A stretch of 64,000 nucleotides of DNA from Methanosarcina flavescens. Its GTDB lineage: Archaea; Halobacteriota; Methanosarcinia; Methanosarcinales; Methanosarcinaceae. Every line of letters begins with the position of its first letter. The stretch's first letter is position 1. Made by a program: the position numbers and the translations under genes. The stretch covers positions 1,488,001-1,552,000 of the forward strand of contig NZ_CP032683.1 of assembly GCF_001304615.2 (NCBI RefSeq). Reading direction: 5' to 3'. Under the pieces are notes generated by a model. The model saw nothing but the letters and a program-made list of their open reading frames with translations. It was not told the origin of the DNA and ran no database searches. Positions 1 to 64,000 of the stretch are shown piece after piece.

Positions 1-1
1 A

Positions 2-1138
2 TTTGTTTTCCCTGAGGTTGATATTGCATCTATAGATACTATAGGCAGGGATTTCGGGCTTGAGGTTGCAAGCGGGGACCTAAGGCTTATGATGGCCAGG
101 GCAAAGGCTGTCGTCGAAGGCACAACCAATGTGGATGGAGTTTTTATTACTACCTGCTTCCGCTGTGCCGAAGGGGCTATTGTACGAAATGAGATCAGAA
201 GGTACATCTTCAGGCACTCCAGAATCCCGGTAATCAGTTACTCATTTACTGAAAGCACAAAGGCAGGTACCCTGCTCACGCGTCTGGAAGCCCTGACCAC
301 GATTGTCAGACGCAGGCACCTCCTTACAAGGGAGGTTCAGACAGGACTGACTGCGGGAATAGATTCTGGGTCGACAACTACAAAAGCCGTGATAATGAGG
401 GATAACAAAATAATAGGCAAGGGATGGGTACCCACAACAAAAGTCCTTGAAAGCGCCGAAGAGGCGTACTCTATTGCCCTGAAAGAAGCCGGGGTCTCCA
501 GGGAAGAAATCCAGGCTCTGGGTACTACCGGATACGGACGCTTCCTTATAGGGAACCATTTTAAAGCTCAGCTTATCCAGGAAGAAATTACCGTCAATTC
601 GAAAGGAGCAGTCTATCTTGCAGACAAGCAGAAAGGCCCTGCAACCGTTATTGATATAGGTGGTATGGACAACAAGGCAATCTCGGTTGAAGACGGAATA
701 CCCGGAATGTTTACAATGGGCGGGATCTGTGCAGGTGCCTCAGGACGTTTCTTTGAAATGATCTCAAAACGGCTTGGGGTAGACATCACCGAACTCGGAG
801 CCCTGGCAGTCAAAGGGATGCACGAAAGGGTATCCATGAACAGCTACTGTATAGTCTTCGGAATCCAGTCCCTTGTAACTTCCCTTGCTAAAGGATCTAC
901 ACCTGAAGACGTGGCGGCTGCGGCTTGTTACAGCGTGGTGGAACAGATCTACGAGCAGCAGTTGCAGGAAGTGGATGTAAGAGAACCGTTGATTCTTGTG
1001 GGCGGCTCATCCCTGATTGAAGGAGTTCCAAAAGCCCTGGGAAGGCTCCTCAAGATCGATGTCCTCGTGCCCAAAGATTCTCACCTTATAGGAGCAGTAG
1101 GAGCAGCTTTGCTTGCTTCAGGATATGTAGAGGAGTGA
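2..1138 (+). CDS. Methanogenesis marker protein 15, 5'-truncated
   Basis: This is an ATPase of the BadF/BadG/HgdC (2-hydroxyacyl-CoA dehydratase activator) superfamily, in the methanogen-specific branch called methanogenesis marker 15. The frame is open from base 2, so the true start lies upstream of the window; the first ATG inside, at 89, is internal. An ASKHA phosphate-binding motif [12 protein letters not shown] is followed by [17 protein letters not shown], a [12 protein letters not shown] segment and SYCIVFG. The two cysteines of the last two segments match the [4Fe-4S]-bridging cysteines of dimeric activators. The C-terminal LVGGSS completes the nucleotide fold. It is followed after 7 bases by marker 17 and then marker 7, so it is probably the third-from-last gene of an operon. 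A role in ATP-dependent activation of methyl-CoM reductase is inferred from these neighbours. Confidence 0.88.
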
Positions 1139-1145
1139 GGAAAAG

Positions 1146-1745
1146 ATGGATTCGCTTGAGGTTTTTGCTGTCGAGTCCGCAATCGCTTCTGAGCAGGAAT
1201 TTTACAGGAAAATAATCGAAGACAACATGGCAAGTCTCAGGCTTGCCCCGGCAATAGGGAGAATAAAGGTTGTACTGAGACCTGAAGACTCCCTCTTTCA
1301 AATGGCAATCATCCTTAGGGACGTAGGAACCAGAGATACAACAATTGATATTGCCGATGTAGAAGCAAAACCGGTTGCAGGCGAGATAATAATCTCAATA
1401 AAGAAAGAGCAATATATCCCGGAGCTACTGGGAAAACTCTGGGAACGTTACGGGAGAGCTAATATCAGCCAGCCTGATCGCTGGACTGTGGCCATAAGTA
1501 CGGACAGGCCAGAGGAAGAAGCGAGTTTTCTTAAAGATATGATTGTCACAGACCCCAGGCACAGACTTCATGAGAATCTTGTTGATTTTGCAATCCGCAT
1601 TACTCCCGAGGGCTTCAGAGTTCGTTATCACCTGTATAAAGGCAACAAGTTTATTTTCGTAGCGTCCGAGGAAGCATTAAAACATGAATGGATCGAAGAA
1701 ACAAAAACAATGCTCGAGAAATTGATGGAAGGAGGGAAAACGTAA
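1146..1745 (+). CDS. Methanogenesis marker protein 17
   Basis: This 199-residue soluble protein matches methanogenesis marker 17 in length and in its position between markers 15 and 7. That family is restricted to methanogens and related archaea, and it has been reported in the component A3a complex that activates methyl-CoM reductase. It has no membrane segment or conserved cysteine motif, and it reads as an alpha/beta protein with long charged strands. The start at 1146 is supported by a GGAG/GAGG ribosome site in the last codons of the upstream gene (gaggagtgaggaaaag). It is followed immediately by marker 7. The assignment rests on recognition of the sequence and on context, because there are no catalytic motifs to read. 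Confidence 0.8.
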   Translation: MDSLEVFAVESAIASEQEFYRKIIEDNMASLRLAPAIGRIKVVLRPEDSLFQMAIILRDVGTRDTTIDIADVEAKPVAGEIIISIKKEQYIPELLGKLWERYGRANISQPDRWTVAISTDRPEEEASFLKDMIVTDPRHRLHENLVDFAIRITPEGFRVRYHLYKGNKFIFVASEEALKHEWIEETKTMLEKLMEGGKT

Positions 1746-1746
1746 G

Positions 1747-2679
1747 ATGGCTGTATTCAAACCCTACCTTTACACAGGTGGTGTCCACAAGCATGGGCTT
1801 TTAATCGAGCTGCTGGAAGATTTGGGAGGCTACATAATCCAGAAAGTGGTCACAGGGACTGAAGTAAATCTCATAATGCTTATCCCTGAAAAAGATATCC
1901 CAGTAGTAAAAAAGCTATCTGACGAACTGTTAGGGATAATGGTAGAAGCTCCCCTGACCGGAGTTGAGATTGCAGTTGTTTCCCCTACCCTTGCCTCTCA
2001 TCACCTTCCGCACTCAGCCTGTGACGTAGCCGAGTACCTCCGCCACCCTGGAGCCAACACGAACATGATAGGCCTTGCAAGGGGGATGGGGCGCAGAGTG
2101 TCTCTGTCTATGGATTATGAAAGAAAACTGATAAATGAGCACGATATTGCAGTTTTCACATTCGGGTCTTTCAGTGACTGTATAATAAACAAGAAGCCAA
2201 AACTCTTTGAAGGCATAGAAATCCCGATCGTGGTAACAGGTGGGCCTGACCTGAAAACCGAGGAAGTTGCCGGAGCAGATCTCTATGTTGGGAATATCGG
2301 AAGGACTTCCCACAGACTAAGGAAAGCAGAAGAAATTAACGCCCTTGAAAAACTCAATGAAGGGGTTGGGAAAATTGCTGACAATATCCGTAAGCAACAA
2401 GCAAAAGATCCCCTCGCAGTGCTTCCTGCCAGAGTTATGAAAGAGATTGAAAACCAGGTTCCTGAAATCCGAACTGTACTTTCGCCAGCCCCACTTACCC
2501 TTCAGCTCAATGGGTTAAGAGTCAAACTGCCTTATGATGAATTCCATGAAAGGATTGAGAAACTTGAATTTGATGAAGGGGTCACACTTTCCGAACTCGC
2601 AAGTATTTCAAAATCAAAAATGAAAAATTATATATTGATAAAAATCAAATCTAAGTCTGACGTTGGTTTTGCAATTTGA
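1747..2679 (+). CDS. Methanogenesis marker protein 7
   Basis: This 310-residue soluble protein is recognised as methanogenesis marker 7, one of the Mcr activation (A3a) proteins found with marker 17 and McrC. It starts YLYTGGVHKHGLLIELLEDL, contains several hydrophobic strands of an alpha/beta fold (IAVFTFGSFSDCI, IEIPIVVTGGPD) and ends in a basic stretch KIKSKSDVGFAI. The start follows a GGAGG motif 12 bases upstream and lies one base after the marker 17 stop, which implies translational coupling. It appears to be the last gene of the operon: about 145 bases of AT-rich DNA follow with no further marker gene. The biochemical step is not known from the sequence. Confidence 0.82.
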   Translation: MAVFKPYLYTGGVHKHGLLIELLEDLGGYIIQKVVTGTEVNLIMLIPEKDIPVVKKLSDELLGIMVEAPLTGVEIAVVSPTLASHHLPHSACDVAEYLRHPGANTNMIGLARGMGRRVSLSMDYERKLINEHDIAVFTFGSFSDCIINKKPKLFEGIEIPIVVTGGPDLKTEEVAGADLYVGNIGRTSHRLRKAEEINALEKLNEGVGKIADNIRKQQAKDPLAVLPARVMKEIENQVPEIRTVLSPAPLTLQLNGLRVKLPYDEFHERIEKLEFDEGVTLSELASISKSKMKNYILIKIKSKSDVGFAI

Positions 2680-2823
2680 TCCGAATTCTGTTGTGTTAAG
2701 AGTTATCAACTTTGCATTTTTATTGGATTCGTGTATTTTCACTTATCCTTTAAACTGTAAAGCCTGACCCGGAAAACGGTGACTGAACCCTTTTTCCACG
2801 TTGATCTATGCTGGTGGTTTCGT

Positions 2824-3303
2824 ATGGAGCTTGAGGATATTGTGGAAATTTTGAAAGAGGACCCTGAGAGAGCCGTTCCTGAACTCCTTGAGGATGTCCG
2901 GAATCAGTATGGCGAAGTTCCTTACATCATGAACTTCATGAAGGACCTTCCGGAGATTTTTATTCCAAAAACGCTTTATGATAACTCCATAATGAGGGAA
3001 TTTAAGAATCTTGACCCGGAGACGGTGGAACTTATTTCCATAGGTGTGGCTTCTGCTCTTCGCTGTGAGCATTGCCTGAAAATGCACATTAGAATTGCAA
3101 AAAGAAGAGGGATAAAAAAAGAAAAGATATTTTACGCCATTATGATAGGAGCATCCATTTCCAATGCTGCCGTGCTTGCCGAAAGTACAAGGGCGCTTGC
3201 ATCAGAATTCCCGGGTGATGGATGTGAGGAAGAGGAAGAAGAAAAACACTGTCCTGATCCCAACTGTGAGATATGTGACATCTCCAGAGCAACTCTTAAA
3301 TGA
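2824..3303 (+). CDS. AhpD/carboxymuconolactone decarboxylase-like protein
   Basis: A roughly 159-residue all-helical protein of the CMD/AhpD superfamily. The diagnostic motif is CEHCLKMH at about residues 81-88, the CxxC...H redox centre of alkylhydroperoxidase-like proteins, within a helix rich in alanine and isoleucine. A thiol-dependent peroxidase or redox role is the family expectation; no substrate can be read. The C-terminal tail is unusual: a run of glutamates followed by CPDPNCEIC, which could hold a metal or a second disulfide. A GTG start 45 bases upstream (2779) is possible, but the ATG at 2824 gives the family-like N-terminus MELEDIVEILK. It appears monocistronic. Confidence 0.75.
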   Translation: MELEDIVEILKEDPERAVPELLEDVRNQYGEVPYIMNFMKDLPEIFIPKTLYDNSIMREFKNLDPETVELISIGVASALRCEHCLKMHIRIAKRRGIKKEKIFYAIMIGASISNAAVLAESTRALASEFPGDGCEEEEEEKHCPDPNCEICDISRATLK

Positions 3304-3596
3304 ATAGGAAGATCCAGTAATATATCAATCATATCAGTCAGATTTTTATAAATTTTTACAAAATTTATAAAAAATTTCTAATTTTTATAGAATAGTTCTC
3401 TGAAGAGAAGCTACTGCCGGGAGTATCTCCGTAAACAATTAAAATAATATTATCCGCCAATCAGACCACGCTTTTGCATAAGACTTATGCGAATATATGC
3501 GAGAGACCTGTGGGATATGTAGATATATTCAGGAGATCGATACATTTACGTCAAGTTTTCGGGGTCAGATAGCATTTAGTACGGAGGCTGATTCGT
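3304..3596. other. Intergenic AT-rich stretch with a short palindrome
   Basis: This gap contains AT-rich sequence (poly-A/T runs near 3345-3385) and one perfect 7-bp inverted repeat, GCATAAG-A-CTTATGC, at 3476-3490. The repeat lies about 100 bases upstream of the protease ribosome site GGAGG at 3583. It could be an operator for that gene. No other gene is visible. Confidence 0.4.
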
Positions 3597-3626
3597 ATAA
3601 ATCGAAACAGTATTTACGGAATTAAA

Positions 3627-4301
3627 TTGTTTTTTGTGCTGTTACTGATGGTACCTATTTTACCCGCTGTTTCGGCTGCATCCAATGCAAATCAAGAAAG
3701 GATTCTGGACTATCCGTGGGACCATTCCCCTATTACTGTATATATAGATAACACCAATGTTCCCGAACACTATAGCCCTACCTATTATACACAGATAGAA
3801 AAGGCTATGGAATACTGGGAGAAAGGAGGAAATGGAAACCTGAAATACAAACCTGTTTTCGAATTTGTTGATTCGAAAGATGCTGATATCAGGATAAAAT
3901 GGGTAGAAAACCTGGAAAGTGTTGAAGGAGCTCCCTCAGGCGTAGCCGGTTATGCAAGCCCCACGGTATCTGATGGGCGATTTGTACGGGTGGATATAGT
4001 TCTTGAGGTCGGAAACTACAAGGGGAAAGCCTGGCGTCAGTACGGGGATGCTACAATGCTCTCTATTGCAAAACACGAATTTGGACATGCCCTCGGCCTG
4101 GGTCACAGCAGCAACAGGCGAGATATAATGTATCCCGAGTATGAGCTGAGAGATAACATAAATCCTCTCCTCCTGAGCAAGTACGGCAATGTACTGCGTC
4201 TAGCAAGTTTTGCAGCTCTGGCAGTTCTCCTCTATCTCGGAGTAAGCTGGCTGCACAGCAGGAAAAAAAGGAAAACACTTGAGGAGAAATATTTCAAGTA
4301 A
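3627..4301 (+). CDS. Membrane-anchored matrixin-like zinc metalloprotease
   Basis: A secreted peptidase of the matrixin/astacin-like (metzincin) type. The zinc site HEFGHALGLGH is at about residues 150-160, with a downstream Met-turn DIMYPEY. The N-terminus is a hydrophobic signal (FFVLLLMVPILPAVSAA), and a C-terminal membrane helix near residues 189-211 is followed by a basic cytosolic tail (RKKRKTLEEK), so the catalytic domain should face outside. The start is uncertain. The only in-frame candidates near the signal peptide are TTG at 3627 and GTG at 3636, neither with a ribosome site. The good GGAGG at 3583-3587 instead points to codon ATA at 3597, from which the signal peptide would read (M)NRNSIYGIKLFFVLLL. 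Confidence 0.78.
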   Translation: MFFVLLLMVPILPAVSAASNANQERILDYPWDHSPITVYIDNTNVPEHYSPTYYTQIEKAMEYWEKGGNGNLKYKPVFEFVDSKDADIRIKWVENLESVEGAPSGVAGYASPTVSDGRFVRVDIVLEVGNYKGKAWRQYGDATMLSIAKHEFGHALGLGHSSNRRDIMYPEYELRDNINPLLLSKYGNVLRLASFAALAVLLYLGVSWLHSRKKRKTLEEKYFK

Positions 4302-4351
4302 ATTTGATTTCAAGTAAATTTTTCTTAAAGTGACCTCAAAGTAAATCTGGA

Positions 4352-4789
4352 TTAAATAGGCAGTTCTGGAGGTTCTTTATTTTCCGTGGCGAATCTCTTA
4401 AAGAATTCTTTGAAATGGTCAGGAAGAGTATCCATTCCCAGGATGTTATTAAGAGAACTCCATGTATATTCCACATGCTCGTGACTCAATTTTACATCAG
4501 CAATAACATATCCTCCATTATATATTATAGCAATTACCTTTTTTTCCGGAAGCTCAAAGGTGGCATATCCTGCGATATCTCCAGGCACGATTGAAATCCC
4601 GGTCTCTTCCCAGACTTCCCGCACAACAGCTTCTTCAAGGGGTTCCCCACGGACCAGCTTTCCCCCTGGCAGATCCCATTTTCCCGGATTGCTGTGAGAG
4701 TTTTCCGACCGCCTGAGAAGCAGGAATTCGCCTTTCTCATTCCGGAGAATGGCATATATAGAAACGATGTAAGGTTTCTCCAGATTCAT
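4352..4789 (-). CDS. Nudix hydrolase
   Basis: A 145-residue Nudix (MutT-like) pyrophosphohydrolase. The Nudix box is complete: GGKLVRGEP followed by EEAVVREVWEETGI, matching Gx5Ex7REUxEExGU, and it lies near residues 40-65. The preceding LRNEKGEFLLLRRSENSHSN is the typical first beta hairpin. The family hydrolyses nucleoside diphosphates linked to another moiety, with Mg2+; ADP-ribose, NADH or oxidised nucleotides are all possible and the sequence does not decide. It is convergent with the upstream protease gene and divergent from the beta-propeller gene. It appears cytosolic and monocistronic. Confidence 0.88.
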   Translation of the reverse strand: MNLEKPYIVSIYAILRNEKGEFLLLRRSENSHSNPGKWDLPGGKLVRGEPLEEAVVREVWEETGISIVPGDIAGYATFELPEKKVIAIIYNGGYVIADVKLSHEHVEYTWSSLNNILGMDTLPDHFKEFFKRFATENKEPPELPI

Positions 4790-5383
4790 ACAATAATATT
4801 TGAGATTACCTGTCTTAAAGACTAGCTCTTTCAGGATTTTCAGGATATGATCCTAAAATCGGTAAATTCTGGGAGAATGGATAATAAATTTATTTTTTCA
4901 AATTAGTAAAAAAAGCATATCTGCCCTTTTAAAAAACATCCAGGAAAAAATAAGAATTTTATTTATTATTTTAAATTATTAATTATTAATTTAAAATATT
5001 AGGTGTTAGCTTAAATCGAAAAATATATATTCTGTACTGCATATAATTTTTTTAGAATTGAAAGGGTAAAATCCATTCTTTCAACCTGGTCTCCTGGAAC
5101 CAGCGAAAAAGCTGAGACTTTTTTTGATCTGTTTTTTTGAATGTCACAGTCACAATTAGGCTCCAGAACTCAGTGCCTTTAGTAGATTAAAAGACTAAGT
5201 TTGAAGATTGTGATTGAAGTTCTAAAAGGTTTTCAGAGTGGAAGCTGAAGGTCTCGTACACCTGAATAGTTGTAAAGAAAATTCTTCCTGCAAATTAGAA
5301 CTCAATGTGCAAAAATGAAAACCGGATTCTGGAACACTTCAAACCAGGGGTAGAAATCCTTTATGGATTAAGGGGTAAGTTAA
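4790..5383. other. Divergent intergenic region with AT hairpin
   Basis: This region separates the Nudix gene from the divergent surface-protein gene. It contains an 11-bp inverted repeat, attttaaatta/taatttaaaat (4968-4997, 8-base loop), and a TATA-like aaaatatatattc near 5019-5031. If that TATA box is used, the surface-protein mRNA has a leader of about 330 bases. The leader holds a small CTGGT/ACCAG stem near 5087-5104 but no reading frame worth reporting. Confidence 0.35.
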
Positions 5384-7768
5384 ATGAAAATTGATAACAG
5401 AACTGTAATTTTCTCTGGAATATTCTTTGTTCTATTTTTGATGACCATAGGGAATGCAACTGCAGGTTCGGAAAGAAACTCAGTTATTTACGAAGACCGG
5501 ATAGTCTGGCAGGATGATAGTAATGGAAATTGGGATATTCAAATGTACAATATTTCCACTTCCGCTAAAATTCAGATCACAAACGATGAGGCAGAGCAGC
5601 AAAATCCTGATATCTACGGCGACAGGATAGTCTGGCAGGATTCCCGCAACGGAGGAAGCGAAAATTACTGGGATCCTCCTGGAAACTGGGATATCTACAT
5701 GTATGATATATCCACACAGAAAGAAATTCAAATCACAACCAACGAATCACATCAGATCAACCCAGCTATTTACGGCGATAAGATCGTATGGCAGGATTCC
5801 CGTAATGGAAACCAGGATATTTACCTGTACGATCTCTCCACTTCCACGGAAATCCGGATAACAAATAATTCGTACGATCAAATTGAGCCTGATATCTACG
5901 AAGATCGGATAGTCTGGGTTGAGGACGGAACAATTTACATGTACAATATCTCTACTTCCACAGAAACTCGGGTCACACCATATTTCTGGGGCGCGGATAG
6001 AGGATCTGGCGAGACTGGGGACTTGAACTATGACGCGTTCATTTACGGAGATAGGATTGTTTCTTCGGCTGAAACAATTGGATCAAACTACATTGTCAAA
6101 CTGTATGATGTCTCTACATCTACTGAAAGAATTATCGGCGAAGCTGGTTATTCAGGCTCGCCGGCTATCTATGAAGATAAGATAGTGTGGAAAGATGGGC
6201 GTAATATATTTGACGTTAGCCGACCAAACGGCGACATTTTCATGTACGATTTATCCACCTCAAAGGAAACCCAGATCACAACCAATACATCAAATCAGGA
6301 GCAACCTGCTATCTATGGGGACAGGATAGTATGGGCGGATGAAAGGAATGCTGAGACTTACGATGACATGTCGGACATCTATATGTACGACCTCTCAACT
6401 TCAAAAGAGACCCGGATTACCACTGTTGCAGAAGAGAAGCTGGCGACAGGTACGGAAACCCGGATTACAACCAATGAAGGAGATCAGGAGCTTCCTTCTA
6501 TCTACGGGGACAGGATAGTATGGAGGGATTGGCGTAATGGAAACCAGCATGACTTTGAAAACGGAGATATCTACATGTATAGTATCTCGACCTCCACGGA
6601 GACCCAGGTAACTCCTAATAAATCGTGCCAGATGAATCCGAATATCTATGGGGATAGAGTGGTATGGGCAGATGATCGCAATGGAAACTGGGACATTTAC
6701 ATGTATGAGCCTTCCACATCCAGAGAGACTCAGATTACTACCAATAAGTCAGACCAGTGGGACCCTGCTATCTATGGAGATAGGATAGTATGGATGGATC
6801 AGCGCAACGAAGGATATGTTGATATTTACATGTATGATCTCAACACCAAAAAGGAAACTCAAATTAGTACCAGCGGATCAGCGTCCAGTCCCGAGATCTA
6901 CGAAGATAAGATAGTTTGGGCAGACGGACGCAACGGATCCAATGTCTACATGTATAACCTTTCTACTCAGAAAGAAACTCAGATCTCCAGCAGTGGATTC
7001 GCAGAGCAACCCGCCGTCTACGAGGACAGGATAGTATGGAAAGATCATCGCAGCGGGTACTGGGATATTTACATGTATGACCTCTCTACTGCGACTGAAA
7101 CTCGAATAACTACCAGAGGAGAAGAGACAGAGGGCCCAGCCATCTACGGGGACAGGATAGTGTGGCGTGAGAACAGAAAGCTTGATAAAGAAAAGTGGGG
7201 ACCGGGAGATATTTACATGTACAATATCTCCACTGCCACTGAAAGTAAAATCAGCAGCACTGGATCAGCAAATTATCCTGCTATCTATGAGAACAGGATA
7301 GTTTGGCAGGACTCCCGCAATGGAAACGAGGATATCTACATGTTTACCCTTGCTTTGGATGAAGTGCCGCCTGTGAATGGAAACGAGACAGAAAATGATA
7401 CAGACAATTGTACTGAGTTTCCAGACAATGAATCCGATGCGGGAACAGATGACGGGACAGACGACGAAACTCAGACTCCAGACAACTGTTCTTCTGAGTT
7501 AACGCCCCTCTACAGGACACTGGCTCTTAAGGAATATGTAGAATGTACATATAAATGCCAGGTCAAAACAAAAACAGAGTTGGCTACCCTTCTGGATACC
7601 TCGATGTGCCACTATGAAAATTGTGACAACGCAAAAGCCGTTTCAATGCTTAAATCCTTCATTCATCTCGCTGAAAAAATGAAGGCATGCAAGCAGATTT
7701 CGGCTGATGAAGCGGATTATATGGTAAGGGAAGCAAAGAAAATAATAGATCAGATCGAGGCAAATTAA
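5384..7768 (+). CDS. Secreted double beta-propeller surface protein
   Basis: A 794-residue exported protein. A signal peptide (IFSGIFFVLFLMTIGNATAG) is followed by 14 repeats of about 40-50 residues. Each has the form xIYGDRIVWQDxRNGNWDIYMYDxSTxxETQIT, the Methanosarcina-type beta-propeller repeat related to TolB/WD40-like blades. Fourteen repeats would make two seven-bladed propellers (about residues 33-655). A T/D/N-rich linker with several NxS/T sequons follows (GNETENDTDNCTEF). The last 90 residues form a helical domain with cysteines (VECTYKCQ, MCHYENCDN). No C-terminal anchor is visible. Repeat 7 is followed by an extra partial unit (ATGTETRITT), a sign of internal duplication. A structural or adhesive envelope role is inferred. 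The start follows an AGGGG ribosome site. Confidence 0.85.
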   Translation: MKIDNRTVIFSGIFFVLFLMTIGNATAGSERNSVIYEDRIVWQDDSNGNWDIQMYNISTSAKIQITNDEAEQQNPDIYGDRIVWQDSRNGGSENYWDPPGNWDIYMYDISTQKEIQITTNESHQINPAIYGDKIVWQDSRNGNQDIYLYDLSTSTEIRITNNSYDQIEPDIYEDRIVWVEDGTIYMYNISTSTETRVTPYFWGADRGSGETGDLNYDAFIYGDRIVSSAETIGSNYIVKLYDVSTSTERIIGEAGYSGSPAIYEDKIVWKDGRNIFDVSRPNGDIFMYDLSTSKETQITTNTSNQEQPAIYGDRIVWADERNAETYDDMSDIYMYDLSTSKETRITTVAEEKLATGTETRITTNEGDQELPSIYGDRIVWRDWRNGNQHDFENGDIYMYSISTSTETQVTPNKSCQMNPNIYGDRVVWADDRNGNWDIYMYEPSTSRETQITTNKSDQWDPAIYGDRIVWMDQRNEGYVDIYMYDLNTKKETQISTSGSASSPEIYEDKIVWADGRNGSNVYMYNLSTQKETQISSSGFAEQPAVYEDRIVWKDHRSGYWDIYMYDLSTATETRITTRGEETEGPAIYGDRIVWRENRKLDKEKWGPGDIYMYNISTATESKISSTGSANYPAIYENRIVWQDSRNGNEDIYMFTLALDEVPPVNGNETENDTDNCTEFPDNESDAGTDDGTDDETQTPDNCSSELTPLYRTLALKEYVECTYKCQVKTKTELATLLDTSMCHYENCDNAKAVSMLKSFIHLAEKMKACKQISADEADYMVREAKKIIDQIEAN

Positions 7769-7854
7769 GAGTTAAAATCGAATCTATAACCAGCAAGAAG
7801 GGATAAAAAACTCTAAAACATGTTATATAAAGAGAACTAACCTGGAAAAGATAT

Positions 7855-7916
7855 AAGGAAGCATTAGAAAAGTAAGATCAGAAATAAGGAAGCATTAGAG
7901 AAGTAAGATCAGAAAT
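7855..7916. repeat. 31-bp direct duplication in the aldehyde oxidoreductase leader
   Basis: Two adjacent 31-base units beginning aaggaagcattaga (7855-7885 and 7886-7916) differ at one base. They lie between the surface-protein gene and the oxidoreductase start and look like a recent slippage duplication in the leader. Confidence 0.8.
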
Positions 7917-7959
7917 CAGGATTAAAGAGCAAACCGGGAAAGAGAATAGAGGAATCAAT

Positions 7960-9678
7960 ATGGATGGCTGGGCAGGAAAAACAGTATATGTAGACCTTAG
8001 TTCAGGATCGGTGAAGACCTTCAGGACTGAAGAAAGTTTAATTAGAAAATATCTGGGCGGCAGAGGACTTGGGGTAAAACTGCTTACTGAACTTACAGAT
8101 CCTGATAATGATCCTCTTGGCCCGGAGAATCCATTAATTTTTACTTCCGGACCTCTTTCTGGTCTTGCTCCAATGGCTTCTGGAGCAGTCCTGACATCGA
8201 AGTCGCCGCTGACAGGTACAATATTTAGCTGGAATGTGAGTGGGGGCTTCGGGAGAGAACTCCGGAAAGCCGGAATTGACGCCCTGATCATTTCCGGAAA
8301 GGCAGAAAGACCTTCATATATAGAGATTGGGGAGGAAAATGTTGAAATCTTGTCGGCAGGACAGCTCTGGGGAAAGAATGTCAGGGCATGTACTGAAGCT
8401 CTTAAGGAAAAAGGCAGCGTAGCCTGTATAGGCAGGGCAGGAGAGAAACAGGTTCTTATTTCTTCATTTGTTGTAGACTTTCTTAACAGCGGAAGAGGGG
8501 GTCTTGGTGCGGTTGCAGGCTCAAAGATGCTCAAAGCCGTGGTCGTGAGAGGAGAAACCGAACTTTTACCTTCCGATCCATATAGATTCCGGGAGCTTGA
8601 GACAAAAGTATTGAAACTTTTTGATGCGAGCCCCGTGTTATCTAAAGGACTTGCAAATTACGGCACATGCGCTCTTGTAAAATTACTGGATTATATGGAT
8701 CTCATCCCAACAAGAAACTTTTCCAAGAGAGGAACTTCTTTTGCAGATGCGTTTTCAGGAGAGAGTATCAAATCCGCTTTTGAGCTTGAAAAAGAGAGCT
8801 GCCCTGGCTGTCCCCTGGGCTGCAAGAAAAAGATTAAAGGAACGGGGCAGATTGTGCCTGATTATGATTCCCTCTGGGCATTCGGGTTTAACCTTGAAAA
8901 CCCTGACCTGATTTCGGTGCTGAGAGCGGACAGGATATGCAAGGATTACGGGCTTGATCCGGTCTCGGTAGGTTCCGTGCTCGGTGCGTGCTCAGAACTC
9001 AAGCCTGGAATAATAGAATCTAAAGGATTGGAATCCCTGCTCCTGGAAATCGGGGAAGGGAGAAAAATGGGGAGCGGAGCCAAAAGATATCTTTCAGGCA
9101 TTGAGAGAGAGGATTTAAGCATGGATGTGAAGGGGCTTGAACTCGGAGGCTTTGATCCACGAGGAGTAAAGGGACAGGCACTGGCTTATGCCACATCCAG
9201 CCACGGTGGAGACTACCTGACTGCTTTCATGGTAGGACCCGAGGTGCTTGGAAAACCTGTGAATCTTGACCGCCTGAGCCTCAAAGGAAAAACAGGTATC
9301 CTTCAGGTATTTGAAAACCTGACTGCTGTGCTTGACTCTTTTGTATTCTGTCCCTTCTCAGGTCTTGCCCTTACTGAAGAACTCGGTTCATCTCTCCTGC
9401 TTTCGGGAACAGGTATAGAAATATCACCTGCAGAACTCCTGAAGGTTGGAGAAAGAATCTATAATCTTGAAAGAATTTATAACCTTAAAGCAGGGTTTAC
9501 CTGCGAAGATGACACCCTTCCTAAGAGGTTGTTTGAAAACGGGGGAGAGAATGAAGGATATAGACTTTCCAGGCAGGAGTTTAAAGCTACGCTTCAGGAG
9601 TACTACCATTACCGCGGCTGGGATGATGAAGGAGTACCCAGGTTGGAGAAATTAAAAGAGCTTGGACTCAATTTTTGA
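7960..9678 (+). CDS. Tungsten aldehyde:ferredoxin oxidoreductase family
   Basis: A 572-residue AOR-family enzyme that oxidises aldehydes to carboxylates with ferredoxin as electron acceptor, using a tungstobispterin and one [4Fe-4S] cluster. The N-terminal domain starts WAGKTVYVDLSSG and contains YLGGRGLGVKLL, which is typical of the pterin-binding beta domain. The cluster ligands are CPGCPLGC at about residues 280-287 plus a distant Cys in FVFCPFSGLA near 463. The length is a little below the usual 600-620. The true aldehyde substrate is unknown; paralogues include glyceraldehyde-3-phosphate and broad-specificity enzymes. The start follows an AGAGGA ribosome site (agaggaatcaatATG). The gene appears monocistronic. 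Confidence 0.88.
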   Translation: MDGWAGKTVYVDLSSGSVKTFRTEESLIRKYLGGRGLGVKLLTELTDPDNDPLGPENPLIFTSGPLSGLAPMASGAVLTSKSPLTGTIFSWNVSGGFGRELRKAGIDALIISGKAERPSYIEIGEENVEILSAGQLWGKNVRACTEALKEKGSVACIGRAGEKQVLISSFVVDFLNSGRGGLGAVAGSKMLKAVVVRGETELLPSDPYRFRELETKVLKLFDASPVLSKGLANYGTCALVKLLDYMDLIPTRNFSKRGTSFADAFSGESIKSAFELEKESCPGCPLGCKKKIKGTGQIVPDYDSLWAFGFNLENPDLISVLRADRICKDYGLDPVSVGSVLGACSELKPGIIESKGLESLLLEIGEGRKMGSGAKRYLSGIEREDLSMDVKGLELGGFDPRGVKGQALAYATSSHGGDYLTAFMVGPEVLGKPVNLDRLSLKGKTGILQVFENLTAVLDSFVFCPFSGLALTEELGSSLLLSGTGIEISPAELLKVGERIYNLERIYNLKAGFTCEDDTLPKRLFENGGENEGYRLSRQEFKATLQEYYHYRGWDDEGVPRLEKLKELGLNF

Positions 9679-10073
9679 AGAGAGAACCGGAAGGACAATG
9701 TTCTTTGAGATACAGTATTTCCTTCAGTCTGGTGTTATCCTTAACCACGATTTTTTGGGATATTCAGGGCAGTTTTACCCGAAAGTTGGCTCAAAGGCGC
9801 AAAATCTCGCATAAGCGTTATATAGTCATGGATAATTAATCGTATTAGTTCTCGATCTATGGATGAATTCTGCAGGCACCCCCAAGCTCGGAATATTTTC
9901 CAGTTTTTCCATGCAGGTCTAAGCGATGCATGGATAGAGTAAGAGGCAGGCTTAAAAATCAAGAAAGCCTTCTTATATTATTTCACCAGATCGCGGAATT
10001 TTTATCAAGGGAACCCGGAACTGTGTTTTACAGCTTATTTATAAATATCCTAAAAACGTAAGGGAGAATCGTT
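9679..10073. other. Intergenic region upstream of aIF5A
   Basis: No convincing gene is seen. TATA-like sequences occur at 9808-9816 (cgttatatag) and at 10032-10046 (cttatttataaatat). The latter is well placed to be the aIF5A promoter with a very short leader, followed by the ribosome site aagggaga. Confidence 0.4.
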
Positions 10074-10460
10074 ATGAAACAGCAGGTAGAAGTAAAAGAT
10101 CTCAAAGAAGGGAAATACGTAATTATTGATGACGAAACATGCGTCATAAAGAGCATTACAAAATCCAAACCGGGAAAGCATGGAGCTGCAAAGGCAAGGG
10201 TAGAGGCTATCGGCCTCTTTGATGGCCAGAAGCGTTCCTACATAGGTTCCGTTGCAAACAAAATCTATGTCCCGATCGTGGAAAGAAAAACCGCGCAGGT
10301 AATCTCGATTACTGGTGACATTGCCCAGCTCATGGACATGGGAGACTTCTCAACCTTTGAGATTGTAATCCCCGATGAGTACAAGGATAAGGTCAAAGAG
10401 GGTGAGGAAGTTTCTTACATCACAGCCCTCGGCAAGATCAAACTCGACATAAGGACTTAA
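10074..10460 (+). CDS. Translation factor aIF5A
   Basis: A 128-residue archaeal initiation/elongation factor 5A, which helps the ribosome past stalled peptides. The loop SKPGKHGAAKAR carries the lysine (about Lys35) that is converted to deoxyhypusine or hypusine. The C-terminal OB-fold half runs from about residue 70. The start follows an AAGGGAGA ribosome site. A downstream terminator separates it only partly from the agmatinase gene. The pairing is notable because agmatinase makes putrescine, the precursor of the polyamine used for the lysine modification. Length and domain order are normal. Confidence 0.96.
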   Translation: MKQQVEVKDLKEGKYVIIDDETCVIKSITKSKPGKHGAAKARVEAIGLFDGQKRSYIGSVANKIYVPIVERKTAQVISITGDIAQLMDMGDFSTFEIVIPDEYKDKVKEGEEVSYITALGKIKLDIRT

Positions 10461-10482
10461 ACTACTAGAATCAATTGAAAAC

Positions 10483-10513
10483 TCAGGTTAAAAAACCTGA
10501 ACCATTCTTTTTT
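10483..10513 (+). terminator. Hairpin and T-run after aIF5A
   Basis: A TCAGGTT/AACCTGA stem with a 4-base loop (10483-10500) is followed by a run of seven T residues (10507-10513). It lies 23 bases after the aIF5A stop and 27 bases before the agmatinase start, so some readthrough may still feed agmatinase. Confidence 0.6.
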
Positions 10514-10539
10514 AAACGAATAATTATACAGGTTACATT

Positions 10540-11415
10540 ATGTTTTTACCCAATTCCTTTATAGATGCTCTTGCAGACTATGAGTCTGCTCGTTATGTTA
10601 TCTTCGGTGTGCCTTTTGACAACACCTCTTCTTACAGGGCAGGCAGCCGTTGGGCTCCAGATGCAATGCGGCAGGTTTCTGCAAATTTTGAGAGTTATAA
10701 CCCGACTTTCGACATAGATCTTGTGGACCTACCTATCTATGATGCCGGAAACCTGGAAACCTCAGCCTCGGTTGACGAGACCCTGGAAAACCTCTACGAA
10801 GCTACAAAAGACCTCCTGAAAGATGGAAAGCTTCCCATTATGCTTGGAGGAGAGCATTCCCTGACCTTTGCTATGGCAAAGGCCTGTGCCGAAATTGCAG
10901 GAGAGGATTTCGGAATACTCATTCTGGATGCTCATTTCGACCTGAGGGAAGAGTACAGGGGTTTTAAGCATAACCATGCCTGCGTGTCCAGAAATATTCT
11001 CAATGAGGTTACAGAGAACCTGGTCTCTATAGGCATAAGAAGCGGTCCTGAAGAAGAGTGGGTTTTTGCCAGGGAAAATAACCTGAAATACTATACAGCC
11101 GATGATGTGGAATCCACAGGTATGGTAGAGATCCTTAAAGAAGCTCTCGAATGGCTTGACTGCAGCCAGCTATATCTTTCCCTTGACATGGATGCAATAG
11201 ATCCGGCTTATGCCCCCGGTTTGGGCACGCCTGAACCTTTCGGCCTGAGTGCAAGGGACGTAAGGACTGCAATAAGGACGCTTGCTCCTTTCTCAATGGC
11301 TTTTGATGTTGTAGAAATTGCCCCTGAATATGATTCCGGTCAAACCGCCATGCTCGGGGCGAAACTGATGAGGGAGTTTATTGCTTCCCATGCGAAAAGC
11401 CGTATAAAAGCATAA
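10540..11415 (+). CDS. speB: Agmatinase
   Basis: A 291-residue ureohydrolase (arginase/agmatinase family) with a binuclear manganese centre. Metal-ligand motifs are present in order: GGEHS (about residues 103-107), DAHFD (about 129-133) and SLDMDAIDP (about 213-221). It is likely agmatinase, giving putrescine and urea from agmatine. Archaea lack an arginase-type urea cycle, and the gene sits directly behind aIF5A, whose lysine modification needs a polyamine. The start is the first ATG after the aIF5A terminator. It is cytosolic, with typical family length and no anomalies. Confidence 0.9.
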   Translation: MFLPNSFIDALADYESARYVIFGVPFDNTSSYRAGSRWAPDAMRQVSANFESYNPTFDIDLVDLPIYDAGNLETSASVDETLENLYEATKDLLKDGKLPIMLGGEHSLTFAMAKACAEIAGEDFGILILDAHFDLREEYRGFKHNHACVSRNILNEVTENLVSIGIRSGPEEEWVFARENNLKYYTADDVESTGMVEILKEALEWLDCSQLYLSLDMDAIDPAYAPGLGTPEPFGLSARDVRTAIRTLAPFSMAFDVVEIAPEYDSGQTAMLGAKLMREFIASHAKSRIKA

Positions 11416-11569
11416 GCTACGAAAATAAAAAAGTGACAACATATACAAAAATTTTAAGCTGGCAGGACAGCTTGAGTCTTTTGAGAGCTTAAAAACTGGT
11501 GGAAAAGGAGGAACTTCTTACTTCCAGACTTTTCCATTATATCCAGTATACCCTCATTCAGTAAATTTT

Positions 11570-11755
11570 TTATGGAGTTTGTGCACGCCATACAGCTATG
11601 ATTTTATCCATTGCTATATACGTATACCTTCCATTCTGTTCAAGACAGAGCACATTGTCTGCGCAGCTTTCTACGCTTCCGCTAAAGACATCTGGACCCC
11701 CACAGTAGACATCTATAACCTCACCTCGAAGGTTTTCCACTATAAAAGACTGCAT
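11570..11755 (-). CDS. Small Sm-like protein A
   Basis: A 61-residue protein with a close paralogue 200 bases upstream. The frame extends further upstream, but the homologous part begins at the ATG at 11755 (MQSFIVENLRGEVIDVYCGG), which has a GAGGTG ribosome site 7 bases before it. The sequence reads as five beta strands, with GEVIDVYCGG, SGSVESCADNVLCLE and YIAMDKIIAVW. This layout and the G...(C/F)xDN.L pattern recall Sm/LSm and Hfq small beta barrels. That is inference from pattern only, since no RNA-binding residues can be proven. Two cysteines, YCGG and SCAD, are conserved between the paralogues. Confidence 0.7.
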   Translation of the reverse strand: MQSFIVENLRGEVIDVYCGGPDVFSGSVESCADNVLCLEQNGRYTYIAMDKIIAVWRAQTP

Positions 11756-11955
11756 TTCTTTGCACCTCAGATATTTTCCCCATATGACGGACTCTCTTAC
11801 CCTGCTGGTTTGAACTAACTTCTTTTTCCGGGAACAAAGTCCGATCCAGTCGCCAAGCACTTTATCCAATTTTATCCAGGTTTAGAAAACAAATAAGATT
11901 TCACCTGTTCCGGTTATCCCAATTAATATGATGTTTTTAATATATAATCTTGAGC

Positions 11956-12135
11956 TTATTGACCCCACAGGGCTATTATTTTGTCGATTGCTATATGGGT
12001 AAGTTTCCCTTCACTATCAAGCGTCAATACATTATCGGCACAGGCTACTACATTTCCCCTGAAAACGTCAGGCCCACCACAGTAAACATCTACATCCTTA
12101 TTTAGATAATGTTCTACTATAAATGATTGCATCAT
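11956..12135 (-). CDS. Small Sm-like protein B (short gene)
   Basis: A 58-59-residue paralogue of the neighbouring small protein. It starts at either of two adjacent ATGs (12135 or 12132) behind a very strong GGAGGAG ribosome site at about 12142-12148. Shared blocks are MQSFIVE, VDVYCGGPDVF, CADNVL and IDKIIALW, with changes scattered through the rest, as expected for an old tandem duplication under selection. The function is unknown; an LSm-like five-strand fold is suggested by the hydrophobic pattern and length. Both copies read the same way, with about 200 bases between them. Confidence 0.72.
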   Translation of the reverse strand: MMQSFIVEHYLNKDVDVYCGGPDVFRGNVVACADNVLTLDSEGKLTHIAIDKIIALWGQ

Positions 12136-13449
12136 AGATTACTCCTCCTGATTATTTTCTTCTTAACCTGTTTATTCAGGCTTCAGATTGACTGATGGCA
12201 TAAGCTAGCAGTCGTTATATCCACAGATGCCCATTAAATAAATTATCTTCCATTCTATATAAATATATTTGGAAACTAAAATTGATTTTCGAGATGCTTT
12301 GCCATTAATCCATGGAAGAAAGATTAACTTACTAATCCGGAGCCGCACAGTTGCCAGGTCTCGTTTTTCAGGAAATAAAAAAAATTATTTTACTTTTTTT
12401 CTGCGGGTTTATTTGCCTCATGGAATCGGGAAAGCTAAGTTTATCTGAATAAATTTTATGGATTTAATATTTTGGTAAAAGAGATTAAGTTTCAGGCTTG
12501 CCACTAGTTTCTGATGAAGAAACCCTCTACCGTTAAATAAGCGATGTTTTTGTCTCAAAATGAAGCCAATCGAGTTTTTCATTCCGAACTGTCAGCTTCA
12601 CAGCCTTCATACATGAAAATATTTTCAATACAAGTGCCGAACTTAAGACTGGGTGATAGAAATAGAGAAGCAGTTAGAAAGCATATTAAGTATGTGTATA
12701 TATAAACTGAGTTTTTAAGCAGATTGTACATACTATCCTTTTGCCCAAATCTATTTTATAGCAATTTTAAGTTTACTCTAGTTATTACTTAAGTTTTTTA
12801 GGCTAGAGTATTTTGCCTATATGAGAATGCTCCGAAGATCAAGACGCAAATTAAGGATACATGTTAATATTTGAAGGTTTCAACCTTGCTTTGGAAATTT
12901 TTACATTTAAATTTTATGCTGTACAGATGAAACAGGAGAAATAATTTATAGGGGTTTAGTGTATACTAAAACTATGGAAGATAAGTTTTTAAAATATATT
13001 GAGATTATATTTTGTGTTTGCCTTACCATACTTTTTCTGATTTCTTGCTTTCATACTGCGTAAAAATCTAACTCATATTGCATAAAATCTAGGGTCCCAT
13101 TCTCTCCAACAGTATATAAGATTAATAGGATCCTCTTAAATCTACTATTTAATCAGAAACTATTTTTCCTCTTTTTTACTAATTAAACCAGAGAATAGTT
13201 TCCCCCCAAAAAAGTGCATCTTATATTCTATCTAAATAACAATTAAAGCAGAAAAAACTGTAAATTTCACTAAGCGAAGATTTCAAACCGACTCTGTAGA
13301 AAGTTCATTTAAATTAGCTCAAAAAAAGAAAAAAATAAACAAGCAAGAAGACATCATTTTTATTAATTCAAATATTGAAGTCCTCTTGCTTTAGAGATCT
13401 CTACAGAACCAAAAATTATAAGCTTCATGAGCTCAGAACCCTCAAAAGC
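12136..13449. other. Long AT-rich intergenic region
   Basis: About 1.3 kb is very AT-rich and has no conventional gene on either strand. The only item worth naming is a possible 34-codon membrane peptide at 12959-13063, listed separately. Poly-A/T tracts near 12378-12400 and 13321-13336 may be terminators. Confidence 0.4.
12959..13063 (+). CDS. Possible single-helix membrane peptide
   Basis: A 34-codon frame starts with GTG at 12959, four bases after AGGGG, or ATG at 12974 without a close ribosome site. It encodes a short basic/acidic head (MEDKFLKYIE) followed by a single hydrophobic helix, IIFCVCLTILFLISCF, and stops. The hydrophobic block with three cysteines is unlike random AT-rich translation. 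No homologue is recognised. It could equally be chance, as nothing else in the region supports it. Confidence 0.3.
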   Translation: MYTKTMEDKFLKYIEIIFCVCLTILFLISCFHTA

Positions 13450-13803
13450 TCAGGTTTCTTTCTCAGGACACCCCATTTCATAAAAAGGATGACAAATCCC
13501 AAATACTTTATCCAGGGAAACTACAAATCCTATGCCAGTTCCGGGTTCGTTAAGGTTTATAGCCTCAATAATACTATTCCTAATATCATCTTCAATATCT
13601 GACTTGGCTATTGTAAGTACAATTTCTTTTTCCGGTTCAATCATCAAGCCAAGAATTTTTTTATTTTCATGAATCCCTGTACCACGACCAAATAAGATTG
13701 TTCCCCCCTGAGCACCGGCTTTTCTTGAGGCTTTAATAACCTCATCGCCCCAGCCCTTTTTGACAATTGTTACTATTAACACAAACTCACTCTTATTGCA
13801 CAT
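13450..13803 (-). CDS. PII-like regulatory protein
   Basis: A 117-residue protein of the PII/PII-like ferredoxin fold. It has a VLIVTIVKKGWGDEVIKASRKAGAQG first beta-alpha unit and GRGTGIHE in place of the uridylylated T-loop of GlnB/GlnK; no T-loop tyrosine is seen. The C-terminal GTGIGFVVSLDKVFG resembles the nucleotide-binding loop of PII. Classical GlnK sits beside ammonium transporters. This one is the last gene of an operon with two DUF1538 membrane proteins and overlaps the second by 11 bases, so it probably gates that transporter-like pair in response to a nucleotide or small ligand. The ligand is unknown. Confidence 0.78.
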   Translation of the reverse strand: MCNKSEFVLIVTIVKKGWGDEVIKASRKAGAQGGTILFGRGTGIHENKKILGLMIEPEKEIVLTIAKSDIEDDIRNSIIEAINLNEPGTGIGFVVSLDKVFGICHPFYEMGCPEKET

Positions 13804-14521
13804 TTTTTATACCTCCATTAAATCTTATATAAACACCCAGCAACATAACAAAAATAATAGGTGCGAGTGCTATCATTGCGATCAGACCGAAGCCGTCTGC
13901 TACAGGGTCTGCACCCTCATATGCTGTAGCTACTCCTACAGCCATAGACATAAGAAAAGATACAGCCATCGGACCTGTTACAGCTCCTCCTGCATCGAAC
14001 GCTATACCTATAAAATCTCTGTCACAAAGCCATAATAGAACAAGGGCAAATAAATAACCTGGAACTATTATGTACAGGAATGGAATTCTATAGACAATTT
14101 TTGCCATTGTAATAGCAGCAAACAGGGCAACTGCTAAGGAAAGCGTGTAAAGCATAAGATTTGATCTTATATACCCATTGGAAGACACCTCGACCTGATA
14201 ACATAATACTCTTACAGAAGGTTCTGCAAGAGTAGCAAGTAAACCGAGGATAAAACCTATGGGGATCAAGAAATTTCTTCTAGAATCACCAAAAAATTCG
14301 CCTATTTTCGTTCCCGCAGGAAGAAAGCCATTATAGATTCCATAAAGAAACAAAATCAGACCTATTGCAGTGAAAGCTAACCCTGTATAAAGTTTCACCA
14401 ACTGTGACGGTGGCAATTTTAAGTACAATATCTGGAATACTGTGAAGAAAATTATTAGAGGAGCAATTGACTGAATAACTTCTAAAATTACAGGTAAAAT
14501 TCCTCCTATGCTCAAACTCAT
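13793..14521 (-). CDS. DUF1538 membrane protein, second half
   Basis: A 242-residue integral membrane protein of the DUF1538 family with about seven hydrophobic segments. A conserved block reads AEPSVRVLCYQVE followed by a glycine/alanine-rich half with FDAGGAVTGPMAVSFLMSMA. The upstream partner has the matching AEPNVIVLINLVD and FDSGSVTTGAI blocks, so the two are internal-repeat halves that in other organisms occur as one long protein. The start overlaps the upstream stop by four bases (ATGA), and the stop region overlaps the PII-like gene. A transport function is inferred from topology and the PII partner. Confidence 0.8.
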   Translation of the reverse strand: MSLSIGGILPVILEVIQSIAPLIIFFTVFQILYLKLPPSQLVKLYTGLAFTAIGLILFLYGIYNGFLPAGTKIGEFFGDSRRNFLIPIGFILGLLATLAEPSVRVLCYQVEVSSNGYIRSNLMLYTLSLAVALFAAITMAKIVYRIPFLYIIVPGYLFALVLLWLCDRDFIGIAFDAGGAVTGPMAVSFLMSMAVGVATAYEGADPVADGFGLIAMIALAPIIFVMLLGVYIRFNGGIKNVQ

Positions 14522-15210
14522 GAAGATAGAACCCCCAGAAGCATGAGACTCAGTATGGGACCTGTAGTCGCCAAGCCTATAAGCCCAAATCCATCCAGTT
14601 CAGATCTATCCTGCAATACTGAAGCTACCCCGACTCCAAGTCCCATAAGCACAGGCACAATTATAGCCCCGGTAGTTACGCTTCCGGAATCAAAGGAGAT
14701 TGCCAGGAAATCAGCAGGTACGAAGAAGGACAGCACGAGTATAAATGAATAAATTGCAGCAAATAAATATCTGATCGGAGTTCCATAGATTATCCTCAGA
14801 ATGGCAATAGCCATAAGGAAACCTACTCCAAAAGCTATGGAGAATAACAGTAAATTGTTATCTATGCTACCCTGCAGAGCTGAATCAACCAAGTTAATTA
14901 AAACAATTACATTGGGTTCCGCAATGGTTACAAAGAATGAGAATAAAAATACTGCTAATGCAATGAACCCCAGTGAGTTATGCTTAGGCAAGTCACCTCC
15001 AATTGCCACTCCTATCGGGAGCATACTTACCTTAACCCCCGTTAGAAAAAAAATCATTCCTATTGCAGTTATTGCCGTAGCTATTAAAAAGGAAATAAGA
15101 TCGTTCCAACTTATACCGACGAACAAAATCAGCAGCAACCCTATTGCTAGCGCTAAGGGAAAGACCGCTTGGGCTACTTCCTGAAAAGTTTCTTTAATAA
15201 TATTAGTCAT
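14518..15210 (-). CDS. DUF1538 membrane protein, first half
   Basis: A 230-residue polytopic membrane protein, homologous to the following gene and first in the operon. The start at 15210 has a GGTGGAG ribosome site about 5 bases upstream, and a TATA-like taatatatac lies near 15249-15258, giving a leader of about 20 bases. Conserved features include VTIAEPNVIVLINLVD and ISFDSGSVTTGAIIVPVLMGLGVG. The two halves probably assemble into one pseudo-symmetric transporter or channel. The substrate is unknown. Expression is probably coupled through the ATGA overlap with the second half. Confidence 0.8.
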   Translation of the reverse strand: MTNIIKETFQEVAQAVFPLALAIGLLLILFVGISWNDLISFLIATAITAIGMIFFLTGVKVSMLPIGVAIGGDLPKHNSLGFIALAVFLFSFFVTIAEPNVIVLINLVDSALQGSIDNNLLLFSIAFGVGFLMAIAILRIIYGTPIRYLFAAIYSFILVLSFFVPADFLAISFDSGSVTTGAIIVPVLMGLGVGVASVLQDRSELDGFGLIGLATTGPILSLMLLGVLSS

Positions 15211-16222
15211 AAAAGCTCCACCAGATTATATATATATTAAACAAGATGCGTATATATTACTGTTTGTGTGTACAGGAATGCATTAAAAATTCAGTAAATA
15301 TATTAATTCTCAATTTGACTCCCAGAGAGATTAAGATTTAATTTGACCCGTTAGAGAATTGAAGCCTGCATCTTAAGCTCTTTATGTAATAACTTGGATC
15401 TGTATGTACAAATCTATCTGAATTAAAATCTATCTGAATTAAAATCTATCTGAATTAATATGATATAAAGATTCATCTTGAAAATTGACGACTTTTATGA
15501 TAGAAACTCCAAAACTGAAGACTTAATATTTCCTGACAAGGATTCTAAACACGTTTCGCACGTTTACAGGTTTTCTCCCTTTTCTGCATGTGGTCCCTGT
15601 TGATTGCCTTTAAATTTTCTTTTCCAAGAACCAACAAAGACCTTCAGATTTTCTGGTTTTAACCGATTATTTTCAGTTAGTTTGGTTTTCAAACAGGAAG
15701 GCAATACAAACAAGGGTTAATATCATATTATTCTAACGATAATATGAAAAAGTATAGCAATAGAAGAAAGGATATGGTGACTAAAACCTCCAGCCTCAAA
15801 AACCACGGGGTCTATGTTTTTTTATACAGAGAGTATTTGATTTTTATTCCAAACTATCTTCGCAAAGCTTTCTAATCTCATCGAGCAATTAGTGTTTTTA
15901 CGACCTATTTTGGTGTTTTTACGATCTATTTATATCTGTACTAATCTCTGACACCTATTTTGGTCATGCTTTCAATACTGAGGGATTCATCCTGCTGTAA
16001 GGTAGCTACGTTAAAAAGGTGTATTCGAGAAGTCTGATAAGTTTCGTATGGGAATAGTTAGAATCTATGAGTTCAGTATAAAAATAATCAGAAACCAGAA
16101 TCTATGAATTCGAGATGAAAACCTGCCAGGATAACAGTTTGTATAGAATCCAGTTGCAGATTGCTATAAAACAGATCAGGAAATTAAAAAGAAATAATTC
16201 AAGGATAAACTTGAAAAAGAGA
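15211..16222. other. Intergenic region between the DUF1538 operon and tRNA-Ser
   Basis: About 1 kb of AT-rich DNA contains the DUF1538 promoter (near 15249-15258), a 16-bp triplicate repeat (15410-15457) and a doubled gtgtttttacga(c/t)ctattt element near 15890-15930. A 43-codon frame at 15744-15875 lacks a ribosome site and is not called. Confidence 0.4.
15410..15457. repeat. Three tandem 16-bp repeats
   Basis: The unit aaatctatctgaatta is repeated three times without mismatch at 15410-15425, 15426-15441 and 15442-15457. It has no evident coding function. Confidence 0.9.
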
Positions 16223-16308
16223 ACGACGAGAGGGGGATTCGAACCCCCGAGATGCGGAGCATCACGGGATTAGCAATCCCGCGCCATACCGGGCTTGGCT
16301 ATCTCGTC
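16223..16308 (-). tRNA. tRNA-Ser(GCU)
   Basis: An 86-base class II tRNA on the minus strand. The acceptor stem GACGAGA pairs with TCTCGTC, followed by discriminator G. The D arm is AGCCAAGCCCGGTATGGC, the anticodon arm GGGATTGCTAATCCC gives anticodon GCU, a long variable arm is built on GATGCTCCGCATC, and the T arm GGGGGTTCGAATCCCCC is canonical. The long variable arm and the anticodon agree on serine (AGC/AGU codons). CCA is not encoded. A TATA-like element lies near 16347-16358. Confidence 0.96.
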
Positions 16309-16463
16309 ACAAAGGATTTTAAGAAGCGCGTCCCCTTAAACGCAGTCCATATATTTAATCTTTTCCGGGGAAAAGGTCTCGCACAGACTATCTTTTAAGA
16401 GATACATAATTGTGCTATAAAACTAAATTACCTTATTTGTTCCAAATTACCTTATGTGTTAAG

Positions 16464-16778
16464 TGATGAGCACGCCTCAGGTTGCTGCATCTTGGAGACC
16501 CCAGTAGGCTGGACCCTCTCCTCCACCCCGCACCCCTGCAAGCGACAGTTGCCCACGGTAAGTCTGCTCCCTTCCGGGCCTCGACCGGTTTCCGCAGTTA
16601 GGGTATGAGAACCTGCTCTCCAGCAAACCCTCATACCTGCACCATCCCAGCAGGACGGGGCTTCTCCGTTGAGGTTCCAGGCTGGAACCCCTTCGACGCA
16701 TCTTCCCTTGGCTTCGTCCCCCGCATATCGGCGATTTCGGGTTACAGGTAACGCCGGGCTACCCGGACTAGCTCATCA
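16464..16778 (-). ncRNA. ffs: Archaeal signal recognition particle RNA (7S)
   Basis: About 315 bases of GC-rich structured RNA on the minus strand stand out from AT-rich surroundings. The SRP54-binding helix 8 is recognisable as GAGGCCCGGAAGGGAGCAG, and the 5' domain has the GTCCGGGTAGCCCGGCG start typical of archaeal 7S RNA. The ends pair with each other as helix 1 (GATGAGC at the 5' end, GCTCATC at the 3' end), which sets the approximate boundaries. A TATA box lies about 24 bases upstream. Apparent reading frames across this region are artefacts of its low stop-codon density. Confidence 0.95.
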
Positions 16779-16795
16779 GCTATAGAAAGACACTT

Positions 16796-16807
16796 TTAAT
16801 ATATAAG
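16796..16807 (-). promoter_or_regulatory. TATA box of the SRP RNA gene
   Basis: The sequence ttaatatataag is centred about 24 bases before the deduced 5' end of the SRP RNA, the expected archaeal TATA spacing. Confidence 0.65.
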
Positions 16808-17081
16808 TATATCGTAACCATATTCCTCCCGATATCTATTTTCTAATTATAGAATCAAAATGTTCAATTCCTCCAAAAGAAAAGGACAAAGATAAAAAGG
16901 CATTCTTTAAAAAACTGAGAAGAAGTAATAAACTGGAACTCAACAGATCTTAAAATATAAGGGGAGGAATAAATCCCCCTATTTATTTATACGTTATTTT
17001 TCAAAATAATGTATAATAAATCTCAAACGGCTTATTAGCAAATTAAATACCCGGCAAAATAGGGAGATAAAGGGGAGTTCT

Positions 17082-18707
17082 ATGAGTTATGGAGTTGCAA
17101 TTGACCTTGGAACCAGCGGGTATCGAGCTCAGAAAATCGATCTGGATACAGAAGAGATCCGAAGAACAGTGATAACTTTGAGGAACCCTCTGCCCGGAGC
17201 GAATGTGATGGATCACATGGACTTTGGAATTCGCTACGGGCAGGCGCTTGCACATGGGCTTTCCATAAATGCGGTGAAGATTCTGTTCCGTGCTCTTGAT
17301 GTGAAAAGTGAGGAACTTGAAAGACTCTCAATCTGCGGAAATCCAATCCAGCTATCCATCTTTCAGGGGATAAGCATTGAAGACCTGGCCTATGCAGGGG
17401 AACGTAAGAAAAAGAAGTACAACATACAGGAACAGGATAGAAGCGCCAGAATAATACATAGCAGCGAAATCTCCGGGCTTGATGAGTATGATTGTGAAGT
17501 CGTAGTTCCTCCTGCAATAAAGCACGAAGTCGGGGCAGATGCTCTTGCCCTGATAGTAAAATCTGGAATGCTTGATAGCAACGATATCTCAATTGCTACG
17601 GACTACGGGACAAATGCAGAAATGGCCCTTAAAGTAAAAGATATAATTTATACGGGGTCTGCAGCTGCCGGCCCTGCTCTTGAAGGACAGCAGATAAAGC
17701 ACGGAAAACTTGCATCTCCATATGCCATATCAGATATCGAATTTGAGGATGGAGCATTAAGGAATTTTGTCCTTAGCGAAGAGATGAAATCTGTTCAGGG
17801 AGATCTCGTAGACCCGGCAACAGGAGAAGTGCTTAATGAAGGTCAGATCAAAGCTAAAGGAATTACAGGTACCGGAGTTATAGCGCTAATAGAGAAAGGA
17901 ATGGAAAGCGGCCTTATAGAGCTCCCTAAAATTAATACCCCTGACAGACTCATTCATCTGCAGAACAAGATAGATTTCTCTGAGAAAGACCTGGTAGAAG
18001 CTGGAAAAGCTATAGGTGCTATCCGTGCAGGGCATATTACGCTCTGTTCCGTTGCAGGTATTGAAATGACGGATATCGACACAGCTTATATGGCGGGCGC
18101 TGCCGGCACATATATGGATGCGGCAAAAGCTCAGAAAGTGGGGTTGATCCCATACGCGACAGGAAAAATCTGTCAGCTTGGGAACACCTCACTTGCAGTA
18201 GCCCGCGAAATCCTCCTTTCAGAAGAGAGGTTATGGGAGCTCCAGGACATTGCAAGCAAGATAATAGGCACACACATAATGTTTGCTACCGCTCCGGAGT
18301 TCAGGGATACATATGTACTCGAACTTGCATACTGGGAAGAGGGTATGCCCTTTAAGATGTTTAAGAAACACCTCAAAAAGAAGGGACTTCCTGCGCTCGG
18401 AGATCCTATAGAAAAGCCCAGTATTGAGAAACGTGTGGAGAGAGACATTCCGGTTCTCGGAGAGGAGGGGCTTCATGTACTTGAAAGAGTCGGAACCTAC
18501 ATGACCATGGTTGTCGATTGCCCCGAGTGTAAGAAGTGTATTAAAGTCTGTCCAACTGGAGCCATATCAATTGATGAAGAAAACAGAATTATGATAAGTA
18601 CTGATCTGTGTGAAGGTGCCCATTGCCAGCGATGCATACGAGCCTGCCCTCCGGAAGAATTTAGCTGGGAGAATCTTGAGGTTTTCGAGCAACAGTTGCA
18701 GGAATAA
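17082..18707 (+). CDS. ramA: RamA-family corrinoid protein reductive activase
   Basis: A 541-residue iron-sulfur ATPase that reductively activates Co(II) corrinoid proteins for methyl transfer, as RamA does for methylamine methyltransferase corrinoid proteins. The N-terminal ASKHA part begins GVAIDLGTSGYRAQKIDL, and internal motifs include IATDYGTNAEMALK and YMAGAAGTYMD. The C-terminus has two cluster motifs, CPECKKCIKVCP and CEGAHCQRCIRACP, giving two [4Fe-4S] clusters. The length matches RamA (about 540). No corrinoid or methyltransferase gene is adjacent, so it may be a RamA paralogue with another corrinoid partner. The start has an AGGGGAG ribosome site. Confidence 0.85.
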   Translation: MSYGVAIDLGTSGYRAQKIDLDTEEIRRTVITLRNPLPGANVMDHMDFGIRYGQALAHGLSINAVKILFRALDVKSEELERLSICGNPIQLSIFQGISIEDLAYAGERKKKKYNIQEQDRSARIIHSSEISGLDEYDCEVVVPPAIKHEVGADALALIVKSGMLDSNDISIATDYGTNAEMALKVKDIIYTGSAAAGPALEGQQIKHGKLASPYAISDIEFEDGALRNFVLSEEMKSVQGDLVDPATGEVLNEGQIKAKGITGTGVIALIEKGMESGLIELPKINTPDRLIHLQNKIDFSEKDLVEAGKAIGAIRAGHITLCSVAGIEMTDIDTAYMAGAAGTYMDAAKAQKVGLIPYATGKICQLGNTSLAVAREILLSEERLWELQDIASKIIGTHIMFATAPEFRDTYVLELAYWEEGMPFKMFKKHLKKKGLPALGDPIEKPSIEKRVERDIPVLGEEGLHVLERVGTYMTMVVDCPECKKCIKVCPTGAISIDEENRIMISTDLCEGAHCQRCIRACPPEEFSWENLEVFEQQLQE

Positions 18708-18773
18708 AAAGTGTGCTCTCATGACAAGTGTTCTCAGGATCTCTCGTCAGGTGGTTTCAAAAAGAGAAAAAGG

Positions 18774-20132
18774 TTAGAGGGAATAGGTCTCGCGAAGTTT
18801 TGTAACAAGTACTTCAACCTGCTCAACTGCAGTCCCTATGTATTTGTCGGGGTTTACAAGGTTCTCAATATCCATAACGGTTAGATATCTTGCAATTTCG
18901 GGGGTTTCCAGGAGTACGGTTTTAAAATGCTGCCCCGTATCATGGGCTTTCATTGCCGCAGTCCGCACAAGTTCGTGGGCTTCCTGCCTGCCTACTCCTC
19001 GCTTTGCAAGCTCGATCATTACAGCTTCGCCCATATTGAGACCTCTGAGCAGCTCCAGATTCCTCCGAATGTTCTCAGGATAGAACCTCAGGTTTTCAAT
19101 CACGTCTATCCCGAGCTTAAGGATGTGATCCGTAAGCACGCAGGCTTCAGGGAAAATTATCCTCTCAGAGGAAGAGTTTGTCAGGTCTCTTTCATCCCAC
19201 AGGGTATTATTTAAAAGCTCAGGCTCGACCATAGCCCTTACAATTTTTGCAAGTCCGCATATCTGCTCGGACTTTATAGGATTACGCTTATGAGGCATGG
19301 TAGATGAACCTACCTGCTTTTTTCCAAAACTTTCCTCAATCTCAGCAATTTCACTGCGCTGGAGAGTCCTGATTGCTATACCTATCTTATCCAGAGTCGT
19401 GACTGTATTTGCCATCCACATTACAAATTCGGCATGCCTATCCCGCTGAATAATCTGGTTGGAAACATCTACAGTCCCGATTCCAAGATGCTGCATAGTA
19501 AGTTTCTGGATAAGAATTCCGGCCTTTCCAAAGGCAGCCTGGGTCCCGACTGCTCCGGTCATCTGCCCAACTGTCACTCTCGGAGTGAGTTGATTGAGAC
19601 GGTCCAGATGCCTTGAGATCTCCGAAGCCCAGATCGCAAAACGCAATCCGTAAGTTGTTGGAACCCCGATTTGTCCATGGGTTCTTCCGCAGCAGACCGT
19701 CTGCTTGTGTGCTTCAGCCTGGTTAACCAGGGCCCTGAGTAAAGTTCTGAGTTTATCTTCCAGAATATCGATTGCGTCTCTAATCTGGAGAGCTGTCGCC
19801 GTGTCCAGGATATCATTTGAAGTAGCTCCGAAATGTACCCATTTTCCGGCATCATCTCTGCACTGTTCAGAAATCGCAATGACCACAGCCATCATGTCAT
19901 GGTGGATCTCAGCTTCAATTTCATCAACCCTTTCGGCTTTTACAGAAGAAATACTCTGGGATATGATTTCAGCCGCATCTGCTGGAATCAAACCCATATC
20001 TGCCTCAGCAAGGGCAAGGGCAGCTTCTACCTGCAGGATCTTTGCAAGTCTGTTCTCCTGGCTCCATACGTGTTTCATTTCTGCCGTACCATAACGGTAG
20101 TCTATAGGATGAATCGCCACATCAATCACCAT
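18774..20132 (-). CDS. purB: Adenylosuccinate lyase
   Basis: A 452-residue fumarase/aspartase-superfamily enzyme of purine synthesis, cleaving SAICAR and adenylosuccinate with release of fumarate. The superfamily signature SSTMPHKRNP is present at about residues 286-295, with the catalytic flexible loop around it. Other conserved blocks are FGATSNDI and CCGRTHGQIGVPTTYG. The start ATG at 20132 gives MVIDVAIHPIDYRYG; the IHPIDYRYG block is the usual archaeal N-terminus. The protein is all-helical and forms a cytosolic tetramer. It is monocistronic and convergent with the RamA gene. Confidence 0.95.
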   Translation of the reverse strand: MVIDVAIHPIDYRYGTAEMKHVWSQENRLAKILQVEAALALAEADMGLIPADAAEIISQSISSVKAERVDEIEAEIHHDMMAVVIAISEQCRDDAGKWVHFGATSNDILDTATALQIRDAIDILEDKLRTLLRALVNQAEAHKQTVCCGRTHGQIGVPTTYGLRFAIWASEISRHLDRLNQLTPRVTVGQMTGAVGTQAAFGKAGILIQKLTMQHLGIGTVDVSNQIIQRDRHAEFVMWMANTVTTLDKIGIAIRTLQRSEIAEIEESFGKKQVGSSTMPHKRNPIKSEQICGLAKIVRAMVEPELLNNTLWDERDLTNSSSERIIFPEACVLTDHILKLGIDVIENLRFYPENIRRNLELLRGLNMGEAVMIELAKRGVGRQEAHELVRTAAMKAHDTGQHFKTVLLETPEIARYLTVMDIENLVNPDKYIGTAVEQVEVLVTKLRETYSL

Positions 20133-20676
<544 letters not shown>

Positions 20677-20682
20677 TCTTTT

Positions 20683-21426
20683 TTGCAGGTGGAAGCACAC
20701 CTTCAGAAAATCATTGATCAAGAAGGAAAAGTTCATCTTACCCTTATAGATCCCGCTTCCCAGACGCCTGAACGAGCCGCTGAAATCGCCCTTGCAGCAG
20801 TTAAGGGAGGCACCGATGCCATCATGATAGGGGGTTCAACCGGAGCGTCGGGAACCCTGCTTGATGAAACCGTCATAAAAATAAAAGAAAAGGTAGATGT
20901 CCCAACCATTCTTTTTCCGGGAAGTTCAGCCGGGCTCAGCAGGTATGCAGATGCCGTATTTTTCATGAGCCTGCTGAATTCGAGAGACATAGGGTATGTG
21001 ATCACAAATCAGGTGCTTGGAGCTCCGCTTGTGTACAGAAGCAAGATCGAACCTATCTCCATGGCATATATTATTGTCGAGCCCGGAGGAACGGTTGGCT
21101 GGGTAGGAGACGCAAAACTGATTCCCAGGAAGAAGCCTGAAATTGCTGCTGTATATGCCCTTGCAGGCAAATATCTTGGCATGCATTACACCTACCTTGA
21201 GGCTGGCTCTGGAGCTGATACGCCTATCAGCCCTGAGATGATAGGAGCTGTCAAGCAAGTACTCGGAGAGAACAAACTCATAGTTGGCGGTGGGATCAGA
21301 GACGCAAAAACTGCAAAGCTTTGTGCTTCTGCAGGTGCAGATATGATAGTTACCGGCACCATTCTTGAAGAAGTAAAAGATGTTACTGCAAAGGTGGCTG
21401 AAATTGTATCAGCGATAAAAAGATGA
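20683..21426 (+). CDS. Geranylgeranylglyceryl phosphate synthase
   Basis: A 247-residue TIM-barrel prenyltransferase that joins geranylgeranyl diphosphate to glycerol-1-phosphate, the first committed ether-lipid step in archaea. Conserved blocks are LTLIDPASQTPE, IGGSTGASG, LFPGSSAGLS, YLEAGSGADTPI and VGGGIRDAKTA, with the last two binding the phosphate of G1P. The start is probably TTG at 20683, with a GGGAG ribosome site in the L40e coding end about 10 bases upstream; GTG at 20689 is an alternative. It shares an operon with L40e. Confidence 0.94.
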   Translation: MQVEAHLQKIIDQEGKVHLTLIDPASQTPERAAEIALAAVKGGTDAIMIGGSTGASGTLLDETVIKIKEKVDVPTILFPGSSAGLSRYADAVFFMSLLNSRDIGYVITNQVLGAPLVYRSKIEPISMAYIIVEPGGTVGWVGDAKLIPRKKPEIAAVYALAGKYLGMHYTYLEAGSGADTPISPEMIGAVKQVLGENKLIVGGGIRDAKTAKLCASAGADMIVTGTILEEVKDVTAKVAEIVSAIKR

Positions 21427-21460
21427 TGCCTGAAAAAAGACTCGGGATGTGCTGCCTGCT

Positions 21461-21555
21461 CTAAAAAGAACTTATTTAAAAAAAGCTCATTTAAAAAGAG
21501 CTTATTTAAAAAGAGCTTACTTAAAAAGAGCTTACTTAAAAAGAGCTTATTTAAT
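21461..21555. repeat. Tandem 15-bp repeats downstream of GGGP synthase
   Basis: About six imperfect units of aaaaagagctta(t/c)tt stand in tandem. Later units are nearly identical and the first two diverge, which suggests slippage growth. They lie in the 3' region of the lipid-synthase transcript. Each unit pairs poorly with itself, so a simple terminator is unlikely. Confidence 0.85.
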
Positions 21556-21905
21556 TCCATACTTCTTTTAAAATATTTATTTTTCCAGAAAACTTTTCCA
21601 GAGCGGAGACTATCTTTAACGCCTGCGCAGAAATTAAAATTCACTTTTTAGTAGCTGAACAGGAATGAAAACTCATTTATTTGATTAAGTAGATTTTATT
21701 AAGATCAGAAGAGGCTAAATAAAAATAAATAAGGTTTTCAGTCCTAGGAAACTTCTCATTTAGTTTTAAATTTGAGATATTGTTGTTCCGGAAAATTTTG
21801 AACATTCAGGGCGAAATTGTATGCTGTTGAAGCCCAAGTCACAGCAGCCGATTGTAATAAATAGTTATAAGGTAATATTTGACTCCTATTTTAGTATAAG
21901 ACTGT

Positions 21906-22016
21906 ATGGCGCAAAAGGATCCGAAAAATGGAGAGAATGAAAACAAATTACCACATACGATTGGCAGAATTGCAGAACAGAGTACGGGTCCGGCATTAAC
22001 TTGCGATCAACACTAA
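21906..22016 (+). CDS. Possible 36-residue upstream peptide before the A2-like ATPase
   Basis: A short ATG-initiated frame encodes a hydrophilic peptide (MAQKDPKNGENENKLPH...). Its stop at 22014-22016 touches the AGAGGT ribosome site of the ABC ATPase. No ribosome site precedes it, and a TATA-like ttttagtataag ends only a few bases upstream, so it could only be translated from a longer mRNA. It may be a coupled leader peptide or chance; no homologue is recognised. Confidence 0.3.
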   Translation: MAQKDPKNGENENKLPHTIGRIAEQSTGPALTCDQH

Positions 22017-22027
22017 GAGGTATGATT

Positions 22028-23782
22028 ATGCTCAGAATTTCCAACCTGGTTAAAGATTATGAGGTACGTTCCGAAAAGATAAGAGTGCTGGACAATATCG
22101 ACCTCACGGTGGAAGATGGAGAAATTCTCGGGATTACAGGTCGAAGCGGAAGTGGGAAATCAACACTGCTGCGCATTATCCGGGGAGTGGAACCCTTTCA
22201 GCAGGGAACCGTGGAGGTCGATGGAGAAATTATAACCCCTGATTCAGGAATTGAAGGGGAGAAATTTCTAAAAAGCGTAAGTGCAATACACCTCCAGCGG
22301 AATTTCGGACTCTGGAACGGACCTGCAATTGAAAATGTAATGAGAAAACTAAATTACCTTAGAGTAGGGCACGAAGCCCTCCCCCCGATTGAACACCTTC
22401 CTCATGAGATAACTAACGATTACGATGAACTCTTTGAAGAAGCAATGGAGTACATGAAGCTCGTGGGCCTGGAGCATAAAGCACTTCATTCAACCAATCT
22501 CCTTAGCGGGGGAGAAAAGCAGAGAGTCGTAATGGCAAGGCAGCTTGCCGCAAAGCCAAAGCTCCTTCTCCTCGATGAGCCTGTTACAATGACCGGGCCA
22601 GACACAAAACAGGAAGTTCTTGATGTAATAAAGAGCCTGAAAAAGAAATTGAATATCCCGATTATAGTGGTTTCTCACCTTCCGGAAATTCATGCCTATC
22701 TTGCTGACAGGTTAATCTTTCTTGAAAATGGAAAAATCGTAGCCGACGGAGACCCTGCGTGGGTGCTAAAAAATTTCCTCAGGAATATGAAACCAAGGGA
22801 AGAGCTTGCACAGCCTGAGAAAAAAGAGGTCTGCATTAAAGTTAAGGGAATCTCGAAACGCTATTCCCTTATCCGGATGGGGGAAGTCCTTAATATAAAA
22901 GATTTTTCTCTCGACATTTACAGAGGAGAGATTCTTGCGCTTATAGGCTCATCTGGAGCTGGAAAAACAACGCTTATGAAGCTTATGGAAGGGCTCATCA
23001 AGCCGAAGGAAGGAACTGTTGAGTACCTCTGCAACGGAGAATGGGTAGATGTCACCCAATATAGCAAAAAGCGTATGGAACTCAGGCGGATTATGAGTAT
23101 CATGAATCAGGAGTTCTCTATGTCCGTTAACTCTACTGTCAGGGACCAGATCCGGTTCAGGCTAAGCATGAAGAAGCAGGGTGCAATCGAATACGCAAGG
23201 AAAAAAGCTATGGATATGGGGCTTTCAGATGAAACCCTTGATACGATATACCGCTTGCCTGATATGCCCGAAGATGAAAAAGCAACTGCACTGCGGGAGT
23301 TAAACCTGAGCGATACCATCTATTCCGAACTCTTTCCTTCAATCCCGATAACTGATGTTGATGCATATGCAAAGCCCGTCTTTGAAGCACTTGATCTCCC
23401 AATGGAGGTTCTTGACAAGACACCCTACCAGATCAGTGGAGGAGAGCATGTCAGGGCTTTCATTGCCTTAAGCCTCGCAACTTCTCCCGAGTACCTTATG
23501 CTTGACGAACCCTTCGGAGACCTTGACCCTGTAACCCTCAGGGATGTCACAAACTCCTTAAAAAGAATCAACGAACGCTTTGGCACAACCATTGTGCTTG
23601 TGAGCCACCATATGGATTTTGTCCGTGAAGTTGCCCATAGAGCCATATTGATTGAAAACGGAGCTCTTATAATGGATGGAAAACCGGATGAAGTCTGCCA
23701 GGAACTTATTAACAGGAGCAATGCCCCTTACATGGAATACAGCCTGCAAGACCTTGTAGAAGGCAGTTCTTGGGCTAATTAA
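22028..23782 (+). CDS. Two-domain ABC ATPase, Mcr component A2-like
   Basis: A soluble protein with two ABC ATPase domains and no membrane part, resembling methyl-CoM reductase activation component A2 (AtwA). Domain 1 has Walker [10 protein letters not shown], signature [10 protein letters not shown] and Walker B LLLLDEP. Domain 2 has [19 protein letters not shown] and YLMLDEP. A2 supplies ATP hydrolysis to the Ni(II)-to-Ni(I) activation of Mcr with the marker proteins whose genes begin this window. The start is ATG at 22028, six bases after AGAGGT. At about 585 residues it is longer than I expect for canonical A2, and no cysteine-rich insert is seen, so it may be a paralogue. Confidence 0.72.
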
Positions 23783-23976
23783 AGACAGCAGATGGTCTGT
23801 AGAAGAGCAGTCCACAGGTCAAAAAAAGCCCAGCTGAATTATTTAGTGAGGAGAAAAAAGTTTTTTTTCTTTTCTCGTAACTAAAAGAGAGTTCGGTTTA
23901 CCAGAACTGCTCCTTTTTTATTTATTTTGAGTACCCGATAATGCTTGAGATGTCTTCATGCTTTTTGCAGCCTCTT

Positions 23977-24708
23977 TCAGTCAACCCTGTTTTGCTCGCA
24001 CAGTCTATCCCATTCTTCATTCCCGAATTTTATATACAGGCTTGCGGGCACAATTTGTTTTTCAAGTTCACGGACTACTTTTTCTGAGAGCTTCTGGTTT
24101 TCGACAATCTCTCTTCCTGCGCACCTGAGCAATTTTTTATATTTTCCCAGAAGAGGTTTTAGTATGATATTGCTTTTGCCCCTGAAAATCTCTCCTTCTT
24201 CCCTGTAAATCTCAGCAACGAGTTCAGTGTGAAAGGTTCTTGCAAGCCTCCTGAAAAAAAGGCTTTCAACCTCAAAATTTGTCTGACCGGGCAACCCGGC
24301 ATTTGAGATTACAGCAATTTTAGGAAACTTCTCATAGCGTTTTGCATGCCTGTACTCACCCCTTTCGTCCTCTTCAAAATGAGGCAAAAGGACAGGAGCA
24401 AGCCTGTCTATGAAATTTTTCATAACAGCTGGCACGTTATCAAAATAAACTGGGCATGCAAATACTGCAATATCCGATGCCATAAAAGCCGGAAGCAGGT
24501 CATCCATATCATCCCGCATCGTGCACATTCCAGGTGTCTTGAGCCAGCACTCAAACTTTCCTTTACAGTACCCAATGTTTTTCTCGATCAGGAAAATATT
24601 TTCGGTTTCTGCTCCTGCTTCCTCTGCCCCTTTCAGGAATTCCTCAACCATAATTAGAGTGTTTCCTTCCCTGCCTTTATGGCTCCCGCTGAATACTGTT
24701 ATCTTCAA
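23977..24708 (-). CDS. Flavodoxin-fold NAD(P)H-dependent reductase
   Basis: A 243-residue FMN-binding flavodoxin-like protein of the NADPH-dependent FMN reductase type. The phosphate loop is FSGSHKGREGNTL near the N-terminus, and ACPVYFDNVPAVMKNFIDRL is the second flavin-binding region. Cysteines in YCKGKFEC and GMCTM sit where related iron-sulfur flavoproteins bind a cluster, but the compact Cx2Cx2Cx4-7C motif is not clear. The start is TTG at 24708 with GGGGG about 8 bases upstream. It neighbours a flavin reductase gene on the same strand. The electron partner is unknown. Confidence 0.78.
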   Translation of the reverse strand: MKITVFSGSHKGREGNTLIMVEEFLKGAEEAGAETENIFLIEKNIGYCKGKFECWLKTPGMCTMRDDMDDLLPAFMASDIAVFACPVYFDNVPAVMKNFIDRLAPVLLPHFEEDERGEYRHAKRYEKFPKIAVISNAGLPGQTNFEVESLFFRRLARTFHTELVAEIYREEGEIFRGKSNIILKPLLGKYKKLLRCAGREIVENQKLSEKVVRELEKQIVPASLYIKFGNEEWDRLCEQNRVD

Positions 24709-24801
24709 TTACTAAACCCCCATTCCCCCATAAATAAAGTACCTGTGAGCTGAACCAGTGATCAGGATAGTCTTTCCAGTAAAAGGCCGATTTTATATTT
24801 C

Positions 24802-25461
24802 TTAGTTTTTGCTTATTTCCTTCCAATCACACCTGCAATATTTATTTTCCTTCAGCTCATTGTTTTCAGCTTTTTTTTCATTACTGCTCTCGCCGAACTT
24901 TTTCCCGGCAGACCAGGCTTTGCCCAGGCGCTCTCCTATTCCCCAGTAATTGTTATCATACATTGAAAAAACTATAGGCTCGATCTTCTCGATATCAGGA
25001 ATCTCATTACAGAGAAACCGTTCTTCTGCATAGCTCTCAATAATTTCTCCTATGAACACTTCGCTCGCGCCTCCGAGATCCAGTGTATCTACAAGCCTGC
25101 ACTCAAGATTCACAGGGCATTCCCGAATCATTGGAGCCTTTTCAAGTTGTCCATAGAAAGTTTCGAAAATTTTGGATTTGTCAATTCTTTTTCCGGAGAC
25201 TATGCCGCAGTAGTCTGTGACCTCAATCATATGCCTGGAAGGGATATTTACACTAAAACACTGGTTTTCCTTTATTCCTACGTTTGTATAGTGCATCTTC
25301 CCCAGGGTCACCGCGATCATAGGAGGGCTTGCCTGTACTATTCCACAAAATGCGACTGTCAGGTAATTCGGCCTTCCATTTACTTGAGCCCCTACGAGGG
25401 TAGTAGGCATGGGATAAAGAAAGTTCTTGGCTCCAATTGCCCTTTTCTCTCCAGTTTCCAT
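24802..25461 (-). CDS. Flavin reductase-like split-barrel protein
   Basis: A 219-residue protein of the flavin reductase-like, FMN-binding split-barrel family. It has the typical beginning YPMPTTLVGAQVNGRPNYLT, then FCGIVQASPPMIAVTLG and FSVNIPS. The C-terminal part is lysine/glutamate-rich with a final CRCDWKE. Family members bind FMN and reduce flavins or act as flavoredoxins. The start has a strong GAGGAGG ribosome site (gaggaggactgaatATG). It lies upstream of the flavodoxin-like gene on the same strand, with about 94 bases between them, and the two may be co-expressed. Confidence 0.85.
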   Translation of the reverse strand: METGEKRAIGAKNFLYPMPTTLVGAQVNGRPNYLTVAFCGIVQASPPMIAVTLGKMHYTNVGIKENQCFSVNIPSRHMIEVTDYCGIVSGKRIDKSKIFETFYGQLEKAPMIRECPVNLECRLVDTLDLGGASEVFIGEIIESYAEERFLCNEIPDIEKIEPIVFSMYDNNYWGIGERLGKAWSAGKKFGESSNEKKAENNELKENKYCRCDWKEISKN

Positions 25462-25639
25462 ATTCAGTCCTCCTCAAAACTGCGCAGGTCAACCCTGGTT
25501 CTGGCTTAAGTTATATAGCGAAATCTGTCGGCAAAATACACCGGAAGTTATATTTTCAAAGTTATTCTCAGGATACATAATTAGTGTTCCGGTTTTTATC
25601 AATATAAATTAGGATATAATTTACCGGAGAAAATCCTCC

Positions 25640-25918
25640 TTAAAGTCCGAAATTAGAGCCCTGAACGCTTATCTCCTGCTCAAAAAGAACTTTGAAACTC
25701 TCCTCAAGAGAGACATTTGCAGCCACTGCAGCAATTCCTATAATAATTCCGAGCGTTGTCAGGGCTGAGCGCAGTTTTGCACCTCCAATACTCCCAAAAG
25801 AGATTTTGATAGCTTGCCTTATACTTACATAAAACCTTCCAATTCTTATCCCTGACGCCGTAACCTTACTTGAGACTTCATATCTGAACTTTAGTTTTCG
25901 GATGCAAAAATGCAGCAC
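25640..25918 (-). pseudogene. Truncated N-terminus of a MacB-type ABC permease
   Basis: The frame encodes about 90 residues. Residues from roughly 34 on (RQAIKISFGSIGGAKLRS, ALTTLGIIIGIAAVAANVSL, EISVQGSNF) match the N-terminus of the complete permease encoded at 30622-31836, and then the frame stops. The complete protein continues for more than 300 residues with three more membrane helices, so this is a remnant. It lies on the same strand and in the same order as the complete locus, where the permease follows a COG1361 gene. It is separated from its expected partner (27848-29101) by a histidine kinase gene. Confidence 0.82.
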
Positions 25919-26268
25919 AGACTATTTTTTGAGAATAACGTAAAATAAGGCATGTTTCGAGCAGTTCCTAGAAACCCAAATAAATATTAATTGCCAGATA
26001 TTAAGCTGCTTTTAAAAAGAACAGTATAAACTAGAATACTTCTTATATATGCTAACGACATACATAGAAAAAATGAAATGTAGGTGTAAAGTGTTATAAA
26101 TTTAGAAAGAGAATAATATTGCTTGGAATTCTTTGATCAATCTAATACACTAAGTCACCTTAAACTGCTGAATATTAAAGCTTATGCCTCTATAGAGTCT
26201 GTCTCATACCCTATTCAAACTCCGTTGCAAAATATTAGAACACACTTGAGATGTTAGGGGGAAAGATT
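25919..26268. other. Intergenic AT-rich region before the histidine kinase
   Basis: No gene is seen. A TATA-like ttcttatatatgc occurs near 26039-26051, about 220 bases before the kinase start. Confidence 0.35.
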
Positions 26269-27606
26269 TTGAGAAAAAATATTGTTGAAGACCCCAGATT
26301 TTTTTCAAACTCTCCGCAGAGTCCCCGGATTTCTGCTATATACAAGGATATCGAAGAATTGACAGAACTACTTGTCGCCTATTTTAAGGAAGGAATTGAA
26401 AGGGGAGAATACTGCTTATGGATTTCCCCTGATAAACTAACCGCTGATCGAGTAAAACTTGAATTTGAGAAGGCAGGATTGTGCGTCGAGCACTCTCTCG
26501 CTTCCTCTCAGCTGGACATTTTACCGGCGCATCCATTCCCCGAAGACCTTACCCTCTTTGCATCAGCAGTAAAAGAACTTACAGAAAACGGATATAGGAA
26601 GACCCTTTCTGGAGGATTTTCAGGATTTAGAACAAACTTTGATTTTAAAGGGTATGGAGACCTCCTTAAGCCCTGTCTTGAGACGTGCGAGAAGGCTGTC
26701 GAAACAACGGCTTTCGAGAATAACAAACGTCTCACACTGCTCTGTACCCTCCCTCTTGAAGAACTTTCAGGTAAATCATTGCTTGAAATAATGGAAGAAA
26801 ATAATGTTCTTGCCAAAAGAAAGGGAAAATGGAAGCTTTTGAACAAACCAGAAGGCAAAATAGAACTCAAAAATATCTTTCTCGAAGCAGAAAAGAATAT
26901 AGAAGCCACAAACTGGACCAAGAACGGGTTAATAATGAATATGAGTCATGAACTTCGAACTCCCCTTAATTCGGTCATAGGTTTCTCGGATTTACTGTTA
27001 GAAGGGGCTTTCGGATCCCTGAACACAAGGCAATCAAAATATGTAGGTAATATTCTCATAAGTGGGAAGAATCTTCTGGAAATTATCAACAATTTGCTTG
27101 ATATCTCAAAGCTTGAAGCCGGTGAAAGAAGCCTTCACTATGAAGATGTGGATATTGCCAGCCTTATAAGGGAAGTGAGAATGAGTCTCCTCTCATTTGC
27201 CTCAAATAAGAAAATCAGTATGGAAGTCAAGGTTGATGCTTCCCTTGAGAATATCCGGGCTGACAGAATAAAACTAAGACAGATCCTGTACAATCTAATG
27301 AATAACGCTATAAAATTCACCCCTGAAAAAGGAAGAGTTACAGTAAGTGCCCGCAAAAATGAAGGGATGCTCGAGATTAAAGTTTCTGACAGCGGGATTG
27401 GGGTGTCAAAGGAGGATCACGAAAAAATATTTATGCCTTTTATTCAGGCTGATTCTTCCACGGGATACGGTGGCGCTGGACTCGGGCTGTATGTTGCTAA
27501 AAATTTCATAGATCTTCACGGAGGAAAAATATGGGTGGAATCGGAGGTGGAAAAAGGCAGTATGTTTATCTTTACTCTTCCGTTGGATCAGAAAGAGAGA
27601 ATTTGA
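26269..27606 (+). CDS. MEDS-domain sensor histidine kinase
   Basis: A soluble histidine kinase. The N-terminal part (about residues 15-165) is a MEDS (methanogen/methylotroph DcmR sensory) domain, with LVAYFKEGIERGEYCLWIS and a C-terminal LCTLPLEELSG. The HisKA domain has the H box MSHELRTPLNSVIGFSDLL near residue 230. The HATPase domain has N box LYNLMNNAIKFTP, G1 DSGIG and G2 GYGGAGLGLYVAKNF. There are no membrane helices or receiver domain and no adjacent response regulator, so the partner is elsewhere. The TTG at 26269 is preferred because AGGGGGA lies six bases upstream; ATG at 26251 overlaps that site. It sits inside a broken ABC/COG1361 locus. Confidence 0.87.
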   Translation: MRKNIVEDPRFFSNSPQSPRISAIYKDIEELTELLVAYFKEGIERGEYCLWISPDKLTADRVKLEFEKAGLCVEHSLASSQLDILPAHPFPEDLTLFASAVKELTENGYRKTLSGGFSGFRTNFDFKGYGDLLKPCLETCEKAVETTAFENNKRLTLLCTLPLEELSGKSLLEIMEENNVLAKRKGKWKLLNKPEGKIELKNIFLEAEKNIEATNWTKNGLIMNMSHELRTPLNSVIGFSDLLLEGAFGSLNTRQSKYVGNILISGKNLLEIINNLLDISKLEAGERSLHYEDVDIASLIREVRMSLLSFASNKKISMEVKVDASLENIRADRIKLRQILYNLMNNAIKFTPEKGRVTVSARKNEGMLEIKVSDSGIGVSKEDHEKIFMPFIQADSSTGYGGAGLGLYVAKNFIDLHGGKIWVESEVEKGSMFIFTLPLDQKERI

Positions 27607-27714
27607 AAGAATATTGACTAAATTGGTAATCGTTTTGTACTCTCTATCAGGATACAATCTTAAAGGTAAAGAACAGTACAAGGCTGACTCTATATTCCAA
27701 AGAGAGCTGACTGG

Positions 27715-27742
27715 CAACCGTTTCTTTCAAAAGAAACGGTTG
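27715..27742. terminator. Hairpin between convergent genes
   Basis: A perfect 12-bp inverted repeat, caaccgtttctt and aagaaacggttg, encloses a 4-base loop. It lies between the 3' ends of the histidine kinase (plus) and a COG1361 gene (minus), as expected for a shared terminator. No long T-run follows on either strand, so the terminator role is inferred from position. Confidence 0.5.
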
Positions 27743-27847
27743 ACCGAAAGACTGAGATGCCTCTATGTTCTAAAGAGATCCGATTGGATTTCCCGACCTT
27801 TAAATCTTTTGAAGTTTAGTTTTTAGGAATTTCTATCCCGGAAATAC

Positions 27848-29101
27848 TCATTTTTTGCTCTTTTTCTTCTTTCTGTAAATTAAAATCCCTACGACAGCAA
27901 TAAAGGCGAGTAATAAACCCTGGATAAGCAGGTTTGAACTGCTCCCTGTTGATTCCTCTACAGGCTGAATATACAGGTTGCTTACTATGTTTTCGTGCTT
28001 GTTTATTCCATTGTTATAACTTGCTGAGAGTGTCAGGTTTACAGGCTCTGAGGTTTCTCTAGTATCTGATGAATCGTCTGCTACTGCATTGAATTCAATG
28101 GTAAAAAGCTCGTCCGGATTCATTGGACCTATGAAATATTCAGCAGGGAAAAATCTTATACCCTCAGCTTCAGGTTTTATGCTTACTGAATTAAACTCAT
28201 TAGGATGAGTATTTGCCACATCAAATTCAAGGGTAGATTCACCATTTACTATCTGGAGCTCCTTTGAAGGGATTACTTTTATGTTTGAAGAGTCGACCTT
28301 TAGAGGAATGTTCTTTCTGCTATTGTAATCGAAGGAGTTACCCTCTATTGCGAGTTCAAGGTTATGAGTTCCGTCTGTAGCTTCCTCTGTAACCTTTACA
28401 TTGAAGGTCAGCTTGATACTGTCTCCAGGCCCCAGAATACCCATATCCCCGTAGGGGGCGTCAAGCACAACTATCCCGTCAGATAAAGGCCTTAAAACCG
28501 CAGCCTGAATTCGGGCATTGGTATCAAAATCACTACCATCAATAGTAACAGTCGGGGTGGTTGCAGTATTAGTGAGAGTTACAGTGATTGTACCCCTGTC
28601 CCCTGGCATGAAAACCTGAGGCTCCGAAACGACTTCCTTAAGTTCAACTGTACCTTTGCTGTTAAACGTTTCAGTACCTATTCGTATATCAAAACTTTTC
28701 TCACTCCAGGGACTGTCTTTACCAGTTTTTGTACGGATATCAATAGAACGTACACCTTTCTGTGCATTCTTGTCTACAAAAAGGTAAAACTCCTTTGTAG
28801 CAGTCCTGCCAGGATTGAGGGCTCCAACATTCTTTACAGCATTTGCCTGGGAATCAAGAGAGAAAGGATATTGAGGTACGATTTCTATATCAACATTGTC
28901 AGCTTTATCCCCTCCGATATTCTCCACCTGAACGGTTAGGGTCAGGTATTCTCCTATTTTAGCCGGATAAGGATTTGTTTCGATTATTGTAACTTTCAGG
29001 TTGGCTCCCCCAACAGCTGCACAGGCAGGAACTGCAAAAAGAGAAGAAACAAAAAGCAAAGATAATACAAGAGGAATAAGTGAGTTTTTGATTTTTATCA
29101 T
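27848..29101 (-). CDS. COG1361-type exported protein (copy B)
   Basis: A roughly 417-residue secreted, membrane-anchored protein. The signal peptide IPLVLSLLFVSSLFAVPACA is followed by CARDB/COG1361-like immunoglobulin-fold domains (NPYPAKIGEYLTLTVQVENI; PGDRGTITVTLTNTA) and a C-terminal helix LLLAFIAVVGILIYRKKKKS. It is preceded by an ABC ATPase and probably works with a MacB-type exporter, like the complete locus upstream. The start at 29101 has GGGGTG 8 bases before it; upstream in-frame codons overlap the ATPase gene. Most of the gene is nearly identical in DNA to copy A, but the extreme N- and C-terminal parts differ. Its own permease is lost. Confidence 0.82.
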   Translation of the reverse strand: MIKIKNSLIPLVLSLLFVSSLFAVPACAAVGGANLKVTIIETNPYPAKIGEYLTLTVQVENIGGDKADNVDIEIVPQYPFSLDSQANAVKNVGALNPGRTATKEFYLFVDKNAQKGVRSIDIRTKTGKDSPWSEKSFDIRIGTETFNSKGTVELKEVVSEPQVFMPGDRGTITVTLTNTATTPTVTIDGSDFDTNARIQAAVLRPLSDGIVVLDAPYGDMGILGPGDSIKLTFNVKVTEEATDGTHNLELAIEGNSFDYNSRKNIPLKVDSSNIKVIPSKELQIVNGESTLEFDVANTHPNEFNSVSIKPEAEGIRFFPAEYFIGPMNPDELFTIEFNAVADDSSDTRETSEPVNLTLSASYNNGINKHENIVSNLYIQPVEESTGSSSNLLIQGLLLAFIAVVGILIYRKKKKSKK

Positions 29102-29150
29102 TACAATTTCACCCCTATTAGCTTGAATCTCGAGATTTGAGTGCCAGAGA

Positions 29151-30020
29151 TTATTCCGCATTGCTCTGAATTATCCCATCCTTTAAGAACACTATCCTGT
29201 CCGCATACCCTGCAATTTCTGAATCGTGGGTAATCATTATAATGGTTCTGCCATCTTCGTTAAGTTTTTTAAATATATTTAGAATTTCACAACCTGTTTT
29301 CGAGTCAAGGTTTCCGGTCGGTTCATCTGCAAGAAGGATCGCAGGGTCATTTATAAGAGCTCGGGCGATGGCAACTCTCTGTGATTGCCCTCCTGAAAGC
29401 TCACCCGGCTTATGGTGCATCCTGTCCTCCAGCCCCACGAGTCTAAGCAACTCCTTTGCTCTCTCATGAGTATTAACCCCACTCCTCGAGTTAGCATAGG
29501 TAGGAAGTTCAACATTCTCAAGAGCTGTAAGTCGGGGGATCAGGTTGAATGTCTGGAAAATAAAACCGATCTCCAGCCCTCTGAGCCTGGCAACTTCTTT
29601 GTCAGATAATTTATTGATATCAAGACCTTTAATTATGATTTTCCCCCTCGTAGGTCTATCAAGAAAACCTATAAGATTCATGAGTGTACTCTTCCCCGAA
29701 CCAGAAGGTCCCATGATGGCAAGGAATTCTCCCTCCCGTACTTTTAGGTTGATATCGTGAAGAATCGGAACTTCCACGTCTCCAAGAATATAACTCTTTT
29801 TGACATCAATCACTTCAATAATGGGAGCTGCTGTCAATAATATTTCGTCACTCTGTGGTTTTTTCAAACGGCGCAAATCACATTTAAACGGTTCTTCATT
29901 TGAAGTAACCATGTTTTCTCCTGAGGGCAGTTGTCCTTCAAGTCTGGAATTTTCAGTTCCTGTCTCCAATATTGAATTTCCGGGAGCAGAAACATCATTA
30001 ATGGATGTCTTCGTTTCCAT
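29151..30020 (-). CDS. MacB/LolD-type ABC ATPase (copy B)
   Basis: An ABC transporter ATP-binding protein of the MacB/LolD class. It has Walker A GPSGSGKST, signature LSGGQSQRVAIARAL, Walker B ILLADEPTGNLD and H-loop ITHD. The class-specific ENVELPTYANSRSG region is present. An N-terminal extension of about 60 residues, without hydrophobic segments, is absent from copy A. The start at 30020 follows AGAGGAG; a TTG 21 bases upstream is less likely. It heads a two-gene operon with COG1361 copy B. With no intact permease next to it, it must use the copy A permease, a distant one, or be idle. Confidence 0.86.
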   Translation of the reverse strand: METKTSINDVSAPGNSILETGTENSRLEGQLPSGENMVTSNEEPFKCDLRRLKKPQSDEILLTAAPIIEVIDVKKSYILGDVEVPILHDINLKVREGEFLAIMGPSGSGKSTLMNLIGFLDRPTRGKIIIKGLDINKLSDKEVARLRGLEIGFIFQTFNLIPRLTALENVELPTYANSRSGVNTHERAKELLRLVGLEDRMHHKPGELSGGQSQRVAIARALINDPAILLADEPTGNLDSKTGCEILNIFKKLNEDGRTIIMITHDSEIAGYADRIVFLKDGIIQSNAE

Positions 30021-30040
30021 ATCTACTCCTCTATCTTTCA

Positions 30041-30621
30041 AATGATCTAATCAGCTCATACGTACCTAATATAGCCTAGTATAATATCCATGTTTTAAAT
30101 TTCAAGTAATAGGACGAATTTTCAGGATGCTAAAACCAGAACTATAGAGAAGTAATTACTGTTTTTCGAATTAGGAGAGATCACCTATTCAGTGCCACAC
30201 ATGTTTTTAGTTTCTCTTAGGTTCCATCTTCGTTCAGGTTTTATATATCTGTCATACTGTGATATCTTCGGAATCCTCACAGTATGAGACTGAACTGCCA
30301 GGGAATAGGCAGTCTCTCGAGAGCTATCCAGTTAGCTTTCTATTAGAAGTTTCCTGTTATTCGGCAAAGTTTGAGTCCTTGCACCTGAGTTGTTTATAAT
30401 ATAGCTTTACCAGCGTACTGACAGATGTAATAGTTTCCTGTCAACCTGCCGATAAACGTTCATGTAATTTTGTTAAAGAAATTTAAGGAGTTAAACGTTA
30501 AGGAGTTACTTAGAAGCTTTGTTTAGCCATCCAGTGCCTGAATGGGCTTGTCAGGAAGATAGGATTGAAAAAGAAAAGGGCTTTTCTCCAAGCAGAACAG
30601 CCCTATTCAATGGACAGATTC
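30041..30621. other. Intergenic region between the two ABC loci
   Basis: The region holds the promoter of copy B (TATA-like ggatattatac on the minus strand near 30082-30092) and a perfect 11-bp inverted repeat at 30252-30287, listed separately. No gene is seen. Confidence 0.4.
30252..30287. promoter_or_regulatory. Perfect 11-bp inverted repeat
   Basis: TCATACTGTGA (30252-30262) and TCACAGTATGA (30277-30287) are exact inverse complements with a 14-base spacer. There is no T-run. It lies about 230 bases upstream of the copy B ATPase start and about 335 bases downstream of the copy A permease stop. It may be an operator for a dimeric regulator or a structured mRNA end. Confidence 0.45.
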
Positions 30622-31836
30622 TTACTCATATCTCAAAGCATCCACAGGATTCATGCGTGCAGCCTTTCTTGCAGGATATAAGCCAGCAGTTATCCCCACA
30701 AGGATAGAAATTACAATCCCGATTTCAATCAACTTTAAGGGGAAAACTGGAGGAAGATCAAGGGCACTCTCAAGAGCATAAGCTCCCAAACCACCGATTA
30801 CAGTGCCTACAATCCCTCCAAAGAGACTGACCATCACAGATTCCAGCAAGAAAAGGGATAGAATATTGGAATTGCTGTAACCTACAGATTTCATTATCCC
30901 GATTTCTCTCGTTCTTTCAGTTACGGTTACAAGCATAATATTCATAATTCCTATTGAACCCACTAAGAGAGATATCAGGGCAAGAGCCAGCAGGAAAGAG
31001 TTCAAAGCATCTCCAATTATTCCTGTTTGTTCAAGAACTTCCTCCTGATTAAAGACGTAATAGGGTTTTGAATCCTCGTCACCAATTTCTCTTTCCGGAA
31101 CTCCGAAATTCCGGGCTAATCTTCTATCCACTTCATCTGAAATATCACGAACTTTCTCAGGACTGTCCGCCATTGCAAGGAAAGCTCCATAGTCTTTTTC
31201 CCCGATCATCTCATTCATAGTGGAAATGGGAATGAAAACTGTCAAATCGTAGTCACTGTCCTGACTTACAACCGTTGGCTCGGAATCTTTCAATACCCCT
31301 TTTACCTTAAAGGATTTCGTCACAAGAGTGCCGTCTTCCTGTCGAAAAGCAATTTTCACAGTGCTTCTATGAGAGATTTTCTTACTGAACTCCTCGTTTG
31401 CAATATTGTATCCAAGGACAGCAGCAAAGCTGTCTTTATCCGATAGAAAAGTACCTTTTTCCATTTGCAGACCCTGGATCTCCTGAAAATCTTCATTGAT
31501 CCCTGCAACATTGACACTTTTAGTTTCTGAAAGATACGTTAGATCTCCACTCATTGTCTTTCTGGGAGATACGCCTGTAATCCCTGGAGTGTTCTTCATA
31601 AGATTATACTCATTATCAAAGAAGAGATTTGGCTGCTTGCTAGCTGCAATAATAAAGTTAGAGCCTACAGAAGAAATCTCATCAGTAAAAAACTGATTAA
31701 AGCTAGCACCAAGGGATGCATTAACAACTACGGCGGCTACACCGATTACTATTCCTAACGTCGTAAGCGCAGACCTTAGCTTAGCGCTTCCTATGCTCCC
31801 AGATGCTATACGAACTGCCTGTGCAAATTTTATCAT
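30622..31836 (-). CDS. MacB-type ABC permease
   Basis: A roughly 404-residue permease of the MacB/FtsX class with four membrane helices. The first follows SAKLRSALTTLGIVIGVAAVVV, then comes a large extracellular MacB_PCD domain of about 210 residues, then three helices near residues 280-400 including LVGSIGIMNIMLVTVTERTR and the EIGIMKSVGYS coupling region. It ends GLYPARKAARMNPVDALRYE, the classic C-terminus of the family. It forms a mechanotransmission or export complex with the ATPase and surface protein upstream. The start is ATG 31836, close behind GGGGTGG; ATG 31848 is possible. Confidence 0.88.
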   Translation of the reverse strand: MIKFAQAVRIASGSIGSAKLRSALTTLGIVIGVAAVVVNASLGASFNQFFTDEISSVGSNFIIAASKQPNLFFDNEYNLMKNTPGITGVSPRKTMSGDLTYLSETKSVNVAGINEDFQEIQGLQMEKGTFLSDKDSFAAVLGYNIANEEFSKKISHRSTVKIAFRQEDGTLVTKSFKVKGVLKDSEPTVVSQDSDYDLTVFIPISTMNEMIGEKDYGAFLAMADSPEKVRDISDEVDRRLARNFGVPEREIGDEDSKPYYVFNQEEVLEQTGIIGDALNSFLLALALISLLVGSIGIMNIMLVTVTERTREIGIMKSVGYSNSNILSLFLLESVMVSLFGGIVGTVIGGLGAYALESALDLPPVFPLKLIEIGIVISILVGITAGLYPARKAARMNPVDALRYE

Positions 31837-31877
31837 ATCCCACCCCATAAATATGATGGTCAGTTGACTTTTTCTGA

Positions 31878-33119
31878 TTAATGTTTTCTTCTTCTGTAGA
31901 ACAAGAAGGCTGCGGGAACAGCAATTATGATAAGTCCGCCTGCCAGTACGGCTTTTGGACTAGATTCCGTAGATCCCGAAACATTTGTAAAGTTCAGATT
32001 GCCTACAGTATTTACATGCCTGTTGATCCCATTATTGTAATTTGCAGTGAGACTCATGTTTGTCCCTTTCTCGCTTCTGGGATTCCATGAATCATCTGCC
32101 ACTGCGTTGAATTCGATAGTAAAGAGTTCGTCCGGATTCATTGGTCCTATGAAATATTCAGCAGGGAAAAATCTTATACCCTCAGCTTCGGGTTTTATGC
32201 TTACCGAATTAAACTCGTTAGGATGAGTGTTTGCAACATCAAATTCAATTGTGGATTTTCCATCGATCATTGTAAGTTCCTTTGAAGGGATTACCTTTAT
32301 GTTTGAAGAGTCGACCTTTAGAGCAATGTTCTTTCTGCTATTGTAATCGAAGGAGTTACCCTCTATTGCGAGTTCAAGATTATGAGTTCCGTCTGTAGCT
32401 TCCTCTGTAACCTTTACATTGAAGGTCAGCTTGATACTGTCTCCAGGCCCCAGAATACCCATATCCCCGTAGGGGGCGTCAAGCACAACTATCCCGTCAG
32501 ATAAAGGCCTTAAAACCGCAGCCTGAATTCGGGCATTGGTATCAAAATCATTTCCGCCAATAGTAACAGTCGGGGTGGTTGCAGTGTTAGTGAGAGTTAC
32601 AGTGATTGTACCCCTGTCCCCTGGCATGAAAACCTGAGGCTCCGAAACGACTTCCTTAAGTTCAACTGTACCTTTGCTGTTAAACGTTTCAGTACCTATT
32701 CGTATATCAAAACTTTTCTCACTCCAGGGACTGTCTTTACCAGTTTTTGTACGGATATCAATAGAACGTACACCTTTCTGTGCATTTTTGTCTACAAAAA
32801 GATGAAATTCCTTTGTAGCAGTCCTGCCAGGATTGAGGACTCCAACGTTCTTTACAGCATTTGCCTGGGAATCAAGAGAGAAAGGATATTGAGGTACGAT
32901 TTCTATATCAACATTGTCAGCTTTATCCCCTCCGATATTCTCCACCTGAACGGTTAGGGTCAGGTATTCTCCTATTTTTGCAGGATAGGGATTTGTCTCG
33001 ACTATTGTAACTTTCAGGTTGGCTCCCCCAACAGCTGCACAGGCAGGAACTGCAAAAAGAGAGGAAATCAACAGTAGAGAAAAAAATGTTGCTATAATAT
33101 TCTTCTTAATCATTTGCAT
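31878..33119 (-). CDS. COG1361-type exported protein (copy A)
   Basis: A 413-residue secreted and membrane-anchored protein. The signal peptide (IIATFFSLLLISSLFAVPACA) is followed by the same CARDB-like domains as copy B and a C-terminal helix (AVLAGGLIIIAVPAAFLFY) with a basic RRRKH end. It lies between its ABC ATPase and permease and may play the part that MacA or another extracytoplasmic partner plays in bacterial MacB systems. The start at 33119 has GGTGG six bases upstream. Over about 900 bp the DNA is nearly identical to copy B, while the last roughly 60 codons are diverged, which points to recent duplication or gene conversion. Confidence 0.84.
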   Translation of the reverse strand: MQMIKKNIIATFFSLLLISSLFAVPACAAVGGANLKVTIVETNPYPAKIGEYLTLTVQVENIGGDKADNVDIEIVPQYPFSLDSQANAVKNVGVLNPGRTATKEFHLFVDKNAQKGVRSIDIRTKTGKDSPWSEKSFDIRIGTETFNSKGTVELKEVVSEPQVFMPGDRGTITVTLTNTATTPTVTIGGNDFDTNARIQAAVLRPLSDGIVVLDAPYGDMGILGPGDSIKLTFNVKVTEEATDGTHNLELAIEGNSFDYNSRKNIALKVDSSNIKVIPSKELTMIDGKSTIEFDVANTHPNEFNSVSIKPEAEGIRFFPAEYFIGPMNPDELFTIEFNAVADDSWNPRSEKGTNMSLTANYNNGINRHVNTVGNLNFTNVSGSTESSPKAVLAGGLIIIAVPAAFLFYRRRKH

Positions 33120-33131
33120 ATACTTCCACCT

Positions 33132-33839
33132 TCAATTGTATTGAATTATTCCATCCTTTACCAGGATAACTCTATCAGCATATTTTGCAATCTCAGGGTC
33201 GTGTGTAACGATTACTATTGTTCTTCCTTCCATGCTCAAATCCATAAATATTCGAAGGATTTCGGCTCCTGTTCTGGAGTCGAGGTTTCCAGTCGGCTCA
33301 TCTGCAAGAAGAATCGCTGGGTCATTAATAAGTGCACGTGCGATTGAGACCCTCTGTGACTGACCTCCTGAAAGCTCTCCCGGCTTATGGTGCATCCTGT
33401 CCTCCAGCCCCATAATTTCAAGGAGTTCCCTTGCACGCTTTTTTGGATCGATACTACCTCTATAGTTGGCAAAAGTAGGGAGCAAAACATTCTCAAGAGC
33501 AGTCAGGCGCGGAACAAGATTAAAAGTTTGAAAAACAAAACCTATCTCAAGCCCCCGAAGGCGAGCAAGCTCCTGATCTGACATTCTATTTAGATCCCTT
33601 CCCCTTACAAGAACCTGCCCTTCGGTAGGCTTGTCAAGGCAACCTATAAGGTTCACAAGAGTACTCTTTCCGGAGCCAGATGGACCCATAATAGCTAGGA
33701 ATTCTCCCCGTTCAATTTTAAGATTGATATCTGAGAGAACGGGAATCTCCAAATTCCCAAGTACATAGGTTTTCCTGACATTGGAAACTTCGACAATAGG
33801 AAGTCCGTCATCAGGCAAACTATTTTTGTTAATATTCAC
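33132..33839 (-). CDS. MacB/LolD-type ABC ATPase (copy A)
   Basis: A 235-residue ABC ATPase of the MacB class with [36 protein letters not shown] and VTHD. It heads the complete three-gene operon (ATPase, COG1361 protein, permease) on the minus strand with gaps of 12 and about 40 bases. The GTG start at 33839 lies very close to a GGGGG ribosome site. It lacks the N-terminal extension of copy B; the remaining protein is highly similar to copy B. Substrate unknown; peptides, lipoproteins or other envelope components are possible for this class. Confidence 0.88.
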   Translation of the reverse strand: MNINKNSLPDDGLPIVEVSNVRKTYVLGNLEIPVLSDINLKIERGEFLAIMGPSGSGKSTLVNLIGCLDKPTEGQVLVRGRDLNRMSDQELARLRGLEIGFVFQTFNLVPRLTALENVLLPTFANYRGSIDPKKRARELLEIMGLEDRMHHKPGELSGGQSQRVSIARALINDPAILLADEPTGNLDSRTGAEILRIFMDLSMEGRTIVIVTHDPEIAKYADRVILVKDGIIQYN

Positions 33840-34643
33840 TTCCCCCTGTCACAAAGTTACTGAAATGTGATAGAAGAATCACATTGAATAATCTCAATGT
33901 TTTTACTAATTATGTAAGACAGTCCATTTTAACTTATGCTTTATTAATTTTCGCCAGAAGTTCTCATATAGAGGTATAGATATTGATTATTTGCATTGAG
34001 TGCAATGTTTCGAAATGGATCTACAAAAATATCATGAAATATTCAGCTTCCCACTTTATATAGATTTGATCAATATAAAATTAATTACTTTGCGAAAAAA
34101 TATTGAAAATATAGTTAGTTAAAACAGAGACAGTGAGAACAGATAGCAGTAATTACTTCATTAGACAGGGGCTTTTTTAGAAAATTTATAACTGTTTCCT
34201 TGGATTAACCTTCATAAATTTACATTGTATTATTTATAAAGATTTCATAAAAGTCACTTGCAGACTTAGAATAGTTAAACCAATCATTTCAAATATTTTT
34301 TTATTAATACTGGGAAAACAGTCTAATATTTATATTAAAGTGTGAATAAACTCTAAACTTTTAAACATTATATAATTCTAAAAAATATATGGGTGTATGT
34401 AGAAACTTTACTCTAAACATTTAGAAACTATTATTCATAAGGAAATTAAATTCTATTGAGCTTATATAACTTGCTTTATATAGCTATATACAGTCACTGT
34501 TAGCTAAAATTTCAAACGGTGTATCTCAAAATAAGAGAAAACGCATCATAGAATATTGATAAGTGGCTGACAGGGACCTCGAAAAATGTACCATCTACAG
34601 TATACAGATATTGATATAAACATGAGATATGGAGGGAATAGAA
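33840..34643. other. AT-rich region upstream of the small-peptide array
   Basis: About 800 bases with no conventional gene. A TATA-like tgctttatatagc near 34472-34484 could drive the small-peptide genes that begin at 34644, giving a leader of about 135 bases. Confidence 0.4.
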
Positions 34644-34718
34644 GTGATCTTCACATTCAACTTTAGTCAATTGTTCGCATTCATGAACAATTTCTGCTTC
34701 TCAATCAAACTGTGGTAA
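34644..34718 (+). CDS. Small aromatic-rich peptide, copy 0
   Basis: A 24-residue peptide starts with GTG, seven bases after a perfect GGAGGG ribosome site (34631-34636). It reads MIFTFNFSQLFAF then MNNFCFSIKLW, with seven phenylalanines and a tryptophan. Aligned without gaps to the array peptides it shares M1, I2, F5, S8, F19 and conservative changes at positions 3, 4, 7, 9 and 10, so I take it as a diverged member of the same family. No homologue of known function is recognised. Function unknown. Confidence 0.55.
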   Translation: MIFTFNFSQLFAFMNNFCFSIKLW

Positions 34719-34841
34719 CTGAATTTCTAAAGCGGAAGAGAATAGGTCTCTACGGAGAATGGTCATAAGGCCTTATACTCCTATTGCAAAAGACCGGGTA
34801 TAACGAGGGTTGAACAATCAAGAAAGGAGTGAGGGATTGAA

Positions 34842-34919
34842 ATGATCCTAAGTTTCGAATATTCAAAGATTACAAAGTTCTTCCAGGCAGAATGCTTCAA
34901 ATTCTTCTACTGCTTCTAA
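34842..34919 (+). CDS. Small aromatic-rich peptide, copy 1
   Basis: A 25-residue peptide, MILSFEYSKITKFF then QAECFKFFYCF, preceded by AAAGGAGTGAGG ending about 8 bases before the ATG. It differs from copies 2-4 only at residues 13 (F for I) and 18 (C for V). Upstream DNA shows weaker similarity to that of copy 2 over about 80 bases, so the ancestral repeat unit was longer, near 187 bp. A third of the residues are aromatic and the net charge is about +1. Confidence 0.6.
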   Translation: MILSFEYSKITKFFQAECFKFFYCF

Positions 34920-35028
34920 ATAAGCTGTGAAGAAATGGGTTCTGCAGGGGAGATGAGTTATAAACCCAATTGCATAACCGGGATGTAACGTAGGACGAAC
35001 AAAATAGAGAAAGGAGTGAGGGATTGAA

Positions 35029-35106
35029 ATGATCTTAAGTTTCGAATATTCAAAGATTACAAAGATCTTCCAGGCAGAAGTTTTCAAATTCTTCTACTGC
35101 TTCTAA
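35029..35106 (+). CDS. Small aromatic-rich peptide, copy 2
   Basis: A 25-residue peptide beginning MILSFEYSKITKIFQAEV and ending FKFFYCF, in the first of three perfect 129-bp tandem units. Each unit carries its own ribosome site, start, peptide and stop, which argues for selection on gene dosage of the peptide or of its RNA. The conserved pattern within the family is YxKxTxxxQxxxFKxxY. It is amphipathic but too short and charged for a standard membrane helix. Function unknown. Confidence 0.62.
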   Translation: MILSFEYSKITKIFQAEVFKFFYCF

Positions 35107-35157
35107 ATAGGATGTAACGTAGGACGAACAAAATAGAGAAAGGAGTGAGGGATTGAA

Positions 35158-35235
35158 ATGATCTTAAGTTTCGAATATTCAAAGATTACAAAGATCTTCC
35201 AGGCAGAAGTTTTCAAATTCTTCTACTGCTTCTAA
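35158..35235 (+). CDS. Small aromatic-rich peptide, copy 3
   Basis: Identical to copies 2 and 4 in both DNA and protein (25 residues, MILSFEYSKITK...). It lies exactly 129 bases after copy 2. The ribosome site is again GGAGTGAGG, 7-8 bases before the ATG. Confidence 0.62.
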   Translation: MILSFEYSKITKIFQAEVFKFFYCF

Positions 35236-35286
35236 ATAGGATGTAACGTAGGACGAACAAAATAGAGAAAGGAGTGAGGGATTGAA

Positions 35287-35364
35287 ATGATCTTAAGTTT
35301 CGAATATTCAAAGATTACAAAGATCTTCCAGGCAGAAGTTTTCAAATTCTTCTACTGCTTCTAA
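35287..35364 (+). CDS. Small aromatic-rich peptide, copy 4
   Basis: Last unit of the perfect tandem array, identical to copies 2 and 3. It stops 36 bases before a strong hairpin terminator (35401-35431), so the array probably ends as one transcript from the upstream promoter. Confidence 0.62.
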   Translation: MILSFEYSKITKIFQAEVFKFFYCF

Positions 35365-35400
35365 ATAGGCAGTGTTTGGATGAAGAGATAATAAGAATAT

Positions 35401-35431
35401 ATGAAGTTGCCTGCCCTTCGGGCAACTTCAT
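35401..35431 (+). terminator. Terminator of the small-peptide array
   Basis: An 11-bp perfect stem, atgaagttgcc and ggcaacttcat, with a 9-base loop (35401-35431) is followed by cttt. An alternative inner TGCCC-TTC-GGGCA hairpin is also possible. It is the strongest hairpin in this AT-rich area. Confidence 0.7.
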
Positions 35432-36135
35432 CTTTACAAAATAAATATAATATTACCACTTTTCTACTTACTTTTTATTTTCTAATTGCTAACTCTTTTT
35501 AATAACGCTGTGATTCTGAACAAACTTATTGAGATATTAAAAAGAAACAGCGGTAAGGTTTCAGATTGGTTATGAGGGCCCTAAATTTGGGGAAAAATAA
35601 TATTTTTAGAACATTATGGCTTCTGAAGGGACAATTTACCCCAGAGAAGTTAAAATTAAATTTAAAAAACGAGATGCTGGGAAATCTCATATGATAATTA
35701 CAGCAAAAACTTCTGTTTCCAAATATTGGAAAACTATTATTTGTAAGGAGTTGTCATTCCTCACGTTATATGTAAATTGATAGTATACCTTAGTATTGAT
35801 GCTTATATGTGAATTAAAATAGACTATCCTGATTATATTTTTTCAGGTTATCTATATAATATTCTGTAAGAGCATATATACAATCCAGATATAAGATTAA
35901 AGATACTTTAGATCCTTAAATCTTTTAGCTGGAAATATCCAAAATTGTTTATACCTCCCTGCAATCCCAAAAATTGGTTTCCGAGGGTATAACTTGGGAG
36001 TATAATAAAAATGGGAATTGAAGGAGGTTTGGAGAAAGCAGATCATATCCAAGAGATCCGAAAGTTGAGTTAAGTAAGTAGGAAACCATCAATTGAGTGA
36101 GGATAAACAAAACTACAATACTGGAGGGAATTACA
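35432..36135. other. AT-rich region between the array and the downstream peptide gene
   Basis: About 700 bases. A 54-codon frame at 35616-35780 is listed separately with low confidence. The rest contains no clear gene; the AT-rich stretch at 35870-36010 probably holds the promoter for the peptide gene at 36136. Confidence 0.35.
35616..35780 (+). CDS. Possible 54-residue basic protein
   Basis: An ATG-initiated frame encodes a lysine-rich protein (MASEGTIYPREVKIKFKKRD...). It has no visible ribosome site and no recognised homologue. The amino-acid composition is less biased than random AT-rich DNA would give, but this is weak support. It could be a remnant of a longer gene. Confidence 0.22.
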   Translation: MASEGTIYPREVKIKFKKRDAGKSHMIITAKTSVSKYWKTIICKELSFLTLYVN

Positions 36136-36249
36136 ATGTTCTACTATATAAGTTATACAAAAGTCACAGTGCTTGTACAGATAATAAAGTTTAAGTTGAT
36201 CTATATTGGCGGCCAGGGTTTTGGCGGCTTTGGAAGATTCCTCAGATGA
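36136..36249 (+). CDS. Small peptide related to the array, with glycine-rich tail
   Basis: A 37-residue peptide starts 7 bases after GGAGGG (36123-36128). Its first 23 residues, MFYYISYTKVTVLVQ then IIKFKLIY, align without gaps to the array peptides with identities at Y7, K9, T11, Q15, F19, K20 and Y23 and conservative changes at 8, 10, 13, 21 and 22. A new tail, IGGQGFGGFGRFLR, is rich in glycine and arginine. Spacing and ribosome site match copy 0 (tggagggaat in both). It is the best evidence that the array peptides are a real protein family. Confidence 0.6.
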   Translation: MFYYISYTKVTVLVQIIKFKLIYIGGQGFGGFGRFLR

Positions 36250-36443
36250 AACAAATAGTATATGTCTACTGTCAGCAACCGTTAGCAACCATTATTAAGT
36301 GGTGCCACAATACAGGCTCAGACTGTATGCTCAGGCAACAGTGTAGCCTGTATAATCTTTTTTTCAGAATAATTGATGATTTTCTTAAACATAGATGGAA
36401 GGATTCAAGCCTTTTCCTGAATACTAATACTATCATTAACTAA
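36246..36443 (+). CDS. Possible 65-residue frame overlapping the small peptide gene
   Basis: The ATG overlaps the stop of the 37-residue peptide (ATGA), an arrangement typical of translational coupling. The translation (MKQIVYVYCQQPLATIIKW...) has several cysteines but no recognised family, and composition close to random. Coupling is the only support. Confidence 0.22.
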   Translation: MKQIVYVYCQQPLATIIKWCHNTGSDCMLRQQCSLYNLFFRIIDDFLKHRWKDSSLFLNTNTIIN

Positions 36444-36544
36444 ATAACATGAAAGTTCAGCTGCACAAATTTTTAATGTAAGTTCTTTTTTGAGTGCGAT
36501 TAATGATCCATCGAATGGTTAATCTTGGCGTAAATAGTAGATGA

Positions 36545-36572
36545 CCCTGACATAAAAATGGAAATGTCAGGG
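36545..36572 (+). terminator. Hairpin terminator downstream of the small peptide gene
   Basis: A perfect 9-bp stem, CCCTGACAT and ATGTCAGGG, with a 10-base loop is followed by atttttg. It could end the transcript carrying the 37-residue peptide. Confidence 0.65.
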
Positions 36573-37477
36573 ATTTTTGAAAAACAATCAAAAAATTGTA
36601 AAGTATAGAAAAATTTAAATTTTTGAGAAATAGAGAGCTTGAATTTTGAAAATGAGAGAAGTTTAGGTTTTTGAGATGAGAAGAGGTTTTACTATTTTAA
36701 TTGATTATACTAGGTGAAACATCTCTGTGGAACCGTCTATAAACATTTTTATCATCAAATTTAACCGCCATCAGATAATCGATGTAGTGAACTGACATTA
36801 TAGGCAAGGCTATAAACTTTCATAAGCACCCCATATTTACGATCGTTTCAGATTCTATAATCATAAATGACAGAACTCCGTCTAAGCATCATAAATACAA
36901 GATCAATAGCTTGAAAATTTATGTATTATTTTTATATTGTAAATTTTTAAAATGAATTGCCTGCGGTTTGAGATATAGTAAAAATGCTCCTGTTTTCTCT
37001 AGTAATAGTAGATCTAAACCGAATGATGGAAATGAAAATGAATCCTTAACTTAAAATTACATTAGGGATGGATCTGCCGCATATAGCCTCTAACAGTATG
37101 ATACTATTCACGCTTCAGAGAAAGCATGAGAGTTTGAAGTCCTTAGTCCAGAAAGGGTTTCCAGGCCTAAATGATTCTTCCAATATCCTGCTAGAAAAAG
37201 GGTCAGACTCAGAGCCCCCAGGAGAGAAATTACTTACACAATTATAATCGTTACTTATATAATTCGAATTGAGTGATTAAGCACGTTAAAAAGCCTGGAT
37301 TACTCGGAAAACAAGAACTTAACTGCATGTTTTTAATTATAACCTTAAGCACTTTTCTGAATTATAGAATTAGGATTGTAAACTTACAATTAAAATTTGG
37401 GAATAAGATTGCCTGTTAGACAAGCAATCTTTATAATTTCCATGGTAAAAAATCGAGGGGAATAAGGATATACATAC
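36573..37477. other. Intergenic region without visible genes
   Basis: About 900 bases of AT-rich DNA up to the 3' end of the ABC-2 permease gene. I see no convincing reading frame, RNA gene or mobile element. A short hairpin-like tgcctgttagacaagca near 37410-37426 may belong to the permease terminator. Confidence 0.35.
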
Positions 37478-38311
37478 TTATATATCCACCTTATTAAACC
37501 TCCACATAGCAGCAGATAGCATTGTAAGGGCGAAGAAAATGAGGCCCAGGAAAGAGAAGGTGATATCTGCGGTTGTATAAGCATAGTGATTCCCCATTAC
37601 AGAGAAATTGGATCCTAAAGCAAAATAACGGATCCCATCTGCCAGCAGCGTAAGTGGGTTAAACATTGAAAGAAACTTGAGTATAGTAGGAAATGAGTCG
37701 ATAGGATAAAGGGCGTTACTTATAAAGAAAAGAGGCATGCTGAGCAGGGTAAGGATTGACTGCATCCCTTCAGGATTTTCAATAGTAATCGCAATGGAAC
37801 CCGAGAGGAAAAGGAATCCCAGAGTAAAGATCGCTACCAGTAGCATAATTCCCAAGATTGCGATAAAGGTCTCAGCAAAGCTATATCCATTAAAGAAATC
37901 CATTCCTATAAGTTTCCCAAATCCTATTATTATAAAAGTTTGAATAAAGGCCTTGGTCACACCTGAAAGCCCAATCCCGAGAATTATGTGGAACCTGGGA
38001 ACCGGGCTTGCCAAGGTTTCCCTCAAAAGGCTGAACTTCTTATCAAACATAAGGGTTGTGCCCCCAAACAGGCTGCTGAACAGGACGTCCATTGCAATTA
38101 TTCCTGCGCCCATATACGAAAGGTAATCTACTACAGGAACTCCGGATGCACTGGAAACAAGCGAAGTTAATTTGTCAAAACTATCTGACATAGCAAGCCC
38201 GAAAAACCCCAACCACATCACAGGCTGGATCAGTGAACTGAAGAGTACCGATTTAAATCTAAAAAATTTCACCATTTCTCTCCAGTATATGGCATGAAAT
38301 TCGAAGTTCAT
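37478..38311 (-). CDS. ABC-2 type exporter permease (DrrB-like)
   Basis: A 277-residue ABC-2 membrane protein with six hydrophobic segments. It begins FHAIYWREMVKFFRFKSVLFSSLIQP, the usual amphipathic entry helix, and contains the family signature region SGSIAITIENPEGMQ, then PLFFISNALYPIDSFP and FNPLTLLADGIRYFALG. It is directly adjacent to (stop-start contiguous with) the ATPase gene and forms a DrrAB-like exporter. The substrate is unknown; lipids, polysaccharide or drug-like molecules are typical. Confidence 0.88.
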   Translation of the reverse strand: MNFEFHAIYWREMVKFFRFKSVLFSSLIQPVMWLGFFGLAMSDSFDKLTSLVSSASGVPVVDYLSYMGAGIIAMDVLFSSLFGGTTLMFDKKFSLLRETLASPVPRFHIILGIGLSGVTKAFIQTFIIIGFGKLIGMDFFNGYSFAETFIAILGIMLLVAIFTLGFLFLSGSIAITIENPEGMQSILTLLSMPLFFISNALYPIDSFPTILKFLSMFNPLTLLADGIRYFALGSNFSVMGNHYAYTTADITFSFLGLIFFALTMLSAAMWRFNKVDI

Positions 38312-39298
38312 TCAGAAATTCCCCCCTATTTCTGTTCCTTGCTGTTTTCCATTCTCATCGCCTTCTCTTAATCCATGACCTGTGTAATGAACAAAAACAT
38401 CATCCATTGAGGGCTTTTTAATATTCACAGTTGTAATATCTATCCCTTCTCCCCGCATTTTTTCCATAATTTGAGGAAGTGCATGAGTAACATCTTCCCC
38501 TATTATGACTCTAAGAGACTTAGTATCTTCTGTTACGCTTTTTACTGATCTAAGAGACCTTAAAATCTCTGCAGCAATTTTATTATTAGTAGTTTCTAGG
38601 TAAATAAGGTCTTTACCAAGTTTATTCTTTAATTCATCCGATGTTCCGGTGACAATTATTTTTCCATGATCAATTATGCTTATTCTGTCGCTCAACTGGT
38701 CTGCTTCTTCCATATAGTGTGTTGTCAGAAATATGGTTGTGCCTTCTCTCTTAATCTCTCTAAGATATTCCCACATTTTCATTCTCGTCTGGATATCGAA
38801 ACCCACAGTCGGTTCATCAAGAAAGAGGACTGCGGGTTTTGTCATTAATCCTCTTGCAAGTTCAAGCCTTCGCTTCATACCACCACTGAGATCTTTTGCC
38901 AGGGTATTCCTTTTACTTTCCAGATCTGTCAGCTTTAAGAGCTCCTCGATGCGTTCTTTTCTTTCCTTCTTTGACATGGAATAAATTTTACCGTGATATT
39001 CAAGGTTTTCAGATACTGTCATCTCATGATCAAGGCAAAGCATCTGGAAAACAATGCCTATTGATTTTCTTACAGATTTTGGTTCTTTTGCGACATCATA
39101 CCCATTGACCCTGGCCTCCCCCTTCTGGATCTTTTTCAGCGTTGTAAGAATATTAATCACGGTGCTCTTGCCCGCCCCATTTGGACCAAGAAACGAGAAA
39201 ATTTCCCCCTGTTTTACATTAAAGCTTATGTTATCGACTGCTTTTATAGAACCATATGAATGTTCAAGATTATTTACTTCTATGACATTTTTGGTCAT
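38312..39298 (-). CDS. ABC exporter ATPase (DrrA-like)
   Basis: A 328-residue ATP-binding protein of the DrrA subfamily. It has Walker A GPNGAGKST, Q-loop VFQMLCLDHEMTVSENL, signature DLSGGMKRRLELARGL, Walker B VLFLDEPTVGFD and H-loop LTTHYMEEAD. The C-terminal roughly 100 residues are the DrrA-type regulatory extension. The gene is first in a two-gene operon with the ABC-2 permease. Upstream lies a large non-coding region. The start at 39298 gives MTKNVIEVNNLEHSYG. Confidence 0.9.
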   Translation of the reverse strand: MTKNVIEVNNLEHSYGSIKAVDNISFNVKQGEIFSFLGPNGAGKSTVINILTTLKKIQKGEARVNGYDVAKEPKSVRKSIGIVFQMLCLDHEMTVSENLEYHGKIYSMSKKERKERIEELLKLTDLESKRNTLAKDLSGGMKRRLELARGLMTKPAVLFLDEPTVGFDIQTRMKMWEYLREIKREGTTIFLTTHYMEEADQLSDRISIIDHGKIIVTGTSDELKNKLGKDLIYLETTNNKIAAEILRSLRSVKSVTEDTKSLRVIIGEDVTHALPQIMEKMRGEGIDITTVNIKKPSMDDVFVHYTGHGLREGDENGKQQGTEIGGNF

Positions 39299-40207
39299 TG
39301 ATAAATCAACCCCTTCCCTCTACCGTATCAGATCACTCCTGTCATTTATACTAGATCCGATTATTAGATCTGTTAACCCCATTATTAGACCCCCAATCTA
39401 TAATGGGTATGGATTTAGTAAGCAGATTGTTGTAACAATTGAGTTTGGATAAATATCTTAATAGTTTTACACAAGTAGTTATGCTTCTGATGGTTTATAT
39501 AAATAGGAAATAAAGATTCTAAACTAACTTCTGATAAGCTCCCCATTTTCCGTTTAGACGTTTCAAAGATACCAGATAGATTGTCGAAATCAATTTCACT
39601 TATTGAAATATCCCCCCAATAACTTCTCCTTTTGTTTTTTATTGAGAAACCTCTTCCTTATTAAACTTAAGGTAGAAGACTAAAAATATAAGAAAGATAA
39701 CTTTATATCATGGGACATGCCTCAAGACGAGCTTCCATTAAGTTTAAATTCAAATTCCTTTTAAAAATAATTGTGGATATATATTAATATTACTCCCAGT
39801 TAAAGAACAGATTTCGCACTATGTAAAGTAATTTTCCGTTTCAAGAATTAATGCTATCTTTTACCCACAAGTATCTCATACTCCAAATAATACTCTAACG
39901 AGCTTTATAATTTAAAGAGTTTATCTATATAAAATATATAAACATGAAATATATTCTAATGAGATTAAATAAAAACTAAGGCTCCTAATACCAAATGCTT
40001 AGAAATTTTTATACAGAGTAGGATTATATGAATTCAAATAATGAGTTTGAATAAGATCTTCCTCACAAATTTACTTGTTTAAAATGAATTTATCTGGGTT
40101 GAAGCTTATATAAACAAATCTCCAGCTTGCATATTTTAAGGATGTTCGATTCGGGTATTTGGAGAAGAATATAAATACATTAATCGGTGATGTTATTTTG
40201 GGATAGA
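39299..40207. other. Large divergent intergenic region
   Basis: About 900 bases between the ABC exporter and the Hsp20 region. It is AT-rich with several TATA-like boxes (for example tatataaaatatataaac near 39926-39943). I see no gene. Confidence 0.35.
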
Positions 40208-40502
40208 TAATAGCAAATACTTTGAAAATCCATTAGCATCAGTGCATATCCTTACAACGAGATTTAGAACCTGCAAATTGAAGTAATTCCTTCAGGAGTG
40301 GAAAAGAAAGATATTACTTTTAAATTATCAAAAACAACTTCTACATAAAGCTACCAAGGAAGGTACTGGGTATGCAGACCGTTATATATCTGCTGCCCAG
40401 TAAGCCCGGAAAAAAGGGTGCTAATTATCCAAAAGCATATTTAAAGTAAAAGTGATTTATCAGCAGGCTTTTGAAAAAGCAGTGGACATAAAAACTGATT
40501 GA
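40208..40502 (+). pseudogene. Decayed Hsp20-like gene upstream of an intact one
   Basis: Conceptual translation gives Hsp20 fragments in changing frames. YFENPLASVHILTT aligns with ILKTPILAMYHDD of the intact gene. From 40271, LQIEVIPSGVEKKDITFKL aligns with LTLEVELPDVKSENITLLM. From 40347 comes KATKEGTGYADRYIS, from 40402 KPGKKGANYPKAYLK, and finally VKVIYQQAFEKAVDIKTD ending at 40502. At least three frameshifts and several stops break it, and no start is left. It is a dead tandem paralogue of the gene 45 bases downstream. Confidence 0.75.
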
Positions 40503-40546
40503 GTAAAGGAATTTCACGGCAAATCTTTTAAAGGGGAGAGAGTGCA

Positions 40547-40855
40547 ATGGACAGTACTATACCCAGAATATTGAAAACTCCAATACTAGCAATGTATCAC
40601 GATGACAGACGCCAGCTTCTTACTCTGGAAGTTGAACTTCCCGATGTAAAAAGTGAAAACATAACGCTTTTGATGCATGAAAATAGCTTCTACCTTAAAG
40701 CTTTCAGTGAAACGGTAGAGTACTTCGGGTCATTCTTTCTAGATGGACCCGTTGATCCAGAAAAAGCAACCGCTGTCAATGAAAAAGGCATGCTTACTAT
40801 CAAAGCTCCCTATAAAGAGAGCTTCACGTGTGCAAGATACGTTCCGATTCAGTAA
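40547..40855 (+). CDS. Hsp20/alpha-crystallin family protein
   Basis: A 102-residue protein consisting almost wholly of an alpha-crystallin-like domain. TLEVELPDVKSENITLLMHE and FYLKAFSE correspond to strands 3-6, and VDPEKATAVNEKGMLTIKAPY matches the conserved A-x-x-x-n-G-v-L motif region in degenerate form. There is no clear N-terminal arm or C-terminal IxI motif, so it is shorter than canonical small heat-shock proteins, and oligomeric chaperone activity is uncertain. The ribosome site is AAAGGGGAGAG. A decayed paralogue lies directly upstream. Confidence 0.8.
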   Translation: MDSTIPRILKTPILAMYHDDRRQLLTLEVELPDVKSENITLLMHENSFYLKAFSETVEYFGSFFLDGPVDPEKATAVNEKGMLTIKAPYKESFTCARYVPIQ

Positions 40856-40978
40856 CTCAACAAGAGATGAACTATCGGAAAAATAATCTGAAAAACTAAT
40901 TTTGCACCCTATTAATCGTTATTATATTTTCTGAATAAGATAATTTTGATTGAGAGCGGTTTGCGCAGAGGAAATATT

Positions 40979-41188
40979 ATGAAAATAATAAAATGCGGGG
41001 ATCTGGGGTTCAAGTGTAACTTTATGGCTGTTGGTAGCAAATTGGAAGAAGTTGAAAATGCTATTTTAGATCATATAGAAAAACAGCATGGAAAAGAACT
41101 TCAGAGTATGTCCGAAGATGACCGTCGTCATTTGAAGCATCGGATATCGACCCTTCTGGGAAGAAGTTGCGGCTGTGGAGCTCTGTAA
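40979..41188 (+). CDS. DUF1059 small protein
   Basis: A 69-residue protein of the DUF1059 type: MKIIKCGDLGFKCNFMAVG, then a helical VENAILDHIEKQHG and a C-terminal GRSCGCGAL. Cysteines at both ends and the H..H pair could bind a metal. Function is unknown in the family. The ATG at 40979 follows AGAGGAAA and is preferred to a TTG 33 bases upstream. Confidence 0.7.
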   Translation: MKIIKCGDLGFKCNFMAVGSKLEEVENAILDHIEKQHGKELQSMSEDDRRHLKHRISTLLGRSCGCGAL

Positions 41189-41201
41189 TATAAACCTCCA
41201 G

Positions 41202-41684
41202 TTACGCGTTAAGAATCCAGAGATAGTAGTTAAGCAGCATAGCGAAGCTAACCCAAAGGATATAGGGGAGCAGCAAATAAGAAGCTGTTTTTGAAACTTC
41301 CATGAATTTCACTATTGTCAGAAAAATTGCAAGCCATAGCAAGATAATCTCGATAAAAGCATAGTAGGGGGATTGTAGCCCAAAGAAAATAAAAGACCAT
41401 AGGGCATTAAGGATTAACTGAACACAGAAAATAAACATCGCCATCTTGACCCCCTCTTTTTGGAGCCCTTTTTCCCACACAAGGTAAAATGAGATTCCCA
41501 TAAGCGTATAAAGCGTAACCCAGGCTGGAAAGAAGACCCAGGATGGAGGACTGAAAATCGGCTTTTGCAGTAAAGGATACCAGTTCTCTAGAGATGAAGC
41601 TGTAAACACCGAGCCTATTGCCCCTGCAAACTGGCAGAGCAAGATAGAAACGAGAAGTTTGAAAAAATTAATCTTTTTAACCAT
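41202..41684 (-). CDS. tspO: TspO/MBR family membrane protein
   Basis: A 160-residue tryptophan-rich sensory protein with five membrane helices. Diagnostic blocks are NWYPLLQKPIFSPPSWVFFP, WVTLYTLMGISFYLVW, LNALWSFIFFGLQSPYYAF and a final helix pair. TspO binds porphyrins and related hydrophobic ligands; in methanogens it may handle tetrapyrrole intermediates. The ATG at 41684 gives the family-like N-terminus; a TTG 30 bases upstream is less likely. It is convergent with the DUF1059 gene. Confidence 0.9.
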   Translation of the reverse strand: MVKKINFFKLLVSILLCQFAGAIGSVFTASSLENWYPLLQKPIFSPPSWVFFPAWVTLYTLMGISFYLVWEKGLQKEGVKMAMFIFCVQLILNALWSFIFFGLQSPYYAFIEIILLWLAIFLTIVKFMEVSKTASYLLLPYILWVSFAMLLNYYLWILNA

Positions 41685-41969
41685 ACTATACCCGGAAATT
41701 ATTCTGTATTCCAACCATTATAAATATTAAGTTTAAAAGGAAAGCTTTAAAATTTTTTTCCTTATAGTTTACAGTCTTTTTGCAAATATGTGCTGTCAGA
41801 AAAAAACTTAAATTGCGTTAAGAGATCGAATCTTTTGGTAGCTTTAACGACTTTATACATACTAGATTAGAAATATGTTCAACAGAGTGGGATAAGGCAT
41901 ACGACTATTTTTACGTGTGACATATTTTTCGATAATCTAATAGGTTAATGCTTTATGGAGGCATAGGAA

Positions 41970-41983
41970 AGTTATATATATTT
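41970..41983 (+). promoter_or_regulatory. TATA box of glnA
   Basis: The sequence gttatatatatttt lies about 25 bases before a predicted transcription start near 42000, and the NrpR-type operator overlaps that start. Confidence 0.6.
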
Positions 41984-41990
41984 TCAGATA

Positions 41991-42004
41991 GGTAATAGGA
42001 TACC
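41991..42004 (+). promoter_or_regulatory. NrpR-type nitrogen operator upstream of glnA
   Basis: GGTAATAGGATACC matches the archaeal nitrogen operator GGTA-N6-TACC exactly and extends to AGGTA...TACCT. Placed at the expected transcription start, it would let the repressor NrpR block glnA when 2-oxoglutarate is low (nitrogen excess), as established in Methanococcus and M. mazei. Confidence 0.82.
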
Positions 42005-42031
42005 TAGTGGGTAGTTATCTAAGGTACATTT

Positions 42032-43390
42032 ATGGATGGAAATCAAATGGTGCAGACAAAAAAGTGTACAACCAAAGAAGATGTAATAGAGACTGTAAAT
42101 GAAAGAGACGTAAAGTTTATCCGGACCCAGTTTACGGATATACTCGGCACCATTAAAAGCTGGGCAATTCCAGTTGAACAGCTGGAAGAAGCTTTCGAAA
42201 ACGGGGTAATGTTTGACGGATCATCCATCCAGGGCTTTACAAGGATTGAGGAGTCTGACATGAAACTTGTACTTGACCCATCGACTTTCAGGATTCTTCC
42301 CTGGAGACCTGCAACCGGTGCAGTAGCCAGGATACTCGGAGATGTGTATCTGCCTGATGGCCGGCCTTTTGAGGGAGACCCTAGATATGTGCTTAAGAGC
42401 GCAATTGCAGAAGCCGAAGAAATGGGGTACTCAATGAATGTAGGTCCTGAACTGGAATTTTTCCTTTTCAAACTTGACGCAAATGGAAATCCGACCACAG
42501 AACTTACGGATCGGGGGGGATACTTCGATTTCGCACCCCTTGATCGGGCACAGGATGTGCGCAGAGATATTGACTATGCTCTCGAACATATGGGCTTCCA
42601 GATTGAAGCCTCCCATCATGAAGTAGCACCTTCCCAGCATGAGATTGATTTCAGGTTCGGGGATGTACTCAGTACTGCAGACAATGTTGTAACTTTCAAA
42701 TACGTGGTAAAATCGATCGCATATCACAAAGGCTATTATGCCACCTTTATGCCAAAGCCTCTCTTCGGAGTAAACGGCTCAGGCATGCATACCAACCAGT
42801 CTCTATTCAAGGATGGCAAGAATGCGTTCTATGATCCAGACACTCCTGCCCAGCTTTCTCAGGAAGCCATGTACTACATTGGTGGTCTACTGGAACACAT
42901 AAAGGAATTTGCAGCAATCACAAATCCGGTTGTTAACTCCTATAAGAGAATTGTGCCCGGATATGAAGCACCGGTTTATATCACCTGGTCTGCAAAGAAT
43001 AGAAGCTCCCTGATTCGTATTCCTGCGACCCGAGGCAATGGGACAAGAGTAGAACTGAGATGCCCGGACCCGGCCTGTAACCCATATCTTGCTTTTGCCC
43101 TTATGCTCAGAGCTGGAATTGATGGGATAAAGAATGAGATCGACCCGGGGGAGCCTACTAACGCGAACATCTTCCATCTGACAGAGAAAGAGCGAGAGGA
43201 GAGAGGTATTCGCTCCCTGCCTGCAGATCTCAAGGGGGCAATTGACGAAATGCGAAGCAGTAAATTCGTAAAAGAAGCACTTGGAGAACACGTTTTCAGT
43301 CACTACCTCTGTGCTAAAGAAATGGAATGGGACGAATATAAAGCAATCGTTCACCCCTGGGAACTTGACAAATATCTTCATATGTTGTAA
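42032..43390 (+). CDS. glnA: Glutamine synthetase type I
   Basis: A 452-residue GSI enzyme, making glutamine from glutamate, ammonia and ATP as a dodecamer. Conserved motifs are MFDGSSIQGF, the metal-site GPELEFFLF, HHEVAPSQHE, KPLFGVNGSGMH, and ATP/glutamate-site RIPATRGNGTRVELRCPDP. No clear adenylylation loop is read, in line with archaeal GSI-alpha enzymes regulated by 2-oxoglutarate and PII or small proteins. The ATG at 42032 has AAGGT seven bases upstream; ATG at 42047 (MVQTKKCTTKED) is a plausible alternative. It is controlled by the NrpR operator and TATA box just upstream. Confidence 0.97.
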   Translation: MDGNQMVQTKKCTTKEDVIETVNERDVKFIRTQFTDILGTIKSWAIPVEQLEEAFENGVMFDGSSIQGFTRIEESDMKLVLDPSTFRILPWRPATGAVARILGDVYLPDGRPFEGDPRYVLKSAIAEAEEMGYSMNVGPELEFFLFKLDANGNPTTELTDRGGYFDFAPLDRAQDVRRDIDYALEHMGFQIEASHHEVAPSQHEIDFRFGDVLSTADNVVTFKYVVKSIAYHKGYYATFMPKPLFGVNGSGMHTNQSLFKDGKNAFYDPDTPAQLSQEAMYYIGGLLEHIKEFAAITNPVVNSYKRIVPGYEAPVYITWSAKNRSSLIRIPATRGNGTRVELRCPDPACNPYLAFALMLRAGIDGIKNEIDPGEPTNANIFHLTEKEREERGIRSLPADLKGAIDEMRSSKFVKEALGEHVFSHYLCAKEMEWDEYKAIVHPWELDKYLHML

Positions 43391-43948
43391 TCTTACCAGC
43401 TCCTGGAACCCATGATATCAAAATTCACTGAAGCAGATTGAAAAAAATTCATTCAGAAGGCACCTTCGGAAAGATGTGTCCCAGATTTATAAAAAAATCC
43501 AATAGATCAGAGAAGAGTCTTCTCACTCAATCAGTTAGTTCCCGTTCAACCGGTTAACACCCGGTTCAACAAAAGATCATAACACATTGTGCTTTGCTGG
43601 TTTCCCTTAAGAATTTTTAGCTGGAAAAAGAAACATATATATATTGTCAAATAGGTACTAAATTACTTGCTTCCCTTAGTGATAACCCTCTCAATGTATG
43701 TTAAGAAATGAAACCATATATGGGAGCGCTATTAATCACTCACATTAATTAGATAATTTAGATGAGACAAATTTAGTTAAAGCTCCTCAAATCGCGGAAA
43801 CTGGCAAAAACTATCCCTGAAACCCAGTTTTTCCAGCTGGCAAGTTTTTTGAACTATTTCTCAAAAATGAGCCGTAAAAATAATCCAGAAAGTTATTGAT
43901 GAATATACCACGTTACGTTCATTCCTATCCATTTCCAGAGTGATAAAA
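43391..43948. other. Leader and promoter region of the glutamate synthase operon
   Basis: It contains the probable promoter and operator (43634-43667). If transcription starts near 43665, the leader is about 280 bases. I see no peptide gene or known riboswitch in it; its length leaves room for small-RNA or structural control. Confidence 0.4.
43634..43667 (+). promoter_or_regulatory. TATA box and NrpR-like operator before glutamate synthase
   Basis: The TATA sequence acatatatatat (43634-43645) is followed by GGTACTAAATTACT at 43654-43667, one mismatch from GGTA-N6-TACC. The relative placement repeats that at glnA, with the operator near the predicted transcription start. Coordinated nitrogen control with glnA is inferred. 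Confidence 0.5.
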
Positions 43949-45001
43949 ATGTGTGGAATAATAAGCTTAATAGACCGAACAAAGTCCAGAATGGACGGGT
44001 CGAGCATAAAAGCTGCCCTCAGCCTCATGAATGAAAGAGGTAGTGGAGATGGGGCAGGATACGCTGCATATGGAATTTATCCAGAATATGCAGATTACTA
44101 TGCTCTTCATGTTTTCTTTGACAATCTAGGTGAACCAAAAAGGAAGGTAGACGAACTCCTTGAACAGTGGGGAGAAATTGCCCACCAGGAAGAGATCCCG
44201 ACAACCCCTCAGCCGGGCATGAAGAAAGTGCACATCCCATGGAGATACTTCTTTAAGCCCTCAGAAGACCTGATGGCAGAGAGGATGGATTCTGAGAATG
44301 ATGTTGTCACTTACATAGTTATGGAAGTAAATACCAGCATAAAAGGAGCTACAATCTTTTCCTCAGGAAAAAATATGGGTGTTTTCAAAGCTTCCGGCTG
44401 GCCCGAGGATGTGGCAAACTTTTACAGAATTGAGAGCTACAAAGGATATATCTGGCTTGCCCATAACCGTTATCCTACAAATTCCCCTGGCTGGTGGGGA
44501 GGTGCTCATCCTTTCAATCTGCTTAACTGGTCAGTAGTGCATAATGGAGAAATTACCTCTTATGGCACAAACCGGCGCTATGTCGAAGGATACGGATACA
44601 AGTGCGCCCTGTTTACTGACACTGAAGTTGTAGCTTATCTGTTTGACCTGCTTGGAAGACAGCATGGACTGTCACATGAAATGATTGTCAAGGCTTTAAC
44701 TCCTCCTTTCTGGGACGATATAGACCGGATGCCAGCAAAAGAGGCAGAGTTGAACAAGGCAGTCCGCCTTACCTATGGACCTGCCCTCATGAATGGACCC
44801 TTCGCAATTGTGGTCGGATCAGAAGATGGTATTGTCGGCTTTACTGACAGGATTAAATTGCGCCCTCTTGTAGTTGGTGAGAATGGAAATCGGCTCTACA
44901 TTTCCAGTGAAGAAGCCGCAATAAGGATCATTGACCCCGAAGTTAAAAATATATACACTCCCAGGGCAGGAGAACCAATAGTAGTGAGGTTTATTGAATG
45001 A
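43949..45001 (+). CDS. gltB1: Glutamate synthase subunit 1, glutamine amidotransferase
   Basis: A 350-residue class II (Ntn) glutamine amidotransferase domain, the first part of archaeal split glutamate synthase. It releases ammonia from glutamine. The ATG at 43949 places the catalytic cysteine at position 2 (MCGIISLI), which is required for the N-terminal nucleophile; a GTG nine bases upstream would bury it. Further motifs are WLAHNRYPTNSPGWWGGAHPF and VVHNGEI. The stop overlaps the next start by ATGA, so subunits 1 and 2 are translationally coupled. Confidence 0.93.
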   Translation: MCGIISLIDRTKSRMDGSSIKAALSLMNERGSGDGAGYAAYGIYPEYADYYALHVFFDNLGEPKRKVDELLEQWGEIAHQEEIPTTPQPGMKKVHIPWRYFFKPSEDLMAERMDSENDVVTYIVMEVNTSIKGATIFSSGKNMGVFKASGWPEDVANFYRIESYKGYIWLAHNRYPTNSPGWWGGAHPFNLLNWSVVHNGEITSYGTNRRYVEGYGYKCALFTDTEVVAYLFDLLGRQHGLSHEMIVKALTPPFWDDIDRMPAKEAELNKAVRLTYGPALMNGPFAIVVGSEDGIVGFTDRIKLRPLVVGENGNRLYISSEEAAIRIIDPEVKNIYTPRAGEPIVVRFIE

Positions 45002-46509
45002 CGCTTGGAAGCGTGCCCACAAAATTTAAGGTAAGCATTGACCGCGACCAGTGTATGGACTGTGGACGCTGTATTGAGAATTGTTCTTACGGCGTTTACA
45101 GGAGAGAAGGCGACAGAATCCTAGTGGAATCCAGAAAATGTACAGCCTGCCTCCGATGCGTTGCTATGTGTCCGAGGGACGCAATTACACTTACAGAGAA
45201 ACCTGTTGACTATCGTAGCCACCCCCTCTGGACCAGAGAAGTAAGAGAGGATATTATTAATCAGGCTCGCAGCGGAAAAATTATTCTTTCAGGAATGGGA
45301 AACGCCAGGGATTTGCCAGTTGTCTATGACCGCCTTCTCCTTGACGCCTGTCAGGTTACAAACCCGAGCATTGACCCCCTGAGAGAACCTATGGAACTCA
45401 GGACTTACATAGGAAAGAAACCATCCAGACTCAAGTTCAGGAAGACCAAGAGCGGAGACATAGAACTTGAGACAAAACTGGCTCCAAACCTCAAACTCAA
45501 TACTCCAATCATGATTGGACATATGAGTTTCGGAGCTATCAGCCTTAACTCCCACCTCAGCATGGCAAAAGCTGTAAAAGAGACAGGAACCTTCATGGGA
45601 ACAGGAGAAGGAGGTCTGCATAAAGAACTCTACCCCTACCAGGACCGTATGATTGTTCAGGTAGCATCAGGCCGTTTTGGGGTCAATATTGACTATCTAG
45701 AAAGAGGAGCAGCCATTGAGATAAAAATCGGTCAGGGTGCGAAACCGGGTATCGGAGGACACCTGCCTGGTGAAAAGGTGAACGAAGAAGTCTCAAAAAC
45801 CCGTATGATTCCACTTGGTAGTGATGCGATCAGCCCGGCTCCTCACCATGATACTTACAGCATCGAAGATCTTGTCCAGCTAATTCGAAGTCTCAAAGAA
45901 GCAACCGAATGGAAAAAGCCTGTCTTCGTGAAAATTGCAGCCGTGCATAATGTAGCTCCAATTGCAGCAGGTATCGCCCGCTCCTCTGCAGATGCAGTGG
46001 TAATTGATGGGTTCCGAGGTGGAACCGGAGCAACCCCCAAGGTATTCAGAGATCATGTGGGAATACCGATTGAAGCTGCAATTGCAAGTGTTGACCAGAA
46101 ACTCAGTGACCAGGGCGTAAGAAACGAGATCTCGATTATTGCAAGCGGTGGAATAAGAAGCAGTGCAGACCTTGCTAAATCAATTGCACTTGGTGCGGAC
46201 GCTGTGTATATTGGTACTGCTGCACTTATTGCTCTGGGCTGCAGAGTCTGTGGTAATTGTTATAGAAATCTCTGCCCATGGGGCATTGCTACCCAGGAGC
46301 CACATCTCATGAACAGAATCGACCCTGAAAGAGGTGCAGCCCAGGTTGCAAACCTGATCAAGGGCTGGACTTTAGAACTCGGCGAACTTATGGGCGCTGC
46401 AGGCATTAACAGCATTGAAAGCCTGCGTGGAAATAGAGATCGCCTGCGTGGATATATGCTGGATGAAGGAATGCTTAAAATCCTGGATGTACTGCCAGTG
46501 GGAGCCTGA
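44998..46509 (+). CDS. gltB2: Glutamate synthase subunit 2, FMN-binding synthase
   Basis: A 503-residue archaeal-type synthase subunit. The N-terminus is a two-cluster ferredoxin domain (CMDCGRCIENCSYG and CTACLRCVAMCP), followed by the FMN TIM-barrel. In the barrel come MIGHMSFGAISLNSH, GTGEGGLHKE, KIGQGAKPGIGGHLPG and VIDGFRGGTGATP. The C-terminal CRVCGNCYRNLCPWG is the 3Fe-4S ligand region. It condenses ammonia with 2-oxoglutarate using electrons delivered through the clusters. No NAD(P)H subunit (GltD) follows, so the donor is ferredoxin or, through the last operon gene, F420H2. Confidence 0.94.
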   Translation: MTLGSVPTKFKVSIDRDQCMDCGRCIENCSYGVYRREGDRILVESRKCTACLRCVAMCPRDAITLTEKPVDYRSHPLWTREVREDIINQARSGKIILSGMGNARDLPVVYDRLLLDACQVTNPSIDPLREPMELRTYIGKKPSRLKFRKTKSGDIELETKLAPNLKLNTPIMIGHMSFGAISLNSHLSMAKAVKETGTFMGTGEGGLHKELYPYQDRMIVQVASGRFGVNIDYLERGAAIEIKIGQGAKPGIGGHLPGEKVNEEVSKTRMIPLGSDAISPAPHHDTYSIEDLVQLIRSLKEATEWKKPVFVKIAAVHNVAPIAAGIARSSADAVVIDGFRGGTGATPKVFRDHVGIPIEAAIASVDQKLSDQGVRNEISIIASGGIRSSADLAKSIALGADAVYIGTAALIALGCRVCGNCYRNLCPWGIATQEPHLMNRIDPERGAAQVANLIKGWTLELGELMGAAGINSIESLRGNRDRLRGYMLDEGMLKILDVLPVGA

Positions 46510-46514
46510 TTGAG

Positions 46515-47258
46515 ATGAAGACGGTAAGAATTAATGCAAAAAGTATGCATTACACCCCCCTGAACCAGAAGATCCGGGCTGCAGTTGCGGACGGAGCAGA
46601 GGAAATTATACTCGATAATGTGCTTGGACAGCGCTTTATAAGTGGTGGATTAAAAGGCAACGTCCGGGTAATAATTAACGGAGTCCCCGGTGGGGACCTG
46701 GGGATGCTCATGAGCGGGCCGACATGTATTGTAAATGGGAACGCTGAACACGCTCCTGGCAACACTATGGACAGCGGCATGCTTGTAATTCACGGAAGCG
46801 CAGGAGATGCAGTTGCCCACAGCATGCGAGGAGGAAAAGTCTTTATAAAAGGCAACATTGGCTATCGGGGAGGCATCCACATGAAACAGTATGAAGTGGA
46901 AGCCAGACCTGTACTTGTAGTCGGTGGTACAGCCCACTCCTTCCTCGGAGAATATATGGCAGGTGGTCTTGTGCTCGTACTGGGCATCGGTAAGGACAAA
47001 GCGATGATAGATAGGGGTATAGGAAGCGGAATCCATGGTGGAGAAATTATCATCCGTGGAGAAGTGGATGATTACCTGCTTGGAATAGGAGCCAAGAAGT
47101 TCGAGTTTACCGAGAGCGATCTTGAACGCATTGCCCCGATTATAAAGACCTTCTGCGAGCAGTTTGGATATAACCCTGCAGAGTTCCTGAATACCAGCTA
47201 CACGAAGATCGGACCTGCAAGCAGCCGGCCTTTCGCAGGCAAATATGTCTGGGAGTGA
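46515..47258 (+). CDS. gltB3: Glutamate synthase subunit 3, GXGXG domain
   Basis: A 247-residue right-handed beta-helix protein equal to the C-terminal GXGXG domain of bacterial GltB. Repeats such as GGLKGNVRVIINGVPGGDLG, SGMLVIHGSAGDAV, GGKVFIKGNIGYRGG and GGEIIIRGEVDD are visible. It is structural, holding the amidotransferase and synthase parts together. It starts six bases after subunit 2 and ends seven bases before the F420-linked subunit, so all four genes form a single operon. Confidence 0.92.
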   Translation: MKTVRINAKSMHYTPLNQKIRAAVADGAEEIILDNVLGQRFISGGLKGNVRVIINGVPGGDLGMLMSGPTCIVNGNAEHAPGNTMDSGMLVIHGSAGDAVAHSMRGGKVFIKGNIGYRGGIHMKQYEVEARPVLVVGGTAHSFLGEYMAGGLVLVLGIGKDKAMIDRGIGSGIHGGEIIIRGEVDDYLLGIGAKKFEFTESDLERIAPIIKTFCEQFGYNPAEFLNTSYTKIGPASSRPFAGKYVWE

Positions 47259-47264
47259 TGAGAG

Positions 47265-48299
47265 ATGGCAGAACAAAAACCAATAAGCAAAAATTACCTT
47301 GATCTCAAATCAGAAGTCTGGGACGAAGGCCTTTGTTCAGGCTGCGGGGCCTGCATTGCAGTCTGCCCTGCTGATTCCCTGTACTTTGAAACCGGCGATG
47401 ATTCTACACACCCAAAGAGCAATAACTACTGTAAAGCCGCTGTTGATGGAGTCCCCTGCGGAGCCTGCTATGAAGTTTGTCCTAGACTCGATGAACAACC
47501 CTCAAGCCTGCTCGGGGATTACCTGGAAATCACTGCCGGAAGAGCCGAGTTCGATATCCCGAAAAAACAGAGCGGCGGAGCAGTCACAGCAATCCTTGTA
47601 AACGCGCTTGATACAGGCCTTGTAGATGCCGTGGTTACGGTTACGGAAGATCCCTGGACTCTTAAGCCGCATTCCATGGTAATAACCAGAAGTGAAGCCC
47701 TTATCGGTCAGGCAGGAAGCCGTTACAACTGGTGGGTTCCTCTTGTTTCTTCCCTCAAGGAAGCAGTCGTAAACAGGAAGTACAGAAACATTGCAGTTGT
47801 CGGAGTTCCCTGTGTCGTCCAGGCAGTCCGCAAAATGCTTGAAACCGACCACCAGCTTGTGCAACCATACAAAAAATCCATCCGTTTCGTTTTCGGGCTT
47901 TTCTGCACGGAGAGTTTCGACTATGAAAAACTTATTGCAGGCAAGCTGAAAAGCGAGTACGCCCTTGAGCCTATGAAAGTATGCCGTATTGACGTTAAGG
48001 GCAAGCTCGAAATTACCTTAAACGATGGGATACAGTATGTAATCCCTCTTAACGAACTTGAGGACACTGTCCGCCCAGGCTGCGGCGTCTGTACGGATTT
48101 TACCGCTCTTAAAGCCGATATTTCTGCCGGGTCTGTTGGAAGCTCGGACGGCTATACTACCCTTGTCGTCCGCACGCTCGTAGGACAGCACCTACTTGAA
48201 AGTGCAATTGCCAACAAGAAACTGAGCGTCGGCGGTGAAGTCAGCACCGGCATAATTGAAAAGCTTGCAAAGAAAAAAATGATAAGAAAACTGGAATAA
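47265..48299 (+). CDS. FrhB/FpoF-like F420-dependent subunit
   Basis: A 344-residue protein of the coenzyme F420 hydrogenase/dehydrogenase beta subunit family. N-terminal clusters CSGCGACIAVCP and CGACYEVCPR are followed by a flavin/F420-binding domain (QSGGAVTAILVNAL; GVPCVVQAVRKML) and the C-terminal CGVCTDFTALKADISAGSVGS that is diagnostic. Family members pass electrons between F420 and iron-sulfur partners. As the last gene of the glutamate synthase operon it probably feeds F420H2 electrons to the synthase, replacing GltD. That role is inference from context. A GGGAG ribosome site precedes it. Confidence 0.85.
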   Translation: MAEQKPISKNYLDLKSEVWDEGLCSGCGACIAVCPADSLYFETGDDSTHPKSNNYCKAAVDGVPCGACYEVCPRLDEQPSSLLGDYLEITAGRAEFDIPKKQSGGAVTAILVNALDTGLVDAVVTVTEDPWTLKPHSMVITRSEALIGQAGSRYNWWVPLVSSLKEAVVNRKYRNIAVVGVPCVVQAVRKMLETDHQLVQPYKKSIRFVFGLFCTESFDYEKLIAGKLKSEYALEPMKVCRIDVKGKLEITLNDGIQYVIPLNELEDTVRPGCGVCTDFTALKADISAGSVGSSDGYTTLVVRTLVGQHLLESAIANKKLSVGGEVSTGIIEKLAKKKMIRKLE

Positions 48300-48315
48300 A
48301 CTACAGAAACTTAAA

Positions 48316-48354
48316 AGATGAAGCTTTAAACTTCATCTTCATTCATTCTTTTTT
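48316..48354 (+). terminator. Terminator of the glutamate synthase operon
   Basis: An 8-bp stem, agatgaag/cttcatct, with a 7-base loop (48316-48338) is followed by a T-rich tract ending in tttttt (48349-48354), 17 bases after the last stop. Confidence 0.7.
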
Positions 48355-48370
48355 GAGAACTCATTAAGCT

Positions 48371-49549
48371 TCAGGAAAAAGATTCTGCTATATTAAGCAA
48401 CTCTGCCTTATCGAGAGAAGAGACAATAGTGACTTCAAGCTCTTCATTTTTCCAGGTCAGAGCTTTCATATTTCCACCAAATATCGGAGAAATCGTACCG
48501 TTCATGTTATTTACCTGAATATTTTCTCCTTCACTTCCAAAATTCTGAATTTCAGATAAACCTTTTTCAGAAACGCTTTCGATGATACGTATTTCATTGT
48601 CTCCTTTTGTATACACGAGGGTGATTTTTTCGTAATGCTGACCTGCAAAAACACTGAAACCACTATGGACAAAAATTGAATAAGGCGTATCCGTGCTGGA
48701 AGAGATAATTGAATAATCAAACTCATAGCCCTCAGGGAGATATTCAGGAGTGAGTATTTTAAAATCAATAAGCTCCTTTGCCTCTTCAAATGTCATTTTT
48801 TTAGGTTCACTTTTTAGATCTTCAGGCCCCAGTACTTTTACCTGCGCGCCATCTGGAACTTTAAATTCAAATTCAAAGTCTGGGATTCCAGCATTCAATT
48901 TCACATCCCGGATTTCTATCTCAAGATAAGGATTCCCTTCATTGTCATACAGTTCATACCTGATGAGCATCCAGTTTTCGCCGTCAACCCATATTTTTGA
49001 TTTCCATTGGAACAATTCATTTTTCTCGGAAGGGGTGAGCTCAAGTACATACGCGTTTTTCCCATCGATATTCTCAGTCCCTAGGAGGGAAGGTAGTTTC
49101 CCATTAAGAATAATTCCATTTAAAAACTCAGCATAAACATCAGGCTCGAAGAGTTTCAAATCATTAAAATCATCATAAATCTCTGTTTTGAAAACAGTCC
49201 CAGGCTCGGAATTATAGATCCACTGGAAATCTCCGTCAGATATCATGATTACTTCCGTATCTTTATCCGGACTTAAAATAGTCGTTTTCATTAAATCGGA
49301 TTTTTTCCATATAATTTCATGCACTTCTGGATTCTGTCGCCTTGAAGTTGAATTTACATACATGGTAAAAGAATAGTCTTCAAGACTGTCCACTTCCATC
49401 TGCATGTTAGACACAATTTCTTCAACATTGAGTTGAGTGTTAGATGAAACTTCTTCGGCACCGGACTCTTCTGCGCAACCTGAAATAAAAATGGGGAGGG
49501 TTATCAGGGACAGGGTGAGCAGTAAATATCTTTTGGAATTAATCTTCAT
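48371..49549 (-). CDS. LolA-like lipoprotein
   Basis: A 392-residue lipoprotein: signal peptide LLLTLSLITLPIFISGC with a lipobox cysteine (about Cys25), then a LolA/LppX-like half-barrel domain (VNSTSRRQNPEVHEIIWKKSD, WIYNSEPGTVFKTEIYDD, WKSKIWVDGENWMLIRYEL), then a DUF4367-like C-terminal domain (TPEYLPEGYEFDYSIISSS; GNMKALTWKNEELEVTIVSS). Such archaeal proteins are related to outer-membrane lipoprotein-sorting proteins, but archaea lack that membrane, so the role is unknown. The start has GGGG just upstream. It is convergent with the glutamate synthase operon. Confidence 0.83.
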   Translation of the reverse strand: MKINSKRYLLLTLSLITLPIFISGCAEESGAEEVSSNTQLNVEEIVSNMQMEVDSLEDYSFTMYVNSTSRRQNPEVHEIIWKKSDLMKTTILSPDKDTEVIMISDGDFQWIYNSEPGTVFKTEIYDDFNDLKLFEPDVYAEFLNGIILNGKLPSLLGTENIDGKNAYVLELTPSEKNELFQWKSKIWVDGENWMLIRYELYDNEGNPYLEIEIRDVKLNAGIPDFEFEFKVPDGAQVKVLGPEDLKSEPKKMTFEEAKELIDFKILTPEYLPEGYEFDYSIISSSTDTPYSIFVHSGFSVFAGQHYEKITLVYTKGDNEIRIIESVSEKGLSEIQNFGSEGENIQVNNMNGTISPIFGGNMKALTWKNEELEVTIVSSLDKAELLNIAESFS

Positions 49550-49793
49550 TTATTTACCCCAATTTAAAGACATTTTGTATTAATTCTATCTTCCAAGAGA
49601 TCCCACACGGCTTATATTTTAAATAATAGGTAGAAATTTAGATTTACACCCATCCAGCTTTTGAGTCTAACCTATTAGCTCGAAATCAAGATATTATAGT
49701 TTAGATAATCCCAAATACCAATCTGGAGGAGTGTAAATTCAAAATAGATACTCAACATTGCCTTTTCAACACATCAACTTTCAAAAATTGAGT

Positions 49794-50246
49794 TTAAATA
49801 ACACAATTGCAGGAGCCCTCTTGAATTGCGATTAAAGTCTTTACAGGCAGATATGCGTAACATCTTGCTTCCAATTTCACGTTTGTCCTGTAGTTCCCAC
49901 TGCTTGGTACATCGATCATCTCTGCCCCGGAAGCTGTACATGAGCTTGGAACCTGGTGAACGATTGCAGGCAAATTAATTGGTTCACTTATCCAAATTGT
50001 TATTTTCATCTCACAAGGGGCAGGAAAAGGAAATTCTTTAGAAGTTGTTTGACAGCCACTTACAAACCATGATACATTCATGTATCGACTTCCATTAGGA
50101 CGCTGGTATAATTTGGAAGAAAACTTTAGATATATGTCTCCAGTACCATCTAGATATTCTCTAGTGCAGCTATTTATAAGTGTATCTGCTAAAACAACGT
50201 TTGGCTCTAAGAGTTCACTTTTTTGCTTTTCACACATATTATGCAC
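49794..50246 (-). CDS. Hypothetical cysteine-containing protein
   Basis: A 150-residue protein of unrecognised family. It has eight cysteines, no signal peptide and a beta-rich middle (KITIWISEPINLPAIVHQVPS). Short blocks such as YMNVSWFVSGC and NVKLEARCYAY look like a beta sandwich. The start is GTG at 50246 or ATG at 50237; a GGAGT lies about 12 bases before the GTG. It is flanked by AT-rich DNA on both sides and is isolated, which suggests accessory gene content. Function unknown. Confidence 0.5.
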   Translation of the reverse strand: MHNMCEKQKSELLEPNVVLADTLINSCTREYLDGTGDIYLKFSSKLYQRPNGSRYMNVSWFVSGCQTTSKEFPFPAPCEMKITIWISEPINLPAIVHQVPSSCTASGAEMIDVPSSGNYRTNVKLEARCYAYLPVKTLIAIQEGSCNCVI

Positions 50247-50653
50247 TTCTTTTCTTTACTCCAGAGACAGGATCAAGCAAACCTTAAGTGCTCTTAAAGC
50301 TATCATTTACTTGCCACAGCGCATGTAAAGTTCAAATGTGTTCTGGAAGGTTTGTTTGAACTTCAAATTCAAAGATAATTTTAAACTTTTTCTATAAATT
50401 TATTGTGATGATGAATGATTCATCAGTCTGATTAACACTCATTAAACCACTTCTTTCTTATCGAGAACAACAGAATTTTAGAGTTCTAATCGACGTTTGA
50501 AATTTGACCTGCTTTTAGCAAATAATCTTGATTCCCTTTTCTTCACTAAACCATAAAACTAACAAAAAACATAGCAACGTACATGCCCAACAAAAGAAAA
50601 GAATAACGCCAAAACAATTTGGTAAGGAAGTAATAATATCTCGAAATGTAAGG
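50247..50653. other. Intergenic region
   Basis: About 400 AT-rich bases. A plus-strand frame reaching into the next gene from 50528 is rejected as a shadow. No gene or RNA is recognised. Confidence 0.3.
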
Positions 50654-51091
50654 TTAGATATAACTCTTTCTCATCAAAAAGTAAACAAAAATTATCGTAA
50701 TATATCCACCGACTATATTGAAGGAATAAGTAACAGTAATATTAAATAAAAAACTTATTATTGTTATAAAAAGCCACAGTACAAAGCCTATTAATGCGCT
50801 TTTCATACCGATAATATCGCGATTTTTTTCAATCCTGCTCATGTTCTTACTACATAATGAATAGTGTCCAAAAATTAAAAAAAATAAAATAAGACCCGCT
50901 ACAAGCCATTGATCTATTTGACCCCAATATTGAGCCTTGATTATCTTGTTGCCATCTACAAGGACCGCTTCTGAAAAAAACAACATTTTTATTTTATCTA
51001 TAAATATGAGCCAAAAATAAAATAATACAAGTCCAAATAAAACTCCGACTACTTCAGGAGCTTTATTTAGAGCTGATCTCATATATACCAT
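50654..51091 (-). CDS. Hypothetical four-helix membrane protein
   Basis: A 145-residue integral membrane protein with four hydrophobic segments: VVGVLFGLVLFYFWLIF, WLVAGLILFFLIFG, ALIGFVLWLFITIISFLF and IVGGYITIIFVYFL. It ends in MRKSYI. No family is recognised. The loop between helices 1 and 2 carries a basic/aromatic stretch, and no ribosome site is strong at either in-frame ATG (51091 or 51082). It stands alone in AT-rich DNA. Confidence 0.55.
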   Translation of the reverse strand: MVYMRSALNKAPEVVGVLFGLVLFYFWLIFIDKIKMLFFSEAVLVDGNKIIKAQYWGQIDQWLVAGLILFFLIFGHYSLCSKNMSRIEKNRDIIGMKSALIGFVLWLFITIISFLFNITVTYSFNIVGGYITIIFVYFLMRKSYI

Positions 51092-51348
51092 ATAATAAAG
51101 CCTCTTAACATGAATTCGCGACCATTAAATCCCGTGCATTTTCCAAATACATCCTAAAGTTTCATAATATATTGCTATACACTTATTAGAATTTATATCT
51201 TTTATTTCCATTACAGTTTCTGCACAACATAATCGCATCAAGCAATATATCTATCTAAAATTTTCAGAAAAGAAAGATGCCGTTTTCAGGCATCTGGAAA
51301 TAAGATTATCCAGCTGATAAGGAACCTCCCTACATGCTTGATTCGAAA

Positions 51349-52542
51349 TTAAAATACAGGAATCAAGCCCGGATTGTTCCCTGTAATGCATTCTCCACCT
51401 TTAGCAGTCACTATAAAAGTGTTCTCGATTCCTACCATTCCGATGTTTTCAATCCCTTTTTTAGGTTCCAGGGCAAATACCATTCCTTCCTGAAGGGGTT
51501 CATCAAAACCTTCTGCGATTACAGGAGTTTCATCAATTAGCAGTCCGACTCCGTGCCCGAGGAATTTTACTTTACGGTCGCCAAAACCCATAAAGTTTTG
51601 CAGGAATTCTGAATCAAGCTTATTCATGATTGTAGTGTAGATTTCTGAGGGAATTGTGCCGGGTTTTAACATTGAGGCAGCTTCGTTTTGTATAGCCACA
51701 CATTTATTATGGGCATCTATGGCATGTTGTGGAAGGGGAGAGCCAAACATATATGTCGTGGTTTTATCCGTGTGATAACCATCAACCCCACATCCGACAT
51801 CAACAAAGACAAGGTCTCCTTTCCTCAATTTTCTGTCACGGCTGCCTAGCACAGGTGCTGCAGGGCATAACCCGTACTTCCCTCCGGGCCCGTTAAAATA
51901 AGTCGGATAGATGGAGCTTTCACCAAAACAGACATTTCCCAGAATCATTTCTGTATCAAACATGCCAAAACGGCATGCTCCGTGATGACCTTCTTCTACA
52001 AGAACTGAAAACAATTTGGTTGCCAGGTCGCTTTCACTCATTCCTTCCTGCAGCATTTCAGGTACAAGCTCTTCCAGCACATGCTGGTGAATCCTGCCGG
52101 CTTCTCTTATCAGGGAAAGTTCATATTCGCTTTTTATTGCTCTGACAGCACAAATCTGGGGGTCTACGGGTTTGAAATTATTAAAAGGGAAGTATTTCTG
52201 GAATCTCTGGTACAGAGCCAGAGGAACTACCTCCGTTTCCAGGTATACCGTATCCGGAAGCACATTTATACTTTTTGCAGCATCACGAAAGCTATTCATA
52301 GGTTCTATGCTGGGAAAAAGAGATTCGTCCAAGGCTCTTTCATAACTGCGGCGTGCCCATAAGGTTGCTTCCCCGTGCCTGGGAATAATTAACATTCCAT
52401 CCTGCATTGTACCCGTAAAATAATAAAGGTTTATTTTACTGAAGATGACAGCTATCTCCCATTCTGGATTTGAGATATCCATTTGCTTTCTAAAATTATA
52501 CATGCGATTTTTCAGTTCGGTTAAAGGTACTTTCTTAATCAT
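51349..52542 (-). CDS. M24 family Xaa-Pro peptidase-like protein
   Basis: A roughly 397-residue aminopeptidase-P/prolidase-like protein. The N-terminal creatinase-type domain is followed by the pita-bread catalytic domain. Metal ligands are seen in [20 protein letters not shown] (two Asp), LGHGVG (His), TPVIAEGF and FALEPKKG (Glu), with a final Glu in VGIENTF. It probably removes N-terminal residues before proline or cleaves Xaa-Pro dipeptides with Mn/Co. The ATG at 52542 ([14 protein letters not shown]) follows AAGGGA; a frame extension upstream is less family-like. Cytosolic and monocistronic. Confidence 0.87.
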
Positions 52543-52926
52543 AAGGGTCCCTTTTACTAATATATCAGTTGTCAATTATAGAAGTGTAACCTGTAGTGGG
52601 GAATATAATGGGAAATTATAATGATGTATAAATGTACATAATAGATATGCATAATAACTGTTATTCCTCGTAACAAAAACTTTATTTCATTCTGGTTTTC
52701 TCGCAGGATTTCTTATTCCCTACCCCAGTAATTGTTACTTCTCCAACAAAAATTTCTATTTCTTACATCGCTCACTTAAAAAGATAGAAAGGATTTTCGA
52801 GGTAGTAGAATTTCAGTTCACTTTTGAAAACAGAAAAAATAATTAGAAAGGAAGCAAATTAAAAGGATACAAATTAAAAAGTAGCAATTAAAAGGATACA
52901 AAAGGGCTTTTTGATAAGGGGTTATC
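52543..52926. other. Intergenic region
   Basis: About 380 bases. A doubled aattaaaaggatacaaa element lies near 52856-52902, just before the DUF2284 gene. No gene is seen. Confidence 0.35.
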
Positions 52927-53466
52927 ATGTTAGGAAAATTCGAAGGTCTTATTGAGAAGGCTTCAGAGATGGGGCTCAAAGCTTATTTCGTGAATGCAGG
53001 GGATATTCCGGTTGAGAACAGGATTGCCCTGAAATGTGCTTACGGTTGCAGAGGTTATGGAAAGAGGTTGAGCTGCCCTCCTCATATCATGACGGTGGAG
53101 GATTTCAGAAAAATTATAGGGGAATACAGCAGCGCGCTTCTACTTGTCGATGAACGCGATACTTCACAGATTCCAGATATACTGGAAGCCTGGGGAGAAA
53201 TTCGTAAGGATTCTTTCCATAAAATGTTGGAACTTGAATATGAAGCCTTCAGGGAAGGTTTCACTTTTGCCCATCTCCTGAGACCCGGCTCCTGTAACGA
53301 GTGCGATATATGTAACCTTGAAAAGTGCATAAAACCGGAATTGAGACGCTTTGCACCTGAAGCTGTAGGAATAAACCTTCAGAAGGCAATGGAAAAAGCA
53401 GGACTTGTACTTGAGTTCTGCAAGCCTGAGAGAACTACATGTGTCGGGGTTTTGCTGCTTGAATGA
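52927..53466 (+). CDS. DUF2284 metal-binding protein
   Basis: A 179-residue cysteine-rich protein of the DUF2284 family. Cysteines occur as CAYGCRGYGKRLSCPPH near residues 38-54 and as CNECDICNLEKC near 118-129, arranged for an iron-sulfur or zinc site. RLSCPPH and LRPGSCNECD are diagnostic. The biochemical function of the family is unknown; a redox or metal-handling role is likely from the cysteines. The ribosome site AGGGG precedes it. It stands alone, before the F420:NADP oxidoreductase gene. Confidence 0.8.
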   Translation: MLGKFEGLIEKASEMGLKAYFVNAGDIPVENRIALKCAYGCRGYGKRLSCPPHIMTVEDFRKIIGEYSSALLLVDERDTSQIPDILEAWGEIRKDSFHKMLELEYEAFREGFTFAHLLRPGSCNECDICNLEKCIKPELRRFAPEAVGINLQKAMEKAGLVLEFCKPERTTCVGVLLLE

Positions 53467-53683
53467 AAACTCGGGTAACAGGATTTTGAAGAAATACACT
53501 GCATACATCTCAAAACTTCTCCAATTTAACAGGGGTATTGAGGGGAAGAGAAGAAGTATGTGAGAGAAGTGAGGCTAATAATTAAGCTTCTTAATTCTGG
53601 AAATTCACTATTGAAGACAGAAGTTATATTAACTCTCGGATATATTTTATGGAAGATATAGCAAACTGGAGGTATAGTTCAAA

Positions 53684-54391
53684 TTGGATTCTGAGAAATT
53701 GAAAATAGCTGTCCTGGGAGGAACCGGAAACATAGGGGAGGGTATGGTGCTCAGGCTGGCACTTCAAAACCTTATGGCTGAAGGTGTAAAAAACGAGGTA
53801 ATTATAGGGTCCAGATCCAGGGAAGCAGCCGATGAAGCCGCAAAAAAAGCTTTATCCGAACTTGAGAACTGCGGATTTGATACATCCGAAACAAGCGTAA
53901 CAGGAAGCAGTAACCTTGAAGCCGCACAGGTTGCTGATGTAGTAATCCTTACTATTCGTTTTGACCATGTTTTACCTCTGCTGAATGAGATTCAGGAGGC
54001 TATTGAAAATAAGATTCTTATCACTCCAGTAGTCCCGATGGTAAAGGAAGGAAATTTATTCGTATATAAGCCCCCGGAAGAAGGCTCAGCCGCCCTTGCA
54101 ATTCAGAAAAGAGTCCCGTCTTCTACGAAAGTTGTGGCAGCCTTCCATAATATCCCTGCAGGGAAATTGAGGGATATAGTAAAATGCAAGGCTGTACATG
54201 ACGCAATAGTATGCAGTGATGACGAAGAAGCAAAGAAGCTGGTCATGGAGCTTACAGAGCATATGGGATGCCTGAAGCCCCTGGATGGAGGACCTCTTAA
54301 ACAGGCAAGCACTATTGAATCGCTTACACCACTGATGATAAACCTTGCAAGGCTTAATCAACTTAAAGACCTGGGAATAAATTTTTCCTGA
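53684..54391 (+). CDS. fno: F420H2:NADP oxidoreductase
   Basis: A 235-residue NADPH-dependent F420 reductase, transferring hydride between F420H2 and NADP+. It has Rossmann loop GGTGNIGEGM, NADP-ribose phosphate site IIGSRSREAADEAA and ILTIRFDHVLPLL, and C-terminal F420 site LDGGPLKQASTIESLTPLMINLA, with VVAAFHNIPAG between. The start is TTG at 53684 with GGAGGT 10 bases upstream. It supplies NADPH for biosynthesis in methanogens. Monocistronic by context. Confidence 0.93.
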   Translation: MDSEKLKIAVLGGTGNIGEGMVLRLALQNLMAEGVKNEVIIGSRSREAADEAAKKALSELENCGFDTSETSVTGSSNLEAAQVADVVILTIRFDHVLPLLNEIQEAIENKILITPVVPMVKEGNLFVYKPPEEGSAALAIQKRVPSSTKVVAAFHNIPAGKLRDIVKCKAVHDAIVCSDDEEAKKLVMELTEHMGCLKPLDGGPLKQASTIESLTPLMINLARLNQLKDLGINFS

Positions 54392-55078
54392 TAGGACCTT
54401 GCAAAAAGATGAAAAATATACAGAAAAAAGAACGATGAAGGGATAATTTTAAATCCGAGAGAATGAACACCGCTTAGAAAACTTATTTTTATATAATAGA
54501 AGATATAATATATCTAAAGGCACAGATGATGAATCAAATAATAATCTCTGCCTGAAGGTACAATTTATAATTCACTAATGGAATTACCGATAAAATAAAT
54601 TATTTAATCTGGTCAGTAAAGCAAATTCACAATTCTTGATAAATGAAGACAAATTTATAATTCTTGATAAATAAAGACAAATTTGTAATTTTTAGTAAAA
54701 AACTTATAATTAATCAGTAAAAAATAATTCTAATAAAAGTGATTCTGATAACTGATGAGTAAAAATAAACCTTGATAACTCATAATTGCCAGTCTTTATC
54801 CGAGTTTTTAACTATTATCAATAATTCCGAACAGATTTAGTTTATGTTAAATATTATGAGAGAAATAATCAGTATGAGAAAAATTTGTGATTAGAGAATT
54901 GACGAGTAAGGAAGCTGGAAAAACGCTTGTTACGAGGAAATTTGACAGGAAAATGTCTGTTTATTGTGAAAATTCGCAGATCACTTCCTGCTGCGGAGTT
55001 TTCTCTTGATCTCATTATTTTTTGCTTACCTTTCTTTTCTAAAAAGGATGAATCGATTGAATCAGACAGTGAACCTGT
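54392..55078. other. AT-rich intergenic region with 28-bp duplication
   Basis: About 690 bases upstream of hdrC. It contains two adjacent 28-base units, aattcttgataaat(g/a)aagacaaattt.t at 54631-54658 and 54659-54686, with two mismatches. No gene is recognised. Confidence 0.45.
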
Positions 55079-55564
55079 ATGAGTGAAGAATTGTCAAAAG
55101 AATTAAAGGCTGCAGGGCTTGACTTACTCTCCTGCATGCAATGTGGCACATGCACAGGAAGTTGCCCTTCTGGAAGGCATACCGGGCTTAACACGCGAAG
55201 AATTCTTCGGGATGCACGCAAGAACAGGGTGGCAGTCCTTTCAGATGATGCTCTCTGGCTCTGCACCACCTGCTATACCTGCCAGGAGCGCTGCCCACGC
55301 GACATACCAATTACTGATGCTCTCCTTGAACTCAGGAGGCTCGCGATAAAAGAAGGTTTCATGCTTCCCGAGCACAGGCGAATATCGGAAATGGTTGCAG
55401 AGTGCGGGCATGCAGTCCCTCTGGACGAAGAGACAAAACATAAAAGGGAAGAGCTTGGGCTTGATCCCATACCTGAGACCGTCCAAAAGTATTCTGAAGC
55501 CCTTCAAGAGGTAAGAAGTCTTCTCAAAGCCTGCAAATTTGACGAACTGACGGCTGAAAATTAA
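55079..55564 (+). CDS. hdrC: Heterodisulfide reductase subunit C (cytosolic type)
   Basis: A 161-residue iron-sulfur protein with two cluster motifs, CMQCGTCTGSCP (about residues 19-30) and CTTCYTCQERCP (about 61-72). HdrC relays electrons from HdrA to HdrB for reduction of the CoM-S-S-CoB heterodisulfide. It is the soluble Hdr(A)BC type, distinct from the membrane HdrDE of Methanosarcina. No hdrA gene adjoins, so it is probably the set encoded apart from its HdrA partner (HdrC2B2 in M. acetivorans). It shares an operon with hdrB, 11 bases downstream. Confidence 0.92.
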   Translation: MSEELSKELKAAGLDLLSCMQCGTCTGSCPSGRHTGLNTRRILRDARKNRVAVLSDDALWLCTTCYTCQERCPRDIPITDALLELRRLAIKEGFMLPEHRRISEMVAECGHAVPLDEETKHKREELGLDPIPETVQKYSEALQEVRSLLKACKFDELTAEN

Positions 55565-55575
55565 GGAGGCAGAAT

Positions 55576-56478
55576 ATGGAGAAACTATCTCTATTTCTTG
55601 GATGTATTGTACACAATCGTTACCCGGGAATTGAAAAAGCAACTAAACTCTGCCTGCAGAAGCTTAATATAGATGCAGCCGACCTACCTGGAGCCTCCTG
55701 CTGTCCCGCTCCAGGAGTCTTCAAGTCCTTTGATAAAGCTACCTGGCTTGCCCTTGCCAGCCGGAATATAGTTCTCTCAGAAAAGCTGGAAAGGGATATC
55801 CTCACAGTCTGCAATGGCTGCTATGGCTCCCTGGCAGATGCCAATTTAGAGTTGAAAAAGGATCCTGAGCTAAAGGCGCGCACGAACAGGTGCCTTAAAG
55901 AAATCGGAATGGAATTCAAGGGTACTGTTGAAGTGAGGCATATAGTCGAATTTTTATATAAGGAATTTGGACCTGAGAAACTCAAGGAGCATGTCACAAT
56001 CCCGCTTGGCCTTAAAGTGGCACTGCACTACGGATGCCATCTTATCAAACCTTCAAAAGACCGTAAACTTGGGGAAACAGATGCTCCGGTTTTCTTTGAT
56101 GAGCTTGTTGAAGCTACAGGTGCAAAAAGTGTAGATTATACCGACAAGATGATGTGCTGTGGAGCAGGAGGAGGAGTACGTTCAGGGCATGCTGCCGAGT
56201 CCCTTGAGATGCTTGAGCATAAACTCGCCTGTATTCGGCAAGCAGGAGTGGACTGTATTGTCAATGCATGTCCTTTCTGTCATCTTCAATTTGATAGGGG
56301 ACAGCTTGCAGTCAATGAGAAATTCGGAACGGACTATTCAATCCCGGTTCTGCATTATACCCAGCTACTGGGTCTTGCTCTTGGCATTACCCCATATGAA
56401 CTCGGGATAGAACAGAACGCAGTTCAGAATATCGAGTTTCTTTCAAAAGTCTACGAGATCAATGCGGGTTTAAGATAA
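55576..56478 (+). CDS. hdrB: Heterodisulfide reductase subunit B
   Basis: A 300-residue catalytic subunit with two CCG-type cysteine-rich domains. The first has ASCCPAPGVF then VCNGCYGS; the second has MMCCGAGGG then NACPFCH. Together with an upstream cysteine (LFLGCIVHNRYPG, HYGCHL) each forms the noncubane [4Fe-4S] cluster where heterodisulfide is split. The start has a strong AAGGAGG ribosome site. Pairing with hdrC without hdrA implies electron supply from HdrA encoded elsewhere, possibly in an electron-bifurcating complex. Confidence 0.92.
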   Translation: MEKLSLFLGCIVHNRYPGIEKATKLCLQKLNIDAADLPGASCCPAPGVFKSFDKATWLALASRNIVLSEKLERDILTVCNGCYGSLADANLELKKDPELKARTNRCLKEIGMEFKGTVEVRHIVEFLYKEFGPEKLKEHVTIPLGLKVALHYGCHLIKPSKDRKLGETDAPVFFDELVEATGAKSVDYTDKMMCCGAGGGVRSGHAAESLEMLEHKLACIRQAGVDCIVNACPFCHLQFDRGQLAVNEKFGTDYSIPVLHYTQLLGLALGITPYELGIEQNAVQNIEFLSKVYEINAGLR

Positions 56479-56585
56479 TAGTATCAGGTAGAAAAATCCC
56501 ATGTAAAAATTTGAGAAAAAATAGTCAAAAAGGGTTTTTCATTTTTACGAATCCGAAAAAGGTTTCATCTTTCATAGCCTGTAGT

Positions 56586-57053
56586 TCAGGTTTTGTTTTC
56601 ATAATTATCTTTATCCCGTATATACCAGAGGCATTTCCGTCTCCATTTGCAGGTTCCACAGACTTCCTCAATATCGGATGCATTGGCAAGTTGTGAATTG
56701 ATTAACCTGAAGGCTTCATCTGCCTTCATAACAATTCCTTCTTTTATTTTTAATTTCTCCATAACAACAAGATCCATATTCCTGATCCTGCGGGAGGCTA
56801 TTGATTGCTGTGCAATGCATTCCCTTTGGTTTGGGCAGGAAGCGCAGATTACATCACATTCGGATACAAGTTCCAGAGGTCTTGAAGGGGAAGCCTTTAT
56901 GTCCGAAATTACAGCCCGCAGATTGGCTACAAAAGCCGGGCTGTACCCATAGCCCTGAAAACCCTGGATGCAGCAAAGGTGATGGGCTCGAATCTTCAGG
57001 CATTCAGATCCGATCTCAGAATCAGGTCCAGATGTGTTTGACTTTTCAAGCAT
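56586..57053 (-). CDS. DUF1284 iron-sulfur-like protein
   Basis: A 155-residue DUF1284 protein. The diagnostic start KIRAHHLCCIQGFQGYGYSPAF is followed by cysteine motifs CDVICASCPNQREC and VCGTCKWRRKC, enough to hold an iron-sulfur or zinc site. Function unknown. It overlaps no neighbour and lies 52 bases downstream of the DUF1847 gene on the same strand, so the two may be co-transcribed. The first ATG at 57053 gives a variable N-terminal extension of about 17 residues. Confidence 0.78.
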   Translation of the reverse strand: MLEKSNTSGPDSEIGSECLKIRAHHLCCIQGFQGYGYSPAFVANLRAVISDIKASPSRPLELVSECDVICASCPNQRECIAQQSIASRRIRNMDLVVMEKLKIKEGIVMKADEAFRLINSQLANASDIEEVCGTCKWRRKCLWYIRDKDNYENKT

Positions 57054-57105
57054 GTGTATCTCCAGGATTTGAACTTATAGAACCAAAGAATTTACTATAT
57101 AAGTC

Positions 57106-57684
57106 TCATTCTATAATATCGATTTCTGAATCGGTTAACTGAGGCAATTCCTTAACAGGCAGTGTTATCGAAGGAGCTTCCGAATATTTTGCGAAGAGAA
57201 TATCATAACCTGTCTTAAGCCCAATCATGATATTGAGATCGGTGAGGTCGTCATTTAGGAGCTGAGCCTGGCCTATTGGATTACAAATTGCTTCAAACTC
57301 CAGATCTTCAGATTTCTTAATTCCGAGGCTGGCTTTTTCGAAGCTGGAAACTTTACAGCAAACTGAGAACACATCAAAATATCTCGAAAGGATGTTATAA
57401 ACTAGCCTGGCTTCTCGCTCATACTCAATACAGAATGCGATTCCTATTTTCGTGTATCCAAGTTTTTTTGCATAAATCGTTATTTCTTCCAGTTTTGTCC
57501 TTTTTAAATGATCGGATTCGAGCCAGGCAGAAATCTGGATTGATTTCAGATCGTCGCCCGTATACTCAAGCCCAAATTTAATGACAGAACAGTTTTTGCC
57601 TTTCACGCATTCCTTAATCCTGCACAATGCACACTGCACACTTTTTTCTCCCGGGTAATTAACATAAATAGGGTTTATAGTCAC
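57106..57684 (-). CDS. DUF1847 cysteine-rich protein
   Basis: A 192-residue protein of the DUF1847 family. The cysteine motif CALCRIKECVKGKNC lies near the N-terminus, and an alpha/beta domain follows with KLGYTKIGIAFCIEYEREARLV, CCKVSSFEK, CNPIGQAQLLN and NIMIGLKTGYDILFAKYSEAP. The family occurs in anaerobes and probably binds metal; its function is unknown. Upstream DNA is AT-rich with TATA-like sequence near 57700-57735. It probably shares a transcript with the DUF1284 gene. Confidence 0.78.
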   Translation of the reverse strand: MTINPIYVNYPGEKSVQCALCRIKECVKGKNCSVIKFGLEYTGDDLKSIQISAWLESDHLKRTKLEEITIYAKKLGYTKIGIAFCIEYEREARLVYNILSRYFDVFSVCCKVSSFEKASLGIKKSEDLEFEAICNPIGQAQLLNDDLTDLNIMIGLKTGYDILFAKYSEAPSITLPVKELPQLTDSEIDIIE

Positions 57685-57824
57685 AAGTAAGCTGTAAAGA
57701 TATAAATATTCCTAAGAGGGATATAATAATATATTCATAGAGTGACAGATGAAAAACCAAATGTAGATGAAAAATCCGAGCAGTAAATTCCAGAAACAAG
57801 AATTCTGATTAATGGTCTCTATAT

Positions 57825-57986
57825 TCACGTTTTGCTCAGGCAGTCCATGTTGTCACCCCATTGAAGAGTTCTGTCTTTTGTGCCTGCAAAGATACGGATT
57901 CCAAAAGAGCCGAATATATCAAATGCTTTCTGCCTGATCTTTCTGCATGCATACTCTCATGAGAATTGATCCTAACTGGGGTGACA
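57825..57986 (-). other. Gene remnant bounded by an inverted repeat
   Basis: A perfect 10-bp inverted repeat, tgtcacccca (57851-57860) and tggggtgaca (57977-57986), bounds a less AT-rich stretch. On the minus strand this reads as a C-terminal-looking fragment (CRKIRQKAFDIFGSFGIRIF then AGTKDRTLQWGDN, ending at 57825) with no start codon. I cannot assign it. It may be a relic of a gene, a small mobile element, or a structured RNA. Confidence 0.35.
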
Positions 57987-58089
57987 GGCATTTGATTTAA
58001 TTTCACTCTTTTGTACGGAAATATTTATATTTTTCTACTTAAAAAGAGAAATTGTTATATATTTATTCTGCAATGTGCATAAGTAACCT

Positions 58090-58428
58090 ATGAAAAAATG
58101 CAGAGGAAGACCAAAGTGCCCTAGGCGTGTAGAACAAACGCCTAATGTCACATATTTCAAGCCCAGAGGGGTCCCACTGTCGAATCTTGAGGTTGTATCC
58201 ATTACAGTTGAAGAGCTTGAAGCCCTGAGACTCGTAGACGTTGAGGGACTCAGGCAGGAAGATGCAGCCATCAGGGTAGGAATATCAAGGAGAGCTTTCT
58301 GGGAAGACCTGAAAGCTGCCAGAACAAAGGTAGCTCTCGCCCTTACCACAGGAAAAGCAATCGAAATAAAGGGCGGCAATTATATCAATCCTGAGAACGC
58401 TGACATTAGTGAAGATGCTGACACGTAA
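58090..58428 (+). CDS. DUF134 DNA-binding protein
   Basis: A 112-residue DUF134 protein, a predicted DNA-binding regulator. It begins [17 protein letters not shown] and has a sigma-70-region-4-like helix-turn-helix ([20 protein letters not shown] and [16 protein letters not shown]). The family is commonly found beside Mrp/NifX-type iron-sulfur proteins, as here with the Mrp-like ATPase 52 bases downstream. It has no strong ribosome site. Regulation of iron-sulfur or metal-centre assembly is inferred from this conserved pairing. Confidence 0.87.
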
Positions 58429-58480
58429 ACGAGAAATCTAAAAACCGGGAAAATACGTAAATATTAAACAGGCGGTAAAA

Positions 58481-59323
58481 ATGACAGATAAGGTTCAACC
58501 ACTTGAGAGTTTATCTAAAAAGCCAGAGGAGCCAAAAATAGTAGTCAACCTCAGGCGCATCAAACGCAAGATTATGATAATGAGTGGGAAAGGGGGAGTA
58601 GGGAAAAGCACAATTGCAGCAAACCTTGCTGCCGGGTTAGCTCTGCGTGGACACAGAGTTGGGCTTCTTGACTGCGATATCCACGGCCCAACTATTCCTA
58701 CAATTTTCGGACTAGAATCTGAAAGGCCCAATGTTAATGAGGAAGGTATTCTTCCAATCCAGGTACTTCCCAACCTTTCAGTAATGTCTGTCGGTTTTCT
58801 GCTTGGAGACAAAGATTCTCCTATAATCTGGAGAGGACCTGCCAAAATGGGGGCAATTAAACAGTTTCTGGAAGAAGTTAGCTGGGGAGCACTTGATTTC
58901 CTGATTATAGACCTGCCCCCAGGCACAGGAGATGAACCCCTGAGTGTAGCGCAGCTGATTCCCAATTGCGATGGTTCAGTGCTTGTTACAACCCCTCAGG
59001 ACGTAGCTCTGATAAGCGTCCGAAAATCAATTAAGTTCTCCGAGAAACTTAACGTACCTATTATAGGACTAGTTGACAATATGCATGGGCTTATCTGCCC
59101 CCACTGCGGCAAGCCAATAGAAGTGTTCGGAACCGGAGGCGTAGAAAAAGCCTCAAAAGACTTCAATATTCCTATTCTTGCCAGACTTCCTATTGAACCC
59201 AAAGTAGCAGAAATGGAAGATAAAGGCACTATTGTCCAGGGTCTGCTTGAACACAGTACTGAATGGCAGAAAAACTTTGAAGCCGTTATTACCGCAGTAG
59301 AAAAGACTCTGGAAGAGGAGTAA
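58481..59323 (+). CDS. Mrp/NBP35-type iron-sulfur carrier ATPase
   Basis: A 280-residue P-loop ATPase of the Mrp/ApbC/NBP35 family, which binds and transfers [4Fe-4S] clusters. The deviant Walker A GKGGVGKST is at about residues 37-45, the family motif IDLPPGTGDEP near 147, and the cluster-binding pair CPHC near 207 in HGLICPHCGKPIEVFG. It follows the DUF134 gene in the same direction and may be regulated by it. Length and domain layout are typical, and the protein probably works as a homodimer in the cytosol. Confidence 0.93.
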   Translation: MTDKVQPLESLSKKPEEPKIVVNLRRIKRKIMIMSGKGGVGKSTIAANLAAGLALRGHRVGLLDCDIHGPTIPTIFGLESERPNVNEEGILPIQVLPNLSVMSVGFLLGDKDSPIIWRGPAKMGAIKQFLEEVSWGALDFLIIDLPPGTGDEPLSVAQLIPNCDGSVLVTTPQDVALISVRKSIKFSEKLNVPIIGLVDNMHGLICPHCGKPIEVFGTGGVEKASKDFNIPILARLPIEPKVAEMEDKGTIVQGLLEHSTEWQKNFEAVITAVEKTLEEE

Positions 59324-59824
59324 GGTAGAACAGAAATAAGAAAAGAATAATACAAGGAAAAAGTTTGCAATTTTTCCTGATTTTTAATTTTTCCAATCGG
59401 CTAACTTCTTAGCAGCTAACCTCTTTCAAGAGGCTGACTAAGGCTATATAATTAGCTGCTTTGAGATTTCTTTTTCTTCTTATATTATTTTTCCTTCTCT
59501 ATTTTTCCTTCTCTGTTTTTCCATGAATTCTTACTTTTGTTTTCATAATTCTGTCATTTAAGTCTAATTTAATATATTTTCTGCATACTGAGAGCCTCTT
59601 AAACTGGTCATTTTTCCCTCTCCTAATGGTTAATTATTTGAGGTTTATTGATGAATTCTACTTCAGAATTAGGATTTCACAATCAACAAAATAAAGGTTG
59701 TTTGTGAAAAGAGAGAACTATTTGCACATAACATGTGGTTGTTGCGTTATGTGCAATTACAACATATAGGTAAAATACAACATATAGGCAAAATATTACA
59801 AAATAAAAGATTAACGTTGAGAAC
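59324..59824. other. Intergenic region upstream of the thioredoxin lipoprotein
   Basis: About 500 bases, T-rich in the first half (tandem ttttccttctctg units near 59488-59522, probably Mrp gene terminators). An inverted repeat and a doubled acaacatatagg element lie just upstream of the next gene. Confidence 0.4.
59722..59756. promoter_or_regulatory. Perfect 11-bp inverted repeat before the thioredoxin gene
   Basis: TTGCACATAAC (59722-59732) and GTTATGTGCAA (59746-59756) are exact inverse complements with a 13-base spacer. They are followed by two copies of caacatatagg(t/c)aaaata (59759-59795). Position 70-100 bases before the start suggests an operator or a hairpin in the leader. Confidence 0.5.
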
Positions 59825-60391
59825 ATGAAGAAATCGGTTATACTATTGGTTCTCCTTGCAGCTATAATTTTTACTGCGGGCTGTACTGAAGAAAGTCAGG
59901 AAAACTCTACAAGCACCCAGGCAATTAAGGAAGGAACTGGCGTTATTGAGGCAACCGAGCCTGAACAGAACGCAACCCTTCAGGAAACCCAGGAGGAAGG
60001 TGGTGTTGTTGAGGTGACCAACCTTGAACAGATAAACACATCCATCCATCAGGGGCCAGTTCTTATGAAAATCGGGTCTGAAAGATGTGGGCCATGCAAT
60101 GCCATGAAACCCATGCTTCAAGAACTGGCAACAGAATACGAAGGAAGAGCCAGGGTCATCTCTGTAGATATAGACAGGAGCCACGAGCTTGCAGTCTATT
60201 TCGGAATAGGCTATATCCCTGACTCGACTGTAATCGTGGGTATTAAGGACGGAAAATACATCTATATGAAGCCAGATGGAAGCGTTACCACAGACAGGCT
60301 CCAGGCAAGGATTCTAGGTGCCACAGAAAAAGGCGTACTTGAAGATGTTATGAATCACGCTCTTATCCAGGCTGAGAAAAATAAGTCTTAA
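59825..60391 (+). CDS. Thioredoxin-fold lipoprotein
   Basis: A 188-residue exported lipoprotein. The signal peptide VILLVLLAAIIFTAGC ends in a lipobox cysteine, followed by an acidic, glutamine-rich linker (residues 20-70) and a thioredoxin domain with active site CGPC at about residues 89-92 (SERCGPCNAMKPML) and cis-Pro region GYIPDSTV. It probably reduces or isomerises disulfides outside the membrane. The CcdA-like gene 128 bases downstream would pass it electrons across the membrane, so the pair forms a complete thiol relay. Confidence 0.9.
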   Translation: MKKSVILLVLLAAIIFTAGCTEESQENSTSTQAIKEGTGVIEATEPEQNATLQETQEEGGVVEVTNLEQINTSIHQGPVLMKIGSERCGPCNAMKPMLQELATEYEGRARVISVDIDRSHELAVYFGIGYIPDSTVIVGIKDGKYIYMKPDGSVTTDRLQARILGATEKGVLEDVMNHALIQAEKNKS

Positions 60392-60518
60392 CCGAAAAAA
60401 GCCTACGAATAGACTTACCTAAGAGACCTGCATACTTGAAGACTGGTTTCCAGCAACCTTAAGATTCGATAAAAACTGTACTATAAAACAAAAACTAAAA
60501 CAACAAACCTGAAGAACC

Positions 60519-61202
60519 ATGTTTTATGATGTAATTTCCCCTCAGGCTGCATTTGGCACAGGAATTATCAATATCTTAGCTGCATTTGCTGCAGGAATTC
60601 TCAGTGTCTTCTCCCCATGTATTCTCCCACTTCTGCCTGCAGTCCTGGCAACGTCTGCAGGAAGAGGAAAACTAAGGCCCTTTGCGATAGTAATCGGAGT
60701 TTCGATATCCTTTACTATAATGGGAGTAGTAACATCGGCTTTTGGTGCAGCTTTCCAGACTTATATAAACCAGTTGAAGATTCTGGCAGGGAACTTTATC
60801 CTTTTAATGGGTATTGCAATACTTTTTAATATAAGCCTTTTCAATGTATTTTCAAGATTCCCCCTGCTATCAGGAATGAATGGAGAGGGATCTCTTTCCG
60901 GACTTTTGCTCGGGTTTTCCCTCGGTGTGCTCTGGATACCGTGTGTTGGCCCGTTTCTGGCTTCTATCCTGACTATGGTAGCTCTGGAGGGAAACTTGGC
61001 TAACGGCGCATTTACGCTTTCAATTTACTCACTGGGATTTGCTATGCCAATGCTCTTGCTCGCATATTCAGCCCACTTTTCTTCCTCTAGAATTCGACTT
61101 ATTTCAAGGTGGGATGCGATTCTCAAAAAGGGAGCGGGAATAGTACTTATCCTGGTAGGACTCTGGATGATACGCCAGAATCATATTCAGTGGTTTATTT
61201 AA
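60519..61202 (+). CDS. CcdA-family thiol:disulfide transmembrane electron carrier
   Basis: A 227-residue CcdA/DsbD-beta membrane protein with six helices. The redox cysteines lie in FSPCILPLLPAVLA (helix 1) and WIPCVGPFLASIL (helix 4), with prolines as usual. It moves reducing equivalents from cytosolic thioredoxin to external thioredoxin-like proteins, here most likely the lipoprotein encoded just upstream. The ribosome site is weak (gaagaacc), so translation may be coupled or leader-driven. The last helix ends IRQNHIQWFI. Confidence 0.9.
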   Translation: MFYDVISPQAAFGTGIINILAAFAAGILSVFSPCILPLLPAVLATSAGRGKLRPFAIVIGVSISFTIMGVVTSAFGAAFQTYINQLKILAGNFILLMGIAILFNISLFNVFSRFPLLSGMNGEGSLSGLLLGFSLGVLWIPCVGPFLASILTMVALEGNLANGAFTLSIYSLGFAMPMLLLAYSAHFSSSRIRLISRWDAILKKGAGIVLILVGLWMIRQNHIQWFI

Positions 61203-61513
61203 GAAAGCTAGATAGAGATAAAAACCAGGGGCTTTATGGATCGGTAGGTTCTGATCCATCCCCTGAAGGTGCAAATCCTGTTCAATTAGATAAATATAAG
61301 AATACCTTCAGCTACCATTTATCACACCTTACTTTTTTCAGAGGATAGCAGTAACATACTCAAAACAAGATCTACAAATTTATCCTGCTCTAATCATAGC
61401 TTTTCTTATATATATCAAATGAGAAGGAGTATACTAGGAAGTAAAACAGTTAACTGAACTCATTGAAAGTAAAAATGAGGGAAAACAGAAAAGAGAAGAA
61501 AATAGAGAAAGTA
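61203..61513. other. Intergenic region between convergent genes
   Basis: About 310 bases between the CcdA and cbiC 3' ends. It contains a TATA-like ttatatatatc near 61405-61416 but no gene on either strand that I can support. Confidence 0.3.
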
Positions 61514-62245
61514 TTACTCTTCACTTTCTCTTGCGATTGCTACGAGCTCGTTAACACATGCAACTGCCATAGGTGTTCCACCTCTTGTCCCTACACAGCT
61601 TATAGAGGGCACGGGAATACTCAGGTTTCTGACCATTTCTCTGGATTCGGCTGCGTTCACAAAACCTACCGGGAGCCCGATGATAAGAGCTGGTCTTACA
61701 CCTTTTTCTATAAGTTTGCAGACCATGATAAGGGCAGAAGGAGCATTTCCTATTGCAATAATACTCCCATCGAGTCGGTCGCGGGCAGCCAGGAAACCTG
61801 CTGATGTGCGCGTAATTCCGTACCTGTTAGCAATTTCAGCATTCGGATCTTCATCGAGCACGCAGATAATCTCGGATTTGTGTCCGGTTTTTGTAATTCC
61901 GGCTTTTACCATGTTAATGTCCACGAAAATCGGGGCACCCTTTTTAATTGCATCCACACCTGCAGGGATGGGGTCATGCATAAAACGCATAATATCTGCT
62001 ACGGAAAGGTCTCCTGTTGCAATAACGCAGCGCTGGCGGAAGCGATCTTCAGGTGTCTTGTTGCCGATAATTTCCTGGATCATTGTCCGGCTTTTCATAT
62101 AGATGGCTTTGGCTTCTTCAGTTCTTGCCCCGGAGTCTTTACAGATACTCACAAGTTCGGGATTAACATCAACCGTAAGCTCGGTAAATTCTTCGAGGTT
62201 TTCGAGGTTTCCAGCCTTCTCAGTGGCATTCTGTTCAGTAGTCAT
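61514..62245 (-). CDS. cbiC: Cobalt-precorrin-8 methylmutase
   Basis: A 243-residue CbiC/CobH enzyme that moves the C-11 methyl group of cobalt-precorrin-8 to C-12, forming cobyrinate. Motifs include VIATGDLSVADIMRF, DINMVKAGI, GFLAARDRLDGSIIAIGNAPSAL and the glycine-rich VGTRGGTPMAVACVNEL near the C-terminus. It is the last visible gene of a minus-strand cobalamin operon and overlaps the stop of cbiH by 11 bases. Corrinoids are essential here for methyl transfer, including for RamA-dependent systems. Confidence 0.93.
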   Translation of the reverse strand: MTTEQNATEKAGNLENLEEFTELTVDVNPELVSICKDSGARTEEAKAIYMKSRTMIQEIIGNKTPEDRFRQRCVIATGDLSVADIMRFMHDPIPAGVDAIKKGAPIFVDINMVKAGITKTGHKSEIICVLDEDPNAEIANRYGITRTSAGFLAARDRLDGSIIAIGNAPSALIMVCKLIEKGVRPALIIGLPVGFVNAAESREMVRNLSIPVPSISCVGTRGGTPMAVACVNELVAIARESEE

Positions 62246-63035
62246 ACTTCTTGTGATACCCCCTGGGAGTGATTATGAAATCCTTCTTTTGAGAACTCCA
62301 GATTCTGGAGTCTCCATTTCCGATAAGGATCGTAGTGCTCATATCTACCCAATCTTCGTACTCCATGACCTTTCCGAGAGTAGTTACAATCCTGCCCTCG
62401 CCTTCTCCTCTCAGAGCGTTCTTCACAAGCCCTACAGGCACGGAGTCAGCTTTGTACTGTCGGATAATTTCAATGGCTCTGGAGAAGTTAGACTGTCTCT
62501 TGCGGCTCTTTGGATTGTAAAGAGCTATAACGAAATCGGCTTCTGCAGAAAGATTAAGCCTTTTTTCAATAACATCCCAGGGAGTAAGGAGATCACTCAG
62601 GCTTATCACTGCAAAGTCCGTTACAACCGGTGCACCGAGCATACTAGCCCCGGCTAAAATTGCCGTGACTCCAGGAAGAATCTCTATATCAACTTCAAGT
62701 TCCTCGTGCTCAGCAACCTCAAGCACGATACCTGCCATGCCGTAGACGTTGGTATCTCCGCCGCTGACCATAACAACATTCGCAACTTTTGCGAGCTCCA
62801 CAGCTTTTCTTGCTCTATCCACCTCTTTACCCATATAACTGCGGATTACTTCCTGGGTTCCGAGAAGGCTTGCTATCTGGTCCAGGTAAGTGCTGTTCCC
62901 GAGAATATAATCGGCGTTAAGGATTACATCCCTGGCTTTGACCGTCATCTGTTCTACAGATCCCGGCCCGATGCCTACGATGTAAAGTTTTCCTCCGGTT
63001 GTTTTATCTTGCGATTGCGATTGTGACTCTGCCAT
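62235..63035 (-). CDS. cbiH: Cobalt-precorrin-3 C17-methyltransferase
   Basis: A 266-residue SAM-dependent methyltransferase that methylates C-17 with ring contraction in anaerobic cobalamin synthesis. The tetrapyrrole-methylase fold is clear: YIVGIGPGSVEQMTVKA (loop), YILGNSTYLD, MVSGGDTNVYGMA (SAM site), ILPGVTAILAGASMLGAP and FVIALYNPKSRKR. A short polar N-terminal arm (ESQSQSQDKTTGG) precedes it. It overlaps the upstream cbiG fragment by 32 bases and cbiC by 11, so translation is tightly coupled. Confidence 0.93.
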   Translation of the reverse strand: MAESQSQSQDKTTGGKLYIVGIGPGSVEQMTVKARDVILNADYILGNSTYLDQIASLLGTQEVIRSYMGKEVDRARKAVELAKVANVVMVSGGDTNVYGMAGIVLEVAEHEELEVDIEILPGVTAILAGASMLGAPVVTDFAVISLSDLLTPWDVIEKRLNLSAEADFVIALYNPKSRKRQSNFSRAIEIIRQYKADSVPVGLVKNALRGEGEGRIVTTLGKVMEYEDWVDMSTTILIGNGDSRIWSSQKKDFIITPRGYHKKYDY

Positions 63036-63357
63036 AGACTTTCTTCCTGCAAATTAATTGTTTTTCTTCAGAAAGGGCCAGAGCTGCAGGTTCTGCAACT
63101 CCTTTTAATCCAAAGCGGGAAGCCTGGGAGGATGAAGGGGGGTTATAGCTATTTAACAGCTCATCCGGTAAAAAATTCACCGGAATGCCGAGCATCTCTC
63201 CCGCTTCCAGAAGCCCCTGTTCATTTTCCTTAAGTTTCGCAGAAGCTAAAGCTGTAACTTCTATAAGGCTCAGGTTGTACTCATCAAGAGCCTGCTTTAC
63301 AGCTTCAACAACCTCTTCTTTTGTAATGCCCCTGCGAGTTCCGATTCCTATAATCAT
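63004..63357 (-). CDS. cbiG: CbiG C-terminal domain (CobE-like)
   Basis: A 117-residue stand-alone CbiG C-terminal domain. It starts IIGIGTRRGITKEEVVEAV, as in CobE/CbiG-C, and continues with LASAKLKENEQGLLEAGEML and RFGLKGVAEPAALALSE. CbiG opens the delta-lactone of cobalt-precorrin-5A with loss of acetaldehyde. Here the activity is split between this protein and the N-terminal/core gene immediately upstream, about 79 bases away, so they should act as a complex. The coupling overlap with cbiH is 32 bases. Confidence 0.88.
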   Translation of the reverse strand: MIIGIGTRRGITKEEVVEAVKQALDEYNLSLIEVTALASAKLKENEQGLLEAGEMLGIPVNFLPDELLNSYNPPSSSQASRFGLKGVAEPAALALSEEKQLICRKKVYGRVTIAIAR

Positions 63358-63435
63358 TCGTTATCGTCTCAGACTCTTAATATAGTCCCGATCAGGCTAA
63401 TTCACGTAAGTATAAAGAAGTAATTGACAGTTCAG

Positions 63436-64000
63436 TTAGCTATTATTACTGCTGTCACCTTTTACTCCTATATTCTCCTGCCGCCTTTTTACCAGCACTG
63501 ATACATCTTCATCCACAACAACAATTCTGGGACCCTTAACTTCAAGAACTTCTATTTCCTGATCAAGGAGTGCACAGTTTACAGCTACAGTGGATTCTTT
63601 ATTGAAGATCTCGCAGCTTAACCTGTCGGCAATGCCCTCGACTGAGGGCTTACCATGAACTTCGGTCGCCGTCGTAAGTACAGGGACTGCTCCGAGTTCA
63701 GAAATTTTTCGAGCAATCTCATTCGCGCCGTGATGCCCTCCAAGCAGTGGGATTGCAAAGTTTAAATTTGAATCAACCACAACCACGGCGGGATCAGACC
63801 ACTTGTTATTGAGAAGGGGAGCAATATCCCTTACCACTATGCCTGTGGCAAAGACTGCAATTATTGCACCATAGTTTTCAAAAGCTTTTTTGAATATGCC
63901 CTTCTCATAGAGGAGCAGATCGGCTTTAAGGTGTTCTGCTATCCTTGTCGCAATCTCCCTATTTCTCTCAAAAGTGATTACAACGGCTCCTGGGCTACTC
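63436..64000 (-). CDS. cbiG: CbiG N-terminal/core domain, truncated by the window end
   Basis: The frame is open to the end of the window, so the start lies beyond 64000; at least 187 codons are seen. Diagnostic CbiG text is LLYEKGIFKKAFENYGAIIA, FATGIVVRDIAPLL, PLLGGHHGANEIARKI and VNCALLDQEIEVLEVKGPRI. The GTG at 63837 is internal, in the middle of the conserved GIVVRDIAP block. It is the cobalt-precorrin-5A hydrolase core and acts with the separate C-terminal domain downstream. The C-terminus ends in a polar tail (GDSSNNS). Confidence 0.88.
   Translation of the reverse strand, partial: SSPGAVVITFERNREIATRIAEHLKADLLLYEKGIFKKAFENYGAIIAVFATGIVVRDIAPLLNNKWSDPAVVVVDSNLNFAIPLLGGHHGANEIARKISELGAVPVLTTATEVHGKPSVEGIADRLSCEIFNKESTVAVNCALLDQEIEVLEVKGPRIVVVDEDVSVLVKRRQENIGVKGDSSNNS

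Follow-up and report, generated by a model that had tools for sequence, protein, structure and literature searches.

Staphylococcal phenol-soluble modulin operons encode tandem, leaderless amphipathic peptides of 20-25 aa that are exported by ABC transporters. Near-identical repeats in the E. coli Ldr/Rdl and Ibs/Sib loci give rise to several short hydrophobic peptides (PMC4147584), and bacterial leaderless clusters can carry several copies of one peptide gene, sometimes beside ABC genes of the lipoprotein-export type, with predicted peptides that average 50 aa and a mean charge of +4.63 (PMC11580447). Among archaea, the small proteins of M. mazei include sP26, which binds glutamine synthetase, and sP36, which binds AmtB1 (PMC11456600). 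The open literature searched holds nothing on the locus described here and no such tandem arrays for Methanosarcina; the putative M. mazei sequences of the locus are in no open paper text within that search.

In this work, we show a genus-conserved locus made of two units, A-Bn and C, which carry one type of promoter element and are predicted to encode very short leaderless peptides. With Ldr/Rdl and Ibs/Sib it shares short, on average hydrophobic peptides encoded in near-identical repeats, but those systems have an antisense RNA per repeat, whereas the Methanosarcina array has apparently one promoter and no enriched antisense signal. Leaderless bacteriocin clusters (aureocin A53-like, Bacillus) resemble it in the missing leader, the multi-copy operon and, in some, the ABC genes nearby; their peptides, however, are ~50 aa long with a charge of about +4.6, whereas A and B are mostly 24-31 aa, about neutral and not cationic, and only C (+3.4) is clearly positive. 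As for the ABC and PH components of such clusters, an ABC module lies beside 22 of 24 loci and is absent or distant in two, and no PH-domain protein was found among the neighbours scanned. Phenol-soluble modulin operons, compared by architecture, are not known to have the fixed A/B/C split and the twin promoter. The M. mazei proteins sP26, sP36 and sORF_05 have the genus in common with our locus and belong to small proteins that are largely unannotated, but the available sections of that source describe no tandem arrays (PMC11456600). None of the known kinds tested fits the locus, either by sequence or by full architecture.

Layout of the array

The window is the whole 64-kb stretch of DNA that was analysed (positions 1488001-1552000 of the source genome, a single contig of 3,283,688 bp). 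Its relevant features, in window coordinates, are as follows.

30622..31848, minus strand: MacB/FtsX-type permease, part of a MacB/Lol-type ABC module
31878..33119, minus strand: NEW3/CARDB-domain protein, part of the same module
33132..33839, minus strand: MacB/LolD-type ABC ATPase, divergent neighbour of the array
34426..34443, plus strand: promoter element 1, AACTATTATTCATAAGGA, upstream of A; its only exact twin in the genome is at 35732
34462-34469 and 34475-34483, plus strand: TATA-like boxes after element 1, TTATATAA and TTTATATAG
34500..34643, plus strand: putative 5' leader of the array transcript, from an inferred start site, with conserved blocks CAGTCACTG ... AAGTGGCTGACAG
34644..34718, plus strand: peptide A, GTG start, 24 aa, MIFTFNFSQLFAFMNNFCFSIKLW; a separate family with an alternating hydrophobic pattern
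34842..34919, plus strand: peptide B1, ATG start, 25 aa, MILSFEYSKITKFFQAECFKFFYCF
34981..35369, plus strand: three perfect 129-bp tandem units, identical to one another (TRF score 778, 100% match)
35029..35106, plus strand: peptide B2, ATG start, 25 aa, MILSFEYSKITKIFQAEVFKFFYCF
35158..35235, plus strand: peptide B3, ATG start, 25 aa, same as B2
35287..35364, plus strand: peptide B4, ATG start, 25 aa, same as B2
35403..35429, plus strand: 3' hairpin GAAGTTGCC...GGCAACTTC, then ATCTTT, which closes the array
35732..35749, plus strand: promoter element 2, AACTATTATTTGTAAGGA, upstream of C, with a TATA-like box at 35766-35772
36136..36249, plus strand: peptide C, ATG start, 37 aa, MFYYISYTKVTVLVQIIKFKLIYIGGQGFGGFGRFLR, behind a GGAGGG site; a B-like core with a Gly-rich tail

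The first-pass annotation had reported five short frames in one direction behind strong ribosome sites, and these are the frames of A and B1 to B4, each preceded by GGAGGG or AAGGAGTGAGG. They are also the sole frames in the whole 64-kb window, on either strand, to pass a scan for aromatic-rich short frames (strongly SD-preceded, 18-45 aa, at least 28% aromatic residues). Direct comparison and TRF agree with the three perfect 129-bp units described earlier, B1 is indeed two residues off from the other 25-aa copies (5 nt differences), and the closing hairpin is found at 35403-35429. The 129-bp unit is what remains of a 187-bp unit when a 58-nt spacer segment is removed, and thus looks like a derived form that probably arose by recent local amplification; the 187-bp unit is retained here at B1-B2 and nearly throughout the array of the closest relative. 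New relative to that annotation are the split between A and B, peptide C, the twin promoter element, the synteny across the genus and the replacement of peptide families in some species.

Peptide families and their conservation in Methanosarcina

Of 112 Methanosarcinaceae genomes searched at the DNA level, 18 yielded the array, every one of them a Methanosarcina, while profiles of B and C each reach ~22 Methanosarcina genomes at low E-values, without stops inside the matches and with no convincing match outside the genus. A homologous locus is present in 21 Methanosarcina genomes, the source genome included, and follows one plan throughout: one to three copies of A, two to seven copies of B, a hairpin, and C ~1 kb further on. 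The array order is ABBABBABB in a putative M. mazei genome. The copy number of B changes between species, and several arrays hold near-identical copies. Seven of the 31 genus genomes (G080, G087, G090, G093, G095, G096 and G098) yielded no array, and four of these are ~99% complete. A solitary B-type peptide, MILRIFYSKVCVSYESTRFFIFYSD, was seen at a second chromosomal site in one genome (G076:C2:109421; L059 9422-9499), with no class 1 promoter element found in the stretch around it.

Frameshifts and stops were looked for in all homologues, and the 128 frames of the 21 loci (79 B, 21 C and 28 A, of which 27 came via the profile and one, in G082, by eye) include no interrupted one. Because the pairs compared are not independent, the Nei-Gojobori dN/dS values are descriptive, namely 0.39 for B between genomes and 0.36 within arrays, 0.16-0.41 for C, and a looser, noisy 0.11-0.81 by length class for A; the contrast with the same B alignments read in the other two frames, where the control ratio is 1.1-1.2, is clear nonetheless. 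Change in the peptide codons is thus synonymous-biased, and the open frames together with purifying selection back the earlier proposal of real, dosage-amplified small-peptide genes over a simple repeat. From this genome comparison, we regard A, B and C as well-supported coding frames, and the genes look translated.

The peptides are on average hydrophobic, with an aromatic share of 23-33%, and across the genus they measure roughly 24-44 residues; their genes are unannotated. Their frames start at conserved positions without a leader-like extension, which points to leaderless products. None of the three has a match in Pfam or NCBIfam, the array has none in Rfam, and a plasmid match looked for with C was not found. 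Profiles and composition set out three families:

(i) A is a peptide of its own. The frame at 34644 had been taken for a diverged 25-aa copy ("copy 0"), a reading ruled out by profile comparison, which found no relation between A and B; A is, moreover, conserved separately in relatives. The family has a GRAVY of 1.14, a mean net charge of -0.83 and a strong hydrophobic alternation (moment 0.47 at 180 degrees vs 0.16 shuffled).

(ii) B has a GRAVY of 0.55, a mean net charge of +0.25 and Glu and Lys residues throughout, so it does not look like a plain hydrophobic membrane span. It was tested for an alternating (beta) pattern, and none was found.

(iii) C combines the B core with a Gly-rich tail, and profile comparison relates the two over 23 columns (E 1.4e-4). 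Its GRAVY is 0.50 and its mean net charge is +3.4. Among the window peptides, only C is long enough for AlphaFold, which predicts a helix over residues 2-27 with moderate confidence (mean pLDDT 71), in a size range where peptides are predicted poorly. Neither this helix nor the alternation in A is firm at such short lengths.

Promoter elements, genomic slot and replacement in place

The 18-nt element reads RACTATTATTYRTAAGGA, followed by TTC(T/C) and then a TATA-like box. Without mismatch it occurs at exactly two sites in the source genome, before A and before C, and all 21 loci have one element ~220-300 nt before A and another ~400-580 nt before C. Matches in the 31 genus genomes scanned are almost confined to the A-Bn/C loci, and we consider the paired putative promoters of A-Bn and C well supported by this pattern. 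Neither strand is TATA-rich inside the arrays and a sense TATA-like site is missing from the interior of most of them, so that one promoter probably serves all A-Bn copies.

An exact extra copy of the element was observed on a 58-kb replicon of G104, where the genes behind it encode a hexapeptide-repeat transferase and a GH18 glycosidase, not peptides (L148, G104:C1:30000-42000; genes at 5153-5854 and 3941-4984, minus strand). The reverse complement of L148 also has, at 10637-11352, 77-nt repeats in tandem, in which a GTG frame, METCFYSDGNYHIYIEQIH, follows GAGTGAAACC; these could be a CRISPR-like or other repeat instead of genes.

Three RNA features of the locus were compared across genomes. 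The blocks of the 5' leader are conserved in an alignment of 20 loci, yet RNAalifold gives only a weak consensus structure of about -4.8 kcal/mol over the alignment, and a structured leader was set aside. The hairpin after the last B, a putative terminator, is retained in 20 of 21 loci with 99.2% of pair cells standard; its covariation is in no excess over shuffles, a comparison that adds little since the stem hardly varies. Spacers between B copies are ~107-154 nt in most species and tend toward a hairpin, which is energetically favoured in several species and varies on both sides in 3 of 8 consensus pairs; its total support is weak, and neither the 129-bp unit nor the other short units contain the segment.

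Turning to the slot, 22 of 24 loci (the 21 homologous ones and three replaced or relocated versions in G099, G091 and G085), among them all 21 homologous ones, are divergent from the ATPase, the NEW3 protein and, where the contig reaches, the permease of the MacB/Lol-type ABC module. The array of G085 lies away from the module and that of G091 is without a detected NEW3 partner, which makes the link suggestive and not obligatory. Since 100 of the 112 family genomes have the NEW3 partner, the module predates the peptides; by its position, it is a possible exporter of them. No immunity-type gene was recognised. A link to glnA, which lies ~6-8 kb from the locus in the source genome, was also considered and rejected: the acetivorans/mazei group showed no glnA close to the array, and the linkage is not conserved throughout the genus.

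In some species, other peptides occupy the place of the usual ones. G099 has four tandem 32-aa MFDTLIGIGNFAIQTATGNAFIAQIIGQWTWV-like peptides in the usual slot, then one peptide that is B/C-like and one that is C-like, each unit being preceded by a diverged promoter element; G091 has, where a contig ends, an A-like peptide and a MTYLGFNFQCLKTNLDMTRARVIQSTD-like one in two copies; and G085 has a relocated, strongly diverged set. From these loci it appears that the peptide families evolve fast and are at times replaced, while promoter and slot persist. Two genomes of a sister genus, G006 and G009, have tandem 21-aa peptides, e.g., MLDFLIFAFNTFAYSFFQFFM, in this slot next to the ABC module, and a family-wide search found no Methanosarcina-type promoter element in these arrays. 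Their pattern is MLDFLIFAFN.F..S.FQF.. at a period of ~133 nt (L131 6093-8943 and L132 5873-9522, both on the minus strand).

With up to one mismatch allowed, 19 of 31 genomes match a related promoter class, TATTAATNNTAAGGANNNTTTATTCT, and none matches its reversed control. Variants of this class precede other tandem small-peptide arrays in several genomes (B relatives, or Gly/Cys/Trp-rich) and, in the source genome, small Gly/Cys/Trp-rich frames. The class was also seen before an alpha/beta hydrolase and glycogen debranching enzyme, a catalase region and an HD-domain protein (L155, L165, L167, L166). Its position before glycogen-debranching and catalase-region genes suggests a programme of the stress or stationary-phase type, and it may define a Methanosarcina regulon of that kind. 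More SD-preceded small peptides, Gly/Cys/Trp-rich or aromatic, were noticed at G000:C1:2878118 (L168) and G000:C1:3230670 (L172), and likewise in L153, L154, L157, L158 and L162, some in tandem and several behind the related class. The sequence MCCGFGFNNWGWGFRHRFWGRGCGCGWGGGCGGWGGC occurs twice in a putative M. acetivorans genome, and the L153 peptide set adjoins a class I tRNA synthetase and an MptE-like gene.

Possible roles of the peptides

Our leading, tentative reading, to which we give somewhat less than an even chance, is that of a co-regulated, dosage-amplified set of leaderless peptides active at the membrane or envelope and possibly exported by the ABC module. A signal of the stress or stationary-phase type would lead each promoter to drive one transcript, whose many strong ribosome sites would yield small aromatic peptides at a high dose and without any need for processing. 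The peptides would insert into or assemble at the membrane or envelope, the adjacent MacB/Lol-type module might export them, and their target would be the cell surface or cells nearby, in keeping with bacterial multi-copy leaderless peptide clusters. The ABC neighbour at 22 of 24 loci, the analogous array in the sister genus and the hydrophobic, aromatic character of the peptides favour envelope action and export, as does the occurrence of ABC genes beside some multi-copy bacterial clusters (PMC11580447). Against this reading count the two loci that break the ABC link (G085, G091), the greater age of the NEW3 partner, the lack of a recognised immunity-type gene, the nearly neutral charge of A and B, unlike that of typical cationic leaderless bacteriocins, and dN/dS values below 1, which give no sign of an arms race.

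The peptides might instead remain inside the cell as small-protein regulators, each binding a membrane or metabolic protein, with copy number setting the dosage. M. mazei makes hundreds of small proteins, some of them partner-binding (PMC11456600), the locus of the source genome is ~6-8 kb from glnA, and C is predicted as one long helix. The glnA synteny is, however, missing near the array in the acetivorans/mazei group, no NrpR-like operator was recognised at either promoter, and the replacement of whole families in place (G099, G091) would be unexpected for one conserved partner. We hold this role to be rather unlikely.

Less probable again is structural self-assembly, in which stress would lead to bulk production of A, B and C as the units of an envelope, an aggregate or an amyloid-like layer. 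The strict alternation in A and the Gly-rich tail of C would suit such a layer, as would the Gly/Cys/Trp-rich peptides of other arrays under the related promoter, and a bulk need accords with tandem amplification. B, however, has no beta pattern, C is modelled as helical, with the caution due to short peptides, and a secretion signal is absent.

The first-pass annotation had likened the array to Ldr/Rdl or Ibs/Sib, i.e., to a type I toxin-antitoxin array of toxic membrane peptides silenced by antisense RNA. The analogy draws on the shortness and hydrophobicity of the peptides, on tandem copies that are alike in length and on a long 5' leader before A, but it did not hold up: antisense TATA-like sites number 4 against 11.1 expected over 21 arrays (a consensus scan, with which a weak promoter or a trans-acting RNA would be compatible), all copies seem to depend on a single promoter, B and C are only mildly hydrophobic and charged, and nearly all genomes keep a single syntenic slot. 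With its antisense promoter signal not enriched, a toxin-antitoxin array was rejected as very improbable. We consider least probable of all a locus that acts as RNA (sRNA or attenuator) with incidental frames, because frame-specific purifying selection with zero interruptions, the loss of the spacer hairpin segment from 129-bp and other short units and the missing Rfam match weigh more than the conserved 5' leader blocks, the conserved 3' hairpin and the hairpins formed by the spacers of many units.

The envelope-active peptide set is therefore placed ahead of intracellular regulators, and these ahead of structural assembly, while type I toxin-antitoxin and pure RNA functions are disfavoured. 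In its widest form, which we put forward about as tentatively, this would be a new archaeal peptide system in which promoters and slot are fixed and the cassette family is amplified, diversified or replaced, within a wider stress- and glycogen-co-controlled regulon of the genus, made of aromatic- and Gly/Cys-rich peptide arrays, that would serve surface assembly or inter-archaeal competition or signalling. If action like that of leaderless bacteriocins holds, the locus would be a variant of that known kind.

Of all that archaeal genomes encode, small proteins are known least, and for Methanosarcina both genetic tools and ribosome-profiling data exist. Since model species carry the locus, the system is directly testable, and its promoter element is distinctive enough to fish out the regulator. 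If the peptides act at the surface, they would be among the few archaeal systems comparable to bacterial peptide toxins, modulins and signals. The swapping of families behind a constant promoter offers, in turn, a natural case of micro-genes arising in place.
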